DNA of 64,000 nt, taken from NCBI GenBank assembly GCA_028293565.1, contig JAQGON010000111.1:1-64000 (forward strand), in the 5' to 3' direction. The DNA is from Verrucomicrobiota bacterium (GTDB lineage Bacteria; Verrucomicrobiota; Verrucomicrobiia; Opitutales; Opitutaceae). The notes under the pieces were generated by a model. The model was not told where the DNA came from and did no database searches. It worked only from the letters and a program-made list of their open reading frames with translations. The position numbers and the translations under genes are program-made. Positions 1-64,000 of the stretch are shown in pieces. Each line of letters begins with the position of its first letter. Position 1 is the first letter of the stretch.

Positions 1-219
1 GCCGCCTGCGCCGGCGCCGCGCGCGCGGGCGTGGCGGTCGTCCGCAGCTCCCGGACGGGCGGCGGAGTCGTCGAGCGAAACATCGAGGTCAAGGACGACG
101 AGCTCGGCTTCATCGCCTCCGAGGAGCTGAATCCGCAGAAAGCGCGCGTCCTCCTGATGCTCGGGCTGGCGCGCACCTCCGATCCCGCGGCGCTGCAGGC
201 GATGTTCTTCGCCTACTGA
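1..219 (+). CDS. type II L-asparaginase, C-terminal part (cut by window start)
   Basis: The reading frame is open from the first base, and the visible 72 residues end in the conserved asparaginase C-terminus: VVRSSRTGGG, then GFIASEELNPQKARVLLMLG and a final FFAY. In the family this region contributes to the subunit interface and follows the SR(V/T)GxG segment. The enzyme hydrolyses L-asparagine to aspartate and ammonia; type II forms are usually periplasmic, but the signal peptide lies outside the window, so location cannot be checked. The stop codon overlaps the start of the next gene (TGATG), which suggests translational coupling with the membrane protein downstream. Confidence 0.9.
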   Translation, partial: AACAGAARAGVAVVRSSRTGGGVVERNIEVKDDELGFIASEELNPQKARVLLMLGLARTSDPAALQAMFFAY

Positions 220-854
220 TGCCCGACACCTTCCAGCTGCCGGTGTGGGTCGATCTCGGGGCCACGTTCGCCTTCGCCCTGGCCGGAACGCTCGCCGCGA
301 TGAAACGCGGGTACGATGTCGTCGGCATGTTCTTTCTCGCCCTCGCGTCGGGCATCGGCGGCGGCCTCATCCGCGACGCGGTCTTCATTCACAGCGACGG
401 TCCGACGCCGCTCTTGACGGATCCGCGCTACATCGAGGCGATCGCGGTCGCGACGATCGCCGGCGCGCTGTTCGGCCGCCAGATCAAGCGGTTTCACCGC
501 GTCGTCGCGGTGATCGACGCCCTCGGCCTCGGCGCCTACGCGGTCTACGGCACGCAGAAATCGCTCGATGCCGAGCTGGCCGTGCCCGCCGCGATCCTCG
601 TCGGCGTGATCAACGCGGCCGGCGGCGGGCTCCTGCGCGACATCATCACCGGCGAGGAGCCGCTCGTCTTCAAACCCGGGCAGTTCTATGTGCTCACCGC
701 CGTGGCGGGCGCGGTGACGTTCGTCTTCCTGACGGTGCAGATCGAGATGCGCGCGACGCCGGCGGCGCTGGCGGCGATCGCGCTGACCTTCGTGTTCCGG
801 GCGCTCGCGATCACCTTCAACTGGAGAACCGTCTCGGTGAGCGACGCGGGGTGA
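219..854 (+). CDS. TRIC/UPF0126 (YadS/YicG-like) membrane protein
   Basis: A 211-residue, very hydrophobic protein with about seven membrane segments. It has two tandem copies of the UPF0126 repeat, each marked by a glycine-rich turn: GIGGGLIRD near residue 50 and AAGGGLLRDI near residue 135. This family is the bacterial counterpart of the trimeric intracellular cation (TRIC) channels; some members have been linked to amino-acid transport. The length is typical. Its ATG overlaps the asparaginase TGA by one base, so the two genes are probably co-translated. A link to the products of asparagine breakdown is only an inference. Confidence 0.88.
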   Translation: MPDTFQLPVWVDLGATFAFALAGTLAAMKRGYDVVGMFFLALASGIGGGLIRDAVFIHSDGPTPLLTDPRYIEAIAVATIAGALFGRQIKRFHRVVAVIDALGLGAYAVYGTQKSLDAELAVPAAILVGVINAAGGGLLRDIITGEEPLVFKPGQFYVLTAVAGAVTFVFLTVQIEMRATPAALAAIALTFVFRALAITFNWRTVSVSDAG

Positions 855-962
855 GGGCGGCCCGCCCGCGCGCCGGACGAACCAAGCCGGTTTTCGCGGG
901 TCTGATGCGGTGGATGCATGTCTGTCCCGGCTGCTTCCGCTTCAACTTCCAGATTCTCGTCC

Positions 963-1607
963 ATGCGAACTCCACTCGTTGGTTTCATCCAGCGTCGGCG
1001 TGCCCTCCGGTTCCTCCTGCCGGTCGGCCTCGCCCTCCTTTGCGCGCCCGCATCGCGTGCCACTACGGTCATTGCGCCGAGCTTCGACGAACTCGTTAAC
1101 CAGGCGGATTATATCGTCCGTGCCGTGGTGAGGTCCGTGGTGCCCGAAAACCGCCTGATGCCCGGCGGCGGCCACACCATCTTTTCCAAGGTCGAACTGT
1201 CGGTCACGGAAACCATCGCCGGCTCGCCGCCCGCCCGTGTCGTGCTCGACGTCCTCGGCGGCACCTTCGAGGGCCGGAATCTTTCCATCGAGGGCGCGCC
1301 GAATTTCGCCGTCGGCGACGAGGGGATCTATTTCGTCCAGGGAAACGGAAAGCAGATCTACCCGCTCGTCCGGATGATGCACGGCCTCTATCCGATCCAG
1401 AAGGAGCCCGCCACCGGCCGCGAATACATGATCCGCAGCAACGGCCAGCCGCTGGTCGACGTCAGCCAGGTTTCCCAGGACCACGAGGAATCGTCGGCCC
1501 TCGATCGCCGCGCCCAGGTCGCGCGCGCGCTCACTCCCGCCGAGTTTGTCACGAAAATCCGGGCGGCCGCCCATGAGCCCCACCTGCGTGCATCCTCCGT
1601 CCGTTAA
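963..1607 (+). CDS. secreted protein of unknown function
   Basis: A protein of 214 residues when started at the internal ATG. That start places a basic stretch (QRRRALRF) and a hydrophobic core ending CAPASRAT as a signal peptide; the longer ORF start would bury it. The mature part carries no motif I recognise. Composition is that of a soluble beta-rich domain, with SVTETIAGSPPARVVLDVLGG and VGDEGIYFVQGNG segments that resemble short secreted proteins found beside metalloproteases in other Verrucomicrobiota. Its 3' end overlaps the start of the downstream matrixin-like protease by 35 bases, so the two are very likely translated together. A role as partner or inhibitor of that protease is a guess from context. 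Confidence 0.7.
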   Translation: MRTPLVGFIQRRRALRFLLPVGLALLCAPASRATTVIAPSFDELVNQADYIVRAVVRSVVPENRLMPGGGHTIFSKVELSVTETIAGSPPARVVLDVLGGTFEGRNLSIEGAPNFAVGDEGIYFVQGNGKQIYPLVRMMHGLYPIQKEPATGREYMIRSNGQPLVDVSQVSQDHEESSALDRRAQVARALTPAEFVTKIRAAAHEPHLRASSVR

Positions 1608-3801
1608 GTTTTTTCTCGGCGCCCTGCTCGCCCTCGCGGGGGCCGCCTCGGCCCTGGCCTATTCCTACATCGACAGCCCCTCTGTCGCGGTGTGGCAGCC
1701 GGGCACGATCAGCATCCAGATCAAGCTCGGCACGGCGACGACGCTCAGCGACGGAACCAACCACAGCACGAGCGTGCAGACGGCGATGACGACGTGGAAC
1801 AACTACCTCGGCGTCGTGCAGTTCTCGGCCCAGGTCGTGGCCGCCGGCACTTCCGACAGCAGCAACAACATCAACGAAATCGTCTTCGCGACCAAGGTCG
1901 AGGGACAGGACTTCGGCGCCGGCGTCCTCGCGGTCACCCTGTCGTCGACGTATCCCTCGATTCACGAGCGCGTCGAGTCCGACATTCTTTTCAACACCAA
2001 CGCGATCACCTGGGATTCCTATCGCGGTCCCCAGACTTCGAACGGCGCCAAGGACATCCGGCGCGTCGCGTTGCACGAGCTCGGCCACGTGCTGGGACTC
2101 GATCATCCGGACGACCACGGCCAGACCGTCGTCGCCATCATGAACAAGGCGGTCAGCGACATCGACGCGCTGACCGCCGACGACATCGCCGGCGCGCAGT
2201 CGCTTTATCGCGCGCCCGGCCCGACGACCCCTGCGTCCAACGACAATTTCTCCGGCGCGACCTCGATCGTTCTCGTCAACAACGCGGCTCAGCTCGCCGG
2301 CACCACGATCTACGGCACGAAGGAGAACGGCGAACCGAACCATGCCGGCTACCCCGGTGGAAAATCGGGGTGGTGGAAGTGGGCCGCCACCGGCGCCGGC
2401 ACCATGACGATCACGCTCAACGGCAGCCAGTTCGACACCATCATGGGCGTCTACACCGGCGCGTCGGTGGGCGCCCTGAGCACGGTGGCGTCGAACGATG
2501 ACACGACCGCCGGCTCGCTCAGCTACAGCACCGTCACTTTCGCCACGACGGCGGGAACAACCTACTGGATCGGAGTCGACGGGTTCGGCGCCCAGAGCGG
2601 CGTGGTCGCGCTGACTGTCAGTTTCTCGCCCGTCGCGTCCAACTCGGTGCCGACGATCACCTCTCATCCCGCCAGCACCTCGGCCTCCGTGGGCGCATCC
2701 GTGCAGTTTTCCGTCGCGGCCACGGGCACCCCCGCGCCGGCTTATCAATGGCAGCGCCTCGCGGTGGGCTCGGGCGCGTGGGTCAATCTCGCGAACGGCG
2801 GCAGTTATTCCGGGGTGAACGGCGCCACGCTGACCGTTTCGTCCCTCACCACCGCGATGAATGGCGACCAGTTCCGCTGCATCGCCACCAACATCGCGGG
2901 CAGCGCCACCAGCGGCCAGGCGATGCTCACCGTGAACACTGCGACTCCGGTGAACGTCGGACACCTGATCAACCTTTCCGTCCGCACGAATGCCGGCACG
3001 GACGCGCAGACCCTGATCGTCGGATTGGTGGTGGGCGGCTCCGGCACGAGCGGCAACAAGCCGCTGCTCCTCCGCGGAGCCGGCCCGACGCTCACGAGCT
3101 TCGGGGTGCCCGGCGCGCTGGCGGACCCCATCGTGGAACTTTACTCGCAGCCCGGTTCGGTGCTGATCACCACGAACAACAACTGGGGCGGCGACGCCCA
3201 GGTGGCCGGCGTCGGATCGGCCGTCGGAGCCTTTCCCTTCGCCTCCTCCACGAGCCTCGACGCCGCGCTCTACACCACTCCGGCTGGCGGAGTTTATTCG
3301 GTGAAGGTGCTCGGCGCCGCCAGCACGACAGGAATTGCGCTCGCGGAAATCTACGACGCCACCGCCGCGGGAACCTTCGGCGCGACCACTCCGCGGCTGA
3401 TCAACGTGTCCGCCCGGACGCAGGTCGGCACCGATGCCAACATCCTGATCGCAGGCTTTGTCATCGGTGGCACCACTCCCTGCACCGTCATGATCCGCGG
3501 CGTCGGCCCCACGCTGGGGAACTACGGCGTGCCTGGCGTGCTGGCGAATCCGCAGCTGACCCTTTTTCAGACCAACAACGGCGTGAACACCCAGGTCGGG
3601 TACAACGACGATTGGGGGCAGGCGGCCAATGCCGGCGTCGTGGCGACCACCTCGACCCAGGTCGGCGCGTTCGATCTCGCCAGCGGCAGCAAGGACGCCG
3701 TCATCCTGATCACGCTGCAGCCCGGCGTGTACTCGGCGCAGGTGTCGGGTGTCGGCAACACCACCGGCGTGGCGCTCGTGGAAATTTACGAGGTGCCCTA
3801 G
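1573..3801 (+). CDS. secreted matrixin-like zinc metalloprotease with Ig-like and tandem C-terminal beta domains
   Basis: About 742 residues from the chosen ATG, which leaves a signal peptide (FFLGALLALAGAASALA). The catalytic domain carries the metzincin zinc motif HELGHVLGLDH near residues 168-178, followed by a Met-turn candidate (VAIMNKAV), as in M10 matrixins. After it come a pre-peptidase-C-like beta domain (about 220-350), an Ig-like domain (PTITSHPASTSASVGASVQF, about 360-455) and two copies of a roughly 130-residue unit beginning INLSVRTNAGTDAQTL and INVSARTQVGTDANIL. Each unit contains RG(A/V)GPTL and ends EIYDAT or EIYEVP. These tandem units are common at the C-termini of Opitutaceae secreted proteins and may serve surface anchoring or binding. 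No pro-domain cysteine switch was seen. Confidence 0.88.
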   Translation: MSPTCVHPPSVKFFLGALLALAGAASALAYSYIDSPSVAVWQPGTISIQIKLGTATTLSDGTNHSTSVQTAMTTWNNYLGVVQFSAQVVAAGTSDSSNNINEIVFATKVEGQDFGAGVLAVTLSSTYPSIHERVESDILFNTNAITWDSYRGPQTSNGAKDIRRVALHELGHVLGLDHPDDHGQTVVAIMNKAVSDIDALTADDIAGAQSLYRAPGPTTPASNDNFSGATSIVLVNNAAQLAGTTIYGTKENGEPNHAGYPGGKSGWWKWAATGAGTMTITLNGSQFDTIMGVYTGASVGALSTVASNDDTTAGSLSYSTVTFATTAGTTYWIGVDGFGAQSGVVALTVSFSPVASNSVPTITSHPASTSASVGASVQFSVAATGTPAPAYQWQRLAVGSGAWVNLANGGSYSGVNGATLTVSSLTTAMNGDQFRCIATNIAGSATSGQAMLTVNTATPVNVGHLINLSVRTNAGTDAQTLIVGLVVGGSGTSGNKPLLLRGAGPTLTSFGVPGALADPIVELYSQPGSVLITTNNNWGGDAQVAGVGSAVGAFPFASSTSLDAALYTTPAGGVYSVKVLGAASTTGIALAEIYDATAAGTFGATTPRLINVSARTQVGTDANILIAGFVIGGTTPCTVMIRGVGPTLGNYGVPGVLANPQLTLFQTNNGVNTQVGYNDDWGQAANAGVVATTSTQVGAFDLASGSKDAVILITLQPGVYSAQVSGVGNTTGVALVEIYEVP

Positions 3802-3822
3802 GCTCGTCGGACGCGGGTCTGC

Positions 3823-3930
3823 GGGTAGCACGGGTCTCCGACCCGTGTGGGCGGACTCTGCCAACGGAGAACTTTGAGCACACCCGTTTAGCTCGAGTCC
3901 ATCTTCATGGGTCGGAGACCCGTGCCACCC
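3823..3930 (+). repeat. dispersed hairpin repeat A, copy 1
   Basis: A block of about 108 bases bounded by the self-complementary end CACGGGTCTCCGACCCGTG and its mirrored counterpart. The same unit occurs at 34599-34704 in the opposite orientation with only about eight mismatches by eye, and a left-half copy lies at 20336-20405. It sits between two same-strand genes and fills much of the 269-base gap. It contains no ORF. Confidence 0.85.
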
Positions 3931-4070
3931 GCTCCAAGGCGCTGGTCCGTGAGCATGCCCGCCTTGGAGACGCGGCGCTGCCCGGAAGAATTCTCCGGGT
4001 TCATGTCCGGATTGAACTGAATCGTTCGTTGGATCATTGAACGCGCCCGAAATCCTTCCCTTTCCTCTCA

Positions 4071-4547
4071 ATGAACGCCGTCCCGTCTCCTTCCTCGAAT
4101 CGCGAACTCATTCTCACCCGCATCATCGACGCCCCGCGGTCCCGCGTCTACCAGGCGTGGACCCAGCCCGAGCTGCTCAAGCAGTGGTTCGCACCGCTGC
4201 CCTACACGACCCCGAAGGTCGAGGTCGACGTCCGGCCAGGGGGTTCCAGCCTCGTCGTCATGCGCGGTCCCGATGGAAACGAGTTCCCGAACCGGGGCGT
4301 TTATCTCGAGGTGGTGGAGAACGAGCGGCTCGTCGTCACCGATGCTTACACGCGGGCGTGGGAGCCCTCCGACAAACCGTTCATGACCGTGATCCTCACG
4401 TTCGAGGAGCTGGGCGGAAAGACAAAGTACACCGCGCGGGTGCTGCACTGGACGGCCGCCGACCGTGAAGCCCACGAGAAGATGGGATTTCACCAGGGCT
4501 GGGGCCAGTGCGCCGACCAGCTGGCGAAACTCGTCACGCAACGCTGA
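4071..4547 (+). CDS. AHSA1/START-type SRPBCC domain protein
   Basis: A 158-residue protein with the usual opening of the AHSA1 (activator of Hsp90 ATPase homologue) branch of the SRPBCC fold: RIIDAPRSRVYQAWTQPELL near residues 17-36, then KQWFAPLP. The C-terminus HEKMGFHQGWGQCADQLAKLV is the family's closing helix, which covers a hydrophobic cavity. Bacterial members bind small hydrophobic ligands or are found next to ArsR-type regulators; no such regulator is adjacent here, so the ligand is unknown. It appears to stand alone, with repeat A upstream and a repeat C hairpin downstream. Confidence 0.88.
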   Translation: MNAVPSPSSNRELILTRIIDAPRSRVYQAWTQPELLKQWFAPLPYTTPKVEVDVRPGGSSLVVMRGPDGNEFPNRGVYLEVVENERLVVTDAYTRAWEPSDKPFMTVILTFEELGGKTKYTARVLHWTAADREAHEKMGFHQGWGQCADQLAKLVTQR

Positions 4548-4561
4548 CGCCGGGTTCCGGC

Positions 4562-4645
4562 CTGCGAAGATCGCAAAGGGCACGAAGGCCCGGAGCTTTG
4601 TTTCTGGCTCTTCGCGCCCTTCCCGATCTTCGTGGTGAAAATTCC
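4562..4645 (+). repeat. dispersed hairpin repeat C, copy 1
   Basis: The sequence starts GCGAAGATCGCAAAGGGCAC and ends with a near-complementary arm CGCGCCCTTCCCGATCTTCG, so the transcript can fold into a long hairpin. Related arms (CGAAGAAC, AAAGGGCGCGAAG) recur at 24917, 42295 and 43552, all between genes. It could act as a terminator for the AHSA1 gene, although there is no T-run. Confidence 0.65.
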
Positions 4646-4650
4646 GGATC

Positions 4651-6123
4651 ATGACGACTTCACCCCAGGGGCGCGCGCGCGCGGTTTTGCAACGGATCGC
4701 CCATCGCGTAATGCTCGAGCGGGGCCTTGAGCCGGATTTTTCCCCGGCCGCGCTCGTCGAACTCTCCCAGCTCCAGCGGCCCGCGCCCGCCGCCGCCGGC
4801 ACCCGGGACCTGCGCGCCCTTGTCTGGTGTTCGATCGACAACGACGACTCCCGCGACCTCGACCAGCTCTCGGTCGCCGTGCCGCTGCCCGACGGCACCG
4901 TGAAACTCCTCGTCGCCGTCGCGGACGTCGCCGCCCTCCTCCGCCAGGGCTCGGTGCTCGATGCGCATGCGCAGGAAAACACGACCTCCGTCTACACTGC
5001 GGGACAGATTTTCCCGATGCTCCCGGAAAAGCTCTCGACCGATCTCACCTCGCTGAACTTCGAGGCCGACCGGCTGGCGGTGATCGTCGAAATGGTTTTC
5101 TCCGCCGACGGCGAAATGGTGAAATCCGACGTCTACGAGGCCAGCGTCCGGAATCACGCCAAGCTCGCTTACCCCAGCGTCGCGGAATGGCTCGAGAAAC
5201 GCGGGCCGATGCCCTCGCCCATCGGGCCGGTGCCGGGCCTGGCAGAAAACATCCGGCTCCAGCACGGGCTCGCGCAAAAGCTGCGGGAGCGGCGGCACCT
5301 GCGCGGCGCACTCTCGCTGCAGACGATCGAGGCGCGGCCGGTGTTCGCCGGCGACATCCTGCAGGATCTGCGGGCCGAGGAAAGCAACGTCGCCCGGAAC
5401 CTGATCGAGGAACTGATGGTCGCCGCCAACGGCGTGACCGCGCGGTTCCTCGCCGCCCGAAAACTTCCGTCCATGCGCCGCGTGGTGCGCACGCCGCTCC
5501 ATTGGGACCGCATCGTCGAGCTCGCGGCGGCGCGCCATTTCGTTCTGCCGGCGGCGCCCGACGGGATCGCGCTGGAGAAATTCCTGCTCGCCGCCCGCGA
5601 CTCCAGCCCCGCCGATTTCCCGGACCTTTCCCTGAGCGTGATCAAACTCCTCGGCGCCGGCGAATATGTCGTCGAGCTTCCCGGGACCACCGCCCCCGGC
5701 CACTTCGGGCTCGCGGTGCGGGATTACGCCCATTCCACCGCGCCGAACCGCCGCTTCCCGGATCTGGTGACGCAGCGGCTTCTCAAGGCGGCGCTGGCGG
5801 GAAAACCAGGGCCCTACTCCAACGACGCGTTGACCGCGCTCGCCGCCCACTGCACGGAGCAGGAGGACGCCGCGAAAAAGGTCGAACGCCAGCTGGTGAA
5901 ATCGGCCGCCGCCCTGCTGCTCGAAAATCGCATCGGCGAGGAGTTCTCGGCCAACGTCACGGGAGCGTCCGACAAGGGCGTGTTCGTCCGCCTGCATCAG
6001 CCGCCCGTCGAGGGAAAACTCCTCAGCGGCGGAACCGGCCTGAAGGTCGGCGACCGCGTCCGCGTCCAGCTCGCGCACACCGACGTCGAACGCGGATTCA
6101 TCGATCTCAACCGGATCGGATAA
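4651..6123 (+). CDS. short RNB-family (RNase II/R-like) exoribonuclease
   Basis: A 490-residue protein. The RNB catalytic domain begins almost at once: WCSIDNDDSRDLDQLS near residues 58-72 matches the acidic Mg-binding cluster of RNase II and R. It is followed by VAVADVAALLRQGS and the LPEKLSTDLTSL segment, in which RNase II has the same order (LP..LS..L.SL). The C-terminal 60 residues resemble an S1 RNA-binding domain (GVFVRLHQPPVEG, KVGDRVRVQLA). The N-terminal cold-shock domains of RNase II/R are missing: only about 50 residues precede the catalytic core. It should degrade RNA 3' to 5' in the cytoplasm. A compact variant of the family, not obviously truncated. Confidence 0.85.
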   Translation: MTTSPQGRARAVLQRIAHRVMLERGLEPDFSPAALVELSQLQRPAPAAAGTRDLRALVWCSIDNDDSRDLDQLSVAVPLPDGTVKLLVAVADVAALLRQGSVLDAHAQENTTSVYTAGQIFPMLPEKLSTDLTSLNFEADRLAVIVEMVFSADGEMVKSDVYEASVRNHAKLAYPSVAEWLEKRGPMPSPIGPVPGLAENIRLQHGLAQKLRERRHLRGALSLQTIEARPVFAGDILQDLRAEESNVARNLIEELMVAANGVTARFLAARKLPSMRRVVRTPLHWDRIVELAAARHFVLPAAPDGIALEKFLLAARDSSPADFPDLSLSVIKLLGAGEYVVELPGTTAPGHFGLAVRDYAHSTAPNRRFPDLVTQRLLKAALAGKPGPYSNDALTALAAHCTEQEDAAKKVERQLVKSAAALLLENRIGEEFSANVTGASDKGVFVRLHQPPVEGKLLSGGTGLKVGDRVRVQLAHTDVERGFIDLNRIG

Positions 6124-6321
6124 CCGCCCGAACGCCCGCGCCACGCGGATCGCGGAAACGCAGAGACCAGGACGCGGCATTTTCACGGGTTTTCCGTTCC
6201 CGCGCTTCCGCGGCGTCCTATTATTCAGGAGCCGCCGCGATCGCGCGAAATTACCGTTTGCGCTCCGATTATCCGGTTTCCAGTGTCCCGTCCTTCCGTT
6301 CGCAGGCAGAATCACCCCGCG

Positions 6322-7395
6322 ATGCCCACCCCAGCAGTTGCCGTCCGTTGCGCCCTGGGCACCTGCCTGCTCGCGATGCTCGCGAGCTGCGCCCGGCCCG
6401 ACGCATCCGTCCCGGCCGAATCCGTGCGGACCGCCCGCGTGGCGCTCCACGACATCGTCGACACCGTCGAGATCACCGGCGAAGTCGTGCCGGTCATCCT
6501 CACGGAAATCAAATCGGAGATCAGCGGCCGCGTGGTGCGCGTGAACGCCCGCCCGGGAGAAGCCGTCAAGGCTTCGCAGGTGCTCGTCGAGCTGGACCGG
6601 ACCCAGCTGGACAGCGAGCTCCATGAAGCCGAGCGGCTCGTCGAGGCGGCGGGAATCTCCGCCGAGCACATGCTGAAGGACCTGCGCCGTCTCGAGAATC
6701 TGCATACGGCGGCCGTCGTCACCGAGAAGGATCTCATCGACGCCCAGGTGAACCGCGATCTCGCGATCAACAACCTCGAGGTTCTGCGCGCCCGCCTCGA
6801 CGCCTCCAAGGAGCGCCTCGCCAAGGCGGTGATCCGCGCGCCGCACGACGGCGTCGTGCTCCAGCACACCCTCCGCGAGGGCCAGGTCATCGTGGGCGCC
6901 ACGTCGTTCTCCCAAGGAACGGTCCTGATGCAGGTCGCGGACCTCACCCAGCTGTTCGTCGAAACGAAGATCAACGAAATCGATTCCCCGCGGGTCAAGC
7001 CGGGCATGAAGGCGAGGATTTCATTCGATACGATTCACGACACCACGTACCCCGCGGTCATCGAGACGGTCGCCCCGTCGGCGACGATCGTCGACCAGGT
7101 GCGGGTTTTCCTCGTCCGGATCCGGTTCGAGGGCGCCGACGCGCGGATCAAGCCGGGAATCAGCGCCAATGTCTCCCTTCCGGTCGAGGAGGTCCACGGC
7201 GTGCCGGCGGTTCCGCTCGCGGCCATCTTCATGGATGGCGCGCGGCGCTTTGTTTACCGCCGGGAACAGGCGGACTTCGTGCGGGTTCCCGTCGCGATCG
7301 GCGTCAACGACCTCGACTGGGTTGAAATCCGCTCGGGCCTGAAATCGAACGACGAGATCGCGCTGGTGCGGCCCACCTCCGCCCGCGACCAATAA
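6322..7395 (+). CDS. MacA/HlyD-type membrane fusion lipoprotein
   Basis: A protein of 357 residues from the internal ATG. This start gives a lipoprotein signal with lipobox LASC (Cys near 23), so it is probably anchored in the periplasm. Order of parts: a biotinyl-lipoyl-like half (ITGEVVPVILTEIKSEISGRV), a coiled-coil hairpin about residues 95-165 (rich in E, L, A, R), the second lipoyl half (RAPHDGVVLQHTLREGQ), then beta-barrel and membrane-proximal domains. It would connect the inner-membrane ABC permeases encoded just downstream to an outer-membrane exit duct, which is not encoded nearby. First gene of a four-gene operon; 13 bases separate it from the ATPase. Confidence 0.9.
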   Translation: MPTPAVAVRCALGTCLLAMLASCARPDASVPAESVRTARVALHDIVDTVEITGEVVPVILTEIKSEISGRVVRVNARPGEAVKASQVLVELDRTQLDSELHEAERLVEAAGISAEHMLKDLRRLENLHTAAVVTEKDLIDAQVNRDLAINNLEVLRARLDASKERLAKAVIRAPHDGVVLQHTLREGQVIVGATSFSQGTVLMQVADLTQLFVETKINEIDSPRVKPGMKARISFDTIHDTTYPAVIETVAPSATIVDQVRVFLVRIRFEGADARIKPGISANVSLPVEEVHGVPAVPLAAIFMDGARRFVYRREQADFVRVPVAIGVNDLDWVEIRSGLKSNDEIALVRPTSARDQ

Positions 7396-7408
7396 TCCTC
7401 CGGGTCCG

Positions 7409-8098
7409 ATGACGTCGCTGCCCGCACCGCTCATCGAGCTCGAGGACGTGCGGAAGACCTACCGCATGGGCGACGAGGATGTCCACGCGCTCGCCGGCGT
7501 CACGCTCACGATCGGCTCCGGCGAATTCGTCGCGGTCGTCGGTCCGTCCGGCTCGGGCAAGAGCACGCTGATGCATCTCCTCGGCCTGATGGATCGGCCC
7601 ACCTCCGGCCGCCTGTCCTTCGGCGGCCAGGATGTTTCGCGCCTGAGTTCGTCCGCCCAGGCCACGCATCGCGCGCGCAAGCTCGGCTTCGTGTTTCAGT
7701 CCTTCAATCTCCTTCCGCGCCTGTCCGTCATGGACAACGTGCTGCTGCCCCTGAGCTATGCGCGCGACGGCGGCAAGGACGGCCGGCGCCGCGCGGCGGA
7801 GGCGCTCGAGCGGGTCGGGCTCTCGCACCGGGCGCGGCACCGGCCCGGCCAGCTCTCCGGCGGGGAGCGCCAGCGCGCCGGCATCGCGCGGGCGCTGGTG
7901 AATCGCCCCGAGCTGATCCTCGCCGACGAACCGACGGGCAATCTGGACGGACAGAATGTCGAACGGATTCTGGAGCTCTTCCGCGAGCTGCACTCCGGAG
8001 GGCAGACCATCGTGCTGGTGACGCACGACACCAACGTCGCCGCCTCCGCCCGCCGCCAAATCCGGATGCAGAACGGCCGGGTCGCCCCCGCCGCCTGA
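7409..8098 (+). CDS. MacB/LolD-type ABC transporter ATPase
   Basis: A 229-residue stand-alone ATPase. Walker A GPSGSGKST is at about residues 45-53, the Q-loop at FVFQSFNLLPRLSV, signature LSGGERQRAGIARAL near 150, Walker B LILADEPTGNLD near 170, and a switch His in LVTHDTNV. The sequence around the Q-loop (FNLLPRL..NV.LPL) is that of the LolD/MacB/FtsE group, which works with FtsX-like permeases by mechanotransmission. Here the ATPase is separate from the permease, unlike E. coli MacB, where they are fused. It is followed within 5 bases by two such permeases. Confidence 0.95.
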   Translation: MTSLPAPLIELEDVRKTYRMGDEDVHALAGVTLTIGSGEFVAVVGPSGSGKSTLMHLLGLMDRPTSGRLSFGGQDVSRLSSSAQATHRARKLGFVFQSFNLLPRLSVMDNVLLPLSYARDGGKDGRRRAAEALERVGLSHRARHRPGQLSGGERQRAGIARALVNRPELILADEPTGNLDGQNVERILELFRELHSGGQTIVLVTHDTNVAASARRQIRMQNGRVAPAA

Positions 8099-8103
8099 CG
8101 CGC

Positions 8104-9333
8104 ATGAATCCCGTTCGCGAAGGCATGGGCCAGGGATTTCGCGAGATCCGCGCCACTCCCTTCCGCGCGGCGCTCACGATCCTCGCCGTCGCGGCGGGAG
8201 TCGCCGCACTCGTGGCGATGCTCGGCGTGCTCGAATCGATGCTCGGCACGATGAAGACGTACAACACCGCGCGCGGCGGGCTGACCAAGATTGCGGTCAT
8301 CGACCAGGCGATCCCGGCCGCGCAGGCGCACCTCAAATTTCTTTCGCCGGGCCGCTCGCTGCGCGACGCCGAAGCCCTCCGCCGCAACGCGACGCTCATC
8401 CGCCATGTCTCGCCCGAGGTCGATCTCAGCTGGCAGCCGGTCGCGCATGGCGCGGATGCGGACTGGGCGATGATCCACGGATCCACCGCCGCCGCGGGCG
8501 CGCTCTACGATCTCGAGCTCGCCCAGGGCCGGTTCCTCAGCGATCTCGACTGCGCTCAATTCTCGTCGGTCTGCGTCCTCGGCGCCGAAGTCGCCCTGCA
8601 GGTCCTGCCGCCCGGCCAGCCCGTGCTCGGCGAGAGATTCCGGATCGGCTCGCAGGCGTTCATCGTGGTGGGCGTGCTGCGTCGCTATGAATCGCGGCAG
8701 GCCGGGCGCAACGCCCTGTGGCGGCGCAACTGGACCGTCTGGATCCCCCTGACCACGGCGCAGAAACGGTTCACGGGCTCGCGGCATGTCGATACGCTCG
8801 AAATGCAGGTCGCGGATCTCGCCCAGCTGATCCCGGCGATGGACGAGGTGGAGGGGATCGTGCGGCCGATGCACCGGTGGGTGCGCGATTTCAAGGTCGA
8901 GAACCAGCTCGCGATCCTGCAGGACTTCGGGCGCCAGCAGCAGCGGCTGCGCGCCTCGCTCGGCGGGGTCGCCGCGCTTTCGCTCGTGATCGGCGGGATC
9001 GGCGTCATGAGCGTCATGCTGGCCGGGGTGAACGACCGCATCCGGGAAATCGGCGTGCGCAAGGCGCTCGGCGCGCAGCAGTCGGACATCTTTCTCCAGT
9101 TCCTGTTCGAAGCCGTGGGCGTCAGCCTGCTGGGCGGTCTCGCCGGAGTGGTGGGCGGCGTCGGCCTGATTCGTCTCCTCGCGCGCCTGATGGTCGAGCA
9201 ACCGCCGGTGCTGGTTCCGAGCGCGCTCTGTCTCGGCGCCGCCGCCAGCATCGCGACCGGCCTGCTCGCCGGGATTTATCCTGCGCTGCGCGCCGCGGCG
9301 CTCGATCCGATCGACGCGCTGCGCACCGAATAG
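8104..9333 (+). CDS. MacB-like FtsX-type ABC permease (first of two)
   Basis: A 409-residue permease: one N-terminal membrane segment (about residues 20-45, ALTILAVAAGVAALVAMLGV), a large periplasmic MacB_PCD domain (about 50-270), and three C-terminal membrane helices of the FtsX core, starting with RASLGGVAALSLVIGGIGVMSVM and ending GIYPALRAAALDPIDALR. The cytoplasmic coupling motif IREIGVRKALGAQQSDI is present. It should act with the upstream ATPase and the second permease, perhaps as a heterodimer. No fusion or truncation. The substrate is unknown; MacB-type pumps export peptides, macrolides or lipoprotein-like molecules. Confidence 0.92.
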   Translation: MNPVREGMGQGFREIRATPFRAALTILAVAAGVAALVAMLGVLESMLGTMKTYNTARGGLTKIAVIDQAIPAAQAHLKFLSPGRSLRDAEALRRNATLIRHVSPEVDLSWQPVAHGADADWAMIHGSTAAAGALYDLELAQGRFLSDLDCAQFSSVCVLGAEVALQVLPPGQPVLGERFRIGSQAFIVVGVLRRYESRQAGRNALWRRNWTVWIPLTTAQKRFTGSRHVDTLEMQVADLAQLIPAMDEVEGIVRPMHRWVRDFKVENQLAILQDFGRQQQRLRASLGGVAALSLVIGGIGVMSVMLAGVNDRIREIGVRKALGAQQSDIFLQFLFEAVGVSLLGGLAGVVGGVGLIRLLARLMVEQPPVLVPSALCLGAAASIATGLLAGIYPALRAAALDPIDALRTE

Positions 9334-9341
9334 GATCTACC

Positions 9342-10586
9342 ATGCTTTTTCTCACCGGCATGCGCGACGGCGTCCGCGAGATCCTCGCCCACCCGGTGCG
9401 CTCGCTCCTCACCCTGTTCGGCCTGATCTGCGGCGTGGCCTCGCTCATCGCGATGATCGGGATGGTGCACGGCATGCTCGCGGGCTGGCGGGCGTTTCTC
9501 TACGAAACCGGGGGGCTGGAAAAAGTCGGCAGCGTCGCATCGCGTCCGCCGGCCTACCAGAAGCATCTCGCCGGAATCTCGCCGGGGCGCACCGCCCGCG
9601 ACGCGGAGGGCATCTGGCGCAACGTCCCGGGCGTGACGCATATTTCGCCCGAGTTTGCGATCGACGAATACGGCGGCACCGAGGTGAAGCGCAAGGGGCG
9701 CCGTTCGCCCGACAACCTGGTCTACGGCGTCGTTCCGGATGTGATCGTGATCAACCGCTACGAGATGGAGCGCGGGCGGTTCATCGCCTCGCTCGACGGG
9801 GAGCGCGGGCGCTGTGTCGCCGTCATCGGCGCGCAGGTCGCGAAGGACCTTTTCACCCCGGCGGAAGATCCCCTGGGCCAGACCATCGACGTGAAGGGCC
9901 AGCCCTACAGGGTCATCGGCGTCTTCCGGGAGGCGGTGTTCATGCAGGGCGGCCGCAACGTCGTCGCGTCGAAAAACCGCTCGGTCTGCCTCCCGCTGAA
10001 AACCGCGCTGCTGCGTTTCAACGGCGGGTCCGAGCGGCTGACATGGCTCAACTTTCGGGTCGGAGACGTCGAGCACCTCGACGAGGTGGTCGACGCGATC
10101 CAGAACACCCTGGTGATCCTGCACCGCGGCGTGCTCGACTTCAGCCTCGAGACCCAGGAAGAGCGCGCCACCGAATACCGTCGCACGGAGCGCAGCCTGA
10201 AGACCTCGATGGGCGGCGTCTCGGCGATCTCCCTCTTCGTCGGCGGCATCGTCATCACCAACATCATGCTCGCGTCGATCAAGGAGCGGATCCGCGAGAT
10301 CGGAGTGAGAAAGGCGCTGGGCGCGCGCCGGCGCGATATCTTCATGCAGCTGATGGCCGAGGCGCTCGCCATCGGCGCCGTGGGCGGCGCGCTCGGCGTT
10401 CTCGCCGGCATCGGGCTGGTCAATCTGCTCGTGTGGCTGCTGCCGGGCCAGCCACCGCCTTTGCTGGTGCCGTCGGCCATCGCCCTGGGATTCGGCGCGA
10501 GCCTGCTCACCGGCTTGATCGCGGGAGCCTACCCCGCGTTCACCGCTGCCCGCCTCGACCCGATCGGGGCGTTGCAGAACGAATAG
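9342..10586 (+). CDS. MacB-like FtsX-type ABC permease (second of two)
   Basis: A 414-residue protein when started at the ATG 8 bases after the preceding stop; the track ORF beginning at 8718 is an in-frame extension through the first permease. The architecture mirrors its neighbour: N-terminal helix SLLTLFGLICGVASLIAMIG, periplasmic domain, and the FtsX core with IREIGVRKALGARRRDI and closing YPAFTAARLDPIGALQNE. The two permeases are clearly paralogous, so they probably form a hetero-dimer with the single ATPase. The gene ends the operon and converges with the secreted protein on the other strand. Confidence 0.92.
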   Translation: MLFLTGMRDGVREILAHPVRSLLTLFGLICGVASLIAMIGMVHGMLAGWRAFLYETGGLEKVGSVASRPPAYQKHLAGISPGRTARDAEGIWRNVPGVTHISPEFAIDEYGGTEVKRKGRRSPDNLVYGVVPDVIVINRYEMERGRFIASLDGERGRCVAVIGAQVAKDLFTPAEDPLGQTIDVKGQPYRVIGVFREAVFMQGGRNVVASKNRSVCLPLKTALLRFNGGSERLTWLNFRVGDVEHLDEVVDAIQNTLVILHRGVLDFSLETQEERATEYRRTERSLKTSMGGVSAISLFVGGIVITNIMLASIKERIREIGVRKALGARRRDIFMQLMAEALAIGAVGGALGVLAGIGLVNLLVWLLPGQPPPLLVPSAIALGFGASLLTGLIAGAYPAFTAARLDPIGALQNE

Positions 10587-10627
10587 CGTCCTCTGCCCGT
10601 CGAACCGGGCGGTCGCCGGACGCGTGG

Positions 10628-11455
10628 CTATTTGCCGGACTTCGGGGGCTCGACCACCGTGGGCGTGCCGACGTTGACGTGACCTTCCGGGAGGGAGCTC
10701 GAGACGGTCAGCTCCTCCTTGTCGATCACCCGGTCGAAATACACCGCGCCCGCGGCCAGCATCTTTTCCATCTGCGCGTTCAGATCCTGGTCGGCGTCGT
10801 CCGTGTTGATCGTCGTGTGCCAGAGCTGCTTGGGCTTCGTCCGCTTTTCTCCCTCTTTCCTGGGCCCGCGATACTCCCACGCCGTCACATTGATGATGAG
10901 CTTCTCGCCGTCGGCGCGCTGCTGTTTCTCCTCGTAGCCCGGCTCCAGGTGCCGCATCGCGTCCTTGGGGATGCCGACGATGGTCACGGTCCGGCCGCCC
11001 ATGGCCCCGATGCCGTCGATGCCCGGCGCGTCGGTTTCGATCATGCCGTCGTCGGTGTAGGGATTTTTCAGCCACCCGCGTCCATAAAGCACCGTGACCA
11101 GGATCTCCGGGTTGGTGCCCGCCGCCGCCTCGCGAAAACCGTGCGCGGCCAGAACGCGGTTGAGGTTCTTGAGCAGCGCAAATTCGTTGACCGGCCGCAC
11201 GAGCTTGTTCTCGGGGTTGTCGATCTGTTCGATCGAGATGACCGTGTAGACCTTCCCATGTTCGCGGAGGGCCTCCTTGCCCAGGCCCTTGAAGGCCCGC
11301 TCCACCTCGGAACGCACGTTGATCTGATACTCCGGCTCGTCCGCTCGCGCGCGCAGCAGGGTCAGGCCGACGACGACCGCCAGCGCGAGCATGCGGACGG
11401 CCGGGACGAAGAACCCGGGCGCGGGAGGGCAGGAAGGAGCGGCTTTGGGGGTCAT
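10628..11455 (-). CDS. secreted protein of unknown function
   Basis: A 275-residue protein with an N-terminal signal sequence (MLALAVVVGLTLLRARA near residues 22-38; translation could also begin at that Met). The mature part has a segment LNRVLAAHGFREAAAGTNPEILVTVLYG that recalls the DUF4136 type of periplasmic proteins, in which a subunit-like alpha/beta fold carries 'G...A..PDILV', but the rest does not clearly match. It is rich in charged residues and ends in a proline-rich tail. It is alone on its strand and converges with the efflux operon. Function unknown; the coding call rests on its length, its signal peptide and the lack of a better frame. Confidence 0.75.
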   Translation of the reverse strand: MTPKAAPSCPPAPGFFVPAVRMLALAVVVGLTLLRARADEPEYQINVRSEVERAFKGLGKEALREHGKVYTVISIEQIDNPENKLVRPVNEFALLKNLNRVLAAHGFREAAAGTNPEILVTVLYGRGWLKNPYTDDGMIETDAPGIDGIGAMGGRTVTIVGIPKDAMRHLEPGYEEKQQRADGEKLIINVTAWEYRGPRKEGEKRTKPKQLWHTTINTDDADQDLNAQMEKMLAAGAVYFDRVIDKEELTVSSSLPEGHVNVGTPTVVEPPKSGK

Positions 11456-11607
11456 GACAACGAGACGCGCGGACGAATGAATTCAGTTATCAGGAGTTTT
11501 GGATTTTCCGAAAAATCGGGAAAGGCCGCTTTCGCGTGGCGGGCTCATCCATTCGACAATCGCTCCGCGACCCTGTCAATGGGCGGCCGCGGCCGGCTCC
11601 CGGGCTT

Positions 11608-13452
11608 TCATTTCTCCGCAGCAGCCCGGCGCTCGTAGAATTCCTTCAGCACGAAAAACGCCTCCTTCTTCCGGCCGTCGCTGCTGATCAGGCCCTTCCG
11701 GTTCCAGCCGTCCTGCACCTTCGGGAGCACCCGTCGCGGCGAGCGAAAATCACAGAGGATCCATGGCGTCGTCCCGCGCCACTGCGGGATTTTTTCCAGC
11801 ATGGCGAGGGTCCGCCGGTAAACGTCGACCTGAAACTCCTCGCTGAAGCGGGTCAGCGCATCGGCGTGAAAACCCTGCAGGGCGTCGGCGCCAAATTCGC
11901 TGACGACCACCGGTTTCCCGTAGCCGAACGACCAGGTGATCTCCGGCAGCTTCGCGGGCAGTCCGTCGTACCAGCCGATGTACTCATTGAAACTGAGCAG
12001 GTCGCAGGCCTCGCCAAAGGGGTCGTCGACGATCCGCAGGCTGGGCCGCGCCGGATCCCCGCGCACCTGCATCGCCGCCGCCACGAGGCGCGCGGGATCG
12101 AGCGAGCGCGCCGTGGCGACGAGGGTCTTGAGAAATCGCGTGCGCGCCTCACTCACCGGCGTCTCGTTGGCGACCGACCAGACAATCACACTCGCGCGGT
12201 TGCGGTCGCGAACGATCAGGTCCGTGAGCTGCGCCTGCGCATTCTGCAGCGTCGCGGGATTTTCCCACTGGATCGTCCAGTAAACCGGCACCTCCTCCCA
12301 GAGCAGGAGGCCCAGTTCGTCGGCCACGCGGGCCATGTGCTCGCTGTGGGGATAATGCGCCAGCCGGACGAAATTCGCGTGGAGCTCGCGGGCCCACCCG
12401 AGCAGCAGGCGGGCGTCGGCCAGCGAGTGGGCGCGGCGCCCCTCCAGCGGATTTTCCTCATGGAGCGAAATGCCGCGCAGGAAGATGGGCCGGCCATTGA
12501 GGAGAATGTCGGAGCCGCGCACCTCGATCGTGCGGAATCCAATCCGGTCGCGGATGCGGTCCGCCGAAGTCGCGAGCGTCACCGCATAGAGGCGCGGAGT
12601 TTCGGGCGACCAACGCTCCAGGTGCGGCGCCGCGATTTCGAAATGCGCCGCGCCGGAGTCGTCGGTGTCCGCCTCCGCGGCGACGCCCGCGCCTTCGATT
12701 GTGACCACCACATGCTGGCGGGGCTCGGCGCCGTCCAGCTGCACGCTCGCCTCGATCCGGTCGGGGGAGCCCTGCTTCAGCTGCACGCGATAGTCCCGGA
12801 CAAAGGTCCCCGGGGTTTCGACCAGGCGCACGTCCCGGGTCAGGCCGCCATAGTTCCACCAGTCGGTGTTCACCGTCGGCACCGCGTCGAGGTGGCGCTG
12901 GTTGTCGACGCGGACGACGAGGAAGTTGCCCGTCTCCTTCACGCGTCCCGTCACCTCGAACTCGAACGGCGTGAAGCCGCCGATGTGGCGGCCGAGTTTC
13001 TCTCCGTTCAGATAAACGTCGGCCTGATAGTTCGCCGCGCCAAAATAGAGGAAGAGGCGCCGGCCCGGCGCGGCCGGCCGGTAATCGAACCGGCGCCGAT
13101 ACCAGACTGTGCCTTCATAATAGAAAAGCCGCTCGGCTTGGGAATTCCAGTCGCCCGGGACCTGGAGGGTGGGACTCTCGTCGAAATTGTACTCGACGAG
13201 CTCGGACTTGTCGGCGGCGTGCCGGTCGAGAAAATATCCGCCCGCGGGCTTCGCCGACGCATCGAAGGCCTGCCGGCGGTAGTCGTAGTAACCGGTTTCG
13301 TAGGGATCGACGATCACATGCCACGGTCCGTTCAAATCCAAGCCGGGACGCCCGTAGACATTCTGCAGCGCGGGAGCCCCAAGCGTCGACAGCGCGCCGC
13401 CGAAAATCAGGCCCAGGAACACCAGCGGGCCAAGGAATCCGCGCGCAATCAT
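11608..13452 (-). CDS. secreted GH2 glycoside hydrolase (beta-glucuronidase/galactosidase type)
   Basis: A protein of 614 residues from the internal ATG, which gives a clean signal peptide (MIARGFLGPLVFLGLIFGGA). It shows the full GH2 plan: sugar-binding jelly roll (WYRRRFDY near 150, VYLNGEKLGRHIGGFTPFEFE), an Ig-like middle domain, and the TIM barrel with RGISLHEENP, NFVRLAHYPHSEHMARVADELGLLLWEEVPVYW, the acid/base motif VWSVANET (general acid Glu in NET) and a nucleophile candidate in VVSEFGADAL. A tryptophan-containing close, TPWILCDFRSP, is as in beta-glucuronidases. It removes terminal beta-linked sugars in the periplasm or outside. The longer ORF start would place about 59 unlikely residues before the signal. 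Confidence 0.93.
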   Translation of the reverse strand: MIARGFLGPLVFLGLIFGGALSTLGAPALQNVYGRPGLDLNGPWHVIVDPYETGYYDYRRQAFDASAKPAGGYFLDRHAADKSELVEYNFDESPTLQVPGDWNSQAERLFYYEGTVWYRRRFDYRPAAPGRRLFLYFGAANYQADVYLNGEKLGRHIGGFTPFEFEVTGRVKETGNFLVVRVDNQRHLDAVPTVNTDWWNYGGLTRDVRLVETPGTFVRDYRVQLKQGSPDRIEASVQLDGAEPRQHVVVTIEGAGVAAEADTDDSGAAHFEIAAPHLERWSPETPRLYAVTLATSADRIRDRIGFRTIEVRGSDILLNGRPIFLRGISLHEENPLEGRRAHSLADARLLLGWARELHANFVRLAHYPHSEHMARVADELGLLLWEEVPVYWTIQWENPATLQNAQAQLTDLIVRDRNRASVIVWSVANETPVSEARTRFLKTLVATARSLDPARLVAAAMQVRGDPARPSLRIVDDPFGEACDLLSFNEYIGWYDGLPAKLPEITWSFGYGKPVVVSEFGADALQGFHADALTRFSEEFQVDVYRRTLAMLEKIPQWRGTTPWILCDFRSPRRVLPKVQDGWNRKGLISSDGRKKEAFFVLKEFYERRAAAEK

Positions 13453-13468
13453 GGCGGCGGCTGCCCCG

Positions 13469-13640
13469 TCAGCGGACGCGGGTGGTGACGAGCGACTGGT
13501 AGAAAGTCGCGCTGAACTTCGGGAAGAGAAGGAATTCATCATACGGAAAGTGCTGGGCGAACATGCGTGCGATGGTGCCTTCCTCCGGGTCCATGTTGCA
13601 ATACGTCGTGGCGGCACCCGTCCAGCCAAAGCGGCGCGGC
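13469..13640 (-). pseudogene. C-terminal remnant of a beta-lactamase-family serine hydrolase
   Basis: The minus-strand frame holds a fragment of about 57 residues, FGWTGAATTYCNMDPEEG followed by MFAQHFPYDEF. This is the well-known C-terminal part of class C-like serine hydrolases and esterases ('fGWgGaagT...DP.E...i.m.Q..P'). Nothing of the family, such as the SxxK or YxN motifs, precedes it: the same frame reaches a stop within about 30 codons upstream. It ends with an in-frame stop just upstream of the GH2 gene. It is therefore the tail of a gene whose front has been deleted or replaced. Confidence 0.75.
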
Positions 13641-13779
13641 CGATCCGGGCGAAGACGCGGGGGGTTCAAAGTCCCGGGCGCTTCGGAAGGGCCTCTTGAA
13701 GGGCATCACGCCGCGCGGCCCGGAGCGGGGATCGCTTGCCTGTTTCGCGGGGCGATCCACGCTGCGATTTCTTTTTCCG

Positions 13780-14514
13780 ATGTCCCTGCAGACCCTCCTC
13801 GACCGCTACAAAAATCATTACGCGACGATTGCCGGCCAGCATCAGCCGGATGACGCGGCGGCGTTGGCTGTCGGCGGCGAATTCTATACCGTCGGCGCGC
13901 TCGAATATTATGTGCTCAAGGCCCACGGGCTGAACGAGTCGATGCACGTCGTGGACGTGGGATGCGGCACCGGACGCCTGGCCGCACAGCTCGCGAGACG
14001 CGGTCACCCGCATTATTCGGGCTTCGATATCATGGAGTCGGCGGTTTCCTATGCGCGGAATCTCTGCCGGATGCCGGCATGGAAGTTCGGCGTCACCGAT
14101 GGCTTGAGCGTCGACGTCCCGACGGCGAGCGCGGACATGGCGTGTTTCTTTTCGGTCTTCACCCACATCACGCACGAGCACACCTTTCTCTACCTGAAGG
14201 AAGCCGGGCGCCTGCTGAAACCCGGCGGACTGGTGATTTTCACCTATCTGGAATTTGCGGTGCACTCGCACTGGGACGCGTTCGCGAAGGCCGTGAACAA
14301 TTTCGGCACGGACGCCGAGCCCGTGGTTTTTCTCGACCGCGCGGGCCTCACGCAGTTTGCGAACCGTCTCGATTTCGAGGTCCTCGCCCTGGTCGAAGGC
14401 GACAAGCCGACCTTCCCGATCGAGGAGGAGCTGACGCTCGGACCCTGCGTGGTGATGAAAGACCGGGGCCTCTTGGGCCAGTCGATCGGCATCCTGCGCA
14501 AACGCCCCGCCTAA
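13780..14514 (+). CDS. class I SAM-dependent methyltransferase
   Basis: A 244-residue protein from the ATG at MSLQTLLDRYKNHY. The track ORF that starts at 13567 is only an open extension running antisense to the serine-hydrolase remnant. Motif I of the Rossmann methyltransferase fold, VVDVGCGTGRLA, is near residue 60; an acidic residue at the end of beta 2 (GFDIME) and motif III-like LKPGGLVIFTYLEF fit. Such proteins transfer a methyl group from S-adenosylmethionine to a small molecule or sugar. The neighbours give no substrate. It is in the same direction as the small gene that follows at 14564 and may be co-transcribed with it. Confidence 0.88.
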   Translation: MSLQTLLDRYKNHYATIAGQHQPDDAAALAVGGEFYTVGALEYYVLKAHGLNESMHVVDVGCGTGRLAAQLARRGHPHYSGFDIMESAVSYARNLCRMPAWKFGVTDGLSVDVPTASADMACFFSVFTHITHEHTFLYLKEAGRLLKPGGLVIFTYLEFAVHSHWDAFAKAVNNFGTDAEPVVFLDRAGLTQFANRLDFEVLALVEGDKPTFPIEEELTLGPCVVMKDRGLLGQSIGILRKRPA

Positions 14515-14563
14515 TCCACCGCGTCTTCACGCGAATCGAATCCGGGCGGCAGCGACGACGACC

Positions 14564-15016
14564 ATGTTCCGAATCATTTCCCGGACTCCGGAGCAGAAGG
14601 CTGATCTCGAGTGGACTTGGGAAAGGTGTGATGAGGATTTTTTCGCGGCCGGAGCCTGCCATATTCTGGCGGGCACATTTTTGGAAATGCATCCGGCCGC
14701 GGGCCACCACGCCCTGATGCTTCAACCCGCGGAGGGCTTTCGCGGCGGTCATGTGGTCGCGACCGACGGCACGACCGTGTTCGATTGCCGGGGCTGGAGT
14801 CCCCTCGCGGTGTTTCTCCATCGCTACACCGAAGGTTGCCGCGCGATCTATCCCGGTTGGAACTGCACTCTCGTGAAAGTGGCAGCACCGCTCAGCTGGG
14901 CCTTTGCGCGGGAAACGAATTGCCGGCACGCGTCACAGTTTTTCCGCGACCCGATTCCTCGCGCGCAGGCTTTCATCCGGGGGTTTCCACCGCCCGCGCC
15001 GTCCGGCCCGGAATAG
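14564..15016 (+). CDS. conserved-looking protein of unknown function
   Basis: A 150-residue soluble protein without signal peptide or membrane helix. It begins MFRIISRTPEQKADLEWTWE and has several Cys and His residues (DEDFFAAGACHILAG, CRGWSPLAVFLHRY, GCRAIYPGWNCTLVK), but no motif I can name. The codon usage is like its neighbours, and the frame has no competing long ORF of plausible composition. Fifty bases separate it from the methyltransferase, and it converges with the LysR gene. Function not recognised. Confidence 0.65.
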   Translation: MFRIISRTPEQKADLEWTWERCDEDFFAAGACHILAGTFLEMHPAAGHHALMLQPAEGFRGGHVVATDGTTVFDCRGWSPLAVFLHRYTEGCRAIYPGWNCTLVKVAAPLSWAFARETNCRHASQFFRDPIPRAQAFIRGFPPPAPSGPE

Positions 15017-15043
15017 ATTCCGGTTTTTTTCCGAGCGGCGCTT

Positions 15044-15982
15044 TCAGATTCCGGACGCCGCCGGTTTCCGCGCGCAGATATTTTTCTGCCGGACGATCTC
15101 GCGGATCGTGCTGATGAAATTCAGGGCGACCAGCGACGTTGGGAGGTCGCACCAGACAGCCTCCAGATCGACGAACAGATCGGTGCCGCTGTCCTTCAGC
15201 GGCTTCATGACGAGGGTCCGATTCTGCGAGATCCCGCCGACCGTCGGGACAAGCGACACGCCCAGTCCGCTCTCGATCGCCGCGCGAAACGCTTCGGTCC
15301 CCTCGATCTGCCTGAGGTGCATCTTCAGGGACCGGTTTTTGAAGATCCGCCGCGTGATCGCCACGTGCAGGGACGCGGCCTCCTTCTTCAGCGAAAGACA
15401 GAGGATCGGCGCCTGCGCCAGATCGGCCAGCGCGACCCGCGCCGGGCGGGCCAGGGGATGACTTCGCAACATCGCCGCCCGGATCGGCGAGTGGGCGATT
15501 TCGACGTGTCCCATCCCGCTTGGCAGATATGCGGCTCCGGCGACGGTGAAGCCGACCTGAAGATTCCCCGACTCCACGGCTTCGATCTGCGAAACCAGCG
15601 ACATCTCCACCAGCGTCACTTCGACGTTGGGAAACTTCCGATGGAACGCCGTCAGGGTCGCAGGCATGAATCCCATCAGGAGCGGTTCGACGTACCCCAC
15701 CGCGAGGCGGCCGCGAAGCCCGTTGGCCGCATCCCGGGTCAGGGCCATCGCCCGCTGTGACTGCGACAAGATGTGGCGCGCTTCCGTCAGGAACGTGGCG
15801 CCTGCTTCCGTCAACCGGACCCCGCCCTGATTGCGGCTGAGCAACTGGACGCCAAGTTCGGACTCCAGGTCCCTCACCTGCCGGCTGAGCGCCGGCTGCG
15901 CGATGTGCAGGCGCTGGGAGGCCTTGCGGTAGCTGAGCTCGTCGGCGACCGCCACGAAGTACCGCATGTGCCTCAGCTCCAC
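15044..15982 (-). CDS. LysR-family transcriptional regulator
   Basis: A 312-residue protein with a GTG start. The start is chosen because it yields the canonical opening MELRHMRYFVAVADELSYRKASQRLHIAQPALSRQVRDLE, a winged helix-turn-helix typical of the LysR N-terminus. Residues from about 90 onwards form the periplasmic-binding-protein-like effector domain (LRGRLAVGYVEPLL). It is divergent from the hybrid kinase at 16148 with 165 bases between, where its own operator probably lies. The closest style is the branch that controls aromatic or small acid catabolism, but no adjacent target operon is obvious. Confidence 0.93.
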   Translation of the reverse strand: MELRHMRYFVAVADELSYRKASQRLHIAQPALSRQVRDLESELGVQLLSRNQGGVRLTEAGATFLTEARHILSQSQRAMALTRDAANGLRGRLAVGYVEPLLMGFMPATLTAFHRKFPNVEVTLVEMSLVSQIEAVESGNLQVGFTVAGAAYLPSGMGHVEIAHSPIRAAMLRSHPLARPARVALADLAQAPILCLSLKKEAASLHVAITRRIFKNRSLKMHLRQIEGTEAFRAAIESGLGVSLVPTVGGISQNRTLVMKPLKDSGTDLFVDLEAVWCDLPTSLVALNFISTIREIVRQKNICARKPAASGI

Positions 15983-16147
15983 GCGATGCTCTGATAATAA
16001 AAAGCGATCGCCGTAGGAAGAACAAAGTAATTTGGGGCGGACGGTCCTGTGCTACCTTGCCGCCGCTGTTCCCGCGACGGAGCCGCTGCACCGAAATCAA
16101 CCGCCAGGCCAAAAAACCGAAGTCCTCCCCCATGCCTTCCTGCTCAC

Positions 16148-18049
16148 ATGCGAATCCTGCATCTTGAGGACAATCCGCTGGATGCCGAACTCGTTCACAA
16201 TGCACTTTCCGCCGAATTTGCCGAGTGTGTCGTCACCGTGGTGGTCACCCGGAAGGACTTTGCCGCTCAGCTGGCCGCGGACCCTCCCGACCTGATTCTT
16301 TCGGACTTTTCCCTGCCCGGCTTCAGCGGCCTCGAGGCGCTGGCTTTGGCCCGCGAAGGCTATTGCCACATTCCGTTTGTTTTTGTCTCCGGCACGATCG
16401 GCGAGGAACGCGCCATCGCCGCCGTCCGCGCGGGTGCGTACGACTACGTTCTCAAGGACAGCCTGGCCCGCCTTCCGGTGGTCATTCGCCGCGTGCTGGA
16501 GGATTCCGACCGGCGCCGCCTGCGCGAAAAGGACGTCTGCCGCATCCGGGAACTGATCGGCGTCATCGAACACGCCGCCGAAGCCATCGTCGTCAGTGAC
16601 ATGTCCTCGCGGATCACGCTCTGGAACGACGGCGCCGTCCGCCTCTACGGGATTCCCGCCGCCGAGGCGGTGGGCCGGACTTCCGAGGAGGTTTTTCCGG
16701 CAGGCCAGCTCGGGGAACTGCAGGACGCGCGCGCGATCACGCTGGAAAAGGACCACTGGCGCCGGGAACTCGGCATCGTCACCCATGATGGCCGGCACAT
16801 CGTGGTCGATCTCCACATGACCCTGGTCCGTGACGCCCAAGGCCGTCCCACCGCGCGCCTGACGATCGCGACGGACGTGACGGAGAAAAAAAAGCTCGAG
16901 GAGAAGTTTCTCCGGGCGCAGCGGGTCGAGGGGCTGGGCCTGCTGGCCGCCGGGATCGCTCACGATTTCAACAACATCCTCGCCCCGATGGTCATGGCCT
17001 TTCCGCTCCTGCGCCAGCGCGCCCACCATCCGGCGGATCTCCGGCTGCTGGAAATCCTCGAGAAAAACACCGAGCGCGGCGCCAGCCTGGTCCGCCAGAT
17101 CCTGGGCTTCGCCCGCGGCGCCGCCGGCGATTTTCAGCTGACCCAGGTCCGGCATCTCCTCCGGGACGTCGGCGAAGTCATCGAGGCAAGTTTTCCCAAG
17201 TCGATCGTCCTGGACGAACAGGTGCCCGACGCGCTCTGGCCGATCCACGCGAACCCGACGCAGATCCACCAGATCCTGCTGAACCTCGCGGTGAACGCCC
17301 GCGATGCGATGATGCCCCGCGGCGGCACCCTGCGCCTGCGCGCCGAGAACCGGACCCTGGTCGAGCCGGCGGCGCTCGAGGGCGCGCGGCCCGGGGAATT
17401 TCTCATTCTCGAAGTCTCCGACACCGGCACGGGAATGGCGCCCGAGGTGATCGCGCGGATCTGGGAGCCGTTTTTCACCACCAAGGCGGAGGACAAGGGC
17501 ACGGGACTCGGGCTCTCCACCGTGCGCGGCATCGCGGCGGCGCACGGCGGTTTCGTCACGGTCGAGAGCCGCGTCGGATACGGCAGTTGCTTCCGGGTCT
17601 TCCTGCCGGCGGTCAAACCGGCCGGCCACGCGAGTGCGCCGGTCGCGGAGCCCGCGACGCCCCAGGGCAACGGCGAGCTCGTGCTGATCGCGGACGACGA
17701 AGCCGACGTCCGCGACCTCATTGCGGCGATTCTGGTCCAGCACGGCTACCAGGTCCTGACCTGCAAGGACGGCATCGAGGCGATCGGGCTGTTTTCCCGG
17801 CGGGGACCGGAAATCAAGGCCGTGGTCACGGACATCAGCATGCCCAATCTCGGCGGCGCCGCCCTCGCCCTCGTGCTGCGGCGGCTGCAGCCCGCCATTC
17901 CGATCCTGGCCACGAGCGGCTTGGGCAGCGCCGATCCGGCGGGCGCGTCCGAATCCGCGGCATTCTCCGCGACGCTTTCGAAACCCTTCACGGTGGATGC
18001 CCTCCTCCTCGCCGTGCACCGAATCCTGCTGAAATCATCGATCCCGTAG
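16148..18049 (+). CDS. hybrid histidine kinase (REC-PAS-HisKA-HATPase-REC)
   Basis: A protein of 633 residues from the ATG that starts MRILHLEDNPLD. Order: N-terminal receiver with phospho-acceptor Asp near 53 (LILSDFSLPG); PAS about 140-250; phospho-transfer helix with His near 272 (GIAHDFNNILAP, the H-box style of soluble kinases that regulate sigma-54 or act in cascades); ATPase with N-box VNARDAM, DTGTGMAP, FFTTK and GTGLGLSTV; and a C-terminal receiver with Asp near 562 (VVTDISMPN). No membrane segment, so it is cytoplasmic. It is a clear paralogue of the kinase at 25421, with one PAS instead of two. It is divergent from the LysR gene. Confidence 0.95.
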   Translation: MRILHLEDNPLDAELVHNALSAEFAECVVTVVVTRKDFAAQLAADPPDLILSDFSLPGFSGLEALALAREGYCHIPFVFVSGTIGEERAIAAVRAGAYDYVLKDSLARLPVVIRRVLEDSDRRRLREKDVCRIRELIGVIEHAAEAIVVSDMSSRITLWNDGAVRLYGIPAAEAVGRTSEEVFPAGQLGELQDARAITLEKDHWRRELGIVTHDGRHIVVDLHMTLVRDAQGRPTARLTIATDVTEKKKLEEKFLRAQRVEGLGLLAAGIAHDFNNILAPMVMAFPLLRQRAHHPADLRLLEILEKNTERGASLVRQILGFARGAAGDFQLTQVRHLLRDVGEVIEASFPKSIVLDEQVPDALWPIHANPTQIHQILLNLAVNARDAMMPRGGTLRLRAENRTLVEPAALEGARPGEFLILEVSDTGTGMAPEVIARIWEPFFTTKAEDKGTGLGLSTVRGIAAAHGGFVTVESRVGYGSCFRVFLPAVKPAGHASAPVAEPATPQGNGELVLIADDEADVRDLIAAILVQHGYQVLTCKDGIEAIGLFSRRGPEIKAVVTDISMPNLGGAALALVLRRLQPAIPILATSGLGSADPAGASESAAFSATLSKPFTVDALLLAVHRILLKSSIP

Positions 18050-18058
18050 CCGCCAACC

Positions 18059-18081
18059 CCCTCCGGTCATTTGCCGGAGGG
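18059..18081. terminator. stem-loop between convergent kinase and GH39 genes
   Basis: An eight-base perfect stem, CCCTCCGG / CCGGAGGG, with a 7-base loop. It lies 10 bases after the kinase stop and overlaps the last codons of the opposing gene. There is no T-run, so a Rho-independent role is only possible. Confidence 0.45.
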
Positions 18082-19560
18082 CGTATTGCCCGGGACCAAG
18101 CTGAAGAGGGAGACCGTCGACCTCGGGGAGGGCGACGCAATGACCAGCGCGTCGTGGAGAAAAAGATCGGTCGCGACGGTATCCAATGAGTGAGTCTGAT
18201 CCACCACTTGACGCGTCACCGTGGTCTCGCTGGTCCACGGCAAGCCACTCACGTGGATTTCAACTTTCGAAAGGTCTCCACGGTAATTGCTGACGAGAAT
18301 ATTGGCGTGCTTCTTGTCAGCCGAGAGTCCGGCCAGCACCGAGACGCCCTTCTCGATATCGCTCCCGCTCGCCTTTACTCGGGCAGGTGTCTCGAGCATC
18401 TGGCTAAAAGCCTTGAACGCATAAAAAATGGGCCGGCGTGCGCCATAGCGGTCGGCAAAACCAAAACCGAGGGTGTCGCCTGCATAATAAGCCGCGCCGG
18501 TGATCGTCGTATCCTGGAGGAAGGTCAAAAACGCCACATCGAACGACCCGCCTTCCGCACTGCCGATCCGTTCGAACTGCTTTCCCATCTCCACGGGATC
18601 ATAAAACCAGTCGTTGAATGACCGGAAAGCGGGCGCCCATTCGTCGAGTTGGTTCTCGGTTTTGGGATAACCATACTTGAGCAAAAGGCGGTGCACCTCG
18701 GCGATCTGCTTCAAGGGCATGACATGGTCGGCGCCGTAGCTGTGCCACGAGCAGAAATCGAGAGGGAGGTTCCGCTTCTGGCAGCTGGCGAGGAAGTCCT
18801 CGAGCCACCGGAAGGTCGCGAGGTCACTGCCGCCGGAGAATGCCGGGCCGCCGACCTTCAGCGCCGGGTCGAGTTCCTTCAGCACTTTCGAAACCACGCT
18901 GTAGAATTCGAGATACTCCTCCTGGGTCCCCAGCCAGAAAGATTTCAGGTTAGGCTCGTTCCAAATTTCCCAATATTCGATATTGTAGTGAAATCCGCTG
19001 GCCCAGCCCTGGTTGTAATGACGGACGATGTTCGCGCAGATTTTCGCAAACTTGGCCGAATCCGCCGGCATGCGATTCGATTTCGCCTTCTTGTATCCTG
19101 ACTTCGCCTCCTCCACGAGGTAGATATCGACGCCCAGCCCCAAATTGTAGATCGGCTTCGCCCCGACTGCCATGATGGCGCCGATATACCGGTCGGTTAA
19201 CTCGAAATCGTAATTCGCCGGATCGTCCGCATCCGCATCCATGTTTCGAAAAATATACTGGATGTGCACGCAGTCCTGCCCGGGGTAATTCGGCGCAATG
19301 GGACGGACCAGGGGGATCTTCAGCTCCCGGAATTGATCCGAGAGATCGATCGTGAAGTTTGCGGCGTATGGACCGCAGTTGACACCGAACAACGGGCGAA
19401 TGGTCCCGACCGGCGCGGAAAAATCGACGTCGATCCGCTGCACGGCGGAAGCGGGCTCCTGCGGTGCGCCTTCGGCTCCAGCGACGCTGATCAGGCCAAA
19501 AACGGCCGCCAGGAATACGGCGCTGCGGGTGCAGGTGGAAGACGAGGCGGAGTGTGGCAT
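18067..19560 (-). CDS. secreted GH39-like glycoside hydrolase
   Basis: A 497-residue protein. The ATG at 19560 is preferred to the upstream TTG used by the track; it gives MPHSASSSTCTRSAVFLAAVFGLISVAGA as signal peptide. The TIM-barrel carries YWEIWNEPNLKSFW near 195, where the Glu of NEP is the acid/base of clan GH-A, and TENQLDEWAPAF, whose Glu is a candidate nucleophile as in GH39 beta-xylosidases and alpha-L-iduronidases. A beta-sandwich follows at the C-terminus (ILVSNYRGDLSKVEIHVSG). It likely acts on a xylose- or uronic-acid-containing polysaccharide outside the cytoplasm. The exact family (GH39 versus a close GH-A relative) needs a profile search. Confidence 0.82.
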   Translation of the reverse strand: MPHSASSSTCTRSAVFLAAVFGLISVAGAEGAPQEPASAVQRIDVDFSAPVGTIRPLFGVNCGPYAANFTIDLSDQFRELKIPLVRPIAPNYPGQDCVHIQYIFRNMDADADDPANYDFELTDRYIGAIMAVGAKPIYNLGLGVDIYLVEEAKSGYKKAKSNRMPADSAKFAKICANIVRHYNQGWASGFHYNIEYWEIWNEPNLKSFWLGTQEEYLEFYSVVSKVLKELDPALKVGGPAFSGGSDLATFRWLEDFLASCQKRNLPLDFCSWHSYGADHVMPLKQIAEVHRLLLKYGYPKTENQLDEWAPAFRSFNDWFYDPVEMGKQFERIGSAEGGSFDVAFLTFLQDTTITGAAYYAGDTLGFGFADRYGARRPIFYAFKAFSQMLETPARVKASGSDIEKGVSVLAGLSADKKHANILVSNYRGDLSKVEIHVSGLPWTSETTVTRQVVDQTHSLDTVATDLFLHDALVIASPSPRSTVSLFSLVPGNTPSGK

Positions 19561-19581
19561 ATGAATCTTCGGATTGATCAA

Positions 19582-19955
19582 CAGCGGTTGCGGTGGTGCA
19601 GCCTGAAGCCCCAGGGGGTCGCTGGCCGGGCTGCGGTTTCTAAAAAAATCTCCGGGAGTGCGTGCCCGAGGGTGCTCGCGGCTGTGTTGTCATCCTCCGG
19701 CTGCACGCGGGAGGTTATCGGCCGAAGCGCGCGAAATAATTCCGCGGTCCACGCAATCGGTTCATCGAAACTGTCGTCCATAATCGCGTCGGGGAGTCCG
19801 GATTCCAAGGGTGAGAATGCCTCATCTGCGGGAAACCGTCTACGCCTATGGACTCAATGTCTGGCATTATTCACTCACCTCAAAGCGGAGCATGATGAAG
19901 CCAATGGGGTTATCCCGAAGGGGCATGGCTCAATTCCCGACAAACTTTCCGAGAT
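19582..19955. other. gap upstream of the GH39 gene, no supported gene
   Basis: There is a 76-codon minus-strand ORF (19578-19808) and short plus-strand ORFs, none with recognisable motifs or convincing starts. The segment probably holds the promoter of the GH39-like gene and some of the decayed sequence that extends to the tRNA gene. Confidence 0.5.
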
Positions 19956-19997
19956 TGGGCCCACTGGGATTCGAACCCAGAACCAAAGGATTATGAG
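19956..19997 (-). pseudogene. inverted, intron-less 3' half of tRNA-Ile(CAU)
   Basis: On the minus strand this reads CTCATAATCCTTTGGTTCTG and onward to GTGGGCCCA. Forty-two bases match the anticodon loop, T-arm and acceptor 3' strand of the functional tRNA at 20866-21175, but with the anticodon joined directly to A37, that is, without the intron. The sequence 5' of the anticodon cannot form the D-arm or acceptor, and no CCA follows. It is either the att-type scar of an element that used this tRNA, or the residue of a second, intron-free gene copy. Confidence 0.85.
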
Positions 19998-20149
19998 CGC
20001 GCGTGCTACCATTTTTGGATGATTACGAATGTCCGCTCTTCAACGCAAAATGTCCTGTTCTACGAATTGAAGTACAGCAGTTGCGGCAAAATCGAAGGAT
20101 CCCATGCCGTTAACCGCCGAACCTGAGATTCACTTCCCGGAGCCAAAAA

Positions 20150-20815
20150 GTGGCCAATGATTTCGATCCGGTTTCAACGTTCGCAGGTCTGCAAAAATTG
20201 AAGCGTAGGGTGCGCGGCGACACGCAGCGCTACTTTAATCGAGCCGACATTCCCTGCTATTTGATCCGGCTGAAATGCGGAGTCTACCGGGGGCACTTCG
20301 CGCTTGGCGCCGACCTCGACGAGGCAACGAGAAGTGGCACGGGTCTCCGACCCGTGAACGCGGACTCCGCCGACCGCGAACGTCGGGCTCAACCCTTCAG
20401 TTCACCGCGTTCGGTCGGCTGCAGTCCGTGATCGCCGGCGCGACGGTCCGCTACGAGGGGCGCGAGAGCCCGAGACGGACCTGGGCCGCGAATGCCTCAA
20501 AGTCCCGCACACGACCGTGGCGGAGTACCTGGCACTCGTCCAAAAATACACCCAGCTCGACCCTCCGACTTTCGCTGGCTACCCGATAAAATTTCGCGGA
20601 ATCGTCGGAGCGATCATAGGCTTTAAGCCTACGGGGGCGGACAAATACTCCAGCCAGAGTCCCGTCACTTCGCTGTGGAGGAAAGCAGTGGATGCGGTGC
20701 CGCTCGCCAAAAGGCTAACGCGATCGCCGATGCGCTGCTGAGGAAAATGGTCGAGCAAGGCCTGGCTGTGCCAAGGGCGCGTGAGCATCCCGTCATAGAG
20801 TGTGTAACAAACTAG
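20150..20815 (+). pseudogene. decayed coding remnants, family not recognised
   Basis: Three pieces look like protein but lie in different frames. The first reads VANDFDPVSTFAGLQKLKRR and continues to HFALGADLDEA. A middle piece in another frame has TTVAEYLALVQKYTQLD. The last, back in the first frame, reads KANAIADALLRKMVEQGLAV and ends at the stop at 20813. A partial hairpin repeat A interrupts the first piece just after DLDEA. The segment sits between the inverted tRNA half and the tRNA gene, so it may be the corpse of an integrated element; no integrase motif could be identified. Confidence 0.5.
20336..20405 (+). repeat. dispersed hairpin repeat A, partial copy 2
   Basis: It contains the perfect palindromic end CACGGGTCTCCGACCCGTG, then GCGGACTCCGCC and GAACGTCG in the same order as in the full copies, but lacks the right-hand end. 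It lies inside a decayed coding stretch. Confidence 0.75.
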
Positions 20816-20865
20816 GATTGCAGCCCGCGCCCGCTTCCCCGACTACTCCCAGCTGTTCTTTGGCC

Positions 20866-21175
20866 GGGCCTATAGCTCAACGGTTAGAGCAGAGGACTCA
20901 TCAATTGGTGCCGGCGATCGGGAAACCGTCGCCGGGATTCGGGGAAATTCGGAGAAGCCGTCGCCTTCAACAGCACGGTAACGCCGAGCCGAGCTGCCGG
21001 TGCACTGGCAGAAGGTGTAGAGACTAGCGGAGGGTTTTAGTCCCTTAATGACCGCAACCAGCTCCCGACACCCGCAACGGATCATGCCGTGGGTGATGAC
21101 ATAGTCCAAGCCGGACGGAAACGACCGGGCACTTGAATCCTTTGGTTCTGGGTTCGAATCCCAGTGGGCCCACCA
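20866..21175 (+). tRNA. tRNA-Ile (anticodon CAU, lysidine type), interrupted by an intron
   Basis: Exon 1 (20866-20901, 36 bases) begins GGGCCTATAGCTCAACGGTT and ends with the anticodon CAT. Exon 2 (21136-21175) begins AATCCTTTGGTTCTG and ends GGGCCCACCA, with CCA encoded. The joined 76-base molecule folds as a cloverleaf: a 7-bp acceptor (GGGCCTA/TGGGCCC with one G-T), D-stem GCTC/GAGC, anticodon stem GAGGA/TCCTT and T-stem CTGGG/CCCAG with loop TTCGAAT. The CTCATAA loop and the sequence GGACTCATAATCC resemble bacterial minor tRNA-Ile, whose C34 is changed to lysidine so that it reads AUA, better than initiator or elongator Met. Orientation is convergent with the response regulator downstream. 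Confidence 0.93.
20902..21135 (+). ncRNA. group I self-splicing intron (Azoarcus-like IC3) in the tRNA anticodon loop
   Basis: The 234-base insert lies exactly after the third anticodon base and ends in G. P1 pairs exon CAT with the internal guide GTG, with the conserved U-G at the splice site. P2 is GGCGA/TCGCC capped by GGGAAACC. The core words AAATTCGG, GGTAACGCCGAGCC, AAGGTGTAGAGACTA and CATAGTCC appear in the order known from the Azoarcus tRNA-Ile intron. P7 is GACTA (21022-21026) with TAGTC (21102-21106), and a P9-like hairpin with a GAAA loop closes the 3' end. No ORF is inside, so there is no homing endonuclease. It should splice itself using guanosine. Confidence 0.93.
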
Positions 21176-21265
21176 AGAATAATTTCGAGGGCGTTTCGTT
21201 TCCGGCGGATCAGCTCGTCCTGCGGCAAGTGTCGGAAGTCGATCGTCAAGGCCGGTCGATGCCGT

Positions 21266-21631
21266 TCATTTGCCGACGAGCCGGCGCACTTCGGCCAAGA
21301 TTTCCGCCAACGGGACCGTCTTTTGCAGGTAGCTCGCTACATTCGGACTGAGACTATCACGCACCACCTGCGGGTCGATGTACACTCCGGTCAGGAGCAT
21401 CATCGGCGTGTCGGGATATTTGGCCTTCAAGGTCCGGATCATATCCAGCCCATCCGAGTCTTCCAGCTGCAGGTCCGAGATGATGAGTTGTGGCGGATCG
21501 GTCGCAATCAGGCGCTCCGCCTCGAGGGCCGATGCCACATCCGACACGCGATAGCCCTCGTAACCGAGCGCATGCCCCAGGACCTCCCGGATTTCGGCTT
21601 CATCGTCGACGATCAATATATGCTTCGCCAT
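21266..21631 (-). CDS. stand-alone CheY-like response regulator
   Basis: A 121-residue single receiver domain: acidic pair ILIVDDEAE near residue 10, phospho-acceptor Asp in LIISDLQLED near 53, Thr in MMLLTGVY, and Lys in SYLQKTVPL near 104. There is no output domain. It follows the Cache-HAMP-PAS sensor by 3 bases on the same strand, so the two are surely co-transcribed. It must act by protein contact or as a phospho-relay partner, possibly of one of the two hybrid kinases nearby. Confidence 0.93.
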   Translation of the reverse strand: MAKHILIVDDEAEIREVLGHALGYEGYRVSDVASALEAERLIATDPPQLIISDLQLEDSDGLDMIRTLKAKYPDTPMMLLTGVYIDPQVVRDSLSPNVASYLQKTVPLAEILAEVRRLVGK

Positions 21632-21634
21632 GGG

Positions 21635-23278
21635 TCAGTGGGATTCCTCTGCGTTCCGAGCATTTCGCAGAATCACGATTCCGCCAACGACTTTGTCGCC
21701 GTCGCGCAGCGGGAACATCGTGAGGCGGACGGAGACTGGCCGGCCGTCCTTGTCGTCGATCGTCGCTGGAAGATCCCGGAGGTCGCGGCCTTCGTTCAGC
21801 GCGTAGACGAGCGGGCTGGTTTTCGAACCGCCTGGTGCGTCCGGTCCGTCCAATCGCACCACGTCCGAGAGCGGCCGGTCGATCAGTTCCATCAGCGTGC
21901 GCCCGGTGAAGTGCGGGACAGCGGGATTCACCCGCGAGATGTTCCGGGCTTTCGTCAGCACGAATACGAGGTCGGTGATCGAGTTGATGATCAGCTGGTC
22001 GTAACGCCGCTGATGCACGAGCGCTTGATTGGTCCAGCGACGCTCCAGATTCTCGGCCTGCAATTTCACATTGGCGGCGGCGACCTCGGCCGTGCGTTCC
22101 TGCACGCTTTTTTCCAGTTGCCGGTTTTTCTTCAGGGTTTCCTGCATGAGCATGAAGGACCGGGTCAGGATCCCGATCTCGTCGTTGCGACGCGGCGGGG
22201 CGATTTCCTGCTCGAGGTTTCCGGCCGTGATTTCCTGCGAAACTCGCGTGAGCTGCTCGAGCGGGCGCAGCGCAAAGCGGGTGGTCAGGAGCACGATGGC
22301 CAAAAGAAGCACCATGGTGACGGCCAGTGATACCGTCGTGATCCACCGGAAGGCACTGACCTGCTGGAGAAACTCCGCCTCCTTGTAGCCCACCACGACG
22401 CCCCAGCCGCCGATCTGCACGGGCTTGTAGTTCTCATGGACCCTCACGTGCAGAAGGTTCGAGGCGTACGAAAGCGCGCCCTGCCGGTTGGTCGACACCC
22501 GCTGATAGATCTGGGCCAGCTCCGGCATGCTCGCGCTTTGTGCGAGGCTCTCCATCGTCTCGGTGAGGACGTACTTCGGGTTGGGATGCGTGATCAGCCG
22601 TCCCGTCTTCGAGAAGATCATCACGTAGCCGGTGTCGAAAAATTCGTTCTGGTGTGCCAGCTCCCGCACCCAATCCAGGGCCAGACCGGCGGCGACCACG
22701 CCCGCAACAGTCCTCCGGCCATTGATCGTGCGGTAGAACGGCGCCGACACCTTCACCACGTCGGCATTCGCTCCGCCCTGGTCGAAAAACGGCTCGCTCC
22801 ACGCGACATCCCTCCGTCCCAGCGCGGTGGCGTACCAGTCGTGAGTCCAATATTGGTAGTCCTGCGCCGCCAAGTCGCGGGCCACCAGCTTGCCACCGGA
22901 ACGCGAAAGATAACGGCCGAAGCGTTCGATGCCCGGCTCCAGCACGTACGGTTCGAAGGAAATGCTGAACTCCGAAAAATTCGCGGTCCCGGTCATCACG
23001 TTGCCGATGATCCGGTTCACTTCCGCCGGCGAGAGTTCCCGGTCCTCCAGGTCCTGCGCGATGTAGCGCACCGTCGTCTCCACCGATCGAAGCTCCTTCT
23101 GCAGGCCTTCCACGAGCGCAATCGTGGCGGTGGCCGCCTGGAGCTCCGCCTGCTGCAGCACGATCTCTTCGGCCGCGCGGCGCTTGAGCTCCGTGACCAC
23201 CGGAACGGCGATGAAGCCCAGAAACAGGATGATGCCAGCCAGGCGAACCGGAAGCCGGTCAAAGAAAGCGACGCGCAT
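21635..23278 (-). CDS. membrane sensor: dCache-HAMP-coiled coil-PAS, no kinase domain
   Basis: A 547-residue protein. One membrane segment lies near the N-terminus (LAGIILFLGFIAVPVV), then a periplasmic double-Cache domain about 30-310 (YQYWTHDWYATALGRRDVAWSEPF, VSAPFYRTINGRRTVAGVVAAG, YVMIFSKTGRLITHPN). A second membrane helix (TTVSLAVTMVLLLAIVLLTT) is followed by HAMP (LRPLEQLTRVSQEITAGNLEQE), a coiled coil and a PAS domain. The protein then stops: no H-box or ATPase, GGDEF, EAL or methyl-accepting domain is present. It is partnered by the stand-alone receiver just downstream. Such a sensor may need a separate kinase, or may act on the receiver by contact. Confidence 0.85.
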   Translation of the reverse strand: MRVAFFDRLPVRLAGIILFLGFIAVPVVTELKRRAAEEIVLQQAELQAATATIALVEGLQKELRSVETTVRYIAQDLEDRELSPAEVNRIIGNVMTGTANFSEFSISFEPYVLEPGIERFGRYLSRSGGKLVARDLAAQDYQYWTHDWYATALGRRDVAWSEPFFDQGGANADVVKVSAPFYRTINGRRTVAGVVAAGLALDWVRELAHQNEFFDTGYVMIFSKTGRLITHPNPKYVLTETMESLAQSASMPELAQIYQRVSTNRQGALSYASNLLHVRVHENYKPVQIGGWGVVVGYKEAEFLQQVSAFRWITTVSLAVTMVLLLAIVLLTTRFALRPLEQLTRVSQEITAGNLEQEIAPPRRNDEIGILTRSFMLMQETLKKNRQLEKSVQERTAEVAAANVKLQAENLERRWTNQALVHQRRYDQLIINSITDLVFVLTKARNISRVNPAVPHFTGRTLMELIDRPLSDVVRLDGPDAPGGSKTSPLVYALNEGRDLRDLPATIDDKDGRPVSVRLTMFPLRDGDKVVGGIVILRNARNAEESH

Positions 23279-23286
23279 GGGAGGAT

Positions 23287-23868
23287 CTAGAATTGGATTT
23301 TAAAGATCTCCCCGTGATTGGGGAACTTCGAAAGCTCGGACAACTGCCGCGTGGGCGGATCGTAGACGAGCAACCCGCGCTCGGTGGCGATCAGCATGTA
23401 GGCGTCGCGGTCGCGGTTGCCCGGCAATTCGCCCCACGCCTCGCGCCGGTTGCAGATCAGGACCCCGATAGGCATTGCCAGACTTTTCCCGTGCTCCCGC
23501 AGGATGGCGAGGCTCGTCGCGACCTGCAGCAGCCGGGCATATTCCAGGCCATCGTAGGAACCCAACCGGGCTTGCGGCAGATCGACGCCGACGCAGCGCG
23601 CGGCCGCTTCCAGCCACGCCGCCAGCACGGGAAGCGAACTGCTCTCGAGTACCGCATACTCGCGGTCGACGAAGTCGATGTCCTGAAGTTCCTTTACTCC
23701 GCCCCGGCGCACTTCGCGGATGAAGGTCAGGAAACCGATGCTCTTGATCCCGCCGTCGTCTTCCCGCACGAGAGCCGGAAGCGGAAACTTTGGCAGGCTC
23801 AGGGACGGCCCCGCGCCGATCAACGGCACGCCCAAGGCAAAAATGAAGAAGGCGACGAAACGCTTCAT
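23287..23868 (-). CDS. secreted protease-like protein that has lost its catalytic residues
   Basis: A 193-residue secreted protein (signal MKRFVAFFIFALGVPLIGA). Its second half aligns with the next upstream gene product from the DxxxYxR segment to the closing VYDPPTRQLSELSKFPNHGEIF, including a shared FPN/YPN and final hydrophobic strand. At the three positions that form the putative catalytic triad in the neighbour, this protein has Gly (about 107), Asp (about 155) and Asp (about 170) in place of Cys, His and Glu. It thus looks like an inactive paralogue arisen by tandem duplication. It follows the upstream gene by 3 bases, and 8 bases separate it from the sensor gene. The alignment was made by eye. 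Confidence 0.65.
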   Translation of the reverse strand: MKRFVAFFIFALGVPLIGAGPSLSLPKFPLPALVREDDGGIKSIGFLTFIREVRRGGVKELQDIDFVDREYAVLESSSLPVLAAWLEAAARCVGVDLPQARLGSYDGLEYARLLQVATSLAILREHGKSLAMPIGVLICNRREAWGELPGNRDRDAYMLIATERGLLVYDPPTRQLSELSKFPNHGEIFKIQF

Positions 23869-23871
23869 GGC

Positions 23872-24489
23872 TCAGAGGTTCACCGCCAGGATGGCATCCC
23901 GGTTGGGATAATCGGCCAGGGGCACGATGGTGCCGTTCTGCGGCTCAATGATGAAGAAACCGTCGCTCGTCCCGACGACGACGACCGAGTGGGAGATGCC
24001 GGCCTTGATCCCCGCGAAGTCGTGGTCGTTGAAGACGATGGCCCAGCCAACGCAGATCGAACCGCGGGTCTCGCCGCCCTTGCGCGCGAGCAGGTCGGCG
24101 AAGGCGACAAAACAGCGCGAGTATTTGTCGCAGTCGAAGATCGGCTCTTCGTAGCGCATGTCGAGCGACACCTCGAGTTTCCGGAACCACCTCACGAAAG
24201 CCAGCAGCCATTCGTGGTCCGGTCGCACAAAGAGCCGGCGTGCGTAATTGATGTCGGGCTGCCTGGCCGTCGACTTTCTGAATTCGGCGATGACGTCCTC
24301 GATCGTGCCTTGTGACGATTTCGCCATCACCCATTTGGGTGGAAAAGGCAGGGGAATCATCGGCTGTCGCGCCAGCGCCGCAAAATCCGGCGAGAGGCGA
24401 TCGACGTCCTCGTCCGCGGCTGAATTGACCGCCGCGCAACCGAGCGCCACGCCGACGAGCGAGGCGAAGCGGAAGGGGGCGCGCTTCAT
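23872..24489 (-). CDS. secreted papain-like protease candidate (chimerolectin/MOA C-terminal type)
   Basis: A 205-residue secreted protein (signal ends near NSAAD). The order IFDCDKYSRCF (Cys 120), ISHSVVVVGT (His 167) and IIEPQNG (Glu 182) resembles the Cys-His-Glu triad of the cysteine-protease domain found at the C-terminus of the MOA lectin and in bacterial single-domain relatives ('C D..a..F...G H a..v...iEPQ.g'). The spacing is similar. No lectin part is attached. First gene of an apparent four-gene operon: protease-like, dead paralogue, Cache sensor, receiver. A link between proteolysis or ligand binding outside the cell and sensing is inferred. Family assignment by motif only. Confidence 0.6.
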   Translation of the reverse strand: MKRAPFRFASLVGVALGCAAVNSAADEDVDRLSPDFAALARQPMIPLPFPPKWVMAKSSQGTIEDVIAEFRKSTARQPDINYARRLFVRPDHEWLLAFVRWFRKLEVSLDMRYEEPIFDCDKYSRCFVAFADLLARKGGETRGSICVGWAIVFNDHDFAGIKAGISHSVVVVGTSDGFFIIEPQNGTIVPLADYPNRDAILAVNL

Positions 24490-25420
24490 CGGGAGACAGT
24501 GTGACGAACGGAAGGACCAAGAGACGAACGACGAGGGCGGGGCTTTCGCAGCTTTCGCGGAGGGCGAGCGAAACTCACGAGAACCCCTTCAGGCGGACGA
24601 GGAATTCGGTGTCGTGATCCGCAGGATGCTCAGCGATATCGCGGGAGGCGACCTCGACCGAGCCGCCGAACTGCTTCTCCATGGTATTCATCCTTGTCGC
24701 GATCATGGGCATCAGGGCAAACGCAGGGAGTGGTTCGAGGCGGGGTCCGACAACATAACGGCAGAGAAGCAGAGTGAACGCGCCGCAGCGTAAGAGGGTC
24801 AAGGGCGGAGCGCCAGACCGCCTGGTCGATTGGCGGACGGTGCGACGGTCCTGTGGGATCAGGGAATTCTCCAGACGCCCCCCAGGTCGTGCTGCGGTTG
24901 TGACGGTTCTCTGTTTTTAACCGCGAAGAACGCCAAGATCGCGAAGGAAAATCGAGGGCTTGGACCTTCGCGCTCTTGGCGTTCTTCGCGGTTCACTGAT
25001 TGGCGACTCGGCATCCCGTTGCTTTTTTGGCGCGACGGGGACTTTCGGATTATAACGGACACTGATATCGTCGCCGGGGTCGCGGGCCCGGGGTTCCTGC
25101 TGTCGTTTCCGACGATTGCAGGGCGGCAGGCGCGGAAGTGATTGCGCGGACACCGCATAGGTTTTGTCCCGGATCCTGTCCTTCGGCGGTCAGCTCATCT
25201 TCGCATCCCGCGGCCCCGAGTCACCGCCGGGCGAAACCGGAACCGCCCCGGCGATCCCACCACTAATCCGCATGAAGACATCCCTTGCCGCCGGTGGGAC
25301 GATGCGAGCCGCGGCCAACGCGGGACAGCGATCCGTTCTGAAATCGGACGTCGCTGCCGCTTCGCCTCCACGCAGCTTTTCCGGAAAGGCTTTCGTTTCA
25401 CGTCGTCGTGAGGAGGGTCC
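24490..25420. other. 931-base gap with a hairpin repeat; no convincing gene
   Basis: It contains repeat C copy 2 at 24917-24996. A 75-codon minus-strand ORF (24575-24802) ends MEKQFGGSVEVASRDIAEH.. and might be a gene remnant, but it has no recognisable family. The promoters of the divergent protease-sensor operon and of the hybrid kinase at 25421 should lie in this gap. The kinase has a good ribosome site, GAGGAGG, seven bases before its ATG. Confidence 0.6.
24917..24996. repeat. dispersed hairpin repeat C, copy 2
   Basis: The arms TTAACCGCGAAGAACGCCAA and TTGGCGTTCTTCGCGGTTCA are almost perfect reverse complements separated by about 40 bases, giving a long stem. It is the clearest member of the family. 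Confidence 0.85.
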
Positions 25421-27697
25421 ATGGCTCGGGAACTACGGGTGCTGATAATCGAGGACTCGGTCCACGACGCCGAGCTCTGCCTCGAGGCGCTGCGGGAAGC
25501 CGGGTATGAGCCGGTTTTCACCCGCGTCGACGCCCTCGCGGCCATGCGGAAGGAGCTGGATGCGAAGTCATGGGACGTCGTGCTGTGCGATTATTTCCTG
25601 CCGGGCTTCGATGCGCTCGAGGCCATCCGTCAGATCCATGAACTCTGCGCGGACCTTCCCGTGGTCGTCGTGTCCGGTTCGCTGGGCGACGAAGCCGCCG
25701 CCGCCGTGATCAAGGCGGGAGCGGCCGATTACCTTTTGAAGGACCGCCTCGCCCGGCTGGGCGCCGCCGTGGATCAGGCGATCCAAGGAAGCCTGCTCCG
25801 CCGCGTCCACCAGCAAAACCTCGAGGCGCTCGCCGGCGCGAAGGAGATGCTCCAGACCGTCTTCGACTCCGCGCCGGTGGCCATCCTGGGCATCGACCTC
25901 GAGGGACGCATCCGGAAATGGAGCGCCGGAGCGGAACGCATGTTCGGATGGACCGAGGCGGAAACGATCGGGAAAATATGCCCGACAATTCCCGAGGACT
26001 CGATTTCGGAGTACCAAGCCATGGTCGCTCGGGTGGTCCGCGACCATCAGGAGCTGCTGGAGGTCAAGCTCCGCAAAAAAAAGAACGGCGAGATCGTCCA
26101 GGCCAGCGTCCGCGCCGCGCCGCAGCACGACGCCACCGGAAAGACCGTCGGCATGGTCGCGATCATGGAGGACCTCACCGCGCGCAAAAAGGCGGAGGCG
26201 GCGGTGCAGTTCCAGGCCCAGATTCTCAATCACATCGGCGAATCGGTCCTCGCGACGGACCCGGAGGGAAAAATCATCTATGCGAACCAGTTCGCGGCGT
26301 GTCTCTACGGCTGGGCCACCGCCGAGATGATCGGACGAAACATCCTGGACCTGGTGATGCCGCCGGAGCGCCAGTCGCAGTCCGACGAAATCATCCAGCG
26401 CGTGCGCGCCGGCCAGGTCTGGCGGGGCGAGGCGATGCAGCAGGACAAATGCGGCCGCGTGTTCCCGACCTCGATGACCAGCACCCCGATCCTGGACACG
26501 GAGGGAAAGCTGGCCGCCGTGATCAACATCTCGACCGACATCACGGAACAGAAGCAGGTCGAGGCGCAGTTCCTGCGGAACCAGCGCATCGAGGGCATCG
26601 GCAGCCTGGCCGCGGGCGTCGCGCACGACCTCAACAATGTGCTCGCCCCGATCATGATGGCGGTCGGGCTCCTGAAAACCACCGCGCGGGACGTCCCGGA
26701 AACGAAGCTGCTCGGCACGCTGGAAACCAGCGCGCAGCGCGGCGCCGACCTCGTCAAGCAGGTGCTGCAGTTCGCCCGCGGCGCGGAGGGCCGCCAGGTG
26801 CCGGTTTCGCCCGCGAGGGCGATCGCCGAAATGGAGGACGTGATGGCGAGGACGTTTCCCAAATCGATCCGCCGCGAGATCCGCGTCGCCGACAACATCT
26901 CCAACATCGTCGGCGATCCGACCCAGGTGCACCAGGTCCTCCTCAACCTCTGCCTGAACGCGCGCGATGCGATGCCGCGCGGCGGCACCCTCACGCTCGC
27001 CGCCGAGAACACCATGATCGACGAGCAGTACGTGAAGATGAACCAGAAGGGCCGCACCGGGCCGCACGTCGTCATCACCGTCTCCGACACCGGCACCGGC
27101 ATCCCCGCCCAGCTGCGCGAGCGGATCTTCGATCCTTTCTTCACCACGAAGGAGCGCGGGAAGGGCACGGGACTCGGGCTCGCCACCGTGATGACGATCG
27201 TGCGCGGCCACCAGGGTTTCATCCAGCTGCGGAGCGAACCCGGGCAGGGCACGGAGCTGAAGGTCTTTTTTCCGGCGGACGCGAGAGTCGCCTCCCGCAG
27301 CCCGATGCCGGCCCCCAGCCTGCCGCACGGCCAGGAGGAATGGGTGCTGCTCGTGGACGACGAGCCGTCGATCCTTTCGATCACGCAACAGACGCTGGAG
27401 GCCTTCGGATACCGCGTGCGCGTGGCGTCGAACGGCGCCATGGCGGTGGCCATCTATGCCCAGTTCATCAGCGAGATCGCGGTGGTGATCACCGACATGA
27501 CGATGCCGATCATGGACGGCGCGGCGTTGATCCACGCGCTGCACAACCTGAATCCCGAGGTGCGCATCATCGCCGCCAGCGGAGGCGCGAGCACCAACGG
27601 AACCCTCCCCTCGCCCGCGGGCGTGAAAGGCATGCTCAACAAGCCCTACACCGCCGAAACCCTGCTCGGCGCCGTCCACGCCGCCCTGAAACGATAA
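25421..27697 (+). CDS. hybrid histidine kinase (REC-PAS-PAS-HisKA-HATPase-REC)
   Basis: A 758-residue cytoplasmic protein with a strong ribosome site (GAGGAGG). Receiver 1 carries Asp near 57 (VVLCDYFLPG); two PAS domains span about 145-265 and 270-390 (FDSAPVAILGIDLEG, NHIGESVLATDPEGKIIYAN); the phospho-accepting His is near 402 (GVAHDLNNVLAP); the ATPase has LNARDAMPRGG, DTGTGIPAQ, FFTTKERGKGTGLGLATV; receiver 2 has Asp near 692 (VVITDMTMP). It is the longer paralogue of the kinase at 16148, sharing the same order and several identical stretches. No dedicated output domain is encoded next to it, so a downstream regulator elsewhere, or the solo receiver at 21266, may receive the phosphate. 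Confidence 0.95.
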   Translation: MARELRVLIIEDSVHDAELCLEALREAGYEPVFTRVDALAAMRKELDAKSWDVVLCDYFLPGFDALEAIRQIHELCADLPVVVVSGSLGDEAAAAVIKAGAADYLLKDRLARLGAAVDQAIQGSLLRRVHQQNLEALAGAKEMLQTVFDSAPVAILGIDLEGRIRKWSAGAERMFGWTEAETIGKICPTIPEDSISEYQAMVARVVRDHQELLEVKLRKKKNGEIVQASVRAAPQHDATGKTVGMVAIMEDLTARKKAEAAVQFQAQILNHIGESVLATDPEGKIIYANQFAACLYGWATAEMIGRNILDLVMPPERQSQSDEIIQRVRAGQVWRGEAMQQDKCGRVFPTSMTSTPILDTEGKLAAVINISTDITEQKQVEAQFLRNQRIEGIGSLAAGVAHDLNNVLAPIMMAVGLLKTTARDVPETKLLGTLETSAQRGADLVKQVLQFARGAEGRQVPVSPARAIAEMEDVMARTFPKSIRREIRVADNISNIVGDPTQVHQVLLNLCLNARDAMPRGGTLTLAAENTMIDEQYVKMNQKGRTGPHVVITVSDTGTGIPAQLRERIFDPFFTTKERGKGTGLGLATVMTIVRGHQGFIQLRSEPGQGTELKVFFPADARVASRSPMPAPSLPHGQEEWVLLVDDEPSILSITQQTLEAFGYRVRVASNGAMAVAIYAQFISEIAVVITDMTMPIMDGAALIHALHNLNPEVRIIAASGGASTNGTLPSPAGVKGMLNKPYTAETLLGAVHAALKR

Positions 27698-27765
27698 CCC
27701 CCCGGAATTCCGAACTCCGAACTGCGATCTCCGAACTGCGATCTGCGAACCTTCCGCCGCCCGGT

Positions 27766-28626
27766 TCACCCCTTGACTCCGCTCGCGGCGACCCCTTCGA
27801 CAAAGCGCCGCTGCACGATCGCAAAGATCACGATCACGGGCAGCGTCATCACGGTCGCGAGCGTCATCACCAGGTGCCAGGGAATCTGGCCGGTGCTGCC
27901 GCCGGTGAGCTGCTCGGCGCGCGCGATGAAATAGAGCAGGCCCACCGGCAGCGTGCAGAGCTCCTCGTTCTGGAGATAAATCAGCGGATTGAAGAGATCG
28001 TTCCAGCTCCAGACGAACGTGAACACCACCACGGTCAGCACCGCCGGCAGGCTCATCGGCACCACGAGGCGCCAGAGGATCTCCCACTCCGACGCGCCGT
28101 CGAGCCGCGCCGCCTCCAGCAGACTCGGCGACAGCGTCCGGAAAAACTGCCGCAGCAGGAAAATCCCGAACACATTTCCGCCGAGCCACACCGGCACGAT
28201 CAGGGGCAGGTACGTGTTGACCCACCCGAGCGCGGCGAAGCCCTTGAACAGCGGGATCACCGTCACCTGCGCGGGCAGCATCACGGTCGAGAGCAGCGCG
28301 CCGAACAGCAGGTTCTTGTGGCGGACGTCGTAGAAGGCGAAGGCGTACGCCGCGGGACAGCAGGTCAGAAGCGTCCCGACGATCACCATCGTCGCCACGA
28401 AAAGCGAATTCAGGAAAAACCGGTAATAGGCGAAGCCCTCCCACACCGTGCGGTAGTTGACCCACTGCGGCGAGGCCGGCAGCCACGCCGGCGGGCTGCG
28501 CAGGATCTCCGGCTGGGTCTTGAGGCTCGTCAACACCATCCAGCCCAGCGGCACGAGCATCGCCAGCGCGATGAGCGTCAGCGCCGCATAGAGGCCGGCC
28601 GTGGCGAGGGTGCTGCGGCGGTGCAT
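27766..28626 (-). CDS. sugar ABC transporter permease, MalG type
   Basis: A 286-residue inner-membrane protein with six predicted helices. The EAA loop that docks with the ATPase reads EAARLDGASEWEILWRLVVP. The opening (LVPLGWMVLTSLKTQPEIL) and the close (RRFVEGVAASGVKG) are typical of CUT1-family MalG-type permeases. Its start lies one base after the stop of the MalF-type permease, in an operon ordered binding protein, MalF type, MalG type. No ATPase is encoded here, which is usual for CUT1 systems that share a common MsmK-like ATPase. Confidence 0.95.
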   Translation of the reverse strand: MHRRSTLATAGLYAALTLIALAMLVPLGWMVLTSLKTQPEILRSPPAWLPASPQWVNYRTVWEGFAYYRFFLNSLFVATMVIVGTLLTCCPAAYAFAFYDVRHKNLLFGALLSTVMLPAQVTVIPLFKGFAALGWVNTYLPLIVPVWLGGNVFGIFLLRQFFRTLSPSLLEAARLDGASEWEILWRLVVPMSLPAVLTVVVFTFVWSWNDLFNPLIYLQNEELCTLPVGLLYFIARAEQLTGGSTGQIPWHLVMTLATVMTLPVIVIFAIVQRRFVEGVAASGVKG

Positions 28627-28627
28627 G

Positions 28628-29527
28628 TCAGTCGGCGTAATGCACCCACCGGCGGCTCAGCCGGAAATTGACCGCCGTCAGGAGAAGGATGAATCCGAAC
28701 AGCAGCCACGCCATTGCGCTCGCCAGGCCCATGTGGAAATACCCGAAGGCCTGCTGATAGAGATTCAGCCCGTAAAACAGCGTCGCGCGCGCGGGCCCGC
28801 CGGGGATCGGCTGCCCCTGCGCCATCCCGAACGCGTACGCGATGTCGAACACCTTCAGGGCGGCGATCACGCCCATCACCACGTTGAAAAAAAGCACCGG
28901 CGAAATCAGCGGGAGCGTCACATGCCGGAACCGCGCCCACGCGCCCGCCCCGTCGATGTGAGCCGCCTCGTACAGTTCGCGCGGCACGTTCTGCAGGCCC
29001 GCGAGGAAGATCACCATCGGATACCCGAATCCCCACAGGCTCATCACGATCAGCACCACCAGCGCCCAGGTCGGCGAGGAGCTCCACGCCTGCCCCGCAA
29101 AACCCGCGAGCCCGAGCACGCGGTTGAGCAGGCCGCCGTCCGCCTGGAAAATATAACCGAACACGACCGCCAGCGCCGCCTGCGGCAGGATCGAGGGCAG
29201 GAAATAAACCGCGCGCCACCAGCCGCGCGCCCGCACCGGCTGGTGGAGGAGCAGCGCGAGCGCGAGCGACGCGAGGATCGAGAGCGGAACCTGGATCGCG
29301 GTGAACACCAGCGTCACGCGGACCGACGGCCAGAACGCGGCGTCGTGCCGAAAAAGATAAACGTAATTGCGCAGCCCGATGAACCGCGGCGGCGCCACGA
29401 CTTCGTAATGGCAGAAGCTCAGCCAGAGCGAATACAGCATGGGCCACACGCTGAAGCAGAGCAGCCCCGCGACCGCCGGCCCGACAAATGCCCAGAACCA
29501 GACGTGTTTCGCGCGCCCGGCCCTCAT
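28628..29527 (-). CDS. sugar ABC transporter permease, MalF type
   Basis: A protein of 299 residues from the ATG MRAGRAKHVWFWAFVG; the track ORF continues upstream in frame but only through the antisense of the binding-protein gene. Six membrane helices and the EAA loop YEAAHIDGAGAWARFRHVTLPLISP mark it as a CUT1 permease. The start overlaps the stop of the binding protein as ATGA, and the next permease begins a base after its stop, so expression is tightly coupled. Neighbours suggest an oligosaccharide substrate released by the nearby hydrolases and lyase. Confidence 0.95.
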   Translation of the reverse strand: MRAGRAKHVWFWAFVGPAVAGLLCFSVWPMLYSLWLSFCHYEVVAPPRFIGLRNYVYLFRHDAAFWPSVRVTLVFTAIQVPLSILASLALALLLHQPVRARGWWRAVYFLPSILPQAALAVVFGYIFQADGGLLNRVLGLAGFAGQAWSSSPTWALVVLIVMSLWGFGYPMVIFLAGLQNVPRELYEAAHIDGAGAWARFRHVTLPLISPVLFFNVVMGVIAALKVFDIAYAFGMAQGQPIPGGPARATLFYGLNLYQQAFGYFHMGLASAMAWLLFGFILLLTAVNFRLSRRWVHYAD

Positions 29528-30825
29528 GAGTCCGCCGGGTCGAAGGTGGCGAGAAAGGCGTTCGCGGCCGCCTCCGCGCGGCGCCCGGCTTCCTCCGGAG
29601 TCAGCTGGCCGAGGACCATCCGGTCGATCTCGGGCTGCACGATCTGGAGCATGATCTCGATGAAGTGCGGATGCCGCGGGATCGGCTCGCCGAATTCGAA
29701 CTGCGCGTAGGCCGCGCCGAGGTTCCGCGGGCGCTCGTGCCGCCGCGGGCCCCGGATGTTCGCCGCCGCCACCGACTGCCGCACGGCGAGGCTTCCGCGC
29801 GCGACGATCTCCGCGACCGCCTCGGGCCGGGTCAGGAATTTCATCAGCGCCCACGCCTCCTCCGGATGCCGGCATGTGCGCGCGATGCTGTAGCCCGCCA
29901 TCGCCAGCTCGCCCCCGCGCCGCGAATGCGGGCCCGCCGGCAGGAGCTGCACGTCCCAATCGAGCCCGGGCATCTGGTTGTAATTGAGCCAGTAGTTCAC
30001 ATGCCCCCCGACAATCATCGCGACGCGCTCGTTCACGAAGCCGTTGCGCGGCTCGAATCCCGCCGGCGCGCTGAAATGGTGGCGGCTCGATTTCTCCTCG
30101 TAAAACCGCAGTCCGGCAATCGCCTCCGGCGAACCCAGGAGGCAGCGCCGGCCGTCCTCGGTGAACACCTTGCCCCCCGCCTGCCGGACATAGATCAGCC
30201 ATTCGCCCCACCAGTTCTCCACGCGCGAGCAGCCCCAGACGTCTGGCCGGCCGTTGGTCCCCGCGTGCGTGAGCTGCTTTCCATTCGCGACGAGGTCGCT
30301 CCAGGTCCACCGCCCGGCCGGCTCGGGGAGTCCCGCCTCGGCGAACATCCGCCGGTTATAATAGAGCAGCGAGAGATTCATGTACTCCGGCATGATGTAA
30401 TACCGTCCCTCGTGCTGCATCGCCGTGCGGATCTGCGGGAAGAAATCGTCGAGTCCGAATTCCGCGGCGTCGCGCCGCACGTAGGCCGTCACGTCCATCG
30501 TCAGCGGCAGCAGATAGCTGATCCACACGTCGCCGGACAAAAAGATATCCGGCAGCTGCCGCGCGGCCGCGAGCGTCTTGAGCCGGACGTTATATTCGCT
30601 GTCCGGCACCCAGAGGATGCGCACCTCGATGTCCGGGTGCGCGCGTTCGAATGCCTTTGCCTGCGCCTCATAGTGATCCCGCAGCGGCGTGATCACCGAG
30701 TACCACGTGATGACCGTGCGCCCGTGTACCGGCCTAGGCTCGCGGCTGCGACCCGCCCACCAGAATCCGGCCCCCGCGACCAGCGCGAACGCCAGATACG
30801 ACCAGAGCTCGGGGCGTCGGCGCAT
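29524..30825 (-). CDS. extracellular sugar-binding protein of the ABC transporter
   Basis: A 433-residue CUT1 solute-binding protein. The ATG at 30825 is taken instead of the TTG one codon upstream. An N-terminal membrane or uncleaved signal helix (SYLAFALVAGAGFWWAG) lacks a lipobox cysteine, so it may be tethered in the inner membrane instead of lipidated. The mature part has ITWYSVITPLRDHYEAQAKAFERAHPDIEV and the family's LPDIFLSGD and MPEYMNLSLLYYNRRMFAEAGLPEP segments. It leads the operon of two permeases, and lies downstream of the TonB receptor on the same strand across a gap of about 145 bases. Confidence 0.92.
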   Translation of the reverse strand: MRRRPELWSYLAFALVAGAGFWWAGRSREPRPVHGRTVITWYSVITPLRDHYEAQAKAFERAHPDIEVRILWVPDSEYNVRLKTLAAARQLPDIFLSGDVWISYLLPLTMDVTAYVRRDAAEFGLDDFFPQIRTAMQHEGRYYIMPEYMNLSLLYYNRRMFAEAGLPEPAGRWTWSDLVANGKQLTHAGTNGRPDVWGCSRVENWWGEWLIYVRQAGGKVFTEDGRRCLLGSPEAIAGLRFYEEKSSRHHFSAPAGFEPRNGFVNERVAMIVGGHVNYWLNYNQMPGLDWDVQLLPAGPHSRRGGELAMAGYSIARTCRHPEEAWALMKFLTRPEAVAEIVARGSLAVRQSVAAANIRGPRRHERPRNLGAAYAQFEFGEPIPRHPHFIEIMLQIVQPEIDRMVLGQLTPEEAGRRAEAAANAFLATFDPADS

Positions 30826-30969
30826 CAACGGAAGTTCACCGGCGGGCAGCGGGCGCCGCCCCGCGAGGGACGAAGGGCGACACCCCGGCGCGCTGGCGGC
30901 TCAGCCGGCGCCGGGATCTCCCGCTCGCCGCGCCAGCGCGTGGAGGTCGCACGCTTCTGCGGGAATGCC

Positions 30970-33249
30970 TCAAAAGCGCGTCGAACCCGAGACGTAGAAG
31001 GAGCGGGGATCGCCCCAGGTCGTGTACAACGCGAGCGGCGCGGTGTCGCGGTAGAGCTTGTCGAAGACATTCTTCACGTTGACCTGGATGTTCCACTCGC
31101 GATGGCTCTCGAGCCTCAGCTTGTAGCCGAGCAGCAGATCGCAGACGCCGAACCCCGGAGTCTTCATCACGAAGTTCGGATCGGGGCTCTGGTTCGAGGC
31201 GGAATAGAAGCGCCCGCCGCCGCCGATGAAAAAGCCCTTGGCGCGCTGGCCGCCGAAGTCGTAGCGCGTCCAGAGCGTCAGCATGTCCTGCGGAAACCCG
31301 GCGAGCGGACGGCCGATGCGCGTCGGGGTCGTCGACTCGATGATCTTGGATTTGAACGAATGGGAATAGCCCGCGAGCGTCTGCCACGTCGCGGTCGGAT
31401 TGTACGACACATCCAGCTCGAGGCCCTGCGACTGCTCCGTGTCGCCGTAGGTGAACCAGGGCTGGCGGCCGGTCGCCGTTTCGCGGGCGGTATCGCGCGA
31501 GGCGATCTCGGTGCGCTTGATATCGTAGACGGTGAAGGTCGAGACCAGGCGGCCGTCGAGCAGCTCGGTCTTGATGCCGGCGTCGTAGCCCTTGCCCTCA
31601 ACCGGCTTCGCGGTCTTGCCGTCGGCGTCGACCGAAAACTGGCCCTCGATCGACGTGCTGTAGGTCGCGAACAGCGAGATGCCCGGGATCACCTTGTAGA
31701 GGGCGCCGACCTGCGGGGTCCACTTCTTGGCCACCGCATGCGCCTCGGGATTGGTCACCGTGCGCGTGTAATAGATGTCGTGGGTGATCTCGTTGCGGCG
31801 GATGCCGTAAAGCAGGTGGAGGTTCCCCCCGGCGTACTCCATGTGGTTCACGAAGTAGTAACCGGTCTGGATGTCGCGGCGGTCGCGCTCGATGCCGAAC
31901 GACTCGACGATCTCGGTCTGCGCGTCGCGCTTCGCATCCGTGCGCGGGTTGAAGTTCTGGAAGAGGCCATACCGGCCGTCCTGGAACCGCGACGCGGAAT
32001 CAAACACCCCCGGGGTCAGCTGGAAGACGCGGAGCCATTCCTGCCCGAGCTGCAGCGTGTTTTTCGCGCCGGCAAAATCGAATTTGAAGACGAGCCGGTT
32101 GTTGAGGTTGTAGGTGTCGCGGATGTTGCCGAAATTCCCGAAGCGGAAACGCAGCGTGCCGTCGGCGAACGGCTCCTGGTCGCCGCCGATCGAACGCAGC
32201 CCCATGAAATCGTCGCGCGCCCAGTTCGCGCTCATCTGGTAGGCGATGTTGTCGGTGATCACCTGCGCGAGGTCGAAGTCGAGGGTCGTCGACTTGTACG
32301 CCGAATAGACGCCCTTCCCCATGATGTACTTCCGGCCATAGGGGTCGTCGCCGCCGAAGATGGGGGCGAAAATATTGTAGGTCGGCGCGGCCGTCAGCCC
32401 GATCGAGTTCAGGTAGGTGCGCGCGCTCACGCCGGCCGGGACGTTCGGGTTGAAGAGATAGGCCGAGTTCGAGACCGCGTTGGCGCTCGATTCGAGGTCG
32501 GTGTTCTTCTTCCCCACTTTTTCGAGATCGATCGTGATGCGCGTCTTCGAGGTCGGCTTGAACAGCAGCGTGCCCCCGAAATAATGCTCCTTCCGGTAGT
32601 AATCCGTGCGGTAGCCCTTGGAGTCGATCCCGCCCGCGCCGAAGCGGAACGCCGCGTTGTCGCCGATCGTCTGGTCGAAGTAGAGCTCGCCCTTCAGGAA
32701 GCTCCAGCTGCCGGCGGTGACCTTGACCTCCGCGGTGTTGACCCCGATCTCGGGCTTGCGCGTGAGATAGTTCACCAGGCCGCCGGGACGGACGACGCCG
32801 AAGAAGACCGCGGAGGAGCCCTTGATCACCTCGATCCGGTCGATGTTCCAGGTCGGGTAAAGCTGCCGCCGGTATTGGCCGTTGCGGTACGCGATCAGGC
32901 CGTTGAATCCGCGAATCATGATGTGCGACTCATAGCGCGGATTCGTGGTGACGCCCGGCACGTAGCTGAGGATCTCGCTCTGCGACTGGCCCGACATGTC
33001 CCGGATCAGCTCGCCGGTCATGACGTTGATCGGGATCGGAACGTCCATGATCTTGGCGCCGATGCCGGTGGCGGTGATGGCGCTGGCGGCGCGGTAGCCC
33101 GTCGCGCGCTCGCTGTTCACCGAAAAGGCGTTGAGGGTGATGACTTCGTCCGGCGCCGGAGCGGCGGGCGGGTTCTGGGCGGACAGGACAATGGCGCTGC
33201 AGGCCATTCCGATGGACACAATCAGGTCACGGGGGTTGAACAGTTTCAT
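30970..33249 (-). CDS. TonB-dependent outer-membrane receptor
   Basis: A protein of 759 residues from the ATG MKLFNPRDLIVSIGMACSA, which gives a signal peptide; the 1192-codon track ORF is a read-through across LacI on the other strand. The plug domain is at about 55-170 (VPIPINVMTGELIRDMSGQSQ, IRGFNGLIAYRNGQ, VIKGSSAVFFGVVRPGGLVNY) and the 22-strand barrel follows. It ends in the aromatic FYVSGSTRF, the usual signal for outer-membrane insertion. A possible TonB box lies in DEVITLNAF near residue 35. There is no SusD partner. It is divergent from the LacI regulator and upstream of the sugar ABC operon, so an oligosaccharide or glycoside is a plausible substrate. Confidence 0.94.
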   Translation of the reverse strand: MKLFNPRDLIVSIGMACSAIVLSAQNPPAAPAPDEVITLNAFSVNSERATGYRAASAITATGIGAKIMDVPIPINVMTGELIRDMSGQSQSEILSYVPGVTTNPRYESHIMIRGFNGLIAYRNGQYRRQLYPTWNIDRIEVIKGSSAVFFGVVRPGGLVNYLTRKPEIGVNTAEVKVTAGSWSFLKGELYFDQTIGDNAAFRFGAGGIDSKGYRTDYYRKEHYFGGTLLFKPTSKTRITIDLEKVGKKNTDLESSANAVSNSAYLFNPNVPAGVSARTYLNSIGLTAAPTYNIFAPIFGGDDPYGRKYIMGKGVYSAYKSTTLDFDLAQVITDNIAYQMSANWARDDFMGLRSIGGDQEPFADGTLRFRFGNFGNIRDTYNLNNRLVFKFDFAGAKNTLQLGQEWLRVFQLTPGVFDSASRFQDGRYGLFQNFNPRTDAKRDAQTEIVESFGIERDRRDIQTGYYFVNHMEYAGGNLHLLYGIRRNEITHDIYYTRTVTNPEAHAVAKKWTPQVGALYKVIPGISLFATYSTSIEGQFSVDADGKTAKPVEGKGYDAGIKTELLDGRLVSTFTVYDIKRTEIASRDTARETATGRQPWFTYGDTEQSQGLELDVSYNPTATWQTLAGYSHSFKSKIIESTTPTRIGRPLAGFPQDMLTLWTRYDFGGQRAKGFFIGGGGRFYSASNQSPDPNFVMKTPGFGVCDLLLGYKLRLESHREWNIQVNVKNVFDKLYRDTAPLALYTTWGDPRSFYVSGSTRF

Positions 33250-33331
33250 GGTACGGGGTGCTTGGGGGGAAATGAAACGAACCTGTGCTGTTGCATTCCT
33301 TCCGCTTTCGCTAGTCGACCCAGCAGAGTTC

Positions 33332-33342
33332 CTAACTGTTAG
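33332..33342. promoter_or_regulatory. palindrome in the divergent promoter region, possible LacI-family operator
   Basis: CTAACTGTTAG is an 11-base perfect inverted repeat in the 135-base space between the TonB receptor (minus) and the LacI-type gene (plus). LacI-family proteins bind short palindromes in such spaces. No further copy was seen near other genes of the window. Confidence 0.4.
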
Positions 33343-33384
33343 ATTTCGCGTGCCGTTTCCTCGGCGCGGGTTTAACCCACTCTC

Positions 33385-34467
33385 ATGGACGACGTGTCCA
33401 GCGATCCCAATCTGACCCCGCCCCGGAAGGGGACGCGCGCCGACAGCTCGCGGCCGAGCCTGCGGAGCCTCGCGCAGCAGCTCGGGGTGTCGATCGCCAC
33501 GGTGTCCGAGGCGCTGCGGAACCGTCCGTCCGTGGCGGCCGGCACCGCCGCCCGCATCCGGGCCGCCGCCTCCGCCGCGGGCTACGTGGCCAACCCGATG
33601 ATCGGCGCCGTGCTCTCGAGCGTGCGGCGGCGGGTGCACGTCAGCTACCACGGCACGATCGCGGCGATCAATTTCTCCGAGACGGCGAAGCCGCGGATGA
33701 TCCCGTTTCACGCGCTGCTGCTCAGCGGCGCCCAGGAACGCGCGCGTCAGCTCGGCTTCAAGGTGGACCTCTTCTGGTTCGGCCCCGAGGTGATGTCGCT
33801 TCCGCGGCTCAACGAGATCCTCCGCAGCCGCGGCGTCGCCGGCGTCTTCGTCCTGCCCTTCGCGAAGGCGCGCGACCTGAGCGAGATCGACTGGTCGCGG
33901 TACGCCGGCGTGAGCATGGATTTCTGCCTCAGCCGTCCCCTGCTCCACAGCGTCCTCCCCGACCACCACACCTCGCTGTTTCACGCCCTGCACGAGCTTC
34001 GCCGCCGCGGGTACGAACGGCCCGGCCTCGCGCTGGTCCGGGAAAAGGACGAGCGGCTGAAGTTCCGGTGGCGCGGAGGATTCCTTGCCGGGATGGTGCA
34101 CTGGCCGCCCCGCGACCAGATTCCGATCCTGATGCGCGACGAGCTGACAGCCCCCGACCTGTTGAAATGGGCCCGCCGCTACCGGCCGGACATCGTGATC
34201 GGCCATCGCTCCGAACTGATCCAGTGGCTCCGCGGCGGCGGCTTCCGCGTGCCGCGCGACATCGGTTTCTTCAGCCTGAACTGGACGGAACGCACCCGCC
34301 CGGGCGCCGGGCTCGACCTGAGCCCGACGCACCAGGGCGCGATCGCGATCGAAAACGTCATCGCCCAGCTGCACCGCAACGAGCGCGGCGTGCCCCTGCG
34401 CGCCATGACCATCACCGTCGCCGCGCCGTTCGTGGACGGCCCGACGATCCGGCCCGCGCGCGATTAG
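33385..34467 (+). CDS. LacI-family transcriptional regulator
   Basis: A 360-residue protein. The helix-turn-helix SLRSLAQQLGVSIATVSEALRNRPSVAAGTAARI lies at about residues 25-60, after a 24-residue tail, followed by a hinge and the periplasmic-binding-protein-like sensing domain (HALLLSGAQERARQLGFKVDLFWFG). The C-terminal half is of the Opitutaceae type that often lies divergent from a TonB receptor. It probably controls that receptor and the ABC operon in response to a sugar. Downstream lies a nested repeat cluster and then the convergent heparinase-like gene. Confidence 0.93.
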   Translation: MDDVSSDPNLTPPRKGTRADSSRPSLRSLAQQLGVSIATVSEALRNRPSVAAGTAARIRAAASAAGYVANPMIGAVLSSVRRRVHVSYHGTIAAINFSETAKPRMIPFHALLLSGAQERARQLGFKVDLFWFGPEVMSLPRLNEILRSRGVAGVFVLPFAKARDLSEIDWSRYAGVSMDFCLSRPLLHSVLPDHHTSLFHALHELRRRGYERPGLALVREKDERLKFRWRGGFLAGMVHWPPRDQIPILMRDELTAPDLLKWARRYRPDIVIGHRSELIQWLRGGGFRVPRDIGFFSLNWTERTRPGAGLDLSPTHQGAIAIENVIAQLHRNERGVPLRAMTITVAAPFVDGPTIRPARD

Positions 34468-34829
34468 GGCATTGGGAAGTTGGCCGCAAAAATGCGCAAG
34501 GGCCCCGGGGCTGCAATCAACACCCGGCACTTTAACCAGGGAGCACACGGATCAAGCCGGCCGACGAACCTCAAAGACGCTGAGCTTGTCGGGGTCTCGG
34601 GTAGCACGGGTCTCCGACCCGTGAAGGTGGACTCGAGCTCAACGGGTGGGCTCGACGTTCTCCGTTGGCAGAGTCCGCCCACACGGGTCGGAGACCCGTG
34701 CTACATTCGATTCGGAGTCACCGAGCCCTTGTGCTTTTTTGCGGCAACTCCTTCCGAACCCGGATTTGGTCCCGGCTTCCTGGCGGACACACTTTCATTG
34801 AAAATGCCCCGGCAGGGCGTCCGTCGCCG
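34468..34829. repeat. dispersed repeat B, copy 1, split by a copy of repeat A
   Basis: The 362-base gap is almost filled by repeats. One arm of repeat B, TGGCCGCAAAAATGCGCAAG, starts at 34481. The other arm, GAGCCCTTGTGC..TTTTTTGCGGC with its extension CTCCTTCCGAACCC and a closing TTTCATT.AAAATGC, runs to about 34807. Between them lies a full copy of repeat A (34599-34704) and about 85 bases of other sequence. So A has apparently inserted into B. Confidence 0.8.
34599..34704 (-). repeat. dispersed hairpin repeat A, copy 3 (inverted relative to copy 1)
   Basis: The sequence from GTAGCACGGGTCTCCGACCC to GTCGGAGACCCGTGCTAC is the reverse complement of the 3823-3930 unit, with only about eight differences by eye. 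It sits inside repeat B. Confidence 0.85.
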
Positions 34830-37058
34830 CTACCGCACGATCTCGTGCCATCGCGGCATCTTGTCCTTGCACTCGTCGAGACGGTACTCCTTCGCGCCGG
34901 CGTAAATCCCCTCGCCGAATGTCGTCACGTCGCGCCGGAGCGGCATGTCGAATAGGATTTTTCCCGCGAACTCGACCTCGCTGCCGTAAAGCATCCCCAC
35001 TTCGCGCGTGCCGTCGCCCTTGCTTCGCACGAAGGCGAAATCGGCGTCGGTCCGCAGCTCTCCGTACGCGACCGCGCCCGTGCGGAAATCGAACACCGGA
35101 TGGCCGCGCAGATTCGTCAGCCCGATCGTCTGGTCCAGCTTGAGGCCCACCGTCACCGGCTCGCCGCCGAGCGAAAAGGTCAGCCCGAGCGTGCGGCCGT
35201 CGTCGCGCGGATCCGGGATGATTTTCACGTCGTGCAGCATCGACTCCTGGAAACTTCCCGGCGCATGCGGGCGCAGCACGGTCACGAAGGTCAGCCGCTG
35301 CCCCTTGAAATAATAGCCCTTGAAATACTGGTAGAACGCCGTCGAGCGGTTGAACCGCCGGCCGATTTCCTTCGTCAGCGTGACCTTGTCGCGGTTGCCC
35401 AGGAACTGGATGAGCAGCTCCTTGTTGTGCGGATTCGGCCAGTATTCCTTGCGGATCGCGATTCGGTCCGGCCACGACACGACGTAATCGTCACCCTGCC
35501 GGATCACCTTGTCCGGATGCCAGGTGTTGCAGAAGATCTTGTTCCCCGCCTCCTCGATCAGCAGCGAGTCGACGACAATGTACAGGCCGCTCTCCGGCGC
35601 GAAGAGCACGATGCGGTCCCCGGTGTAGCCGCGTTCGCGATCGTCCAGGCGCGTGCGGGAGTAGTCGAGGCTGCCAAAGGTGCCGAAGTGGATTTTTTCC
35701 GTGCTCACGGCGTGATAGGTCACGTCGAGCTTGATGTAGTCGAAGATGTCGCCCTCCGGCGGAAAGCCCGTGCGTGCAATCACGCGGTTGTGAAAGACGT
35801 CTGCGCGCCAGCCGTCCTCGAAGCGCGCCAGGTAGCCTCCGTCGGCCAGGAGCACGGTCTTGTCCGCCATCAGCACGACAAAGGAATTTTCGTCCGCGTG
35901 CCCGTGATGCGGCTTTTCCTGCGGCGCATAGATGCTCGAGTTGATGTAATCCCGCTCGTAACGCGCATACGGGCCCTGATCGCGGTAGTTGATCAGGCCG
36001 TAGTCGCCGGCCGCGCTGCGAAAGGTGATCTTCTTCGAGACCAGGTCGTCGATCACTTCCGTGGATTTCTCCTGCACCAGCGGCGTGAAGGGGACCGACG
36101 GATCGAGCCAGCGCAGCGCGAGACCGAGGCAGTAGAAATTGTCGCCTTCGACCTCGTGGAAAAAATCCATGTGCGCCCGGTACAGGCGCCGGGCGGCGTC
36201 GAGCGACGCGCCGTCGCGGTAGCTGCCGCCGGCGCGCACGAGGTTCGCGACGTTCCACGCCCACATGTGCGTCCAGTCGCCGTCGCCCCAGTCGGGCAGC
36301 ATGTCGTTCGGCATGATCAGCGCCTTCGGCACCTTGAAGTAAAACCGCGTCGTCACCGCGTCGAGATGCTCCGGCGCGCGTCCGAGCAGATCGGCCAGCA
36401 CCAGCGAATAGGTCAGCCAGAAGGGCTGGTAGATCGAGGCGTCCTCGATCGACCACTTTCCCCACGTGTCGGCGGCGAGCGACTCGCCGTACTGGCGCCA
36501 GCGCGCCGCCGCGGGATCGCCGGGAACCGCGAGCGCCGCATAATAAAAGGCGGCGCCATCGATCAGCGCGCGGTTGTGCGTGCCGAAATCGGTGCGGTCC
36601 AGGTGCGTCGCGGCGCTCGCGGAAATCTGCGCCGAAACCGCGGCGATCTCCGCGGCTGAAAGCTGGCCCTCGCGCTGGAGATGGAGAAACGTCTCGCAGA
36701 ACGGCGGGAGATAACGGAACGAGGAAAACAGCGGCTTCGGCGCCCCGCCGCCCGCAGCGGCGTCCTTCACCATCCAGAGCAAATCGTCCTTCGCCCAGGC
36801 GAGCAGCCGCGCGTCGCGGGTTTGCGCGTGCAGCGTCGTCATCGCCGACAACACCCACACGTACGGGGCCGCCGGCGCCGGTTTTCCCGCCGCGCGCGCC
36901 GAATCCACGGCGCCGTGCTCATGCTCGACTCCGCGGCGCAAGTCCGCGATGAGCTGGCTCCGGAACTCCGCCCCGTTCTCCTGGGCCCGGCCGAGCACTG
37001 CGCCAGCCATGACCACACCCGCCGTTGCAACGCCCCGGAAAAAACGCGCGAAGTTCAT
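34830..37058 (-). CDS. secreted heparinase II/III-like polysaccharide lyase
   Basis: A protein of 742 residues from ATG MNFARFFRGVATAGVVMAGAVLG, giving a signal peptide; the 1145-codon track ORF continues antisense across its neighbour. The N-terminal half is an alpha/alpha toroid (YVWVLSAMTTLHAQTRD, WGKWSIEDASIYQPFWLTYS). It is followed by the heparinase II/III-type beta-sandwich, marked by YAPQEKPHHGHADENSFVV, where the His-x-His pair binds metal or aids catalysis. Such enzymes cleave uronic-acid-containing chains (alginate, heparin-like glycans) by beta-elimination. Third gene of an operon after the five-unit TonB_C protein and the enolase-superfamily enzyme. The substrate cannot be read from the sequence. 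Confidence 0.85.
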   Translation of the reverse strand: MNFARFFRGVATAGVVMAGAVLGRAQENGAEFRSQLIADLRRGVEHEHGAVDSARAAGKPAPAAPYVWVLSAMTTLHAQTRDARLLAWAKDDLLWMVKDAAAGGGAPKPLFSSFRYLPPFCETFLHLQREGQLSAAEIAAVSAQISASAATHLDRTDFGTHNRALIDGAAFYYAALAVPGDPAAARWRQYGESLAADTWGKWSIEDASIYQPFWLTYSLVLADLLGRAPEHLDAVTTRFYFKVPKALIMPNDMLPDWGDGDWTHMWAWNVANLVRAGGSYRDGASLDAARRLYRAHMDFFHEVEGDNFYCLGLALRWLDPSVPFTPLVQEKSTEVIDDLVSKKITFRSAAGDYGLINYRDQGPYARYERDYINSSIYAPQEKPHHGHADENSFVVLMADKTVLLADGGYLARFEDGWRADVFHNRVIARTGFPPEGDIFDYIKLDVTYHAVSTEKIHFGTFGSLDYSRTRLDDRERGYTGDRIVLFAPESGLYIVVDSLLIEEAGNKIFCNTWHPDKVIRQGDDYVVSWPDRIAIRKEYWPNPHNKELLIQFLGNRDKVTLTKEIGRRFNRSTAFYQYFKGYYFKGQRLTFVTVLRPHAPGSFQESMLHDVKIIPDPRDDGRTLGLTFSLGGEPVTVGLKLDQTIGLTNLRGHPVFDFRTGAVAYGELRTDADFAFVRSKGDGTREVGMLYGSEVEFAGKILFDMPLRRDVTTFGEGIYAGAKEYRLDECKDKMPRWHEIVR

Positions 37059-37171
37059 GACGGACGCGAGGGGTAGCAAGGTCCGACGGCAACTGCCAAG
37101 CCCTAATCGGCGGCCCGCGTGCTTCTGCCGCCGGAAAATCGCCGAGGCGGACGATCGCGGAAGCGCGTGAA

Positions 37172-38584
37172 TCAGATCGCTGGAATGACTTCGAGGCCGC
37201 CGAGATCCAGCCCCGGCGCGTAGCCGAACGGGGCCCGCAGCGCGGAGCCGGTCGCGATCCGCCCCTCGCGCACGTCGAGCCGCGGCCAGCCCGCCGGACT
37301 GCGCGTGTAGAGATCGCCATGATGGGCGAGGACATGTTCCTGGATCGCCCCCGGAAATTGCGCGAGGCCGGCAAAATAATGGTGGCCGTTGCGCTCGACG
37401 CTCGTCACGCCGAGCACCGCCTGGATCGCGAGGTCCTGGAGCAGCGCCACCGGGCCCACGTTCGTCAGGTCCTCGCCGCTGAGCATCGCGGTTTTCCCGG
37501 CCGCGCGCCGCTGGGCAAGCAGGCACGCGTTGCCGACGCCCTTGAAGATTCCCTTGCAATTCTTGTGGCTGGTGCCGGCGTAGCCGAGCGCCAGCGCCGC
37601 GGGCAGGCTTCCGATCTCGGCGTCGGATTCGTCGATGATGATCGGCGGACGGTCGGGCCACGCCGACCACTCCGCCGCCGGAGCCAGCGCGACCTCCCGG
37701 TGCAGCGGCTGTTCGATGAAGAGCAGCTTCGGCCAGAATTCCTGCAGCGCCGCCTCGCCGAGCAGCGCGCGCATCTGCGACGCGAACACGGCGGGATCGC
37801 GAAAGCTTTCGTTTCCATCGAGCGAGAAGGCGAAGTCTCCGCCGCACTCGCGCGCGAGCACGGACGCAATCTGCCCCAGCCGGCCGCGCGCGCGGGAGAC
37901 GTCGGCGTCGATCTTGATCTTGAAATGGCGCAGCCCGTAAAACCGCACGCACGCCGCCAGCGACTGCGGCAATCCGTCGTTCACCCGCTCCGCCGGCGCG
38001 ATGTCGCATTCCTCGATCGGGTCGGCGAGCCCGACGGTATGGCGTGCGAAGACAACCTCCGGCGGCTGCGCCGGGAGCCAGTCCCGGACCTGGGAGCGGG
38101 CGAGCGACGAATGGAGGGCGCCCAGGTCGATCCCGAGCAGATTTTCGCGCAGCGCCGCCGCAATGTTCGTCCCCTTCGCCTGGCAGAAGGCGTCGAGCAG
38201 CGCGCGCTCGACGAGCGAGGTTCCGAACTGGGCGAGCAGCGGGGGAATCCGGTTCCGGCCGCCCCACGCCGCCTGCGAGGAATAGAGCTCGCGCCAGAAT
38301 TGAAAGGGCGTGGCCGCCGATATTTTTCCCGCGTGTGCGACGGCGGCGCGCAGGACCGACAGCATTTCGTCGATCTCGTCATCGAGGGCGCGCGCGGGAT
38401 CCTTCGTGAACCACTTCGGCGGCAGATGATCGGCCGCCAGACCCGAGTGGAGGCGTCCCTCGATCTCGAACTCCAGCCGGAGGAACACGTGCGGCACCTC
38501 GGTCATCGTCGCGATGCCGTAACGGAAAGGCATGCGCGTCCGGAGTGGAAGGCGGTGAAGCCACGAGTTCCTGAGTCTGATCAT
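37172..38584 (-). CDS. enolase-superfamily (mandelate racemase/muconate cycloisomerase type) protein
   Basis: A 470-residue protein, longer than the usual 370-400. The barrel residues appear in order: KIKID near 220 (the general base pair KxK), DGNES near 250 and IEQPL near 285 (metal ligands), IIDESD near 310 (third ligand), and SHKNCKGIFKG near 335, where a second Lys may act. N-terminal capping begins MIRLRNSWLHRLPLRTRMPFRYG. No clear substrate signature. Its ATG overlaps the stop of the upstream TonB_C protein as ATGA, so they are translated together. A role on uronate-like products of the lyase encoded next is plausible. Confidence 0.8.
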   Translation of the reverse strand: MIRLRNSWLHRLPLRTRMPFRYGIATMTEVPHVFLRLEFEIEGRLHSGLAADHLPPKWFTKDPARALDDEIDEMLSVLRAAVAHAGKISAATPFQFWRELYSSQAAWGGRNRIPPLLAQFGTSLVERALLDAFCQAKGTNIAAALRENLLGIDLGALHSSLARSQVRDWLPAQPPEVVFARHTVGLADPIEECDIAPAERVNDGLPQSLAACVRFYGLRHFKIKIDADVSRARGRLGQIASVLARECGGDFAFSLDGNESFRDPAVFASQMRALLGEAALQEFWPKLLFIEQPLHREVALAPAAEWSAWPDRPPIIIDESDAEIGSLPAALALGYAGTSHKNCKGIFKGVGNACLLAQRRAAGKTAMLSGEDLTNVGPVALLQDLAIQAVLGVTSVERNGHHYFAGLAQFPGAIQEHVLAHHGDLYTRSPAGWPRLDVREGRIATGSALRAPFGYAPGLDLGGLEVIPAI

Positions 38585-40269
38585 TTCGTTGGAGGCGCGG
38601 CGGGCGTTTCCGAAAATTCAAAGGGAACCCGCACCCGCGTCGCCACGTGCCGTCCCTTGTTCGCCGCCGGTTCGAACCGCCAGACGGAGACGGACTGCAG
38701 CGCGGCCCAGCCGAAGGCCGGATCGCTCGCCGACACGATTCTCGGCAGGCGCGCCCGACCCTCGTCGTCGATCACGAACTCGATCGTCGCTTCCCCGCGT
38801 TCGAAGCGTCCCCGCGCCGAGGCGGGGAAAATCGGGGGGCGGGTCGAGATCGGCTTTGGCCGGGCGTCGAGCAGCGCGGCGCTGACGATCCGTTCGGGAT
38901 GCTTCCGTTCCAACGCGAGGAGACTGTCCACCTCCCGCGGCACGAGGTCGCCGTCGGCCGGCGCGAATTTCTGGGTGAATGAGAACACGGTGCGCGTCGG
39001 ATGGCCGTCCTTGAGTCCCGGCTCAAACACCCATTGCTCCACCATCGCGACGGTCGCCGCCCCAAAATCCGGGTGCGTTGCATCGAGCACCTTCGAGAAA
39101 ATGACCCGGCCCGTCTCGCTGATCACGAAACGCACCGTGGCCTCGCCCTTCAGTCCGTCCCGCAGCGGGCCGTAGGGATAAACCGGCAGCACCCGCCCCC
39201 GCGGCTTCGGCGGCACATCGTAGCGGAATTCCGGCGGCAGGTCGGATTGGCTCGTTTTCGTATCGATCGAGACGCCGGTGTCGCCCCCCTCCCATTCTCC
39301 CTCCAGCTGAAAGAACACCGGCACCTGCAGGTGGGTGTTCACCGGGATTTTGCCCTTTCGTCCGGGTTCGAACCTCCAGCTCCGGACAGCCTCCAGGGCC
39401 GGTTCATCGAAGGCTGGATTCATCGAACGCGCGACGAAGGCCTGGGTCACGCGCCCCTCGAGATCGACCACGAAGTCGACCACGACCTCGCCTCGCATTC
39501 CACTGCGGCGCATTTCCATGGGGTAAATCGGCCGCGTCTGCCGAACCGCCCGTGGCGGAACCATGGTTCCGTCGGCATCGGGCTCGCTCGCATATGGCAC
39601 GAGGATGAATGGGACGCGCAGACGCGCCGCCACGGCAACGCCATCGCGGCGCGCGGGTGCAAAACGAAAATCGTGCACGGCGAGATCGAGCAGCGCGGAA
39701 ACCTCCGGCGGCGCCTCGCTCACACCAATCGGCGTGCCCGAGGCGTCCAGCGCAACATTCGCCCAAACCACCTTCGCCGGGACGGCGGTGTGACTGCCAC
39801 GCGGAGGTCGGCGGGCGGGATCGACCACCGTCCGGGCGTGAAGGAGGCGCGGCGTCGCGCTGGGCCGGGCGGCATCGGCCGAGGCGGGATTGAAGACGAC
39901 AAGCGTGCGCGTGAAGGTGTTCACCGCGTTCCCCTTGCGGCGGCCTGGCTTCAGCGTCCAATTCCGCGTCTCGTTCGACACGGCATTTTCATAGCCCGGG
40001 AGGGTTCCAAACGGATGAAGACTCAAACACTTGCCCTTCTCGCTCGTGAAAATCTCCAGAACCACATAGCCGGGGTCCGCAATGCCGCGGAGATCAGCCG
40101 GGAAATGCGGCCGCAGCGGATGATTTTCCATCGGCAGCTCGTCGGGCGCATCCTTGGGGTTGACCCATTCCAAGGGAGTCACGGTGACATCCTGCGCGCC
40201 GAGCCGGAAGGGGAAGGCCATCGCCGGCAGCGCGAGCGCGAGCGACAGCTTCAGGAACTTGGGGTACAT
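38581..40269 (-). CDS. secreted protein with five TonB C-terminal-like units
   Basis: A protein of 562 residues from the ATG MYPKFLKLSLALALPAMAFPF, giving a signal peptide. After it come five similar blocks of roughly 75-95 residues. The last three have the TonB_C pattern P(I/V)(Y/F)P..(M/G)..G..GEV.V.FV(V/I)..(E)GRV....(V/I)......F...A...V..W.FEPG: PIYPMEMRRSGMRGEVVVDF, PVYPYGPLRDGLKGEATVRF and PIFPASARGRFERGEATIEF. The first two are more divergent. There is no cytoplasmic TonB anchor or proline-rich spacer. It leads the enolase and lyase operon. It may bind TonB-box peptides or glycan in the periplasm; that is inference. Confidence 0.78.
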   Translation of the reverse strand: MYPKFLKLSLALALPAMAFPFRLGAQDVTVTPLEWVNPKDAPDELPMENHPLRPHFPADLRGIADPGYVVLEIFTSEKGKCLSLHPFGTLPGYENAVSNETRNWTLKPGRRKGNAVNTFTRTLVVFNPASADAARPSATPRLLHARTVVDPARRPPRGSHTAVPAKVVWANVALDASGTPIGVSEAPPEVSALLDLAVHDFRFAPARRDGVAVAARLRVPFILVPYASEPDADGTMVPPRAVRQTRPIYPMEMRRSGMRGEVVVDFVVDLEGRVTQAFVARSMNPAFDEPALEAVRSWRFEPGRKGKIPVNTHLQVPVFFQLEGEWEGGDTGVSIDTKTSQSDLPPEFRYDVPPKPRGRVLPVYPYGPLRDGLKGEATVRFVISETGRVIFSKVLDATHPDFGAATVAMVEQWVFEPGLKDGHPTRTVFSFTQKFAPADGDLVPREVDSLLALERKHPERIVSAALLDARPKPISTRPPIFPASARGRFERGEATIEFVIDDEGRARLPRIVSASDPAFGWAALQSVSVWRFEPAANKGRHVATRVRVPFEFSETPAAPPTK

Positions 40270-40334
40270 GAGCGTGTGAAGCTGACGGCGAAAAATACCA
40301 CGGTCAACGACGGCGGAATTCCGGAGCGGGAGGC

Positions 40335-40507
40335 TGGCCGCAAAAAATGCGCAAGGGCTCCGGGGTGGCGAAGGAGCTGCCGTCGCGCCGATCGGCGCAC
40401 GCGGGATTCCATTCGGATTCCCGGAGCCCTTGCGCATTTTCGCGGCGACTCCTTCCGAACCCGAGCGGGTCCCGCCCTCCTGGCGGACACCCTTTCATTT
40501 AAAATGC
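40335..40507. repeat. dispersed hairpin repeat B, copy 2
   Basis: The arms GCCGCAAAAAATGCGCAAGG and CCTTGCGCATTTTCGCGGC (with GGCTCCGG/CCGGAGCC inside) form a strong hairpin of about 110 bases. The conserved extension GACTCCTTCCGAACCC and a closing TTTCATTTAAAATGCT follow. It fills the 239-base space upstream of the TonB_C operon, between it and the aldo/keto reductase gene. Confidence 0.8.
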
Positions 40508-40508
40508 T

Positions 40509-41468
40509 CTAACTTTCCGCCGCACACACCGCCTCAAATAATTCCGCCGGCAGGGGACCCGCTTGCGACGCCTCCCACGCATCGGTCAATTCGGTCGGAT
40601 TCCGCGCGCCGATCACGACGCGGTCGATTTCCGCGACACTGAAAGCAAACCGGTGCGCAAGGGCCGCCAGCGACAGGCCGTTTTGGTCCGCGACTCGGCG
40701 CAGGCGGATCGCGTGATCGATCGGGGCCTCCCCGACCCACGGTGGGCGCTCGCGCACGAATTCCTCGTGCCGCGAGCCCAGCAGTCCCATGTGGAGCGGG
40801 CTCGCCCCGTAGGTTCCCATCGCCGCCCGACGCAGCCGCGGGATGTCCTCGGACAGTCCGTCGAAAATGCACGCGTCCAGGCGCCGGAACAGCATCGCGA
40901 CCGCAAACGCGCCCGATTCGACCAGCCCATCCCATCCCGCGCCGAAACCGCCGCCGAGCCCGAGACAGCGCGCCTGTCCGTCGGCCTGAAATTGCCGGAG
41001 CGTCCCGATCACGCGCGGCCGCTCCTGCACCGGCACGAAGTCCGGCTCGTGCAGGAAGAGCAGGTCGACGTGCGCGACGCCGAGCGTCCCGAGGCTGCGC
41101 CGGACGGACTCCTTCATTCCCGCCGGCGAAAAATCGAACTTCAGCTCATGGGTTTTCCCCGTCGGCAGGCGCCCGACTTTCGTGCTCAAGACCGGGCGCG
41201 GTCCCCGGCACCCCGCCAGCGCCTCGCCGAGTAGTTTCTCGGCGTTCCCATAGGAGGGCGCGACATCGAACACCGAAATTCCCAATTCCAGCGCGCGCCG
41301 CAGCGTTTCGCGTGCGACCACCGGGTCCACCGGTCCCCACGCGCCGCCGATTCCTGCGAGGCCGAATGCGATGCGGTCCCCGCGCAAATCCAGGCGCTCC
41401 AGCGCTGCCGACGGTTCAATCCGGCCCTGCCGCGTCGGGCGCGCCGCCCTGTCGCCGGGCGAACTCAT
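40509..41468 (-). CDS. aldo/keto reductase (D-threo-aldose/L-fucose dehydrogenase-like)
   Basis: A 319-residue NAD(P)-dependent aldo/keto reductase. The barrel shows GIGGAWGPVDPVVARETLRRALELGISVFDVAPSYGNAE (catalytic Asp and Tyr), STKVGR (catalytic Lys) and the HEPD loop (catalytic His in LLFLHEPD). The NAD-binding end is present (VVIGARNPTELTDAWE). The MKESVRRSLGTLGVAHVDL segment fits the sugar dehydrogenase branch. It starts directly after the stop of the SDR on the same strand. The two probably oxidise a free sugar to lactone and act on the product. Confidence 0.88.
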   Translation of the reverse strand: MSSPGDRAARPTRQGRIEPSAALERLDLRGDRIAFGLAGIGGAWGPVDPVVARETLRRALELGISVFDVAPSYGNAEKLLGEALAGCRGPRPVLSTKVGRLPTGKTHELKFDFSPAGMKESVRRSLGTLGVAHVDLLFLHEPDFVPVQERPRVIGTLRQFQADGQARCLGLGGGFGAGWDGLVESGAFAVAMLFRRLDACIFDGLSEDIPRLRRAAMGTYGASPLHMGLLGSRHEEFVRERPPWVGEAPIDHAIRLRRVADQNGLSLAALAHRFAFSVAEIDRVVIGARNPTELTDAWEASQAGPLPAELFEAVCAAES

Positions 41469-42224
41469 TTATTTTCCGGCGCTCCAGCCGCCATCGGTCA
41501 TGAGCGCCGAACCCGTGACGAGCTCCGCCTCGTCGCTCGCAAGATAATGCGCGGCGGCCGCGACTTCCTCCGGGCGCCCCATCCGGCCGATCGGCTGCGA
41601 CGCGCTCATTTCGCGAAACGCCTTTTCGGGATCGGCATATTCCTTCAGCCGCGCCTGCACGAACGGAGTTTCCACGCGGCCGGGACAAATGCAGTTCACG
41701 CGGACTCCATCGGCGGCGTGGTCGAGCGCCATCGATTTCGTCAGGCCGACGACCGCGAACTTCGTCGTGCAGTAAACCAGCCGGTCGCGGATGCCGACGA
41801 TTCCGCCGACGGAGGCCAGGTTGATGATGCTTCCGCGCCCGCGGGCGAGCATCGCCGGGAGAAAGGCCTTGGACACGTTGAACACTCCGCGGACATTGAC
41901 CCGATAAAGCCGGTCCATGTCCGCGCCGGTGGCCTCGAGCAGGGTTCCCACGTGGCCGATGCCCGCGTTGTTCACCAGAATGTCGATCGCCCCGAGGCGC
42001 GCGGCCAATGCGCTGACCGCAGGCTCGTCGGCGACATCGAGGCGGGAAAATTCCGCGCGTCCTCCGGCGGCCGCAATCAGCGACACGGTCTCGCGTCCTT
42101 CGGCCTCCGCGGAATCGGCCACATGCACCCTCGCGCCGGCCGCGGCGAAGCGCTGCGCGATGGCGCGGCCGATGCCGGAGCCTGCTCCCGTGATCACTGC
42201 CATCTTTCCCGCGAGGTCGAACAT
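41469..42224 (-). CDS. short-chain dehydrogenase/reductase
   Basis: A 251-residue classical SDR: cofactor motif TGAGSGIG near 12, NNAGIG near 85, catalytic Ser in IINLASVGG near 135 and YCTTK near 150. Asp at the end of beta 2 (VHVADSAEAEG) points to NAD. The C-terminal IGRMGRPEEVAAAAHYLASDEAELVTGSALMTDGGWSAGK is standard. It heads a two-gene operon with the aldo/keto reductase, and a related sugar-acid dehydratase is encoded next door on the other strand, so a role in oxidising a sugar such as L-fucose or a 2-keto-3-deoxy sugar acid is likely. Confidence 0.9.
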   Translation of the reverse strand: MFDLAGKMAVITGAGSGIGRAIAQRFAAAGARVHVADSAEAEGRETVSLIAAAGGRAEFSRLDVADEPAVSALAARLGAIDILVNNAGIGHVGTLLEATGADMDRLYRVNVRGVFNVSKAFLPAMLARGRGSIINLASVGGIVGIRDRLVYCTTKFAVVGLTKSMALDHAADGVRVNCICPGRVETPFVQARLKEYADPEKAFREMSASQPIGRMGRPEEVAAAAHYLASDEAELVTGSALMTDGGWSAGK

Positions 42225-42294
42225 GCCGGCGATGCTAGCGCCGGGATCTTTTTAACCACCAGACCGAAGTGCGCGAACCCCGGCCTGCCGGATG

Positions 42295-42372
42295 ATTCAC
42301 CACAAAGGGTGCAAAGAGCGCGAAGGCCCCAAGCCGGAGATGGATCGAGCTTTGCGTTCTTCGCGGTGAACC
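42295..42372. repeat. dispersed hairpin repeat C, copy 3
   Basis: TTCACCACAAAGGGTGCAAAGAGCG is matched, less perfectly, by CTTTGCGTTCTTCGCGGTGAA about 45 bases later. It lies between the divergent SDR and enolase-superfamily genes. Confidence 0.65.
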
Positions 42373-42449
42373 TCCGGATCGGAGTGATCTTTCAGCCGTC
42401 CGGGATTGCCAACCGGACGGGCGACTCCGATGAAAGGACCACCCCGCCG

Positions 42450-43523
42450 ATGAAGATTGTCGCCGTTCATGCGTACACGATCCGCACGAAGACCAAGGTG
42501 CCCTTTGTATGGCGCCGCGGACTGCTCGGCACCGATCCCAGTTCGGAGCAGACGTGGCTCCGGCTCGTGACCGACGCCGGCATCGAGGGCTGGGGCCGCG
42601 CGCCCCGCGGCGCGATCGCGCTCGATCTCGTCGAGCGCCGGATCAAGCCATGGCTGCTCGGAAAAAATCCGCTGATGAAGGAACTCCTCTGGCACGAGCT
42701 GTGGGAAATCGACCGGATCGAGGAGTTCCCGATGTACATGATGGGGCTCGTCGATTCCGCGCTGTGGGACATCACCGCCAAGCTCGCGCAGATCCCGCTC
42801 TATCAGCTGCTCGGGGGCTACCGGGAAAAAATCGCGGCGTACGCGAGCACGGTGACGTATGCGACGACGAAGGAATACCTCGACGTGGCCGACCAGTGCC
42901 TGGCCCGCGGGTTCCGCGCGATCAAGCTCCACGCGTGGGGCGACGCGCGCAAGGACGCCGCGTTGTGCGCCGCCCTGCGAAGGCACGTCGGCCCCGACAT
43001 CGCGCTGATGTACGACGGCTCCGCCGGCTTCGATCCGTATGAGTCGCTCTCCCTCGGCCGCGCGCTCGAGGACGCCGGCTACCTTTGGTACGAGGAGCCG
43101 ATGCGCGAGTTTAGCATCAACGCGTACCGGCGGCTCTGCGAGCAACTCGACATTCCCGTGCTCGCGGCCGAGACCTCCGACGGATGCCACTTCAACGTCG
43201 CGGACTTCATCGTGCAGGGCGCAGCCGACATGGTCCGCACCAGCTATCATTACAAGGGCGGCATCACCGGCGGCCTGCGCGTCGCGCACCTGGCCGATTC
43301 GTTCCAGCTGAGCGCGGAGGTCCACGGCATGGGCGTCGAGAACATCCATCTCTGCCTCGCGATCCGGAACAACCACTATTACGAGACGCTCGTGATGGGA
43401 AACCCCGTCGTGTTCGAATCCGCCGTCGACGCGCACGGCTGCGTCCACGCGCCGAAAGGGCCGGGACTGGGATTCGACATCAGCCTGAAGGCCCTGGAAA
43501 AAACCGCGGTCGCAAAAATTTGA
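42450..43523 (+). CDS. mandelate racemase-type acid-sugar dehydratase candidate
   Basis: A protein of 357 residues from ATG MKIVAVHAYTIRTKTKVPF; the longer track ORF runs antisense to the SDR gene. Enolase-superfamily positions: AIKLHAWGD near 160 (Lys-x-His in place of Lys-x-Lys), YDGSAGF near 190 (Asp), WYEEPM near 215 (Glu), LAAETSDG near 240 (Glu), and EVHGMGVENIH near 290, where the His corresponds to the general base of the mandelate racemase group. This set is typical of acid-sugar dehydratases such as those for L-fuconate, rhamnonate or galactarate. It is divergent from the SDR/AKR pair, which suggests one non-phosphorylating sugar pathway. Confidence 0.85.
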   Translation: MKIVAVHAYTIRTKTKVPFVWRRGLLGTDPSSEQTWLRLVTDAGIEGWGRAPRGAIALDLVERRIKPWLLGKNPLMKELLWHELWEIDRIEEFPMYMMGLVDSALWDITAKLAQIPLYQLLGGYREKIAAYASTVTYATTKEYLDVADQCLARGFRAIKLHAWGDARKDAALCAALRRHVGPDIALMYDGSAGFDPYESLSLGRALEDAGYLWYEEPMREFSINAYRRLCEQLDIPVLAAETSDGCHFNVADFIVQGAADMVRTSYHYKGGITGGLRVAHLADSFQLSAEVHGMGVENIHLCLAIRNNHYYETLVMGNPVVFESAVDAHGCVHAPKGPGLGFDISLKALEKTAVAKI

Positions 43524-43551
43524 CCCGCGAAGCGAAAGTCTGACCGAGCTG

Positions 43552-43641
43552 ATTCACCACAAAGGGCGCGAAGCCCGCGAAGGTTCGGACCAATTCTTCC
43601 GGGGATCGACCTTTGCGTGCTTCGCGCCCTTTGCGGTGAAA
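43552..43641. repeat. dispersed hairpin repeat C, copy 4
   Basis: TTCACCACAAAGGGCGCGAAG and CTTCGCGCCCTTTGCGGTGAA are near-perfect reverse complements about 45 bases apart. It lies between convergent genes and may end transcription from both sides. Confidence 0.8.
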
Positions 43642-43651
43642 ATCGATTCGG

Positions 43652-45493
43652 TTATCCCTCGATCGCCGCCCGGCGCTGCTGTGCGGCGCGGATCCGGGCC
43701 AGGTCGTATTTTTTCCTCCGGTCGAAGAAGAAAATCCCGTTCTGCTCCTGGTGGACGTCCGTGAGCTGCGTGTAACAGTAGCCGAACATCCGCGGGTGCT
43801 CCAGCAGCGCGGCGCAGAGTCCCTCGAACCGCCGATAAAATTCCTCCAGCGTTTTCGGACGGTCGCCGTAACCCCACGACGGATCGCCAGCCCGGGCCCG
43901 CGGATTCCACCAGATCCCGCCGAACTCGCTGACGAAGTACGGCTGCCCGCGCCACGGGATGCTGCCGTGCAGCGGCGTCTCGTTCACAAAGGGCCGATCC
44001 TCGTTCAGGCCCGCGTGGCGCTCCGCGAGCGTTCTGGGATCCGGCTCGTAGTCGTGGCTGTCGTAGACGTCCGCCTCCGGCACGCGATGACAGTAGCCCG
44101 AGACATCGAGCACCGGACGCGTGGCGTCGCAGAGTTTCGTCGCCAGGAACATCGCGCGCATGACGTCGTCGTGCCCGGTGATCCGCTCGTGAATCCGGTT
44201 TTCGGATTCGTTCAGCGGACACCAGCCGACGATGCTCGGATGGTTGAAGTCGCGCTGCAGCGCCTCGATCCACTGCGTGACATGCCCGGGCGTGAAGTCG
44301 GGCCCGTTGTGGTTTCCCCCGCGCACGATCGCACCCTGCGCGTCGCGCTCCCACCGGCGCACGGCCGCGGAGCCGTTCAGACCCCAGTCGCTGAATTCGC
44401 CCCACACGAGATAACCGAGCCGGTCCGCGTGGTGGAGAAACCGTTCCTCGAAAACCTTCTGGTGCAGGCGCGCGCCGTTGAATCCGGCTTCCTGCGCGAG
44501 TTCGATGTCGCGGATCAGGGCCGCGTCGCTCGGCGCCGTCAGGATTCCATCGGGATAATATCCCTGGTCCAGCACGAGCCGCTGGAAAACCGGCTGGCCG
44601 TTCAGTTTCACCGCGAAGCCGTCGATCGCGATGCCGCGGAGTCCCGCGTAGCTCTCCACGCGGTCGATCGGCGCCTCCGCCTCGTCGAGCAGCTCGAACT
44701 CGAGCGCATAGAGATGGGGATCCTCCGGCGACCACAGCCGGAGGTCCTTTTCGGGCACGGGAAGATCGAAACGCGGATAAAATCCGGCGCCACACCGGCA
44801 GGAAGCCTCGCTCAGGATCCGCCGTCCCTCCCGCAAGCGCACGCGGCACGTCAATCCCGTCTGCGCCCCGGCCACCGGCTGCTCGATCGAAAATTTCCGG
44901 TTCGCGACGTCCGGCACGATCTTCGGCCGCAGCAGATGCGCCCGCGCCGGGACCGGCTCGAGCCAGACGGTCTGCCAGATCCCGGTGGTGCGCGTGTAGT
45001 GACAGCCGGCGTTATGGAGCGTCCACGCCTGTTTCCCCGAGGGCATGGATTCTGCCGGATTGTCACGCGCGCGGATCACGATCGTGAGTTTCCTTCCCGG
45101 CGTCGCGACTGTCGTGAGATCGCAGGAAAACGGGGTCATCCCGCCGCGATGCCGGCCGACCTCGACGCCATTCGCCCAGACGAACGTGTCGTAATCGCAT
45201 GCCTGGAAATGAAGGAGAATGCGGCGCCCTTTCCACGCGGACGGAATCGTGACTTCGCGCCGGTACCACACCGCGTTCAGAAAATCCGTATTCCCCACTC
45301 CCGAGAGTTTCGACTCCGGACAGAACGGAACGAGAATCGAATCCTTCAGCTTTCGGCGGAGCAGGCTGCGGTCGAGACCGCTGTCGGCCTGGTCGATTTC
45401 GAACTCCCAGCGGCCATTCAGGCAAAGCCAGTCGCGACGGACCCACTGCGGGCGCGGATATTCGGGTCGGGGCACGGAGGGTTTCGTCGGCAT
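43652..45493 (-). CDS. GH2 glycoside hydrolase, probably cytoplasmic
   Basis: A protein of 613 residues from ATG MPTKPSVPRPEYPRPQWVRRDWLCLNGRWEFE. No signal peptide with this start, in contrast to the GH2 at 11608. The plan is complete: jelly roll (VWYRREVTIPSAWKGRRILLHFQACDYDTFVWANG), Ig-like domain, and TIM barrel with FNGARLHQKVFEERFLHHADRLGYLVWGEFSDWG. The acid/base region reads GWCPLNESENR, where the expected Asn-Glu of NE(S/T) is kept; a nucleophile candidate lies in FVSEFGGIWWNP. It is of the glucuronidase/galactosidase branch. It is probably for hydrolysis of imported oligosaccharides, and lies upstream of the L-galactose-dehydrogenase-like gene on the same strand. Confidence 0.9.
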   Translation of the reverse strand: MPTKPSVPRPEYPRPQWVRRDWLCLNGRWEFEIDQADSGLDRSLLRRKLKDSILVPFCPESKLSGVGNTDFLNAVWYRREVTIPSAWKGRRILLHFQACDYDTFVWANGVEVGRHRGGMTPFSCDLTTVATPGRKLTIVIRARDNPAESMPSGKQAWTLHNAGCHYTRTTGIWQTVWLEPVPARAHLLRPKIVPDVANRKFSIEQPVAGAQTGLTCRVRLREGRRILSEASCRCGAGFYPRFDLPVPEKDLRLWSPEDPHLYALEFELLDEAEAPIDRVESYAGLRGIAIDGFAVKLNGQPVFQRLVLDQGYYPDGILTAPSDAALIRDIELAQEAGFNGARLHQKVFEERFLHHADRLGYLVWGEFSDWGLNGSAAVRRWERDAQGAIVRGGNHNGPDFTPGHVTQWIEALQRDFNHPSIVGWCPLNESENRIHERITGHDDVMRAMFLATKLCDATRPVLDVSGYCHRVPEADVYDSHDYEPDPRTLAERHAGLNEDRPFVNETPLHGSIPWRGQPYFVSEFGGIWWNPRARAGDPSWGYGDRPKTLEEFYRRFEGLCAALLEHPRMFGYCYTQLTDVHQEQNGIFFFDRRKKYDLARIRAAQQRRAAIEG

Positions 45494-45627
45494 GGGGCCC
45501 GCGAAAACAAACGCCCACGCCGCATTCGAATCGATCACAATCCGCCGGACGACCTGCCGGTTTGAGCGGGTTGCCCAGACGCCAAACGCAGCGTGCCCGA
45601 TCGCTCGAGGATCAGGGTCTGCATCGC

Positions 45628-46569
45628 CTAATTGTTTTCGGGGCGCCCGCTGGGCCACGTCGCACCCTGCACCGGGGCGAGCAGCGCGCGGACGCCTTCA
45701 AGCAATTCCGGATCCGGGGTTCGTCCCACGCATTTGACCGCCCGGCTGACCTCATCGGCGCTCCCGAGGCCGACAACCGTGCAGTCCATTTCCGCCAGAC
45801 CGAACGAGTGCTGCAGGGCAAGCTCCGCGAGATCGGCCCCACGACGCACGCAGTAGTCGGCCGCAGCCGCACAGGCCGTCCGCAACGCCGGCGACGCCGG
45901 ATGCCACGCCGGCATCGAGGCGCGCGTCAGCAGGCCCATCGCGAGCGGCGCGGCGTTCAGCGTGCCGACTTTCGCCGTGCGCAGCTCCGTCGCCCAGGGC
46001 CGGAACGTCCCATCCTGCAGCGTGCCGTGACAATAGCTCAGCACCACCTCGACGAGCGCGGGCGCCTGCTCGCGGACCCGCTGCAACGCCGCCAGCGGGA
46101 AGCCGGTGATTCCGAGATGCCGGACCTTTCCCGTCTGCCGAAGGCGATCGAGCGCCGGAAGCGTTTCGTTCCAGACCTGCGCGAGAAAACCGAACTCGAT
46201 GTCGTGCACCTGAACCAGGTCGAGGTAATCGCACCGCAGGCGGGCCAGGCTTTCATCGACGCTGCGGGCCGTCCGCTCGCCCGAAAAATCGAAACCTTCC
46301 GGGCCGTGCCCGTAACGTCCGACCTTCGTCGCCAGGACGAAGTTTTCGCGCGGAATCTCCCGCAGCGCGCGGCCGAGCGCGCTCTCCGCTGCGGTCGCAC
46401 CATAATAGGGAGCGGTGTCGAAAAAATTGATCCCCGCATCCAGTGCAGCGCGGACCGCCGCGTTCGCGGCCTCCTGCGTGACAGGCCGAAACGCCCCGCC
46501 GAGCGGTGATCCGCCAAAGCCGACGACCGACACCCGAAGCCCGGTGCGACCAAGGGGACGCAGGTCCAT
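45628..46569 (-). CDS. aldo/keto reductase resembling L-galactose dehydrogenase
   Basis: A protein of 313 residues from [28 protein letters not shown]. The match to plant L-galactose dehydrogenase and bacterial L-fucose/L-galactose dehydrogenases is seen along its length: [56 protein letters not shown] and AWHPASPAL. Catalytic Asp, Tyr, Lys and His are all in place. It would oxidise an L-sugar at C1 to its lactone with NAD. The gene lies just upstream of the GH2 gene on the same strand with 134 bases between, so co-expression is likely. Divergent from glycyl-tRNA synthetase. Confidence 0.88.
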
Positions 46570-46810
46570 GGGCCCGAAAGTGCGGGGATCGGCCGGCGCC
46601 GCAAACCAAACCCTTGAACCGGGGAACGAAACGTCGTCCGTGCCCACAGGGATTCGGGTGCCAAAAAAATCCCGGACGCAACCTGCCAACCCGGACATCT
46701 TTGCGGACGTCGCTTTGTTGCCGTCGTTGGCTTCTGTTCAAATTTCCGGATCGGGATCTTCCCATCCCGGAATTGACCGAACGCTGGCGGCGCGCCATCT
46801 CTGGCAGGCT

Positions 46811-48334
46811 ATGTCCGCCACTCCTGCTCCCGCCGTCTCGATGGATAACATTGTCGCGCTCGCCAAGCGCCGCGGATTCATCTTCCAGTCGTCGGAGATC
46901 TACGGCGGCTTCAACGGCTTCTTCGATTACGGCCCGCTCGGTTCCGAACTGAAGAAAAACATCCGGGACTGCTGGTGGAACGACATGGTTCGCCGGCGCG
47001 ACGACATCGTCGGGCTCGAGTCGTCGATCATCATGCACCCGAAAGTGTGGGAGGCCTCGGGCCATGTCGCCGGCTTCACCGACCCGCTGGTCGACTGCAA
47101 GGTGAGCAAGCAGCGCTACCGCGCGGACCAGCTGTTCTTCGCGGCGGTGGTCATCGACGGAAAAACGGCCGGGTATGTGTCCATGCTCGAAAGCGAAAAA
47201 ACCGCCGCCGACCTCCAGGCCGCCGCGGAGCTGTTCAAGCGGAAGAAAGCCCTGCAGGGCACCCTGGCGCCGGTGGCGGCCAGGGACATGACGGAGGCCC
47301 AGCCCGAAGAGATTCCGCTGATTCCCTCCCCGGCCACCGGCGAACCCGGGAGCCTCACGGCTCCGCGGTCGTTCAACATGATGTTCCAGACGAACGTCGG
47401 CGCGATGACCGACGGGAGCAGCGTCGCCTACCTGCGGCCCGAAACCGCCCAGGGCATGTTCGTCGATTTCAAGAACGTGGTCGACACCGGCCGCGTGAAG
47501 CTGCCGTTCGGGATCGCGCAGATCGGAAAATCGTTCCGCAACGAAATCACGCCGCGCAACTTTATCTTCCGCTCGCGGGAGTTCGAGCAGATGGAGATGG
47601 AGTACTTCATCCACGAGGACGCCGACTGGGCGAAGTGCCACGAGGAGTGGATCGCGTGGTGCGAGGCCTGGCTGAAGAGCATCGGCCTCCCTGACAGCCA
47701 TCTTTCGCGGTACACCCACCCGAAGGAGAAGCTCGCATTCTACTCGCGCGGCACGGTCGACATCATGTTCCGGTATCCCTTCGGCGTGCAGGAACTGTGG
47801 GGCATCGCGGCGCGCGGCAGCTACGACCTCACGCAGCACGCCAAGGCCAGCGGGAAGCCCCAGGATATTTTCGACGAGGCGTCGAAGAAGAAATTTGTCC
47901 CGCACGTGATCGAGCCGGCCGTCGGCGTCGACCGGATCCTCCTCGCGGTGCTCTGCGCCGGCTACGCCGAGGAGGACGTCACCGACGAGAAGGGGGCGGT
48001 CGAGAAACGAACGGTGCTCCGGCTGTCGCCCCGCATCGCGCCCGTGAAGGTCGCCGTGCTGCCGCTGCTGAAGAACAAGGAGCTGCTCACCGCCCGCGCG
48101 AAGGAGCTGCACCGGAAGCTCCAGCGCCGCTACGCGGTGTTCTACGACGAGGCGGGCGCGATCGGACGCCGGTATCGCCGGCAGGACGAGATCGGCACGC
48201 CCTGGTGCGTGACGATCGATTTCGAGACGATCGAAAAGGACGGCACTTTCACCCTCCGCGAGCGCGATTCGATGGCGCAGAAGCGCATCACCGAGGCGGA
48301 GCTGTTCCAGCTGCTGGACGAGCAGGTCTACTAA
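46811..48334 (+). CDS. glyS: glycyl-tRNA synthetase, dimeric type
   Basis: A protein of 507 residues from [26 protein letters not shown]; translation could also begin at MDNIV. Class II dimeric GlyRS signatures are continuous: [58 protein letters not shown] (motif 2), [10 protein letters not shown] (motif 3) and a C-terminal anticodon-binding domain ([16 protein letters not shown]). It charges tRNA-Gly in the cytoplasm. The eukaryote/Gram-positive alpha2 form, not the alpha2beta2 form of many proteobacteria. Its stop is immediately followed by the DUF4202 gene. The symbol glyS follows common usage for this single-chain form in Bacillus-like genomes. Confidence 0.97.
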
Positions 48335-48919
48335 ATGGACGCCTACACCCGCGCCCGCCGGCTCATCGATGACGCGCACGCGGGCGATCCCGCGCGCGGC
48401 CCCGACGGGCGCGCCGCCGAGCTGGCGTATGCCGACCATGTCGAGGCCTGGGTCGCGCGCCTCGTGCCCGACGCGTCCGCCCTGCTCCGTCTCGCCGCGC
48501 GCTGCCAGCACCTCGAGCGGTGGACGGTGCCGCGGGCGACGTTTCCGCTGGACCGGCCGGGTTACCTCGCATGGCGCCGGAGTCTTTACGTCAAACAGGC
48601 GGCGCGGGCGCGGGAGTTGCTCCTCGCCGCGGGCGTGGCGGCGGCGGAGGCCGATGACGTTTCGACGTGGGTTTCAAAGACCGGACTGAAAACCATCGCC
48701 GGGACCCAGGCATTGGAAGACGCCGCGGTCCTCGTCTTTCTGGAAAGCGAAATCAGCGCCTTCGCCGCGCAGCATGCCGGATATCCGCGCGAGAAATTCA
48801 TCGATATCCTCCGCAAGACCTGGCGAAAACTCAGCCCGCACGCCCGGGAAATGGCCGGAACCCTGAATCCGCCGCCAGCGATCGCGGAGCTGATCAGGGA
48901 AGCGCTGCAGTCGGGTTAG
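48335..48919 (+). CDS. DUF4202 protein
   Basis: A 194-residue protein. The family pattern is clear: ELAYADHVEAWVARLVPDASALLRLAARCQHLERWTVPR near 30-70, then PLDRPGYLAWRRSLY, and LKTIAGTQALEDAAVLVFLE followed by EKFIDILRKTWRKLSPHARE. The spaced His/Asp/Glu residues suggest a helical HD-like metal site. The biochemical role of DUF4202 is not established. Its ATG directly follows the synthetase stop (TAAATG), so the pair is co-translated. Confidence 0.88.
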   Translation: MDAYTRARRLIDDAHAGDPARGPDGRAAELAYADHVEAWVARLVPDASALLRLAARCQHLERWTVPRATFPLDRPGYLAWRRSLYVKQAARARELLLAAGVAAAEADDVSTWVSKTGLKTIAGTQALEDAAVLVFLESEISAFAAQHAGYPREKFIDILRKTWRKLSPHAREMAGTLNPPPAIAELIREALQSG

Positions 48920-49245
48920 CGCGGAGCTGGGAGCATTTCGAATTCGTTTAAACACGAAGGCCGCGAAGTAGCCAAAGACGATTGGCACCGTGCAGGATTA
49001 ACCGGCTTAGAGCAGACTCGTCGGCGGCGAGAATTCCCGCGCGGAGGTTGGCCGCAAAAATGCGCAAGCTCCCCGGGGTGGCGAAGGCGCTGCCATCGCG
49101 CCTATGGGCGCACGGGAGATTCAATTCGGAGCCCGGGAGCCCCTGCGCATTTATGCGGCGATTCATTCGATGTGATGTGATCCGGACCCTCCCCCCTGAA
49201 CGAAATCGGATCGAACTGACGCCGGTTTCCACGGTCCGGAGGGAG
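48920..49245. repeat. 326-base gap holding repeat B copy 3 and a repeat C fragment
   Basis: A fragment like repeat C (AACACGAAGGCCGCGAAGTAGC) lies at 48951-48975. Repeat B copy 3 runs from TTGGCCGCAAAAATGCGCAAG at 49048 to GCGCATTTATGCGGCG ending at 49160, with GGGGTGGCGAAGG.GCTGCC in the loop as in copy 2. It ends about 85 bases before the DUF2959 gene. A good ribosome site (GGAGGGAG) directly precedes that ATG. Confidence 0.75.
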
Positions 49246-49896
49246 ATGAAAATCGGCATTCTCGGATTCGGATCGGCACTGCTCCTGGCGGCGGCCGGAT
49301 GCTCGAACGCCTATTATGGCGCGATGGAAAAATTCGGCTTTGCGAAGCGCGAGATCCTCGTCGACCGCGTGGAGGCCACGCGCAAGGCGCAGACGCAGGC
49401 CAAGGAGCAATTTGCGAGCGCGCTGGAGCATTTCCTCGCCGTGACGCATGCCGACGGCGGCGATCTCCAAAAAAAATACGATGAGCTCAACCGCGAGTTC
49501 CAGCGCAGCGAGGAGCAGGCCAAGGAGGTCCGCTCGCGCATCGCCGCGGTGGAGGACGTCGCGGACGCCCTCTTCCGCGAGTGGCAGCAGGAGTTGAAGC
49601 AGTACACCAGCGCCCCCCTGCGGAACGAAAGCCAGCGCCAGCTGGATTCCACGCGCCGGCGCTACGACACGCTCATCCGCCTGATGCGCCGCGCCGCCGA
49701 CCGGATGGATCCCGTGCTGGGTGCGTTCCGCGACCAGGTCCTGTTCCTCAAGCACAACCTCAACGCGCGCGCCCTCGCGTCGCTCGACTCGACGAAGGCC
49801 TCCCTCGAGGCCGACATCTCCCGCTTGATTTCCGACATGGAAGCCTCGATCCGCGAGGCCGAGAGTTTCATCAGGGCCATGCCCAAGGATCCGTAA
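49246..49896 (+). CDS. DUF2959 lipoprotein
   Basis: A protein of 216 residues from the ATG MKIGILGFGSALLLAAAGCSN. This start gives a lipobox AAGC, so it is likely lipid-anchored. The sequence matches the DUF2959 family over its length: YYGAMEKFGFAKREILVDRVEATRKAQTQAKEQFASALEHF, GGDLQKKYDELN, RIAAVEDVADALFREWQQELKQY, and FRDQVLFLKHNLNARALASL. It is almost entirely helical, with long charged coiled coils. Function of the family is unknown. The longer track ORF runs through repeat B and is rejected. Confidence 0.92.
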   Translation: MKIGILGFGSALLLAAAGCSNAYYGAMEKFGFAKREILVDRVEATRKAQTQAKEQFASALEHFLAVTHADGGDLQKKYDELNREFQRSEEQAKEVRSRIAAVEDVADALFREWQQELKQYTSAPLRNESQRQLDSTRRRYDTLIRLMRRAADRMDPVLGAFRDQVLFLKHNLNARALASLDSTKASLEADISRLISDMEASIREAESFIRAMPKDP

Positions 49897-49913
49897 GATT
49901 TTCGCGAAGCCCG

Positions 49914-51038
49914 CTACTCCAACCAATCCGAGTCGTCAAAATGCTCCGGATTCAACCCAAAGCCCGGCTGCCGCGGAAAATCGCGGTCGATGACCTCCAG
50001 CCTTCCTTCCGCACCAAACATCAGCGGATTTTTTATCACGTCGCGCTGGAGGAGATGCGTGCCGAAAGCGCCCTCCTGAGCCGTTAGTCCGCGATGTTGG
50101 CTTGCTTGGGCGAGTGTGAGCGCCGCGCGGGTCAGCACGCTCGTTTCGCCAACCTGGCAGCCGACGATAAAGGGGATGCCTTCAGCGTGAGCGCGCTCCA
50201 TCACCGCCAGCGATCGCAGCAAGCCGCCGAGTTTTGAAATCCGAAGATTGAGGATCCAGCGGCCCGGATGGAATTTCAAATGATCGAACTGCGCCAGCTG
50301 GAGGAAGCTCTCGTCCAGGATAATGCGGGCCGGGAGTGAATCGGCGAGCACGCCCAGTTCGGCATAACGTCTGGGCGCCAGCGGCTCCTCCACGGCAAAA
50401 AACGGCGTCTCGAGTTTCCTTAAATAGTCCAAAGCGGCCTGCGGATCTTTCCAAAGATTGTTCGCATCGAATCGAAGGGCATCGATCGACTCTTTGTCCG
50501 CCGCCAAAATTGCCATGCGCGCCGAGTCCGTCTCGGGATTTCCGCAGAGCTTCACCTTGAAGTCCCTGAAATCCATCGACCGGAACCGCTGCAGGTTCGC
50601 CTTGAAGGTGTTTGGCTCCTCCGCTCCGAGCACCGCGCTGTAACGAAAGGGCCCGGAAATGGAGGGCAACGAGAGGAGGTCTTCCACCGAGCGTCCCGCA
50701 TCGCGGGCCAAAACATCCAGGAGCGCCAACTCGACCGCGCACCACGCCGAGGGATTCGCATCGATCAGGTCGCGTTGCGCATCCACCCACGCCCTCAACT
50801 CGCCAAGGCTTCCGATCCGGAGGACGTCAGGCTGGACGCGGCGGACAAATTCCAGCGCGGTCGCAACCGTTTCCCCCGTGACATATTCGCGCGGGCATCC
50901 TTCGCCGAATCCCCGCGCGCCACTTTCCGATTCCGCCTCCACCCAAATCGTCTCCGTCCTGCTCCGCGCCGCGGCCGCGTGCGTGAAAGTCCCCCTGAAT
51001 GGAATCCGCAGCGACCACGCCCGAAGCTGGCGGATCAC
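49914..51038 (-). CDS. enolase-superfamily protein, dipeptide-epimerase/muconate-cycloisomerase type
   Basis: A 374-residue protein with GTG start that overlaps the GH3 gene's stop (GTGA). Key positions: FKVKLCGN near 160 (Lys-x-Lys), RFDANNLW near 190 (Asp), VEEPLAPRR near 215 (Glu), ILDESF near 240 (Asp) and LRISKLGGLLRS near 265 (second Lys). This two-Lys arrangement marks the muconate lactonizing enzyme subgroup, which includes o-succinylbenzoate synthase, N-acylamino-acid racemase and dipeptide epimerases. Third gene of the operon hydroxylase, GH3, enolase. With a GH3 amide synthetase beside it, an N-acyl-amino-acid racemase-like or epimerase-like role is tempting, but not shown. Confidence 0.85.
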   Translation of the reverse strand: MIRQLRAWSLRIPFRGTFTHAAAARSRTETIWVEAESESGARGFGEGCPREYVTGETVATALEFVRRVQPDVLRIGSLGELRAWVDAQRDLIDANPSAWCAVELALLDVLARDAGRSVEDLLSLPSISGPFRYSAVLGAEEPNTFKANLQRFRSMDFRDFKVKLCGNPETDSARMAILAADKESIDALRFDANNLWKDPQAALDYLRKLETPFFAVEEPLAPRRYAELGVLADSLPARIILDESFLQLAQFDHLKFHPGRWILNLRISKLGGLLRSLAVMERAHAEGIPFIVGCQVGETSVLTRAALTLAQASQHRGLTAQEGAFGTHLLQRDVIKNPLMFGAEGRLEVIDRDFPRQPGFGLNPEHFDDSDWLE

Positions 51039-52699
51039 GGGAGGGGATCGACCTGCGCGTCGAAGTCGAAGGTCACCTTTTCCAGCGACTGCAGCCGCAG
51101 GAATTTGAATTGCGCCTCGCGCTGCCCCTGCGCCAGCAAGTGTGCCTTGAACGACTCGCCGGCGCCGGGCCGAAGCCTCTTCAGCTCGATCGGGTGCAAC
51201 CGCCCGCTCTCCCGCTTTGCCTTGTACTCGAGGTTTCGGGCGAAAATTTCCGCTTCGAATGCGTTCAGAAAAGCGTCTTCCGCGATGCCTTCCGCCTCGA
51301 GGTAGAAGACGTAACGCTGGCGGGCCGGGTCAGCAATCATCACAAAAAACGCGGGATGCCACGACCGGCCCGAGACCGAAGCGTCGACCGCATCGCAGAC
51401 CTGGCTCTCGTAAAGTTTTTCCCCGGTGATGTTCGTCGCCCCGGTCCCTTTCTCGAGGAACTTGATCGTCGGCGTATTTCCGTGACGCACGCCTGCCATC
51501 ACGATGTCGTTCATGAAGTACCGATAAAGGCCCGCAGGGGTGGTGATGATCACGTAATAGAGCCGACCGATTTCCAGGTGTTCAAGCGCACAGGTGCGAA
51601 CGCTGCCTGACTCCCAGGCGTCGCGCTCGATGAACTCGAAATAGTTCTCGTGCAGGGTCGGCACTTCAAGGTGGCGCAGTGAATCGACGGGAAGGCTCCC
51701 GCGGCACTCGCTCGAAAGATAACCCATTTCCAGGATCGGCATGCCGGGGGGCAATTGCCGCTGCAGCGCCGGCAGGAGCAGGCGGCAGCTGCCCTCGCGC
51801 CAGCAGGAAATCGCCTTCAATTTCGGCCAGAGGGCTGCCAGCGTGATCCGTTCGGGATTGATCGCCAGACGCTCGAGCACGCAGGCCCGGTCCTCGTTTT
51901 TTCCGAACGCCTGCTGCAGGACGCGGTGGGTCGCGGGGCCCAGCTGCTCCCGTCCTGGGAGCTGCCCGGTGCGGATCGCCGCAATGATCGATTCGATCCG
52001 AGCCGGGATGACTTCGGCGATTTTCAGGAAAGTCGACGGATTCGCGCCGGCAATATAACTGATCGAATCCTCGGCTGCGGCGAAGATCGCGATCAGAAGA
52101 TACTTTACCGCGGAATCGGCGCACTCAAACACCGCCGGCGGGATCACGTAGTTTCGCTGGAGCAACTTCGGCGTGCTCTGATAAATCAGGCCGGACATTG
52201 AACCGAAAGGTGTGCCCGAGGGGAGCCGGCCTTCGATGGCGGGACTGACAAAGGCCAGGGTTTTCCCGCTGAAGATGCCGGGCACTGCGGAATAATGACA
52301 GTATGAGAAAATCTCCTGGTTTCTCCGGTAACTGGCGATCGTGCTCGCGAGGAGCGGGATGTATTTCGGCTTGCCGGTGGTCCCGCTTGTCCGCGCATAC
52401 ATCACTGGCTGCTCCGCGACCAGATGCGGCGTTTTGTCCGCTTCCTGTTTTTCGATATACGGGCGCAGGTCTTCGTATGTCTGGATCGGAACCTTCGTCG
52501 CGTACTCCGCGGACCCGCCGATGCCGGCAAAGCCATGCGCGCGGCCAAACGCGGTATTCTCGTTCCGCCTAAGGATTGAACGCAGTGCTTGCTGCTGAAA
52601 GAAGGCTGGATCCTGCGTCCGGCGCACAAACGAAGCCCAGAGGGTGCGCCGAACCCAAGCCATGCGCAGCCGCACGAGCTGATTGAACAATCCGTTCAT
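51035..52699 (-). CDS. GH3-family acyl-adenylate (acyl-amide) synthetase
   Basis: A protein of 554 residues from the ATG MNGLFNQLVRLRMAWVRRT. It carries the GH3 family layout: DPAFFQQQALRSILRRNENTAFGRAHGF, VPIQTYEDLRPYIEK, the phosphate loop YARTSGTTGKPKYIPL near 105, later GYLSSECRG (as in the family's 'G.SE') and YYVIITTPAGLYRYFMNDIV. Plant members adenylate carboxylic acids such as jasmonate or indole acetate and join them to amino acids; bacterial homologues are little studied. Its ATG overlaps the stop of the hydroxylase gene as ATGA and its stop overlaps the enolase start, so the three enzymes are made together. Cytoplasmic. Confidence 0.9.
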   Translation of the reverse strand: MNGLFNQLVRLRMAWVRRTLWASFVRRTQDPAFFQQQALRSILRRNENTAFGRAHGFAGIGGSAEYATKVPIQTYEDLRPYIEKQEADKTPHLVAEQPVMYARTSGTTGKPKYIPLLASTIASYRRNQEIFSYCHYSAVPGIFSGKTLAFVSPAIEGRLPSGTPFGSMSGLIYQSTPKLLQRNYVIPPAVFECADSAVKYLLIAIFAAAEDSISYIAGANPSTFLKIAEVIPARIESIIAAIRTGQLPGREQLGPATHRVLQQAFGKNEDRACVLERLAINPERITLAALWPKLKAISCWREGSCRLLLPALQRQLPPGMPILEMGYLSSECRGSLPVDSLRHLEVPTLHENYFEFIERDAWESGSVRTCALEHLEIGRLYYVIITTPAGLYRYFMNDIVMAGVRHGNTPTIKFLEKGTGATNITGEKLYESQVCDAVDASVSGRSWHPAFFVMIADPARQRYVFYLEAEGIAEDAFLNAFEAEIFARNLEYKAKRESGRLHPIELKRLRPGAGESFKAHLLAQGQREAQFKFLRLQSLEKVTFDFDAQVDPLP

Positions 52700-54057
52700 T
52701 CCGCGGGCTGGTCGGCACCCTTGATGAACGGTGTCCGCATTTGGCGCAAAAAACTTCGCGGGTAATCGCGGTTTCTCAGCCCGAGTTGCCCGACCTCCCG
52801 GCCCCCCGGCAGGAAGAACGAGCCGAAGACCAGGTCCCACAGGATGATGTTATTCCCATAGTTCCGGTTCGATTCCCGCGATTCCCAGGAATGATGCCAG
52901 CGGTGCAGCTCCGGGCCCGCGAGCAGGTAGTTCATCCAGCCAAGGCGCAGCTCGACGTTGCTGTGCTGGAAGAATCCGTTGATCGAGTAACAGATGAAAT
53001 AAAGGGCGATGACCTCGGGCGAGACCCCCAGGATCATGAATGGCGCCGCATCGAGCAGAAACTGGAGCGATTTCTCAATGGGGTGAAAGCGCGCGACATT
53101 CACCCAGTAGAGCTTGTGGGGGGAATGGTGAACCGCGTGCAGCCGCCACAGCGCCGGACTCCACTCATGACTGGCCCGGTGCAGCCAGTACCGCATGAAA
53201 TCCACCAGCAGGATCATCAGGAGCGCCTGCATCAAGGGATGCAGCCCATGCGGCCAAAAGCCCTGCAGCACCACACCATTGGCCTGGAGCCAGCCGACTA
53301 CTTTGATCGTCACAAAAAAAGTCAGCATCTTCGGCAGCAAAATCTGCACGATCACCATGAAGGTCAGGTCGCTCCTGACCTCGTTTCCGCCCGGCTGCCA
53401 TTCCCCTCGATACGGATACCAGCGCTCTCCGCCCGCTATGGCGGCCGCCGCCAAGGCCAGCGGAACATATGTACTCGCCTGCAAACCGACCCCCTTGCCC
53501 AACAGAAAGAGATGAAGCCAAAGGCCAATGGCGATCACGATCGGGTAGGTCAGCCAAACCAGTGCTGTGCGGCCAGCCTGTGGAGGACTTCTGTCCGGAT
53601 TTCGGCCCTCGGAATTTAGGTAGTGATACATCCCCAAGGCGATGAGCCACCCGCTGAGCACCAGATGAAAGAACGCCGGAATCGGCGAGCCGAGGAACGG
53701 CTCGCGCTCCGCAAACGTCAGCGATGCGCCGAAGCGAAAAAGCATGAAGGAAAAATAAAACGCTCCCAGCGATAGGAGCATTTCCGCGGTCGCCCGTCGG
53801 GGGACCACCCGCCCGAGCGCGAGCCGCACATCCGTGACCACCATCGCGCCGAGGATCAACAGCTGGAGAAAAAGAAGCGTCTCATACGGGAGAACTCCGC
53901 TGTGCCAAGCGGTAAACGGCGGCAAAAAATCCACGGGTGAATATCTCTGTACCGCCTGCGCCGTGACCCGGAAGAAAAACCCCAACAGGAGAACCCAGTG
54001 CACGATCACGAGGGATGTTTCGCGCGGGCGTGGCCGCAAAAATAGGGGCAGAGTCAT
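52696..54057 (-). CDS. membrane fatty-acid hydroxylase/sterol desaturase family protein
   Basis: A 453-residue membrane protein with roughly ten hydrophobic segments. The C-terminal half has the diiron histidine clusters of the family: WLHRASHEWSPALWRLHAVHHSP near 290-310 and FFQHSNVEL, then GPELHRWHHSWESRESNRNYGNN near 385. It ends with VFGSFFLPGGREVGQLGL, common to the family. The N-terminal ~190 residues (SPVDFLPPFTAWHSGVLPYETLLFL) add an extra membrane domain of DoxX-like or unknown type. Members hydroxylate or desaturate acyl chains or sterols in the membrane. First gene of a three-gene operon, overlapping GH3 by ATGA. Confidence 0.9.
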   Translation of the reverse strand: MTLPLFLRPRPRETSLVIVHWVLLLGFFFRVTAQAVQRYSPVDFLPPFTAWHSGVLPYETLLFLQLLILGAMVVTDVRLALGRVVPRRATAEMLLSLGAFYFSFMLFRFGASLTFAEREPFLGSPIPAFFHLVLSGWLIALGMYHYLNSEGRNPDRSPPQAGRTALVWLTYPIVIAIGLWLHLFLLGKGVGLQASTYVPLALAAAAIAGGERWYPYRGEWQPGGNEVRSDLTFMVIVQILLPKMLTFFVTIKVVGWLQANGVVLQGFWPHGLHPLMQALLMILLVDFMRYWLHRASHEWSPALWRLHAVHHSPHKLYWVNVARFHPIEKSLQFLLDAAPFMILGVSPEVIALYFICYSINGFFQHSNVELRLGWMNYLLAGPELHRWHHSWESRESNRNYGNNIILWDLVFGSFFLPGGREVGQLGLRNRDYPRSFLRQMRTPFIKGADQPAE

Positions 54058-54221
54058 CGAATCCAGGAATTACGCTGGAGCGACCAGCACAATAGGCTCG
54101 CGCCCCCGATTCAAGTCCGGTCGCGCGTGTCGTGATTCATTGGTCATCCGGACACCGCAGCAAGACGCCACGGTTTTCCGGGCGCTCAGGATCACGGCAA
54201 GGGTGCGGTTTCAACCGCCAC

Positions 54222-57200
54222 TCACCCCGCCGTCCGCAGTTTCACGATCAGGTCCTTCGACTCCACGGTGTCCCCGATCGCCGCGTGCAGCTCGGCGACG
54301 ATTCCGTCGGCGGGGGCGTAGATCGTCGTCTGCATTTTCATCGCCTCCATCATGAAGAGCTTGTCGCCTTTCGCGACCTTCGCGCCGACCGAGGTGGAAA
54401 GGACGACGACCAGGCCCGGAATCGGCGCCGCGACTTGCAGCGGGTCGGCGAGGTCCGCCTTCGGCCGCGACTTCGCCGTGGCCGCCACCGTCTTGTCCTG
54501 GATGAAGACCTCCCGCGCGATGCCGTTCAGATCATAGGTCAGCGACCGGCGCCCATCCTTGTCCGCCTCGCCCACGCTCACGAGGCGGATGATGAGCATC
54601 TTGCCCTCCTCGATGCTGACGGAAATCTCCTCCCGCGACCTCAGGCCGTAGAAAAACGCGGGCGTCGGCAGCACGCTGACGTCGCCAAAGTCGCGCTGGT
54701 GCCGCGCGAAGTCCGCGAAGACCTGCGGATACATGAGATGAGAGTAGAACTCGTCGTCCGACGGCTCGCGGCGGAGTTTTTCCGCCAGCGCCTTTTTCAT
54801 GCCCGCGAGCTCCTCCGCCGCCGCCTTCGGGTCGGCGGCCGCGCGCGCGGATTTTTTCCTCGAGCGGGATTTTTCCGCGTCGATCGCCGACCGGTACTTG
54901 GCCTGCGCCTCGCGGAAGCGCTTCTCCCCGAGGATTGCGCGCCACACCGGCACCGGCCAGCCGCCGTCGGGCCAGCCGAGGCCGCCGGCCAGCATGTCGA
55001 TCACGCTTTCCGGGAACGGCGTCGCGCCGGGTTCGAGATTCACCACGTCCGCCGGCTTGATGCCGCGCGAGAAGAGGAACAGTGCCATGTCGCCGACGAC
55101 CTTGGACGACGGCGTGACCTTCACGATGTCGCCGAAAAGCTGGTTCACCTCCGCGTAGGCGCGCGCGATCTCGGGCCAGCGGTGCGAGACGCCCATCGAG
55201 GCCGCCTGCTCCTTGAGGTTCGTGTACTGCCCGCCCGGCATCTCGTGGAGGTAAACCTCGGCGCTTCCCGTCTTCGGCGCGGTGTCGAAGGGACGGTAAT
55301 ACTCGCGCACCTGCTCCCAGTAATCGGAAAACCGGTTGAGCGCCTCCAGGTCGAGGCCGGTGTCGCGCGGGGTGTGCTCGAGCGCGGCGACAACCGCGTT
55401 GAGGTTCGGCTGCGCGGTGCTGCCGGACATCGACGCCGTCGCGAGGTCGACCACGTCCACGCCGGCATCGGCGGCGCGCAGGACCGAAGCGGAGTTGATG
55501 CCGCTGGTGTCGTGCGTGTGAAAATGGATCGGCAGGCCGATCTCCTCCTTCAGCGTCTTCACGAGCTTGTGCGCGGCGTACGGCCGGCAGAGCCCGGCCA
55601 TGTCCTTGATCGCGATCATGTGCGCGCCCATCCGCTCGAGCTCGCGCGCCATCTTCACGTAATAGCCCAGCGTGAACTTGTCGCGCCGCCCGTCGAGGAT
55701 GTCGCCGGAATAGCAGAGCGCCGCCTCGCAGACCGCGTGGGTCTCCTGCACGGCGTCCATCGCCACGCGGAGGTTGGGCAGGTAGTTCAGCGAATCAAAG
55801 ATGCGGAAGATATCCATGCCGTTCGCCGCGGCGTGCTTCACGAAGCCGGCGACGACCGAGTCGGGATAATTGGTGTAGCCCACGGCGTTCGCGCCGCGGA
55901 AGAGCATCTGGAAGCAGATGTTCGGCACCCGCGCCCGCAGCGCCCGCAGCCGCTCCCACGGATCCTCGTTGAGGAAGCGCATCGCCGTGTCGAACGTCGC
56001 GCCGCCCCACATCTCCAGCGAGTAAAGCCCCGGCGCGCGCCGGGCGAGAAAGCCGGCGCAGGCAAGCAGGTCGTAGGTCCGCACGCGCGTCGCCATCAGC
56101 GACTGGTGCGCGTCGCGGAACGTGGTGTCGGTCACGAGCAGCCGCTTCTGCCGACGCGTCCAGTCGGCGAATTTTTTCGCGCCGAGCTCCAGCAGCAGGT
56201 CGCGCGTCCCGGGCGGCGGCGCGCCGCGGACGTCCGGCGCGGGCAGGGGCGCGGCCGGCAGCGGCTTGGCGGGGCGGTAGCCCTTCGCGTGCGGGTTGCC
56301 GTTGACGACCACGTTGCCGAGGAAGTTCAGCAGCTTCGTCGCCCGGTCGCGCCGGGGCTTGAAGGTGAACAGCTCGGGCGAGGTGTCGATCAGCGAGGTC
56401 GTGGCCTGGCCGGCGCGAAACAGCGGATGCGCGATAACGTTCTCGAGAAAAGGGATGTTGGTCTTCACCCCGCGGATCCGGAACTCGCTCAGGACGCGGC
56501 GCGCCCGGGCCAGCGCGATGTCGTAGCTCTGCCCGCTCGTGATCACCTTCACGAGCATCGAGTCGTAGTAGGGCGTGATCACCGCGCCGGAGTAACCCAT
56601 CCCGCCGTCGAGCCGCACCCCGAATCCTCCCGGCGACCGGTAGGCGACGATCCGCCCGTAATCGGGCACGAACTTGTTCTCGGGATCCTCCGTCGTGATC
56701 CGGCATTGGATCGCGTAGCCGTGGCACGGCACGTCCGCCTGCCGGGGCATGCCGACTTCCGGGGAATGCAGCGCATGGCCCTGCGCGATGAGGATCTGCG
56801 CGCGCACGAGGTCGAGGCCCGTGACCACCTCGGTCACGGTGTGCTCCACCTGGATGCGCGGGTTCATCTCGATGAAAAACCACTCGTGCCGGTCGAGGTC
56901 GTAGAGAAACTCGATCGTGCCGGCGTTGTCGTAGCGCACCTCGCGCGCCATGCGGGCCGCGGCGGCGCAGAGTTCCGCGATCACCGGCTTGGGCAGGCCG
57001 AAGCTGGGGGCGATTTCGACGACCTTCTGATGCCGGCGCTGCACGGAGCAGTCGCGTTCGTGAAGGTGGATGACGTTGCCGTGCTTGTCGCCGAGCACCT
57101 GGACCTCGATGTGCTTCGCGTTCGAGATGTATTTCTCGAGGAACACCGCCGGATTGCCGAACGCGCGCTCGGCCTCCGCCTGCGCCTCGTCGAGCAGCGC

Positions 57201-57782
57201 CCCGAGATCCGCCGGCTTGTGCACCACGCGCATGCCGCGGCCGCCGCCGCCGAACGCCGCCTTGATGATCAGCGGAAAACCGATCTCGCGGGCCGCCTTC
57301 AGCGCCACTGCGCGATCCGTCACCGGCTCCTCCGTGCCCGGCAGCGTCGGCACCTTGATCTTCTTCGCCAAGGAGCGCGCGGCGGTCTTGTCGCCCATCA
57401 TCTCCAGCAGCTCCGGGCGCGGGCCCACCCAGATGATTCCCGCCGCCTCGCACGCGCGGGCGAACGCCGCGTTCTCCGAGAGAAAGCCGTAGCCGGGGTG
57501 GATCGCGTGCGCGCCTTTTTCCCGCGCGACAGCCACGATGCTCGCGATGTCGAGGTAGGCCGCGACCGGGCCCTTGCCATGGCCGACCTGATACGCCTCG
57601 TCCGCCTTGTAGCGGTGGATGCAGAACCGGTCCTCCTCCGCGTACACTGCGACCGTCCGCAGTCCGAGTTCGGTGCCGGCGCGAAAAATGCGGACCGCGA
57701 TCTCGCCGCGGTTGGCCGCCAGCAGCTTTTGCAGCGGGCGAATTGACGGGGCAGCAGGGCGGGAATCGGCGACGGTTATCAC
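54222..57782 (-). CDS. pyc: pyruvate carboxylase
   Basis: A 1186-residue protein, full length for the single-chain enzyme, with GTG start. Order: biotin carboxylase (KLLAANRGEIAVRIFRAGTELGLRTVAVYAEED near 20; FGGGGRGMRVV near 180; EMNPRIQVEHTVTEVVTG near 320), carboxyl-transferase barrel (LVTDTTFRDAHQSLMATRVRT near 560; KDMAGLCRPYAAHKLV near 720), PYC_OADA region (MPGGQYTNLKEQAASMG near 870), and biotin carrier with EAMKMQ, biotinyl Lys near 1149. It makes oxaloacetate from pyruvate, ATP and bicarbonate to refill the TCA cycle. It stands alone, on the same strand as the lipid operon that follows. Confidence 0.97.
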   Translation of the reverse strand: MITVADSRPAAPSIRPLQKLLAANRGEIAVRIFRAGTELGLRTVAVYAEEDRFCIHRYKADEAYQVGHGKGPVAAYLDIASIVAVAREKGAHAIHPGYGFLSENAAFARACEAAGIIWVGPRPELLEMMGDKTAARSLAKKIKVPTLPGTEEPVTDRAVALKAAREIGFPLIIKAAFGGGGRGMRVVHKPADLGALLDEAQAEAERAFGNPAVFLEKYISNAKHIEVQVLGDKHGNVIHLHERDCSVQRRHQKVVEIAPSFGLPKPVIAELCAAAARMAREVRYDNAGTIEFLYDLDRHEWFFIEMNPRIQVEHTVTEVVTGLDLVRAQILIAQGHALHSPEVGMPRQADVPCHGYAIQCRITTEDPENKFVPDYGRIVAYRSPGGFGVRLDGGMGYSGAVITPYYDSMLVKVITSGQSYDIALARARRVLSEFRIRGVKTNIPFLENVIAHPLFRAGQATTSLIDTSPELFTFKPRRDRATKLLNFLGNVVVNGNPHAKGYRPAKPLPAAPLPAPDVRGAPPPGTRDLLLELGAKKFADWTRRQKRLLVTDTTFRDAHQSLMATRVRTYDLLACAGFLARRAPGLYSLEMWGGATFDTAMRFLNEDPWERLRALRARVPNICFQMLFRGANAVGYTNYPDSVVAGFVKHAAANGMDIFRIFDSLNYLPNLRVAMDAVQETHAVCEAALCYSGDILDGRRDKFTLGYYVKMARELERMGAHMIAIKDMAGLCRPYAAHKLVKTLKEEIGLPIHFHTHDTSGINSASVLRAADAGVDVVDLATASMSGSTAQPNLNAVVAALEHTPRDTGLDLEALNRFSDYWEQVREYYRPFDTAPKTGSAEVYLHEMPGGQYTNLKEQAASMGVSHRWPEIARAYAEVNQLFGDIVKVTPSSKVVGDMALFLFSRGIKPADVVNLEPGATPFPESVIDMLAGGLGWPDGGWPVPVWRAILGEKRFREAQAKYRSAIDAEKSRSRKKSARAAADPKAAAEELAGMKKALAEKLRREPSDDEFYSHLMYPQVFADFARHQRDFGDVSVLPTPAFFYGLRSREEISVSIEEGKMLIIRLVSVGEADKDGRRSLTYDLNGIAREVFIQDKTVAATAKSRPKADLADPLQVAAPIPGLVVVLSTSVGAKVAKGDKLFMMEAMKMQTTIYAPADGIVAELHAAIGDTVESKDLIVKLRTAG

Positions 57783-57856
57783 AGTGATAGAAGCAGCCCC
57801 CGCTTGTAGGGAGCCGCGGGTTCACCGCCAAGGAGAACTATTCAGGGCGACGGGCG

Positions 57857-58837
57857 CTACCGGATCGCGGCCACCAGTTCGTACGACCGCTTCCGCGCTT
57901 CGTGATCGAAGATCGCAGCGGTGATCATCAGCTCGTCGACCTTCGTTCTTTCGACGAACGCCCCAATTCCCCGTTTCACGGTTTCCGGCGAGCCGATCAC
58001 CGCCTCGCGAAACGCGCGGCCCACCATCTCCTGCTCGAGCGCCGAGCTCATTTCATCGAGATTCCTGACCGGAGGCGGCAGCGGACCCGGCCGTCCGCGG
58101 CGGAGGTTGATGAAGCTCTGCTGGAGCGAACTGAAATGAAACCGGGCTTCGTCATCGGTGTCGGCGGCGACCACCCCGATGGCCGCCATCGCGTGCGGCC
58201 TGGGCCAGGCAGGCGACGGGGAATATTCACGCCGGAAGGTGGCCAGCGCCTCCTCGAGCTGGTCGGGGGCGAAATGCGCCGCGAACGCGAAGGGCAGCCC
58301 CAGCGCCGCCGCCAGCTGCGCGCTGAACAGGCTCGAGCCCAGCAGCCAGATGGGCACGCCGACTCCGGCGCCCGGCACGGCCTGCACCGCCTGGTTCGGA
58401 ATCGGGGGCAGGAAATAGGACTGCAGCTCCATCACGTCCTGGGGAAAGGTGTCCGCCGTGTTCGCGCTTCCACGGCGCAGCGCCCGGGCGGTCAGCGGAT
58501 CCGTGCCCGGCGCGCGTCCGAGCCCGAGGTCGATGCGGCCGGGGAACAGCGTCGCGAGCGTCCCGAACTGTTCCGCGATCACGAGGGGCGAGTGATTCGG
58601 CAGCATGATTCCGCCGGAGCCCACGCGGATGGACGACGTGCCCGCGGCCACGTGCCCGATCACCACCGAGGTGGCCGCGCTCGCGATGCCGGGCATGTTA
58701 TGGTGCTCCGCGAGCCAGTAGCGCCGGTAACCGAGCTTTTCCGCGTGCCGCGCGAGATCGAGCGAGCGGTGCAGGGCGTCGGCAGCCGTGCCGCCCTGCA
58801 TGATGGGCGAGAGATCCAGGACCGAGAGCGGAATCAT
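57857..58837 (-). CDS. luciferase-like flavin-dependent monooxygenase (LLM class)
   Basis: A 326-residue protein. It begins [57 protein letters not shown], the typical opening of the MsnO8-type luciferase-like oxidoreductases, with the AEHHN motif near 43. [42 protein letters not shown] follows. The C-terminus closes [20 protein letters not shown]. Such enzymes use reduced flavin (FMN or F420) and oxygen on small substrates. The neighbours do not reveal the substrate. Stand-alone, with the YkgJ-type gene 48 bases upstream on the same strand. Confidence 0.92.
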
Positions 58838-58885
58838 CCGTCATCGTGTTCAACCCCGCGAAATTTGCCAGCGAAGCTGCGCCGG

Positions 58886-59200
58886 TCAGAGACCGGCGCC
58901 TCCCCGCATCCGCTCCGCGGCGCATTCCGGGGAACCCCGCGCGAGCTCGCGGCACACCTGCGGGCGGTTCCCGTACGCCGTGCAGAAAAATTCGGCCGCG
59001 CCGGCTTGGCCGCGCCGGATCTCCAGCGCGGCGCAGTGGCCGTCGCTCATGCGCATGTACGCGCGATGGCCGATGAAATGGGCGAGCCGGTCCGCCGCCG
59101 GGCCCAGACGCTCCCAGTCGCTGCCGGTCACGCGGACAAACCGGTCCGTCGGCGAAAAACAGCACGCGCCACAGCGAAGGCATTCGGGCAGCGCGGTCAT
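58886..59200 (-). CDS. YkgJ-type zinc/iron cysteine-cluster protein
   Basis: A 104-residue protein. It starts MTALPECLRCGACCFSPTDRFVR, the CxxCxxCC cluster of the YkgJ/CxxCxxCC family, and ends with further Cys residues (FFCTAYGNRPQVCRELARGSPEC). The family is thought to bind a metal or iron-sulfur cluster; its role is not known. Typical length. It precedes the flavin monooxygenase on the same strand with a 48-base gap and could supply it with nothing more than co-expression. Divergent from the cyclase operon with about 80 bases between. Confidence 0.88.
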   Translation of the reverse strand: MTALPECLRCGACCFSPTDRFVRVTGSDWERLGPAADRLAHFIGHRAYMRMSDGHCAALEIRRGQAGAAEFFCTAYGNRPQVCRELARGSPECAAERMRGGAGL

Positions 59201-59279
59201 CGGCGCCGAGTGATGCCGGAAAACGGCCTGCGCTCAACGTCCAACGCCGGCCCGGGCAACCGGAGGGAAGTGGCGCCGA

Positions 59280-61370
59280 ATGTTGGGCGTTGAGCGTTTC
59301 CGGGATCGTGCTTCTACTTGGAACGTGGCTTCCCCTCCCCGACATGCGCGGACCCTGCGCTGGTTCTGGCTGGCGCCGGTGGCGCTCCTGGTCGCCGCGT
59401 TTCATTTTTCACCCTTCCGGCCGGCGCTCGATCGCTCGTTCCTCGACCTGTCGAGCCGCCATCCTTTGCGCGCGCCGGCGCTGCCGGGAGATTCCGCGAT
59501 GGTCCTGATCGACGAGACGACGCTCGCGTTGCTCAGCACGCAGGGCCTCCGCTGGCCCTTCCCGCGCGCCGTCTTCGCGCAGCTCATTGCCGGCCTCCGC
59601 CAGGCCGGCGCCAGCCGGATCGTGATGGATTTCACCTTCTTCGAGGAATCGATGGCGGGCGACCAGGACCTGCTCCTGGCCGGGGTCGCCGCCGCCACCC
59701 CGGGAGTGGTCCTCGCGCGCACGGTCGAGCGCGCGCCGGTTTTCTGGAGCGACGAATTCGTCGCCGCCCACCCCGCCTATTTTCTCCGGCCCCGCACCGG
59801 TTTGGTGGAGTTCCCCGTCGACAGCGACGGGACGGCGAGAAGCTATCGCTCCCGGGGCTCCCTCGCGGCGGCGGCGTTTGATCCTCCGTCAACGCGCCCC
59901 GGCGGAGTCATCCGCTGGCACGGCGGTCTCGACCAGCTCGCCGCCCGCGGCGTGCCGGTCCTTTCGGCCCAGCCGCTGATCGAAGCCGGCGCCGCCATCC
60001 TCCAGCGCGTGATCGCGGCAGCGCCCAATCTCGACGTCGCCGAAATCGATCGCGCGCTCCAGGCCGAGCCGGTCCTGGAGGGGAAAACCGGCGCCCTCCT
60101 GCGCGGGAAGACCGTCTTCGTCGGCGCCAACGCCAGCGGAACGTTCGACCTCAAGTCGCTGCCGGTCGGAAAACTCGAGCCGGGTGTGCTCCTGCACTGG
60201 ACCGCCTGGACAAATCTCGCCGGCAACGGGTTCATCGCGACGCTGCCGCGGGGGAGCGCCCTGGCAGGCGCGGGCGTCGTGGGCGGGCTGCTCCTGCTGC
60301 TGGCAGGACGCTGGCCGGGACTGGGGGTGCCGACCTCCGCCGCCGCGCTCCTCGTCGTGCTGGTGTTCGCAGCTTCCTATGGCGGGCTTTCCGCCGGCTG
60401 GTTTTTTCCTCCGGCCACTCCCGCGGTGGCAGCGGTGCTCATGCTGCTCGGGATCGTCGCGGAAAATTTCTGGCAGGAACAGCGCCGCAAGCGCGAGATC
60501 CAGACGATGTTTGGCGCGTACGTCGACCCCGGCGTCGTGGCCCAGCTCGTCCGGGACCCGAACGCGATCCGGCTGGGAGGCGAGAGGCGCGCGGCGACGG
60601 TGTATTTTTCCGACCTGGCGGGCTTCACGGACCTTTCGGAAAAGCTGCCGCCGGATCAGCTGATGGAAATCGTGAACCGGTACCTCCAGGAAATGAGCGA
60701 GTGCCTGCTCGATCACGGGGCGTACATCGACAAGTACATCGGCGACGCCGTCATGGCCGTGTTCGGCGCGCCGCTCGCGGATCCGGACCATGCCGCGACC
60801 GCCTGCACCGGCGCCCTCGCCGCGCAGCGCGTCCTGGCGCGGATCAACGCCGACATCGGCCCGAGGCTCGGCCAGACCCTCGCGATGCGGATCGGCATCA
60901 ACACCGGTGAAATGCTCGTGGGCAATCTCGGCTCCGACCGGAAGAAAAATTACACCGTGCTCGGCGACGCGGTGAATCTCGCGTCGCGCCTTGAAGGCGC
61001 GAACAAGGAGTTCGGGACCGCCATCATGCTGGGCGAAAACACCGCGCGCGCCGTCGCCGGGCGATTTGCGCTTCGGCCGCTGACCCGTCTCCGCGTCAAG
61101 GGAAAGCAGACCGCCGTGGAGGTTTTCGAGCTCGTGGGGCGATTCGAAGAATTGACCCCGACCCAGCGCGACTTCCTCGCCGCGTACGAACAGGGCTACG
61201 GTCATTTCGGCGCGCGACGGTTTGCCGAGGCCGAGATTGATTTTGGCCGTGCGCTCGCGGTCGTTCCCTCCGATGATCTCGCCCGCGAGCTGCAGGAACA
61301 GTCCCGCGAGCTCGCCGCCCACCCGCCACCCCCCGACTGGGAACCCATCGTCACCCTGAAATCAAAATGA
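59280..61370 (+). CDS. CHASE2-domain adenylate/guanylate cyclase
   Basis: A 696-residue protein. After a membrane helix (WFWLAPVALLVAAFHFS, about 28-45) there is a CHASE2 sensor outside the membrane, about 60-310 (MVLIDETTLALLSTQGLRWPFPRAVFAQLIAGLRQAGASRIVMDFTF). Three membrane helices follow, then a class III cyclase about 425-620 with FSDLAGFTDLSEKLPP (metal Asp), YIDKYIGDAVMAVFGAP (second Asp) and GINTGEMLVGNLGSDRKKNYTVLGDAVNLASRLE. The last 70 residues look TPR-like (FGARRFAEAEIDFGRALAV). It makes a cyclic nucleotide in response to an extracytoplasmic signal. Its TGA overlaps the next ATG, beginning an operon. Confidence 0.94.
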   Translation: MLGVERFRDRASTWNVASPPRHARTLRWFWLAPVALLVAAFHFSPFRPALDRSFLDLSSRHPLRAPALPGDSAMVLIDETTLALLSTQGLRWPFPRAVFAQLIAGLRQAGASRIVMDFTFFEESMAGDQDLLLAGVAAATPGVVLARTVERAPVFWSDEFVAAHPAYFLRPRTGLVEFPVDSDGTARSYRSRGSLAAAAFDPPSTRPGGVIRWHGGLDQLAARGVPVLSAQPLIEAGAAILQRVIAAAPNLDVAEIDRALQAEPVLEGKTGALLRGKTVFVGANASGTFDLKSLPVGKLEPGVLLHWTAWTNLAGNGFIATLPRGSALAGAGVVGGLLLLLAGRWPGLGVPTSAAALLVVLVFAASYGGLSAGWFFPPATPAVAAVLMLLGIVAENFWQEQRRKREIQTMFGAYVDPGVVAQLVRDPNAIRLGGERRAATVYFSDLAGFTDLSEKLPPDQLMEIVNRYLQEMSECLLDHGAYIDKYIGDAVMAVFGAPLADPDHAATACTGALAAQRVLARINADIGPRLGQTLAMRIGINTGEMLVGNLGSDRKKNYTVLGDAVNLASRLEGANKEFGTAIMLGENTARAVAGRFALRPLTRLRVKGKQTAVEVFELVGRFEELTPTQRDFLAAYEQGYGHFGARRFAEAEIDFGRALAVVPSDDLARELQEQSRELAAHPPPPDWEPIVTLKSK

Positions 61371-61855
61371 AGCCCCGCTCATCCGGCTTTTTCCTGGCCG
61401 CCGCGCTGCTGGCGGCCGCCGCGGAGGCGGCAGTCGTCAGCGGCGGCTCCGTTTACGCGAAACGTTTCGAGACCACCCTGCTGAGCGAGCCCCAGCCGCT
61501 CGCGGCGCCCGCGGCCAAGGTCGGCGTCGGCCGCAAGCTGAAGGTGGACGAAGTCCGGGGCGTCTGGCTCCGGGTGAGCGACGGCGGGACCAGCGGCTGG
61601 GTTTTCTCCGGCAACGTTTCCGAGACCAAGCCGGTGGAGATCAAGGGACTCGACGGCCTTCCCCTGGCCGCGAGCAAGACGACCGCCACCGCCGCCGCGC
61701 GGCCCCTCACTCCCGCGGCGGCCGACTACGCCAGTCGAAAGAACCTCGGCACCGCCGGCGGCGATCTCGACTGGCTGCTCCAGCAGTGCCGCGCCGTCAG
61801 TGACCAGGAGCTCGAGCATTTCCTGCAGGAAAAAAAGAAGGGGGACTTCCAATGA
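61367..61855 (+). CDS. secreted SH3-domain protein
   Basis: A 162-residue protein with signal peptide (GFFLAAALLAAAAEAA). The segment GGSVYAKRFETTLLSEPQPLAAPAAKVGVGRKLKVDEVRGVWLRVSDGGTSGWVFSGNVSE is a bacterial SH3 domain, about residues 25-85, which commonly binds peptidoglycan. The rest is an Ala-rich helical region ending CRAVSDQELEHFLQEKKKG. Start and stop both overlap neighbours by four bases (ATGA), so it is produced in step with the cyclase and the M48 protease. It may target or regulate the protease at the cell wall. Confidence 0.85.
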   Translation: MKPRSSGFFLAAALLAAAAEAAVVSGGSVYAKRFETTLLSEPQPLAAPAAKVGVGRKLKVDEVRGVWLRVSDGGTSGWVFSGNVSETKPVEIKGLDGLPLAASKTTATAAARPLTPAAADYASRKNLGTAGGDLDWLLQQCRAVSDQELEHFLQEKKKGDFQ

Positions 61856-62634
61856 AGCCTCGTCCCTGGCTCGTGATTTTCCTGGCCGCGGCGCTGGCCC
61901 CGGCCGCATTCGGCCAGTTCGATTTCGGCAAGCTTTCCAAAGGGCTCGATACGCTGAAGGACGTCGGCAAGGTCGCCAAGGGCGCGGCGAAGATCGGGCC
62001 CGAGGAGGAAAAAATCATCGGCGACTCCGTCGCCCTCGAGATCGTCGGAAAATACGGCGGGATTGTCCGCGACGAAACGGTCACGCGGCGCGTCAACCTC
62101 GTCGGCCGCGCGGTTGCCCGCTGCTCCAGCCGGCCCGACGCGCAGTGGAAATTCGGGGTGCTCGATTCGGCCAGCGTCAACGCCTTTTCCGCACCCGACG
62201 GTTACGTCTTCATCACGCGCGGGCTCTATGACCTCGCCGAAACCGACGACGCCCTCGCCGGCATCCTCGGCCATGAAATCGCGCACATCACCAAGCGCCA
62301 CGCGCTGAGCATCGTGGAGCGCGGCGAGTTTGTCTCGGGCGTGACGGGCATCGCCTCGCGCGAGAACGGCAACGTCCGTCAGATGGAGGCGCAGCTGAAG
62401 CAGTTCGACCTGGGCGTGGAAAAGATCCTCACGACGCTGTTCGAGAAGGGCTTCGACCCGCAGACGGAATACGAGGCCGACAAGGAAGGCCGCGCGCTGG
62501 CTGCGACGACCGGCTATGCCGCCGGCGGGCTCCGCGCGGTGCTGGCGACGCTGGACCGGCGCGGCGGGGATGCGCGCCAGGTTTTCTCGACGCATCCGCC
62601 ATTGAAGGAGCGCATCAGGCGCCTGCCCGATTGA
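61852..62634 (+). CDS. M48-family zinc metalloprotease, secreted
   Basis: A 260-residue protein with a signal sequence (IFLAAALAPAAFG). The M48 zinc site GHEIAHITKRHAL near residue 140 and the third ligand Glu in YEADKEGRALAAT near 205 are present. FSAPDGYVFITRGLYDLAETDDALAGILGHE matches the BepA/LoiP type, without TPRs. Periplasmic M48 proteases act in outer-membrane protein quality control. It follows the SH3 protein with an ATGA overlap, so cyclase, wall-binding domain and protease form one unit. Confidence 0.92.
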   Translation: MKPRPWLVIFLAAALAPAAFGQFDFGKLSKGLDTLKDVGKVAKGAAKIGPEEEKIIGDSVALEIVGKYGGIVRDETVTRRVNLVGRAVARCSSRPDAQWKFGVLDSASVNAFSAPDGYVFITRGLYDLAETDDALAGILGHEIAHITKRHALSIVERGEFVSGVTGIASRENGNVRQMEAQLKQFDLGVEKILTTLFEKGFDPQTEYEADKEGRALAATTGYAAGGLRAVLATLDRRGGDARQVFSTHPPLKERIRRLPD

Positions 62635-62649
62635 CGCGGAATTTCCGGG

Positions 62650-63114
62650 ATGAAACGAAAGCTGCTGGCCGTCCTCGTCGCCATCCTCCTGGTGATCCAG
62701 GTTTTTCGTCCGGATCGAAACGTCTCGGCCGCCGCCGCGTTTGCCGGCCGGGATGACATCACCGCACTCGCGCCGCCGCCGCCGGAGGTCCGGAAAATCC
62801 TCGAGGCCGCCTGCTACGACTGCCACTCGAACCACACGGAGTACCCGTGGTATTCGAACGTGCAGCCCGTGGGATGGTGGCTCGCGCAGCATGTCCACGA
62901 CGGGAAGAAGCAGCTGAATTTCTCGGAATTCAACGCGTACAGCATGAAGCGGAAGATGAAGAAGCTGGAGGATCTCTGCGACGAGGTGCGCGAGGGCACG
63001 ATGCCGTACAAATCATACGGCTGGATGCATCGCGGCGCCCGCCTGAGCGAGTCCGAGCGCAGCGCGCTCTGCGCGTGGTCCGAGGCGGTGCAGGAGCAGC
63101 TCGCCGGGAAATGA
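62650..63114 (+). CDS. haem-binding (Haem_bd, cytochrome-like) protein
   Basis: A 154-residue protein with an N-terminal signal or anchor (KLLAVLVAILLVIQVFRP). It contains one haem-attachment motif CYDCHSNHTEYPWYSNVQPVGWWLAQHV near residue 57, followed by GRK-type basic stretches and NFSEFNAYSMKRKMKKLEDLCDEVREGTMPYKSYGWMH, a layout typical of the Haem_bd family in Bacteroidetes and Verrucomicrobia. Periplasmic electron transfer or a haem sensor role. It follows the M48 gene by 15 bases and may belong to the same operon. Confidence 0.9.
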   Translation: MKRKLLAVLVAILLVIQVFRPDRNVSAAAAFAGRDDITALAPPPPEVRKILEAACYDCHSNHTEYPWYSNVQPVGWWLAQHVHDGKKQLNFSEFNAYSMKRKMKKLEDLCDEVREGTMPYKSYGWMHRGARLSESERSALCAWSEAVQEQLAGK

Positions 63115-63169
63115 TCTTTCCCCCGCCGCGTCCTTGACCGGAAGCTGGCCCGGATCGTTGAATGGGAGG

Positions 63170-63709
63170 ATGCTGCGGCCGCCCGAAACCTTCCTCACGG
63201 CCCGGCTCGCGGCCCGGAGGGCGACCGTCGCAGATGCGCCCGCTGTCCTTGCAGCGTACGCGAACGATGAAACCGTGACGCGTTACCTTTCCTGGAAGGC
63301 GCACGCCGACGTCAAGCCGGTCGAGGAATTTCTCGGACACGCCGAGGAGGCCTGGCGCACCGGAAAGGGGGCCATGCCATGGCTGCTTCACCTTCGCGAC
63401 ACCTCCGAACTGGCCGGCTCGATCGGCGTCTCCCTGGGCACAGGCTCGGCCATGTTCGGCTATGTGCTCGCGAAAAAACACTGGCACCGCGGCCTCATGG
63501 CCGAGGCGCTGAGCTCGCTCGTCGAATGGTCGCTGGCGCAGCCGTCGATCTACCGGGCGTGGGCATTCTGCGACGTCGAAAATCCCGCGTCGGTCCGGGT
63601 GATGGAAAAGGCAGGGATGCAGCGCGAGGGCGTCCTGCGCCGCTGGCACGTGTGCCCGACCATCGGATCCGAACCCCGCGACTGCACCGTCTGCGCCCGG
63701 GTAAAGTGA
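63170..63709 (+). CDS. GNAT acetyltransferase, RimJ/RimL-like
   Basis: A protein of about 179 residues from the ATG MLRPPETFLTARLAARRATVADAPAVLAAY; the TTG 12 codons upstream is less likely. The RimJ/RimL type is seen in FGYVLAKKHWHRGLMAEALSSLVEWSL, the acetyl-CoA-binding beta bulge and helix, and in the closing CDVENPASVRVMEKAGMQREGVLRRW. Members acetylate N-terminal or small-molecule amines. The substrate is unknown. It follows the haem-binding gene by about 55 bases. Confidence 0.88.
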   Translation: MLRPPETFLTARLAARRATVADAPAVLAAYANDETVTRYLSWKAHADVKPVEEFLGHAEEAWRTGKGAMPWLLHLRDTSELAGSIGVSLGTGSAMFGYVLAKKHWHRGLMAEALSSLVEWSLAQPSIYRAWAFCDVENPASVRVMEKAGMQREGVLRRWHVCPTIGSEPRDCTVCARVK

Positions 63710-63812
63710 GTCCGCCAGGGTGGAGCGCGTTGCCCCAACGCGCTGGCGGCGCGAGTTCAACCTGGAACGTGAACGCAGTCCCCAACCCACGCGGCACCTC
63801 AAGCCCGAAAAA

Positions 63813-64000
63813 TCAGCCCTTCAGCGCGCCGGCGGAAATGCCCTTCACGATGTGGCGCTGGAGCAGCAGGTAGAGCGCGAGGATCGGGAGCGTCACCAGG
63901 ACCAGGCCGGCGAAAAGCATGCCATAATCCGTGTGGTACTGCGCGGTGATCGAAAGGTTCGCCAAACCCAGCGGCAGCGTTCGCGCCGTGTGGGTCGTGT
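63813..64000 (-). CDS. sugar ABC transporter permease, MalG type, C-terminal part (cut by window end)
   Basis: The minus-strand frame is open to the window edge and encodes the last 62 residues of a CUT1 permease: TLPLGLANLSITAQYHTDYG, then a membrane helix FAGLVLVTLPILALYLLLQ and the family's closing RHIVKGISAGALKG, which is like the C-terminus of the permease at 27766 (RRFVEGVAASGVKG). It is therefore the last gene of a second sugar ABC operon lying outside the window. Confidence 0.9.
   Translation of the reverse strand, partial: TTHTARTLPLGLANLSITAQYHTDYGMLFAGLVLVTLPILALYLLLQRHIVKGISAGALKG

Follow-up and report, generated by a model that had tools for sequence, protein, structure and literature searches.

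A three-gene operon in the window, by which we mean the whole 64,000-nucleotide stretch of verrucomicrobial DNA that was analysed, is reasonably likely to make a modified N-acyl amino acid lipid, an aminolipid, through the combined action of a GH3-family synthetase, a membrane hydroxylase and an enolase-superfamily enzyme; the window copy was probably gained horizontally. The best interpretation of the operon is as a pathway for an aminolipid or N-acyl amino acid, with chemistry related to that of OlsH and OlsE. The genes lie on the minus strand, in the order hydroxylase (54057-52696), GH3 (52699-51035) and enolase-family gene (51038-49914), and comprise the following features.

53578..54057, minus strand: N-terminal membrane domain of the hydroxylase gene, about 160 amino acids, with four predicted helices
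52696..53577, minus strand: OlsE-like membrane di-iron hydroxylase domain, residues 161-453 (Pfam FA_hydroxylase, E 1.2e-29)
52696..52699, minus strand: overlap of hydroxylase and GH3 genes, 4 bases, ATGA
51035..52699, minus strand: GH3-family ATP-dependent acyl-amide synthetase, 554 amino acids (Pfam, conserved motifs)
51035..51038, minus strand: overlap of GH3 and enolase-family genes, 4 bases, GTGA
49914..51038, minus strand: MLE-subgroup enolase-superfamily enzyme, 374 amino acids (Pfam MR_MLE_N/C, catalytic residues)

The sequence-only reading had described a tightly coupled operon with 4-base overlaps, encoding a membrane hydroxylase, a GH3 enzyme and an MLE-type enolase, and both the coordinates and the Pfam domains agree with it. 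The hydroxylase, of 453 amino acids, ends at 52696 within the ATGA that starts the GH3 gene at 52699, and the GH3 stop codon ends at 51035 within the GTGA that supplies the enolase start codon, a GTG at 51038. The longest GH3 reading frame, as called mechanically, has 601 amino acids and a GTG start; the ATG start giving 554 residues is preferred because it produces the overlap and equals the length of the 554-residue orthologue in locus L034. Pfam assigns FA_hydroxylase to the first protein, GH3 N, M and C domains to the second (N-domain E 4.3e-55) and MR_MLE_N/C to the third (MR_MLE_C E 5.9e-27).

The grouping of these genes is not a matter of chance, since the trio recurs in many phyla, mostly in the same order and with overlaps of -4 or -1. 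A first scan within the phylum, with GH3 as the query, found a match in 16 of 387 genomes, the window genome included, and an enolase relative adjoins it in four of the others. A second scan covered 84,980 species genomes and used as query an alignment of five GH3-adjacent enolases, with GH3 kept out of the query. It returned 80 loci, nearly all from metagenome-assembled genomes (MAGs) and including several groups of near-copies and many close relatives of one another; GH3 adjoins the enolase in 46 of these, and all three genes are present in 32. The carriers are labelled Verrucomicrobiota, Pseudomonadota, Actinomycetota (Acidimicrobiia), Bdellovibrionota, Bacteroidota, Myxococcota and Acidobacteriota, and the trio in like arrangement is common to at least seven phyla. 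Conservation of the order in relatives, on which the earlier proposal had been made to depend, is therefore observed.

In a tree of the enolases the window protein groups with those of L034 and L035 (support 98/94), inside a clade of 30 rows; of the other loci there, 25 have their upstream DNA intact, and every one of these carries the full set. Four loci depart from this (L035, L036, L047 and L050), and each of them starts at or within the operon, at a contig end. The closest operon is that of L034, a Verrucomicrobiales MAG, whose three proteins match at 61, 57 and 56% and whose genes overlap by 4 bases at each of the corresponding junctions; overlapping junctions of -4 or -1 are common among the operon loci. 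Between the trees of the three proteins, pairwise distances correlate at 0.74-0.89, a level reached by none of 1000 label permutations. This result speaks of co-inheritance rather than contact, and a single common species history would also give it. GH3 and the enolase also occur together without the hydroxylase, in groups that include Lentisphaerota, Kiritimatiellota and Phycisphaerae, which indicates that the enolase is independent of the O2-requiring hydroxylase step. The groups lacking the hydroxylase are largely anaerobic, as expected for a step that depends on O2.

Some of these loci have further neighbours. GH3 and the enolase are accompanied by a protein of about 450 amino acids, for which no Pfam family reaches its cut-off, in L023, L092, L094, L096, L098, L099 and L111, whose hosts are Lentisphaerota, Kiritimatiellota and Planctomycetota. 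In Acidimicrobiia (L051, L054, L055, L057 and others) the operon lies directly upstream of a ribosomal protein operon (L3, L2, S3), a neighbourhood that suggests long vertical inheritance in that class.

Bacterial GH3 homologues are widespread and mostly uncharacterised. The window protein falls within the GH3 acyl acid amido synthetase superfamily, as it has the N, M and C domains and retains the three nucleotide motifs (T104SGTT..PK112, S330E331 and G390LYRY..D398). Its best named model is OlsH (NF052613), matched in two partial stretches at 95.4 bits against a curated cut-off of 620, and full-length OlsH identity was rejected on that score. OlsH, described in 2025, uses ATP to join a free fatty acid to ornithine, giving N-acyl ornithine (J Biol Chem 2025, PMC12493201). 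In living E. coli OlsH yielded no product. The sequence-only reading knew of no described system with this set of genes; none was found for the trio, while OlsH provides the precedent for the bacterial GH3 enzyme (PMC12493201). Apart from that paper, nothing relevant on GH3 with an enolase, or on N-acyl amino acid clusters, emerged from literature searches that covered little of the subscription journals. By its open reading frames and Pfam matches, the window operon itself contains no OlsI-type alpha/beta-hydrolase O-acyltransferase. In L101, L104 and L112 the enolase has an alpha/beta hydrolase next to it, and in the Desulfoluna/Smithella group the two are fused. The window genome also has a second, divergent GH3 gene (contig C163:7506-8270, L032), without enolase or hydroxylase relatives nearby.

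The hydroxylase belongs to the FA_hydroxylase superfamily, having PF04116 and the histidine motifs HX3H, HX2HH and HX2HH. The eight histidines (H293, H297, H307, H310, H311, H385, H388 and H389) are invariant in 32 of 32 sequences. Its best NCBIfam model is OlsE (NF052566), at 165.1 bits against a curated cut-off of 475, with relatives at 180-205 bits; full-length OlsE identity was likewise rejected. OlsE hydroxylates the headgroup of ornithine lipids at C4 (PMC3972451 and a title cited in PMC11631085). The protein had earlier been taken for an acyl-chain hydroxylase, and of that claim the family assignment stands, whereas the closest named relative is a headgroup hydroxylase and not a typical acyl-chain type. 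The window hydroxylase is itself a fusion, in that its N-terminal 160 or so residues correspond to a separate gene of about 147 amino acids that follows the enolase in Gammaproteobacteria and Acidimicrobiia. The stand-alone form had no match in a Pfam search. A Foldseek search of the PDB with a confident model of the whole hydroxylase (pLDDT 90.5) turned up nothing below E 0.001, which leaves the N-terminal domain unassigned. In four other loci (L052, L068, L080 and L022) the hydroxylase and GH3 are fused in one open reading frame of about 823-848 amino acids.

The third protein is placed in the MLE subgroup by its complete constellation of KxK, D, E, D and K. The residues K161, K163, D191, E217 and D242 are found in 83 of 83 aligned rows, and the second lysine, K269, is present, as is K163, in all 49 rows linked to GH3. 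The family has invariants of its own in H20, R50, E298 and E322 (83 of 83 rows) and Y52 (82 rows). The best NCBIfam match, at 79.9 bits against a cut-off of 400, is the N-acetyl-D-Glu racemase DgcA, which at that score is a lead and not an assignment. The suggestion that the enzyme is o-succinylbenzoate synthase (MenC), with an incidental neighbourhood, appears scarcely credible: MenC belongs to the same subgroup and two MenC models match weakly, but they do so at 57.6 of 130.55 and 62.6 of 200.65 bits, the genome has a genuine MenC on contig C176 (217.6 bits) and MenB on C95, and the linkage of the enolase to GH3 extends across phyla. A match to this synthase had been named beforehand as a result that would count against the sequence-only reading, and MenC was rejected.

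It may also be asked whether the enolase acts upstream, racemising or epimerising a free amino acid or dipeptide that GH3 then acylates. The closest solved relatives are indeed dipeptide epimerases (best 3jva, 89.7 bits), but dipeptide-epimerase models score only 54 bits on the window enolase against a cut-off of 343. Dipeptide epimerases bind the free alpha-ammonium group through a DxD motif located where the barrel ends. This motif is missing from the window enolase, which reads A320-x-E322, the first Asp being replaced and E322 invariant. On this ground membership of the L-Ala-D/L-Glu (dipeptide) epimerases was rejected, and upstream action seems quite improbable. The proposed product had been either an N-acylated amino acid or a dipeptide lipid; the absence of DxD disfavours the dipeptide form and leaves the N-acyl amino acid type.

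Evidence on the substrate comes from the enzymes with which the enolase is partnered. At 17 deltaproteobacterial and spirochaete loci, from sulfate reducers, Smithella and a spirochaete, a gene encoding an enolase joined to an alpha/beta hydrolase is paired with a protein made up of PilZ and tandem-GNAT domains (L069:10048-12165, L062:5630-7867 and 15 more). The non-PilZ half was modelled (pLDDT 80.8) as a tandem-GNAT fold. Among solved structures it comes nearest to a histidine N-acyltransferase, the complex containing N-myristoyl histidine included (Z 12.9); N-myristoyltransferases come next, along with other GNAT proteins. Only this comparison of folds supports a predicted acyltransferase, and likeness of fold shows no function; an assignment as a FeeM-type N-acyl amino acid synthase found no sequence match in Pfam, NCBIfam or the PDB. 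These loci, which often lie beside GAF-HD or histidine-kinase genes, possibly encode a c-di-GMP-regulated N-acyl amino acid system. Six further loci have an LpxL-like acyltransferase upstream of the enolase, directly so in most. An ICMT/PEMT-type methyltransferase is found nearby in ten loci, and an LCM-type carboxyl methyltransferase in L108. Since its partners include amide-forming acyl enzymes with two unrelated folds, the most probable substrate of the enolase is the N-acyl amino acid itself.

What the enolase does to such a substrate is less firmly indicated. The presence of both lysines in every GH3-linked row suits epimerisation of the N-acyl amino acid, which we put slightly below an even chance; it is a candidate only, because half of the members without GH3 have lost one catalytic lysine. 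In 17 relatives, all in the GNAT/hydrolase group (L061-L089), K269 is replaced by Arg while every other family invariant is kept, and a two-base racemase is consequently unlikely in that group. If the enolase family has one reaction in common, it would be a one-base reaction. The enzyme might then be a lyase or cycloisomerase that dehydrates or cyclises a hydroxylated N-acyl amino acid, giving for example a dehydro-amino acid or a lactone. Such a role is in keeping with the hydroxylase adjoining the enolase in the window and with an MLE subgroup that includes cycloisomerases and cis-3-hydroxyproline dehydratase, whose model is weakly matched. Against it stand the K269 of all GH3-linked copies and the hydroxylase-less groups such as Lentisphaerota, in which enolase and GH3 occur together and a hydroxylated substrate is not required; on balance it is possible, if on the unlikely side. 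The operon might instead be a plain ornithine-lipid pathway of the OlsH and OlsE type, with 4-hydroxy-ornithine lipid as the product. These two are the best named-model matches, and the verrucomicrobial Akkermansia has ornithine lipids whose genes are unknown (PMC12710885). The scores nevertheless lie far below the equivalog cut-offs, OlsI is absent from the operon, ornithine-lipid synthesis as known involves no such enolase, and the OlsH paper anticipates that homologues outside planctomycetes use other amino acids (PMC12493201), all of which makes this an unlikely account.

The preferred pathway, to an N-acyl amino acid lipid with a modified headgroup, would begin with GH3, which would activate an acyl acid with ATP and couple it to an amino acid through the amine, the type of reaction that OlsH carries out with ornithine. 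The OlsE-like membrane di-iron hydroxylase would then hydroxylate the GH3 product, probably on the headgroup. Finally, the enolase would take from the N-acyl amino acid the proton at the carbon next to the carboxylate, leading most likely to epimerisation or, failing that, to a one-base elimination or cyclisation. We infer these steps and their order from homology and from the exchange of partners among loci; the gene order, its conservation, the fusions, the intact catalytic residues and the absence from congeners are observed. As the window operon lacks an O-acyltransferase (OlsI, OlsA), the product may be a single-chain (lyso) lipid or a signal and not a bilayer lipid.

The operon occupies a slot that varies among congeners. 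Its GH3 gene is absent from all 11 congeners searched. In congeners the flanks are conserved (GlyRS, DUF4202, DUF2959 and pyruvate carboxylase) and the gap holds other genes. The slot between DUF2959 and pyruvate carboxylase, at 49896-54222 in the window, is 1.5 kb in L122, where it contains a 429-residue protein without Pfam match, and 2.6 kb in L120, where it contains a different gene pair. The operon has a GC content of 0.605, compared with 0.655 in the window as a whole, and a third-position GC of 0.73-0.76, compared with 0.78-0.91 in neighbouring genes. Absence from the congeners together with the lower GC makes it probable that the window operon was gained by horizontal transfer. Elsewhere in the window, at 42450-43523 on the plus strand, there is a second enolase-superfamily gene (Pfam MR_MLE) in a different neighbourhood. 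A short intergenic repeat, CACCACAAAGGGCGCGAAG, occurs in three copies, one of them inverted (42298-42316, 43555-43573 and 43620-43638), where none would be expected by chance.

Beyond the window, there is about an even chance that these loci represent a widespread new aminolipid pathway, in which either GH3 or a tandem-GNAT partner supplies the N-acyl amino acid and the enolase alters its headgroup to a D-configured, dehydro or cyclised form. No description of an enolase-family step in an aminolipid pathway was found in the literature covered, and we know of no lipid substrate in the enolase superfamily. If correct, the proposal would place bacterial GH3 homologues in a defined pathway and provide the enolase superfamily with a lipid substrate; it would also predict that bacteria ranging from Verrucomicrobiota to Actinomycetota make a new modified aminolipid. 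Since the genes are three and small and the class of product is clear, lipidomics could test it directly.

Among known systems, the OlsH/OlsI pathway of Singulisphaera acidiphila (PMC12493201) resembles the proposed one in using a bacterial GH3-family enzyme for the amide-forming step of an aminolipid, and in both cases the GH3 gene sits in an operon with lipid-modifying enzymes. The OlsH operon, however, has the N-methyltransferase OlsG and the O-acyltransferase OlsI, with no hydroxylase or enolase described there (PMC12493201). OlsE of Rhizobium and Agrobacterium shares the eight-histidine motif with the window hydroxylase, residues 165-446 of which align over nearly the whole 293-residue model, but the window protein has an extra N-terminal membrane domain and is coupled to GH3, or in some relatives fused to it. 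The dipeptide epimerases and N-acylamino-acid racemases (3jva, 1jpm, 1r0m and DgcA) have the same fold as the window enolase and all six of its catalytic residues. In contrast to them, the window enolase lacks the DxD motif, has the family-specific H20, R50, Y52 and E322, scores far below every equivalog cut-off, and belongs to a family that is often partnered with amide-forming lipid enzymes.
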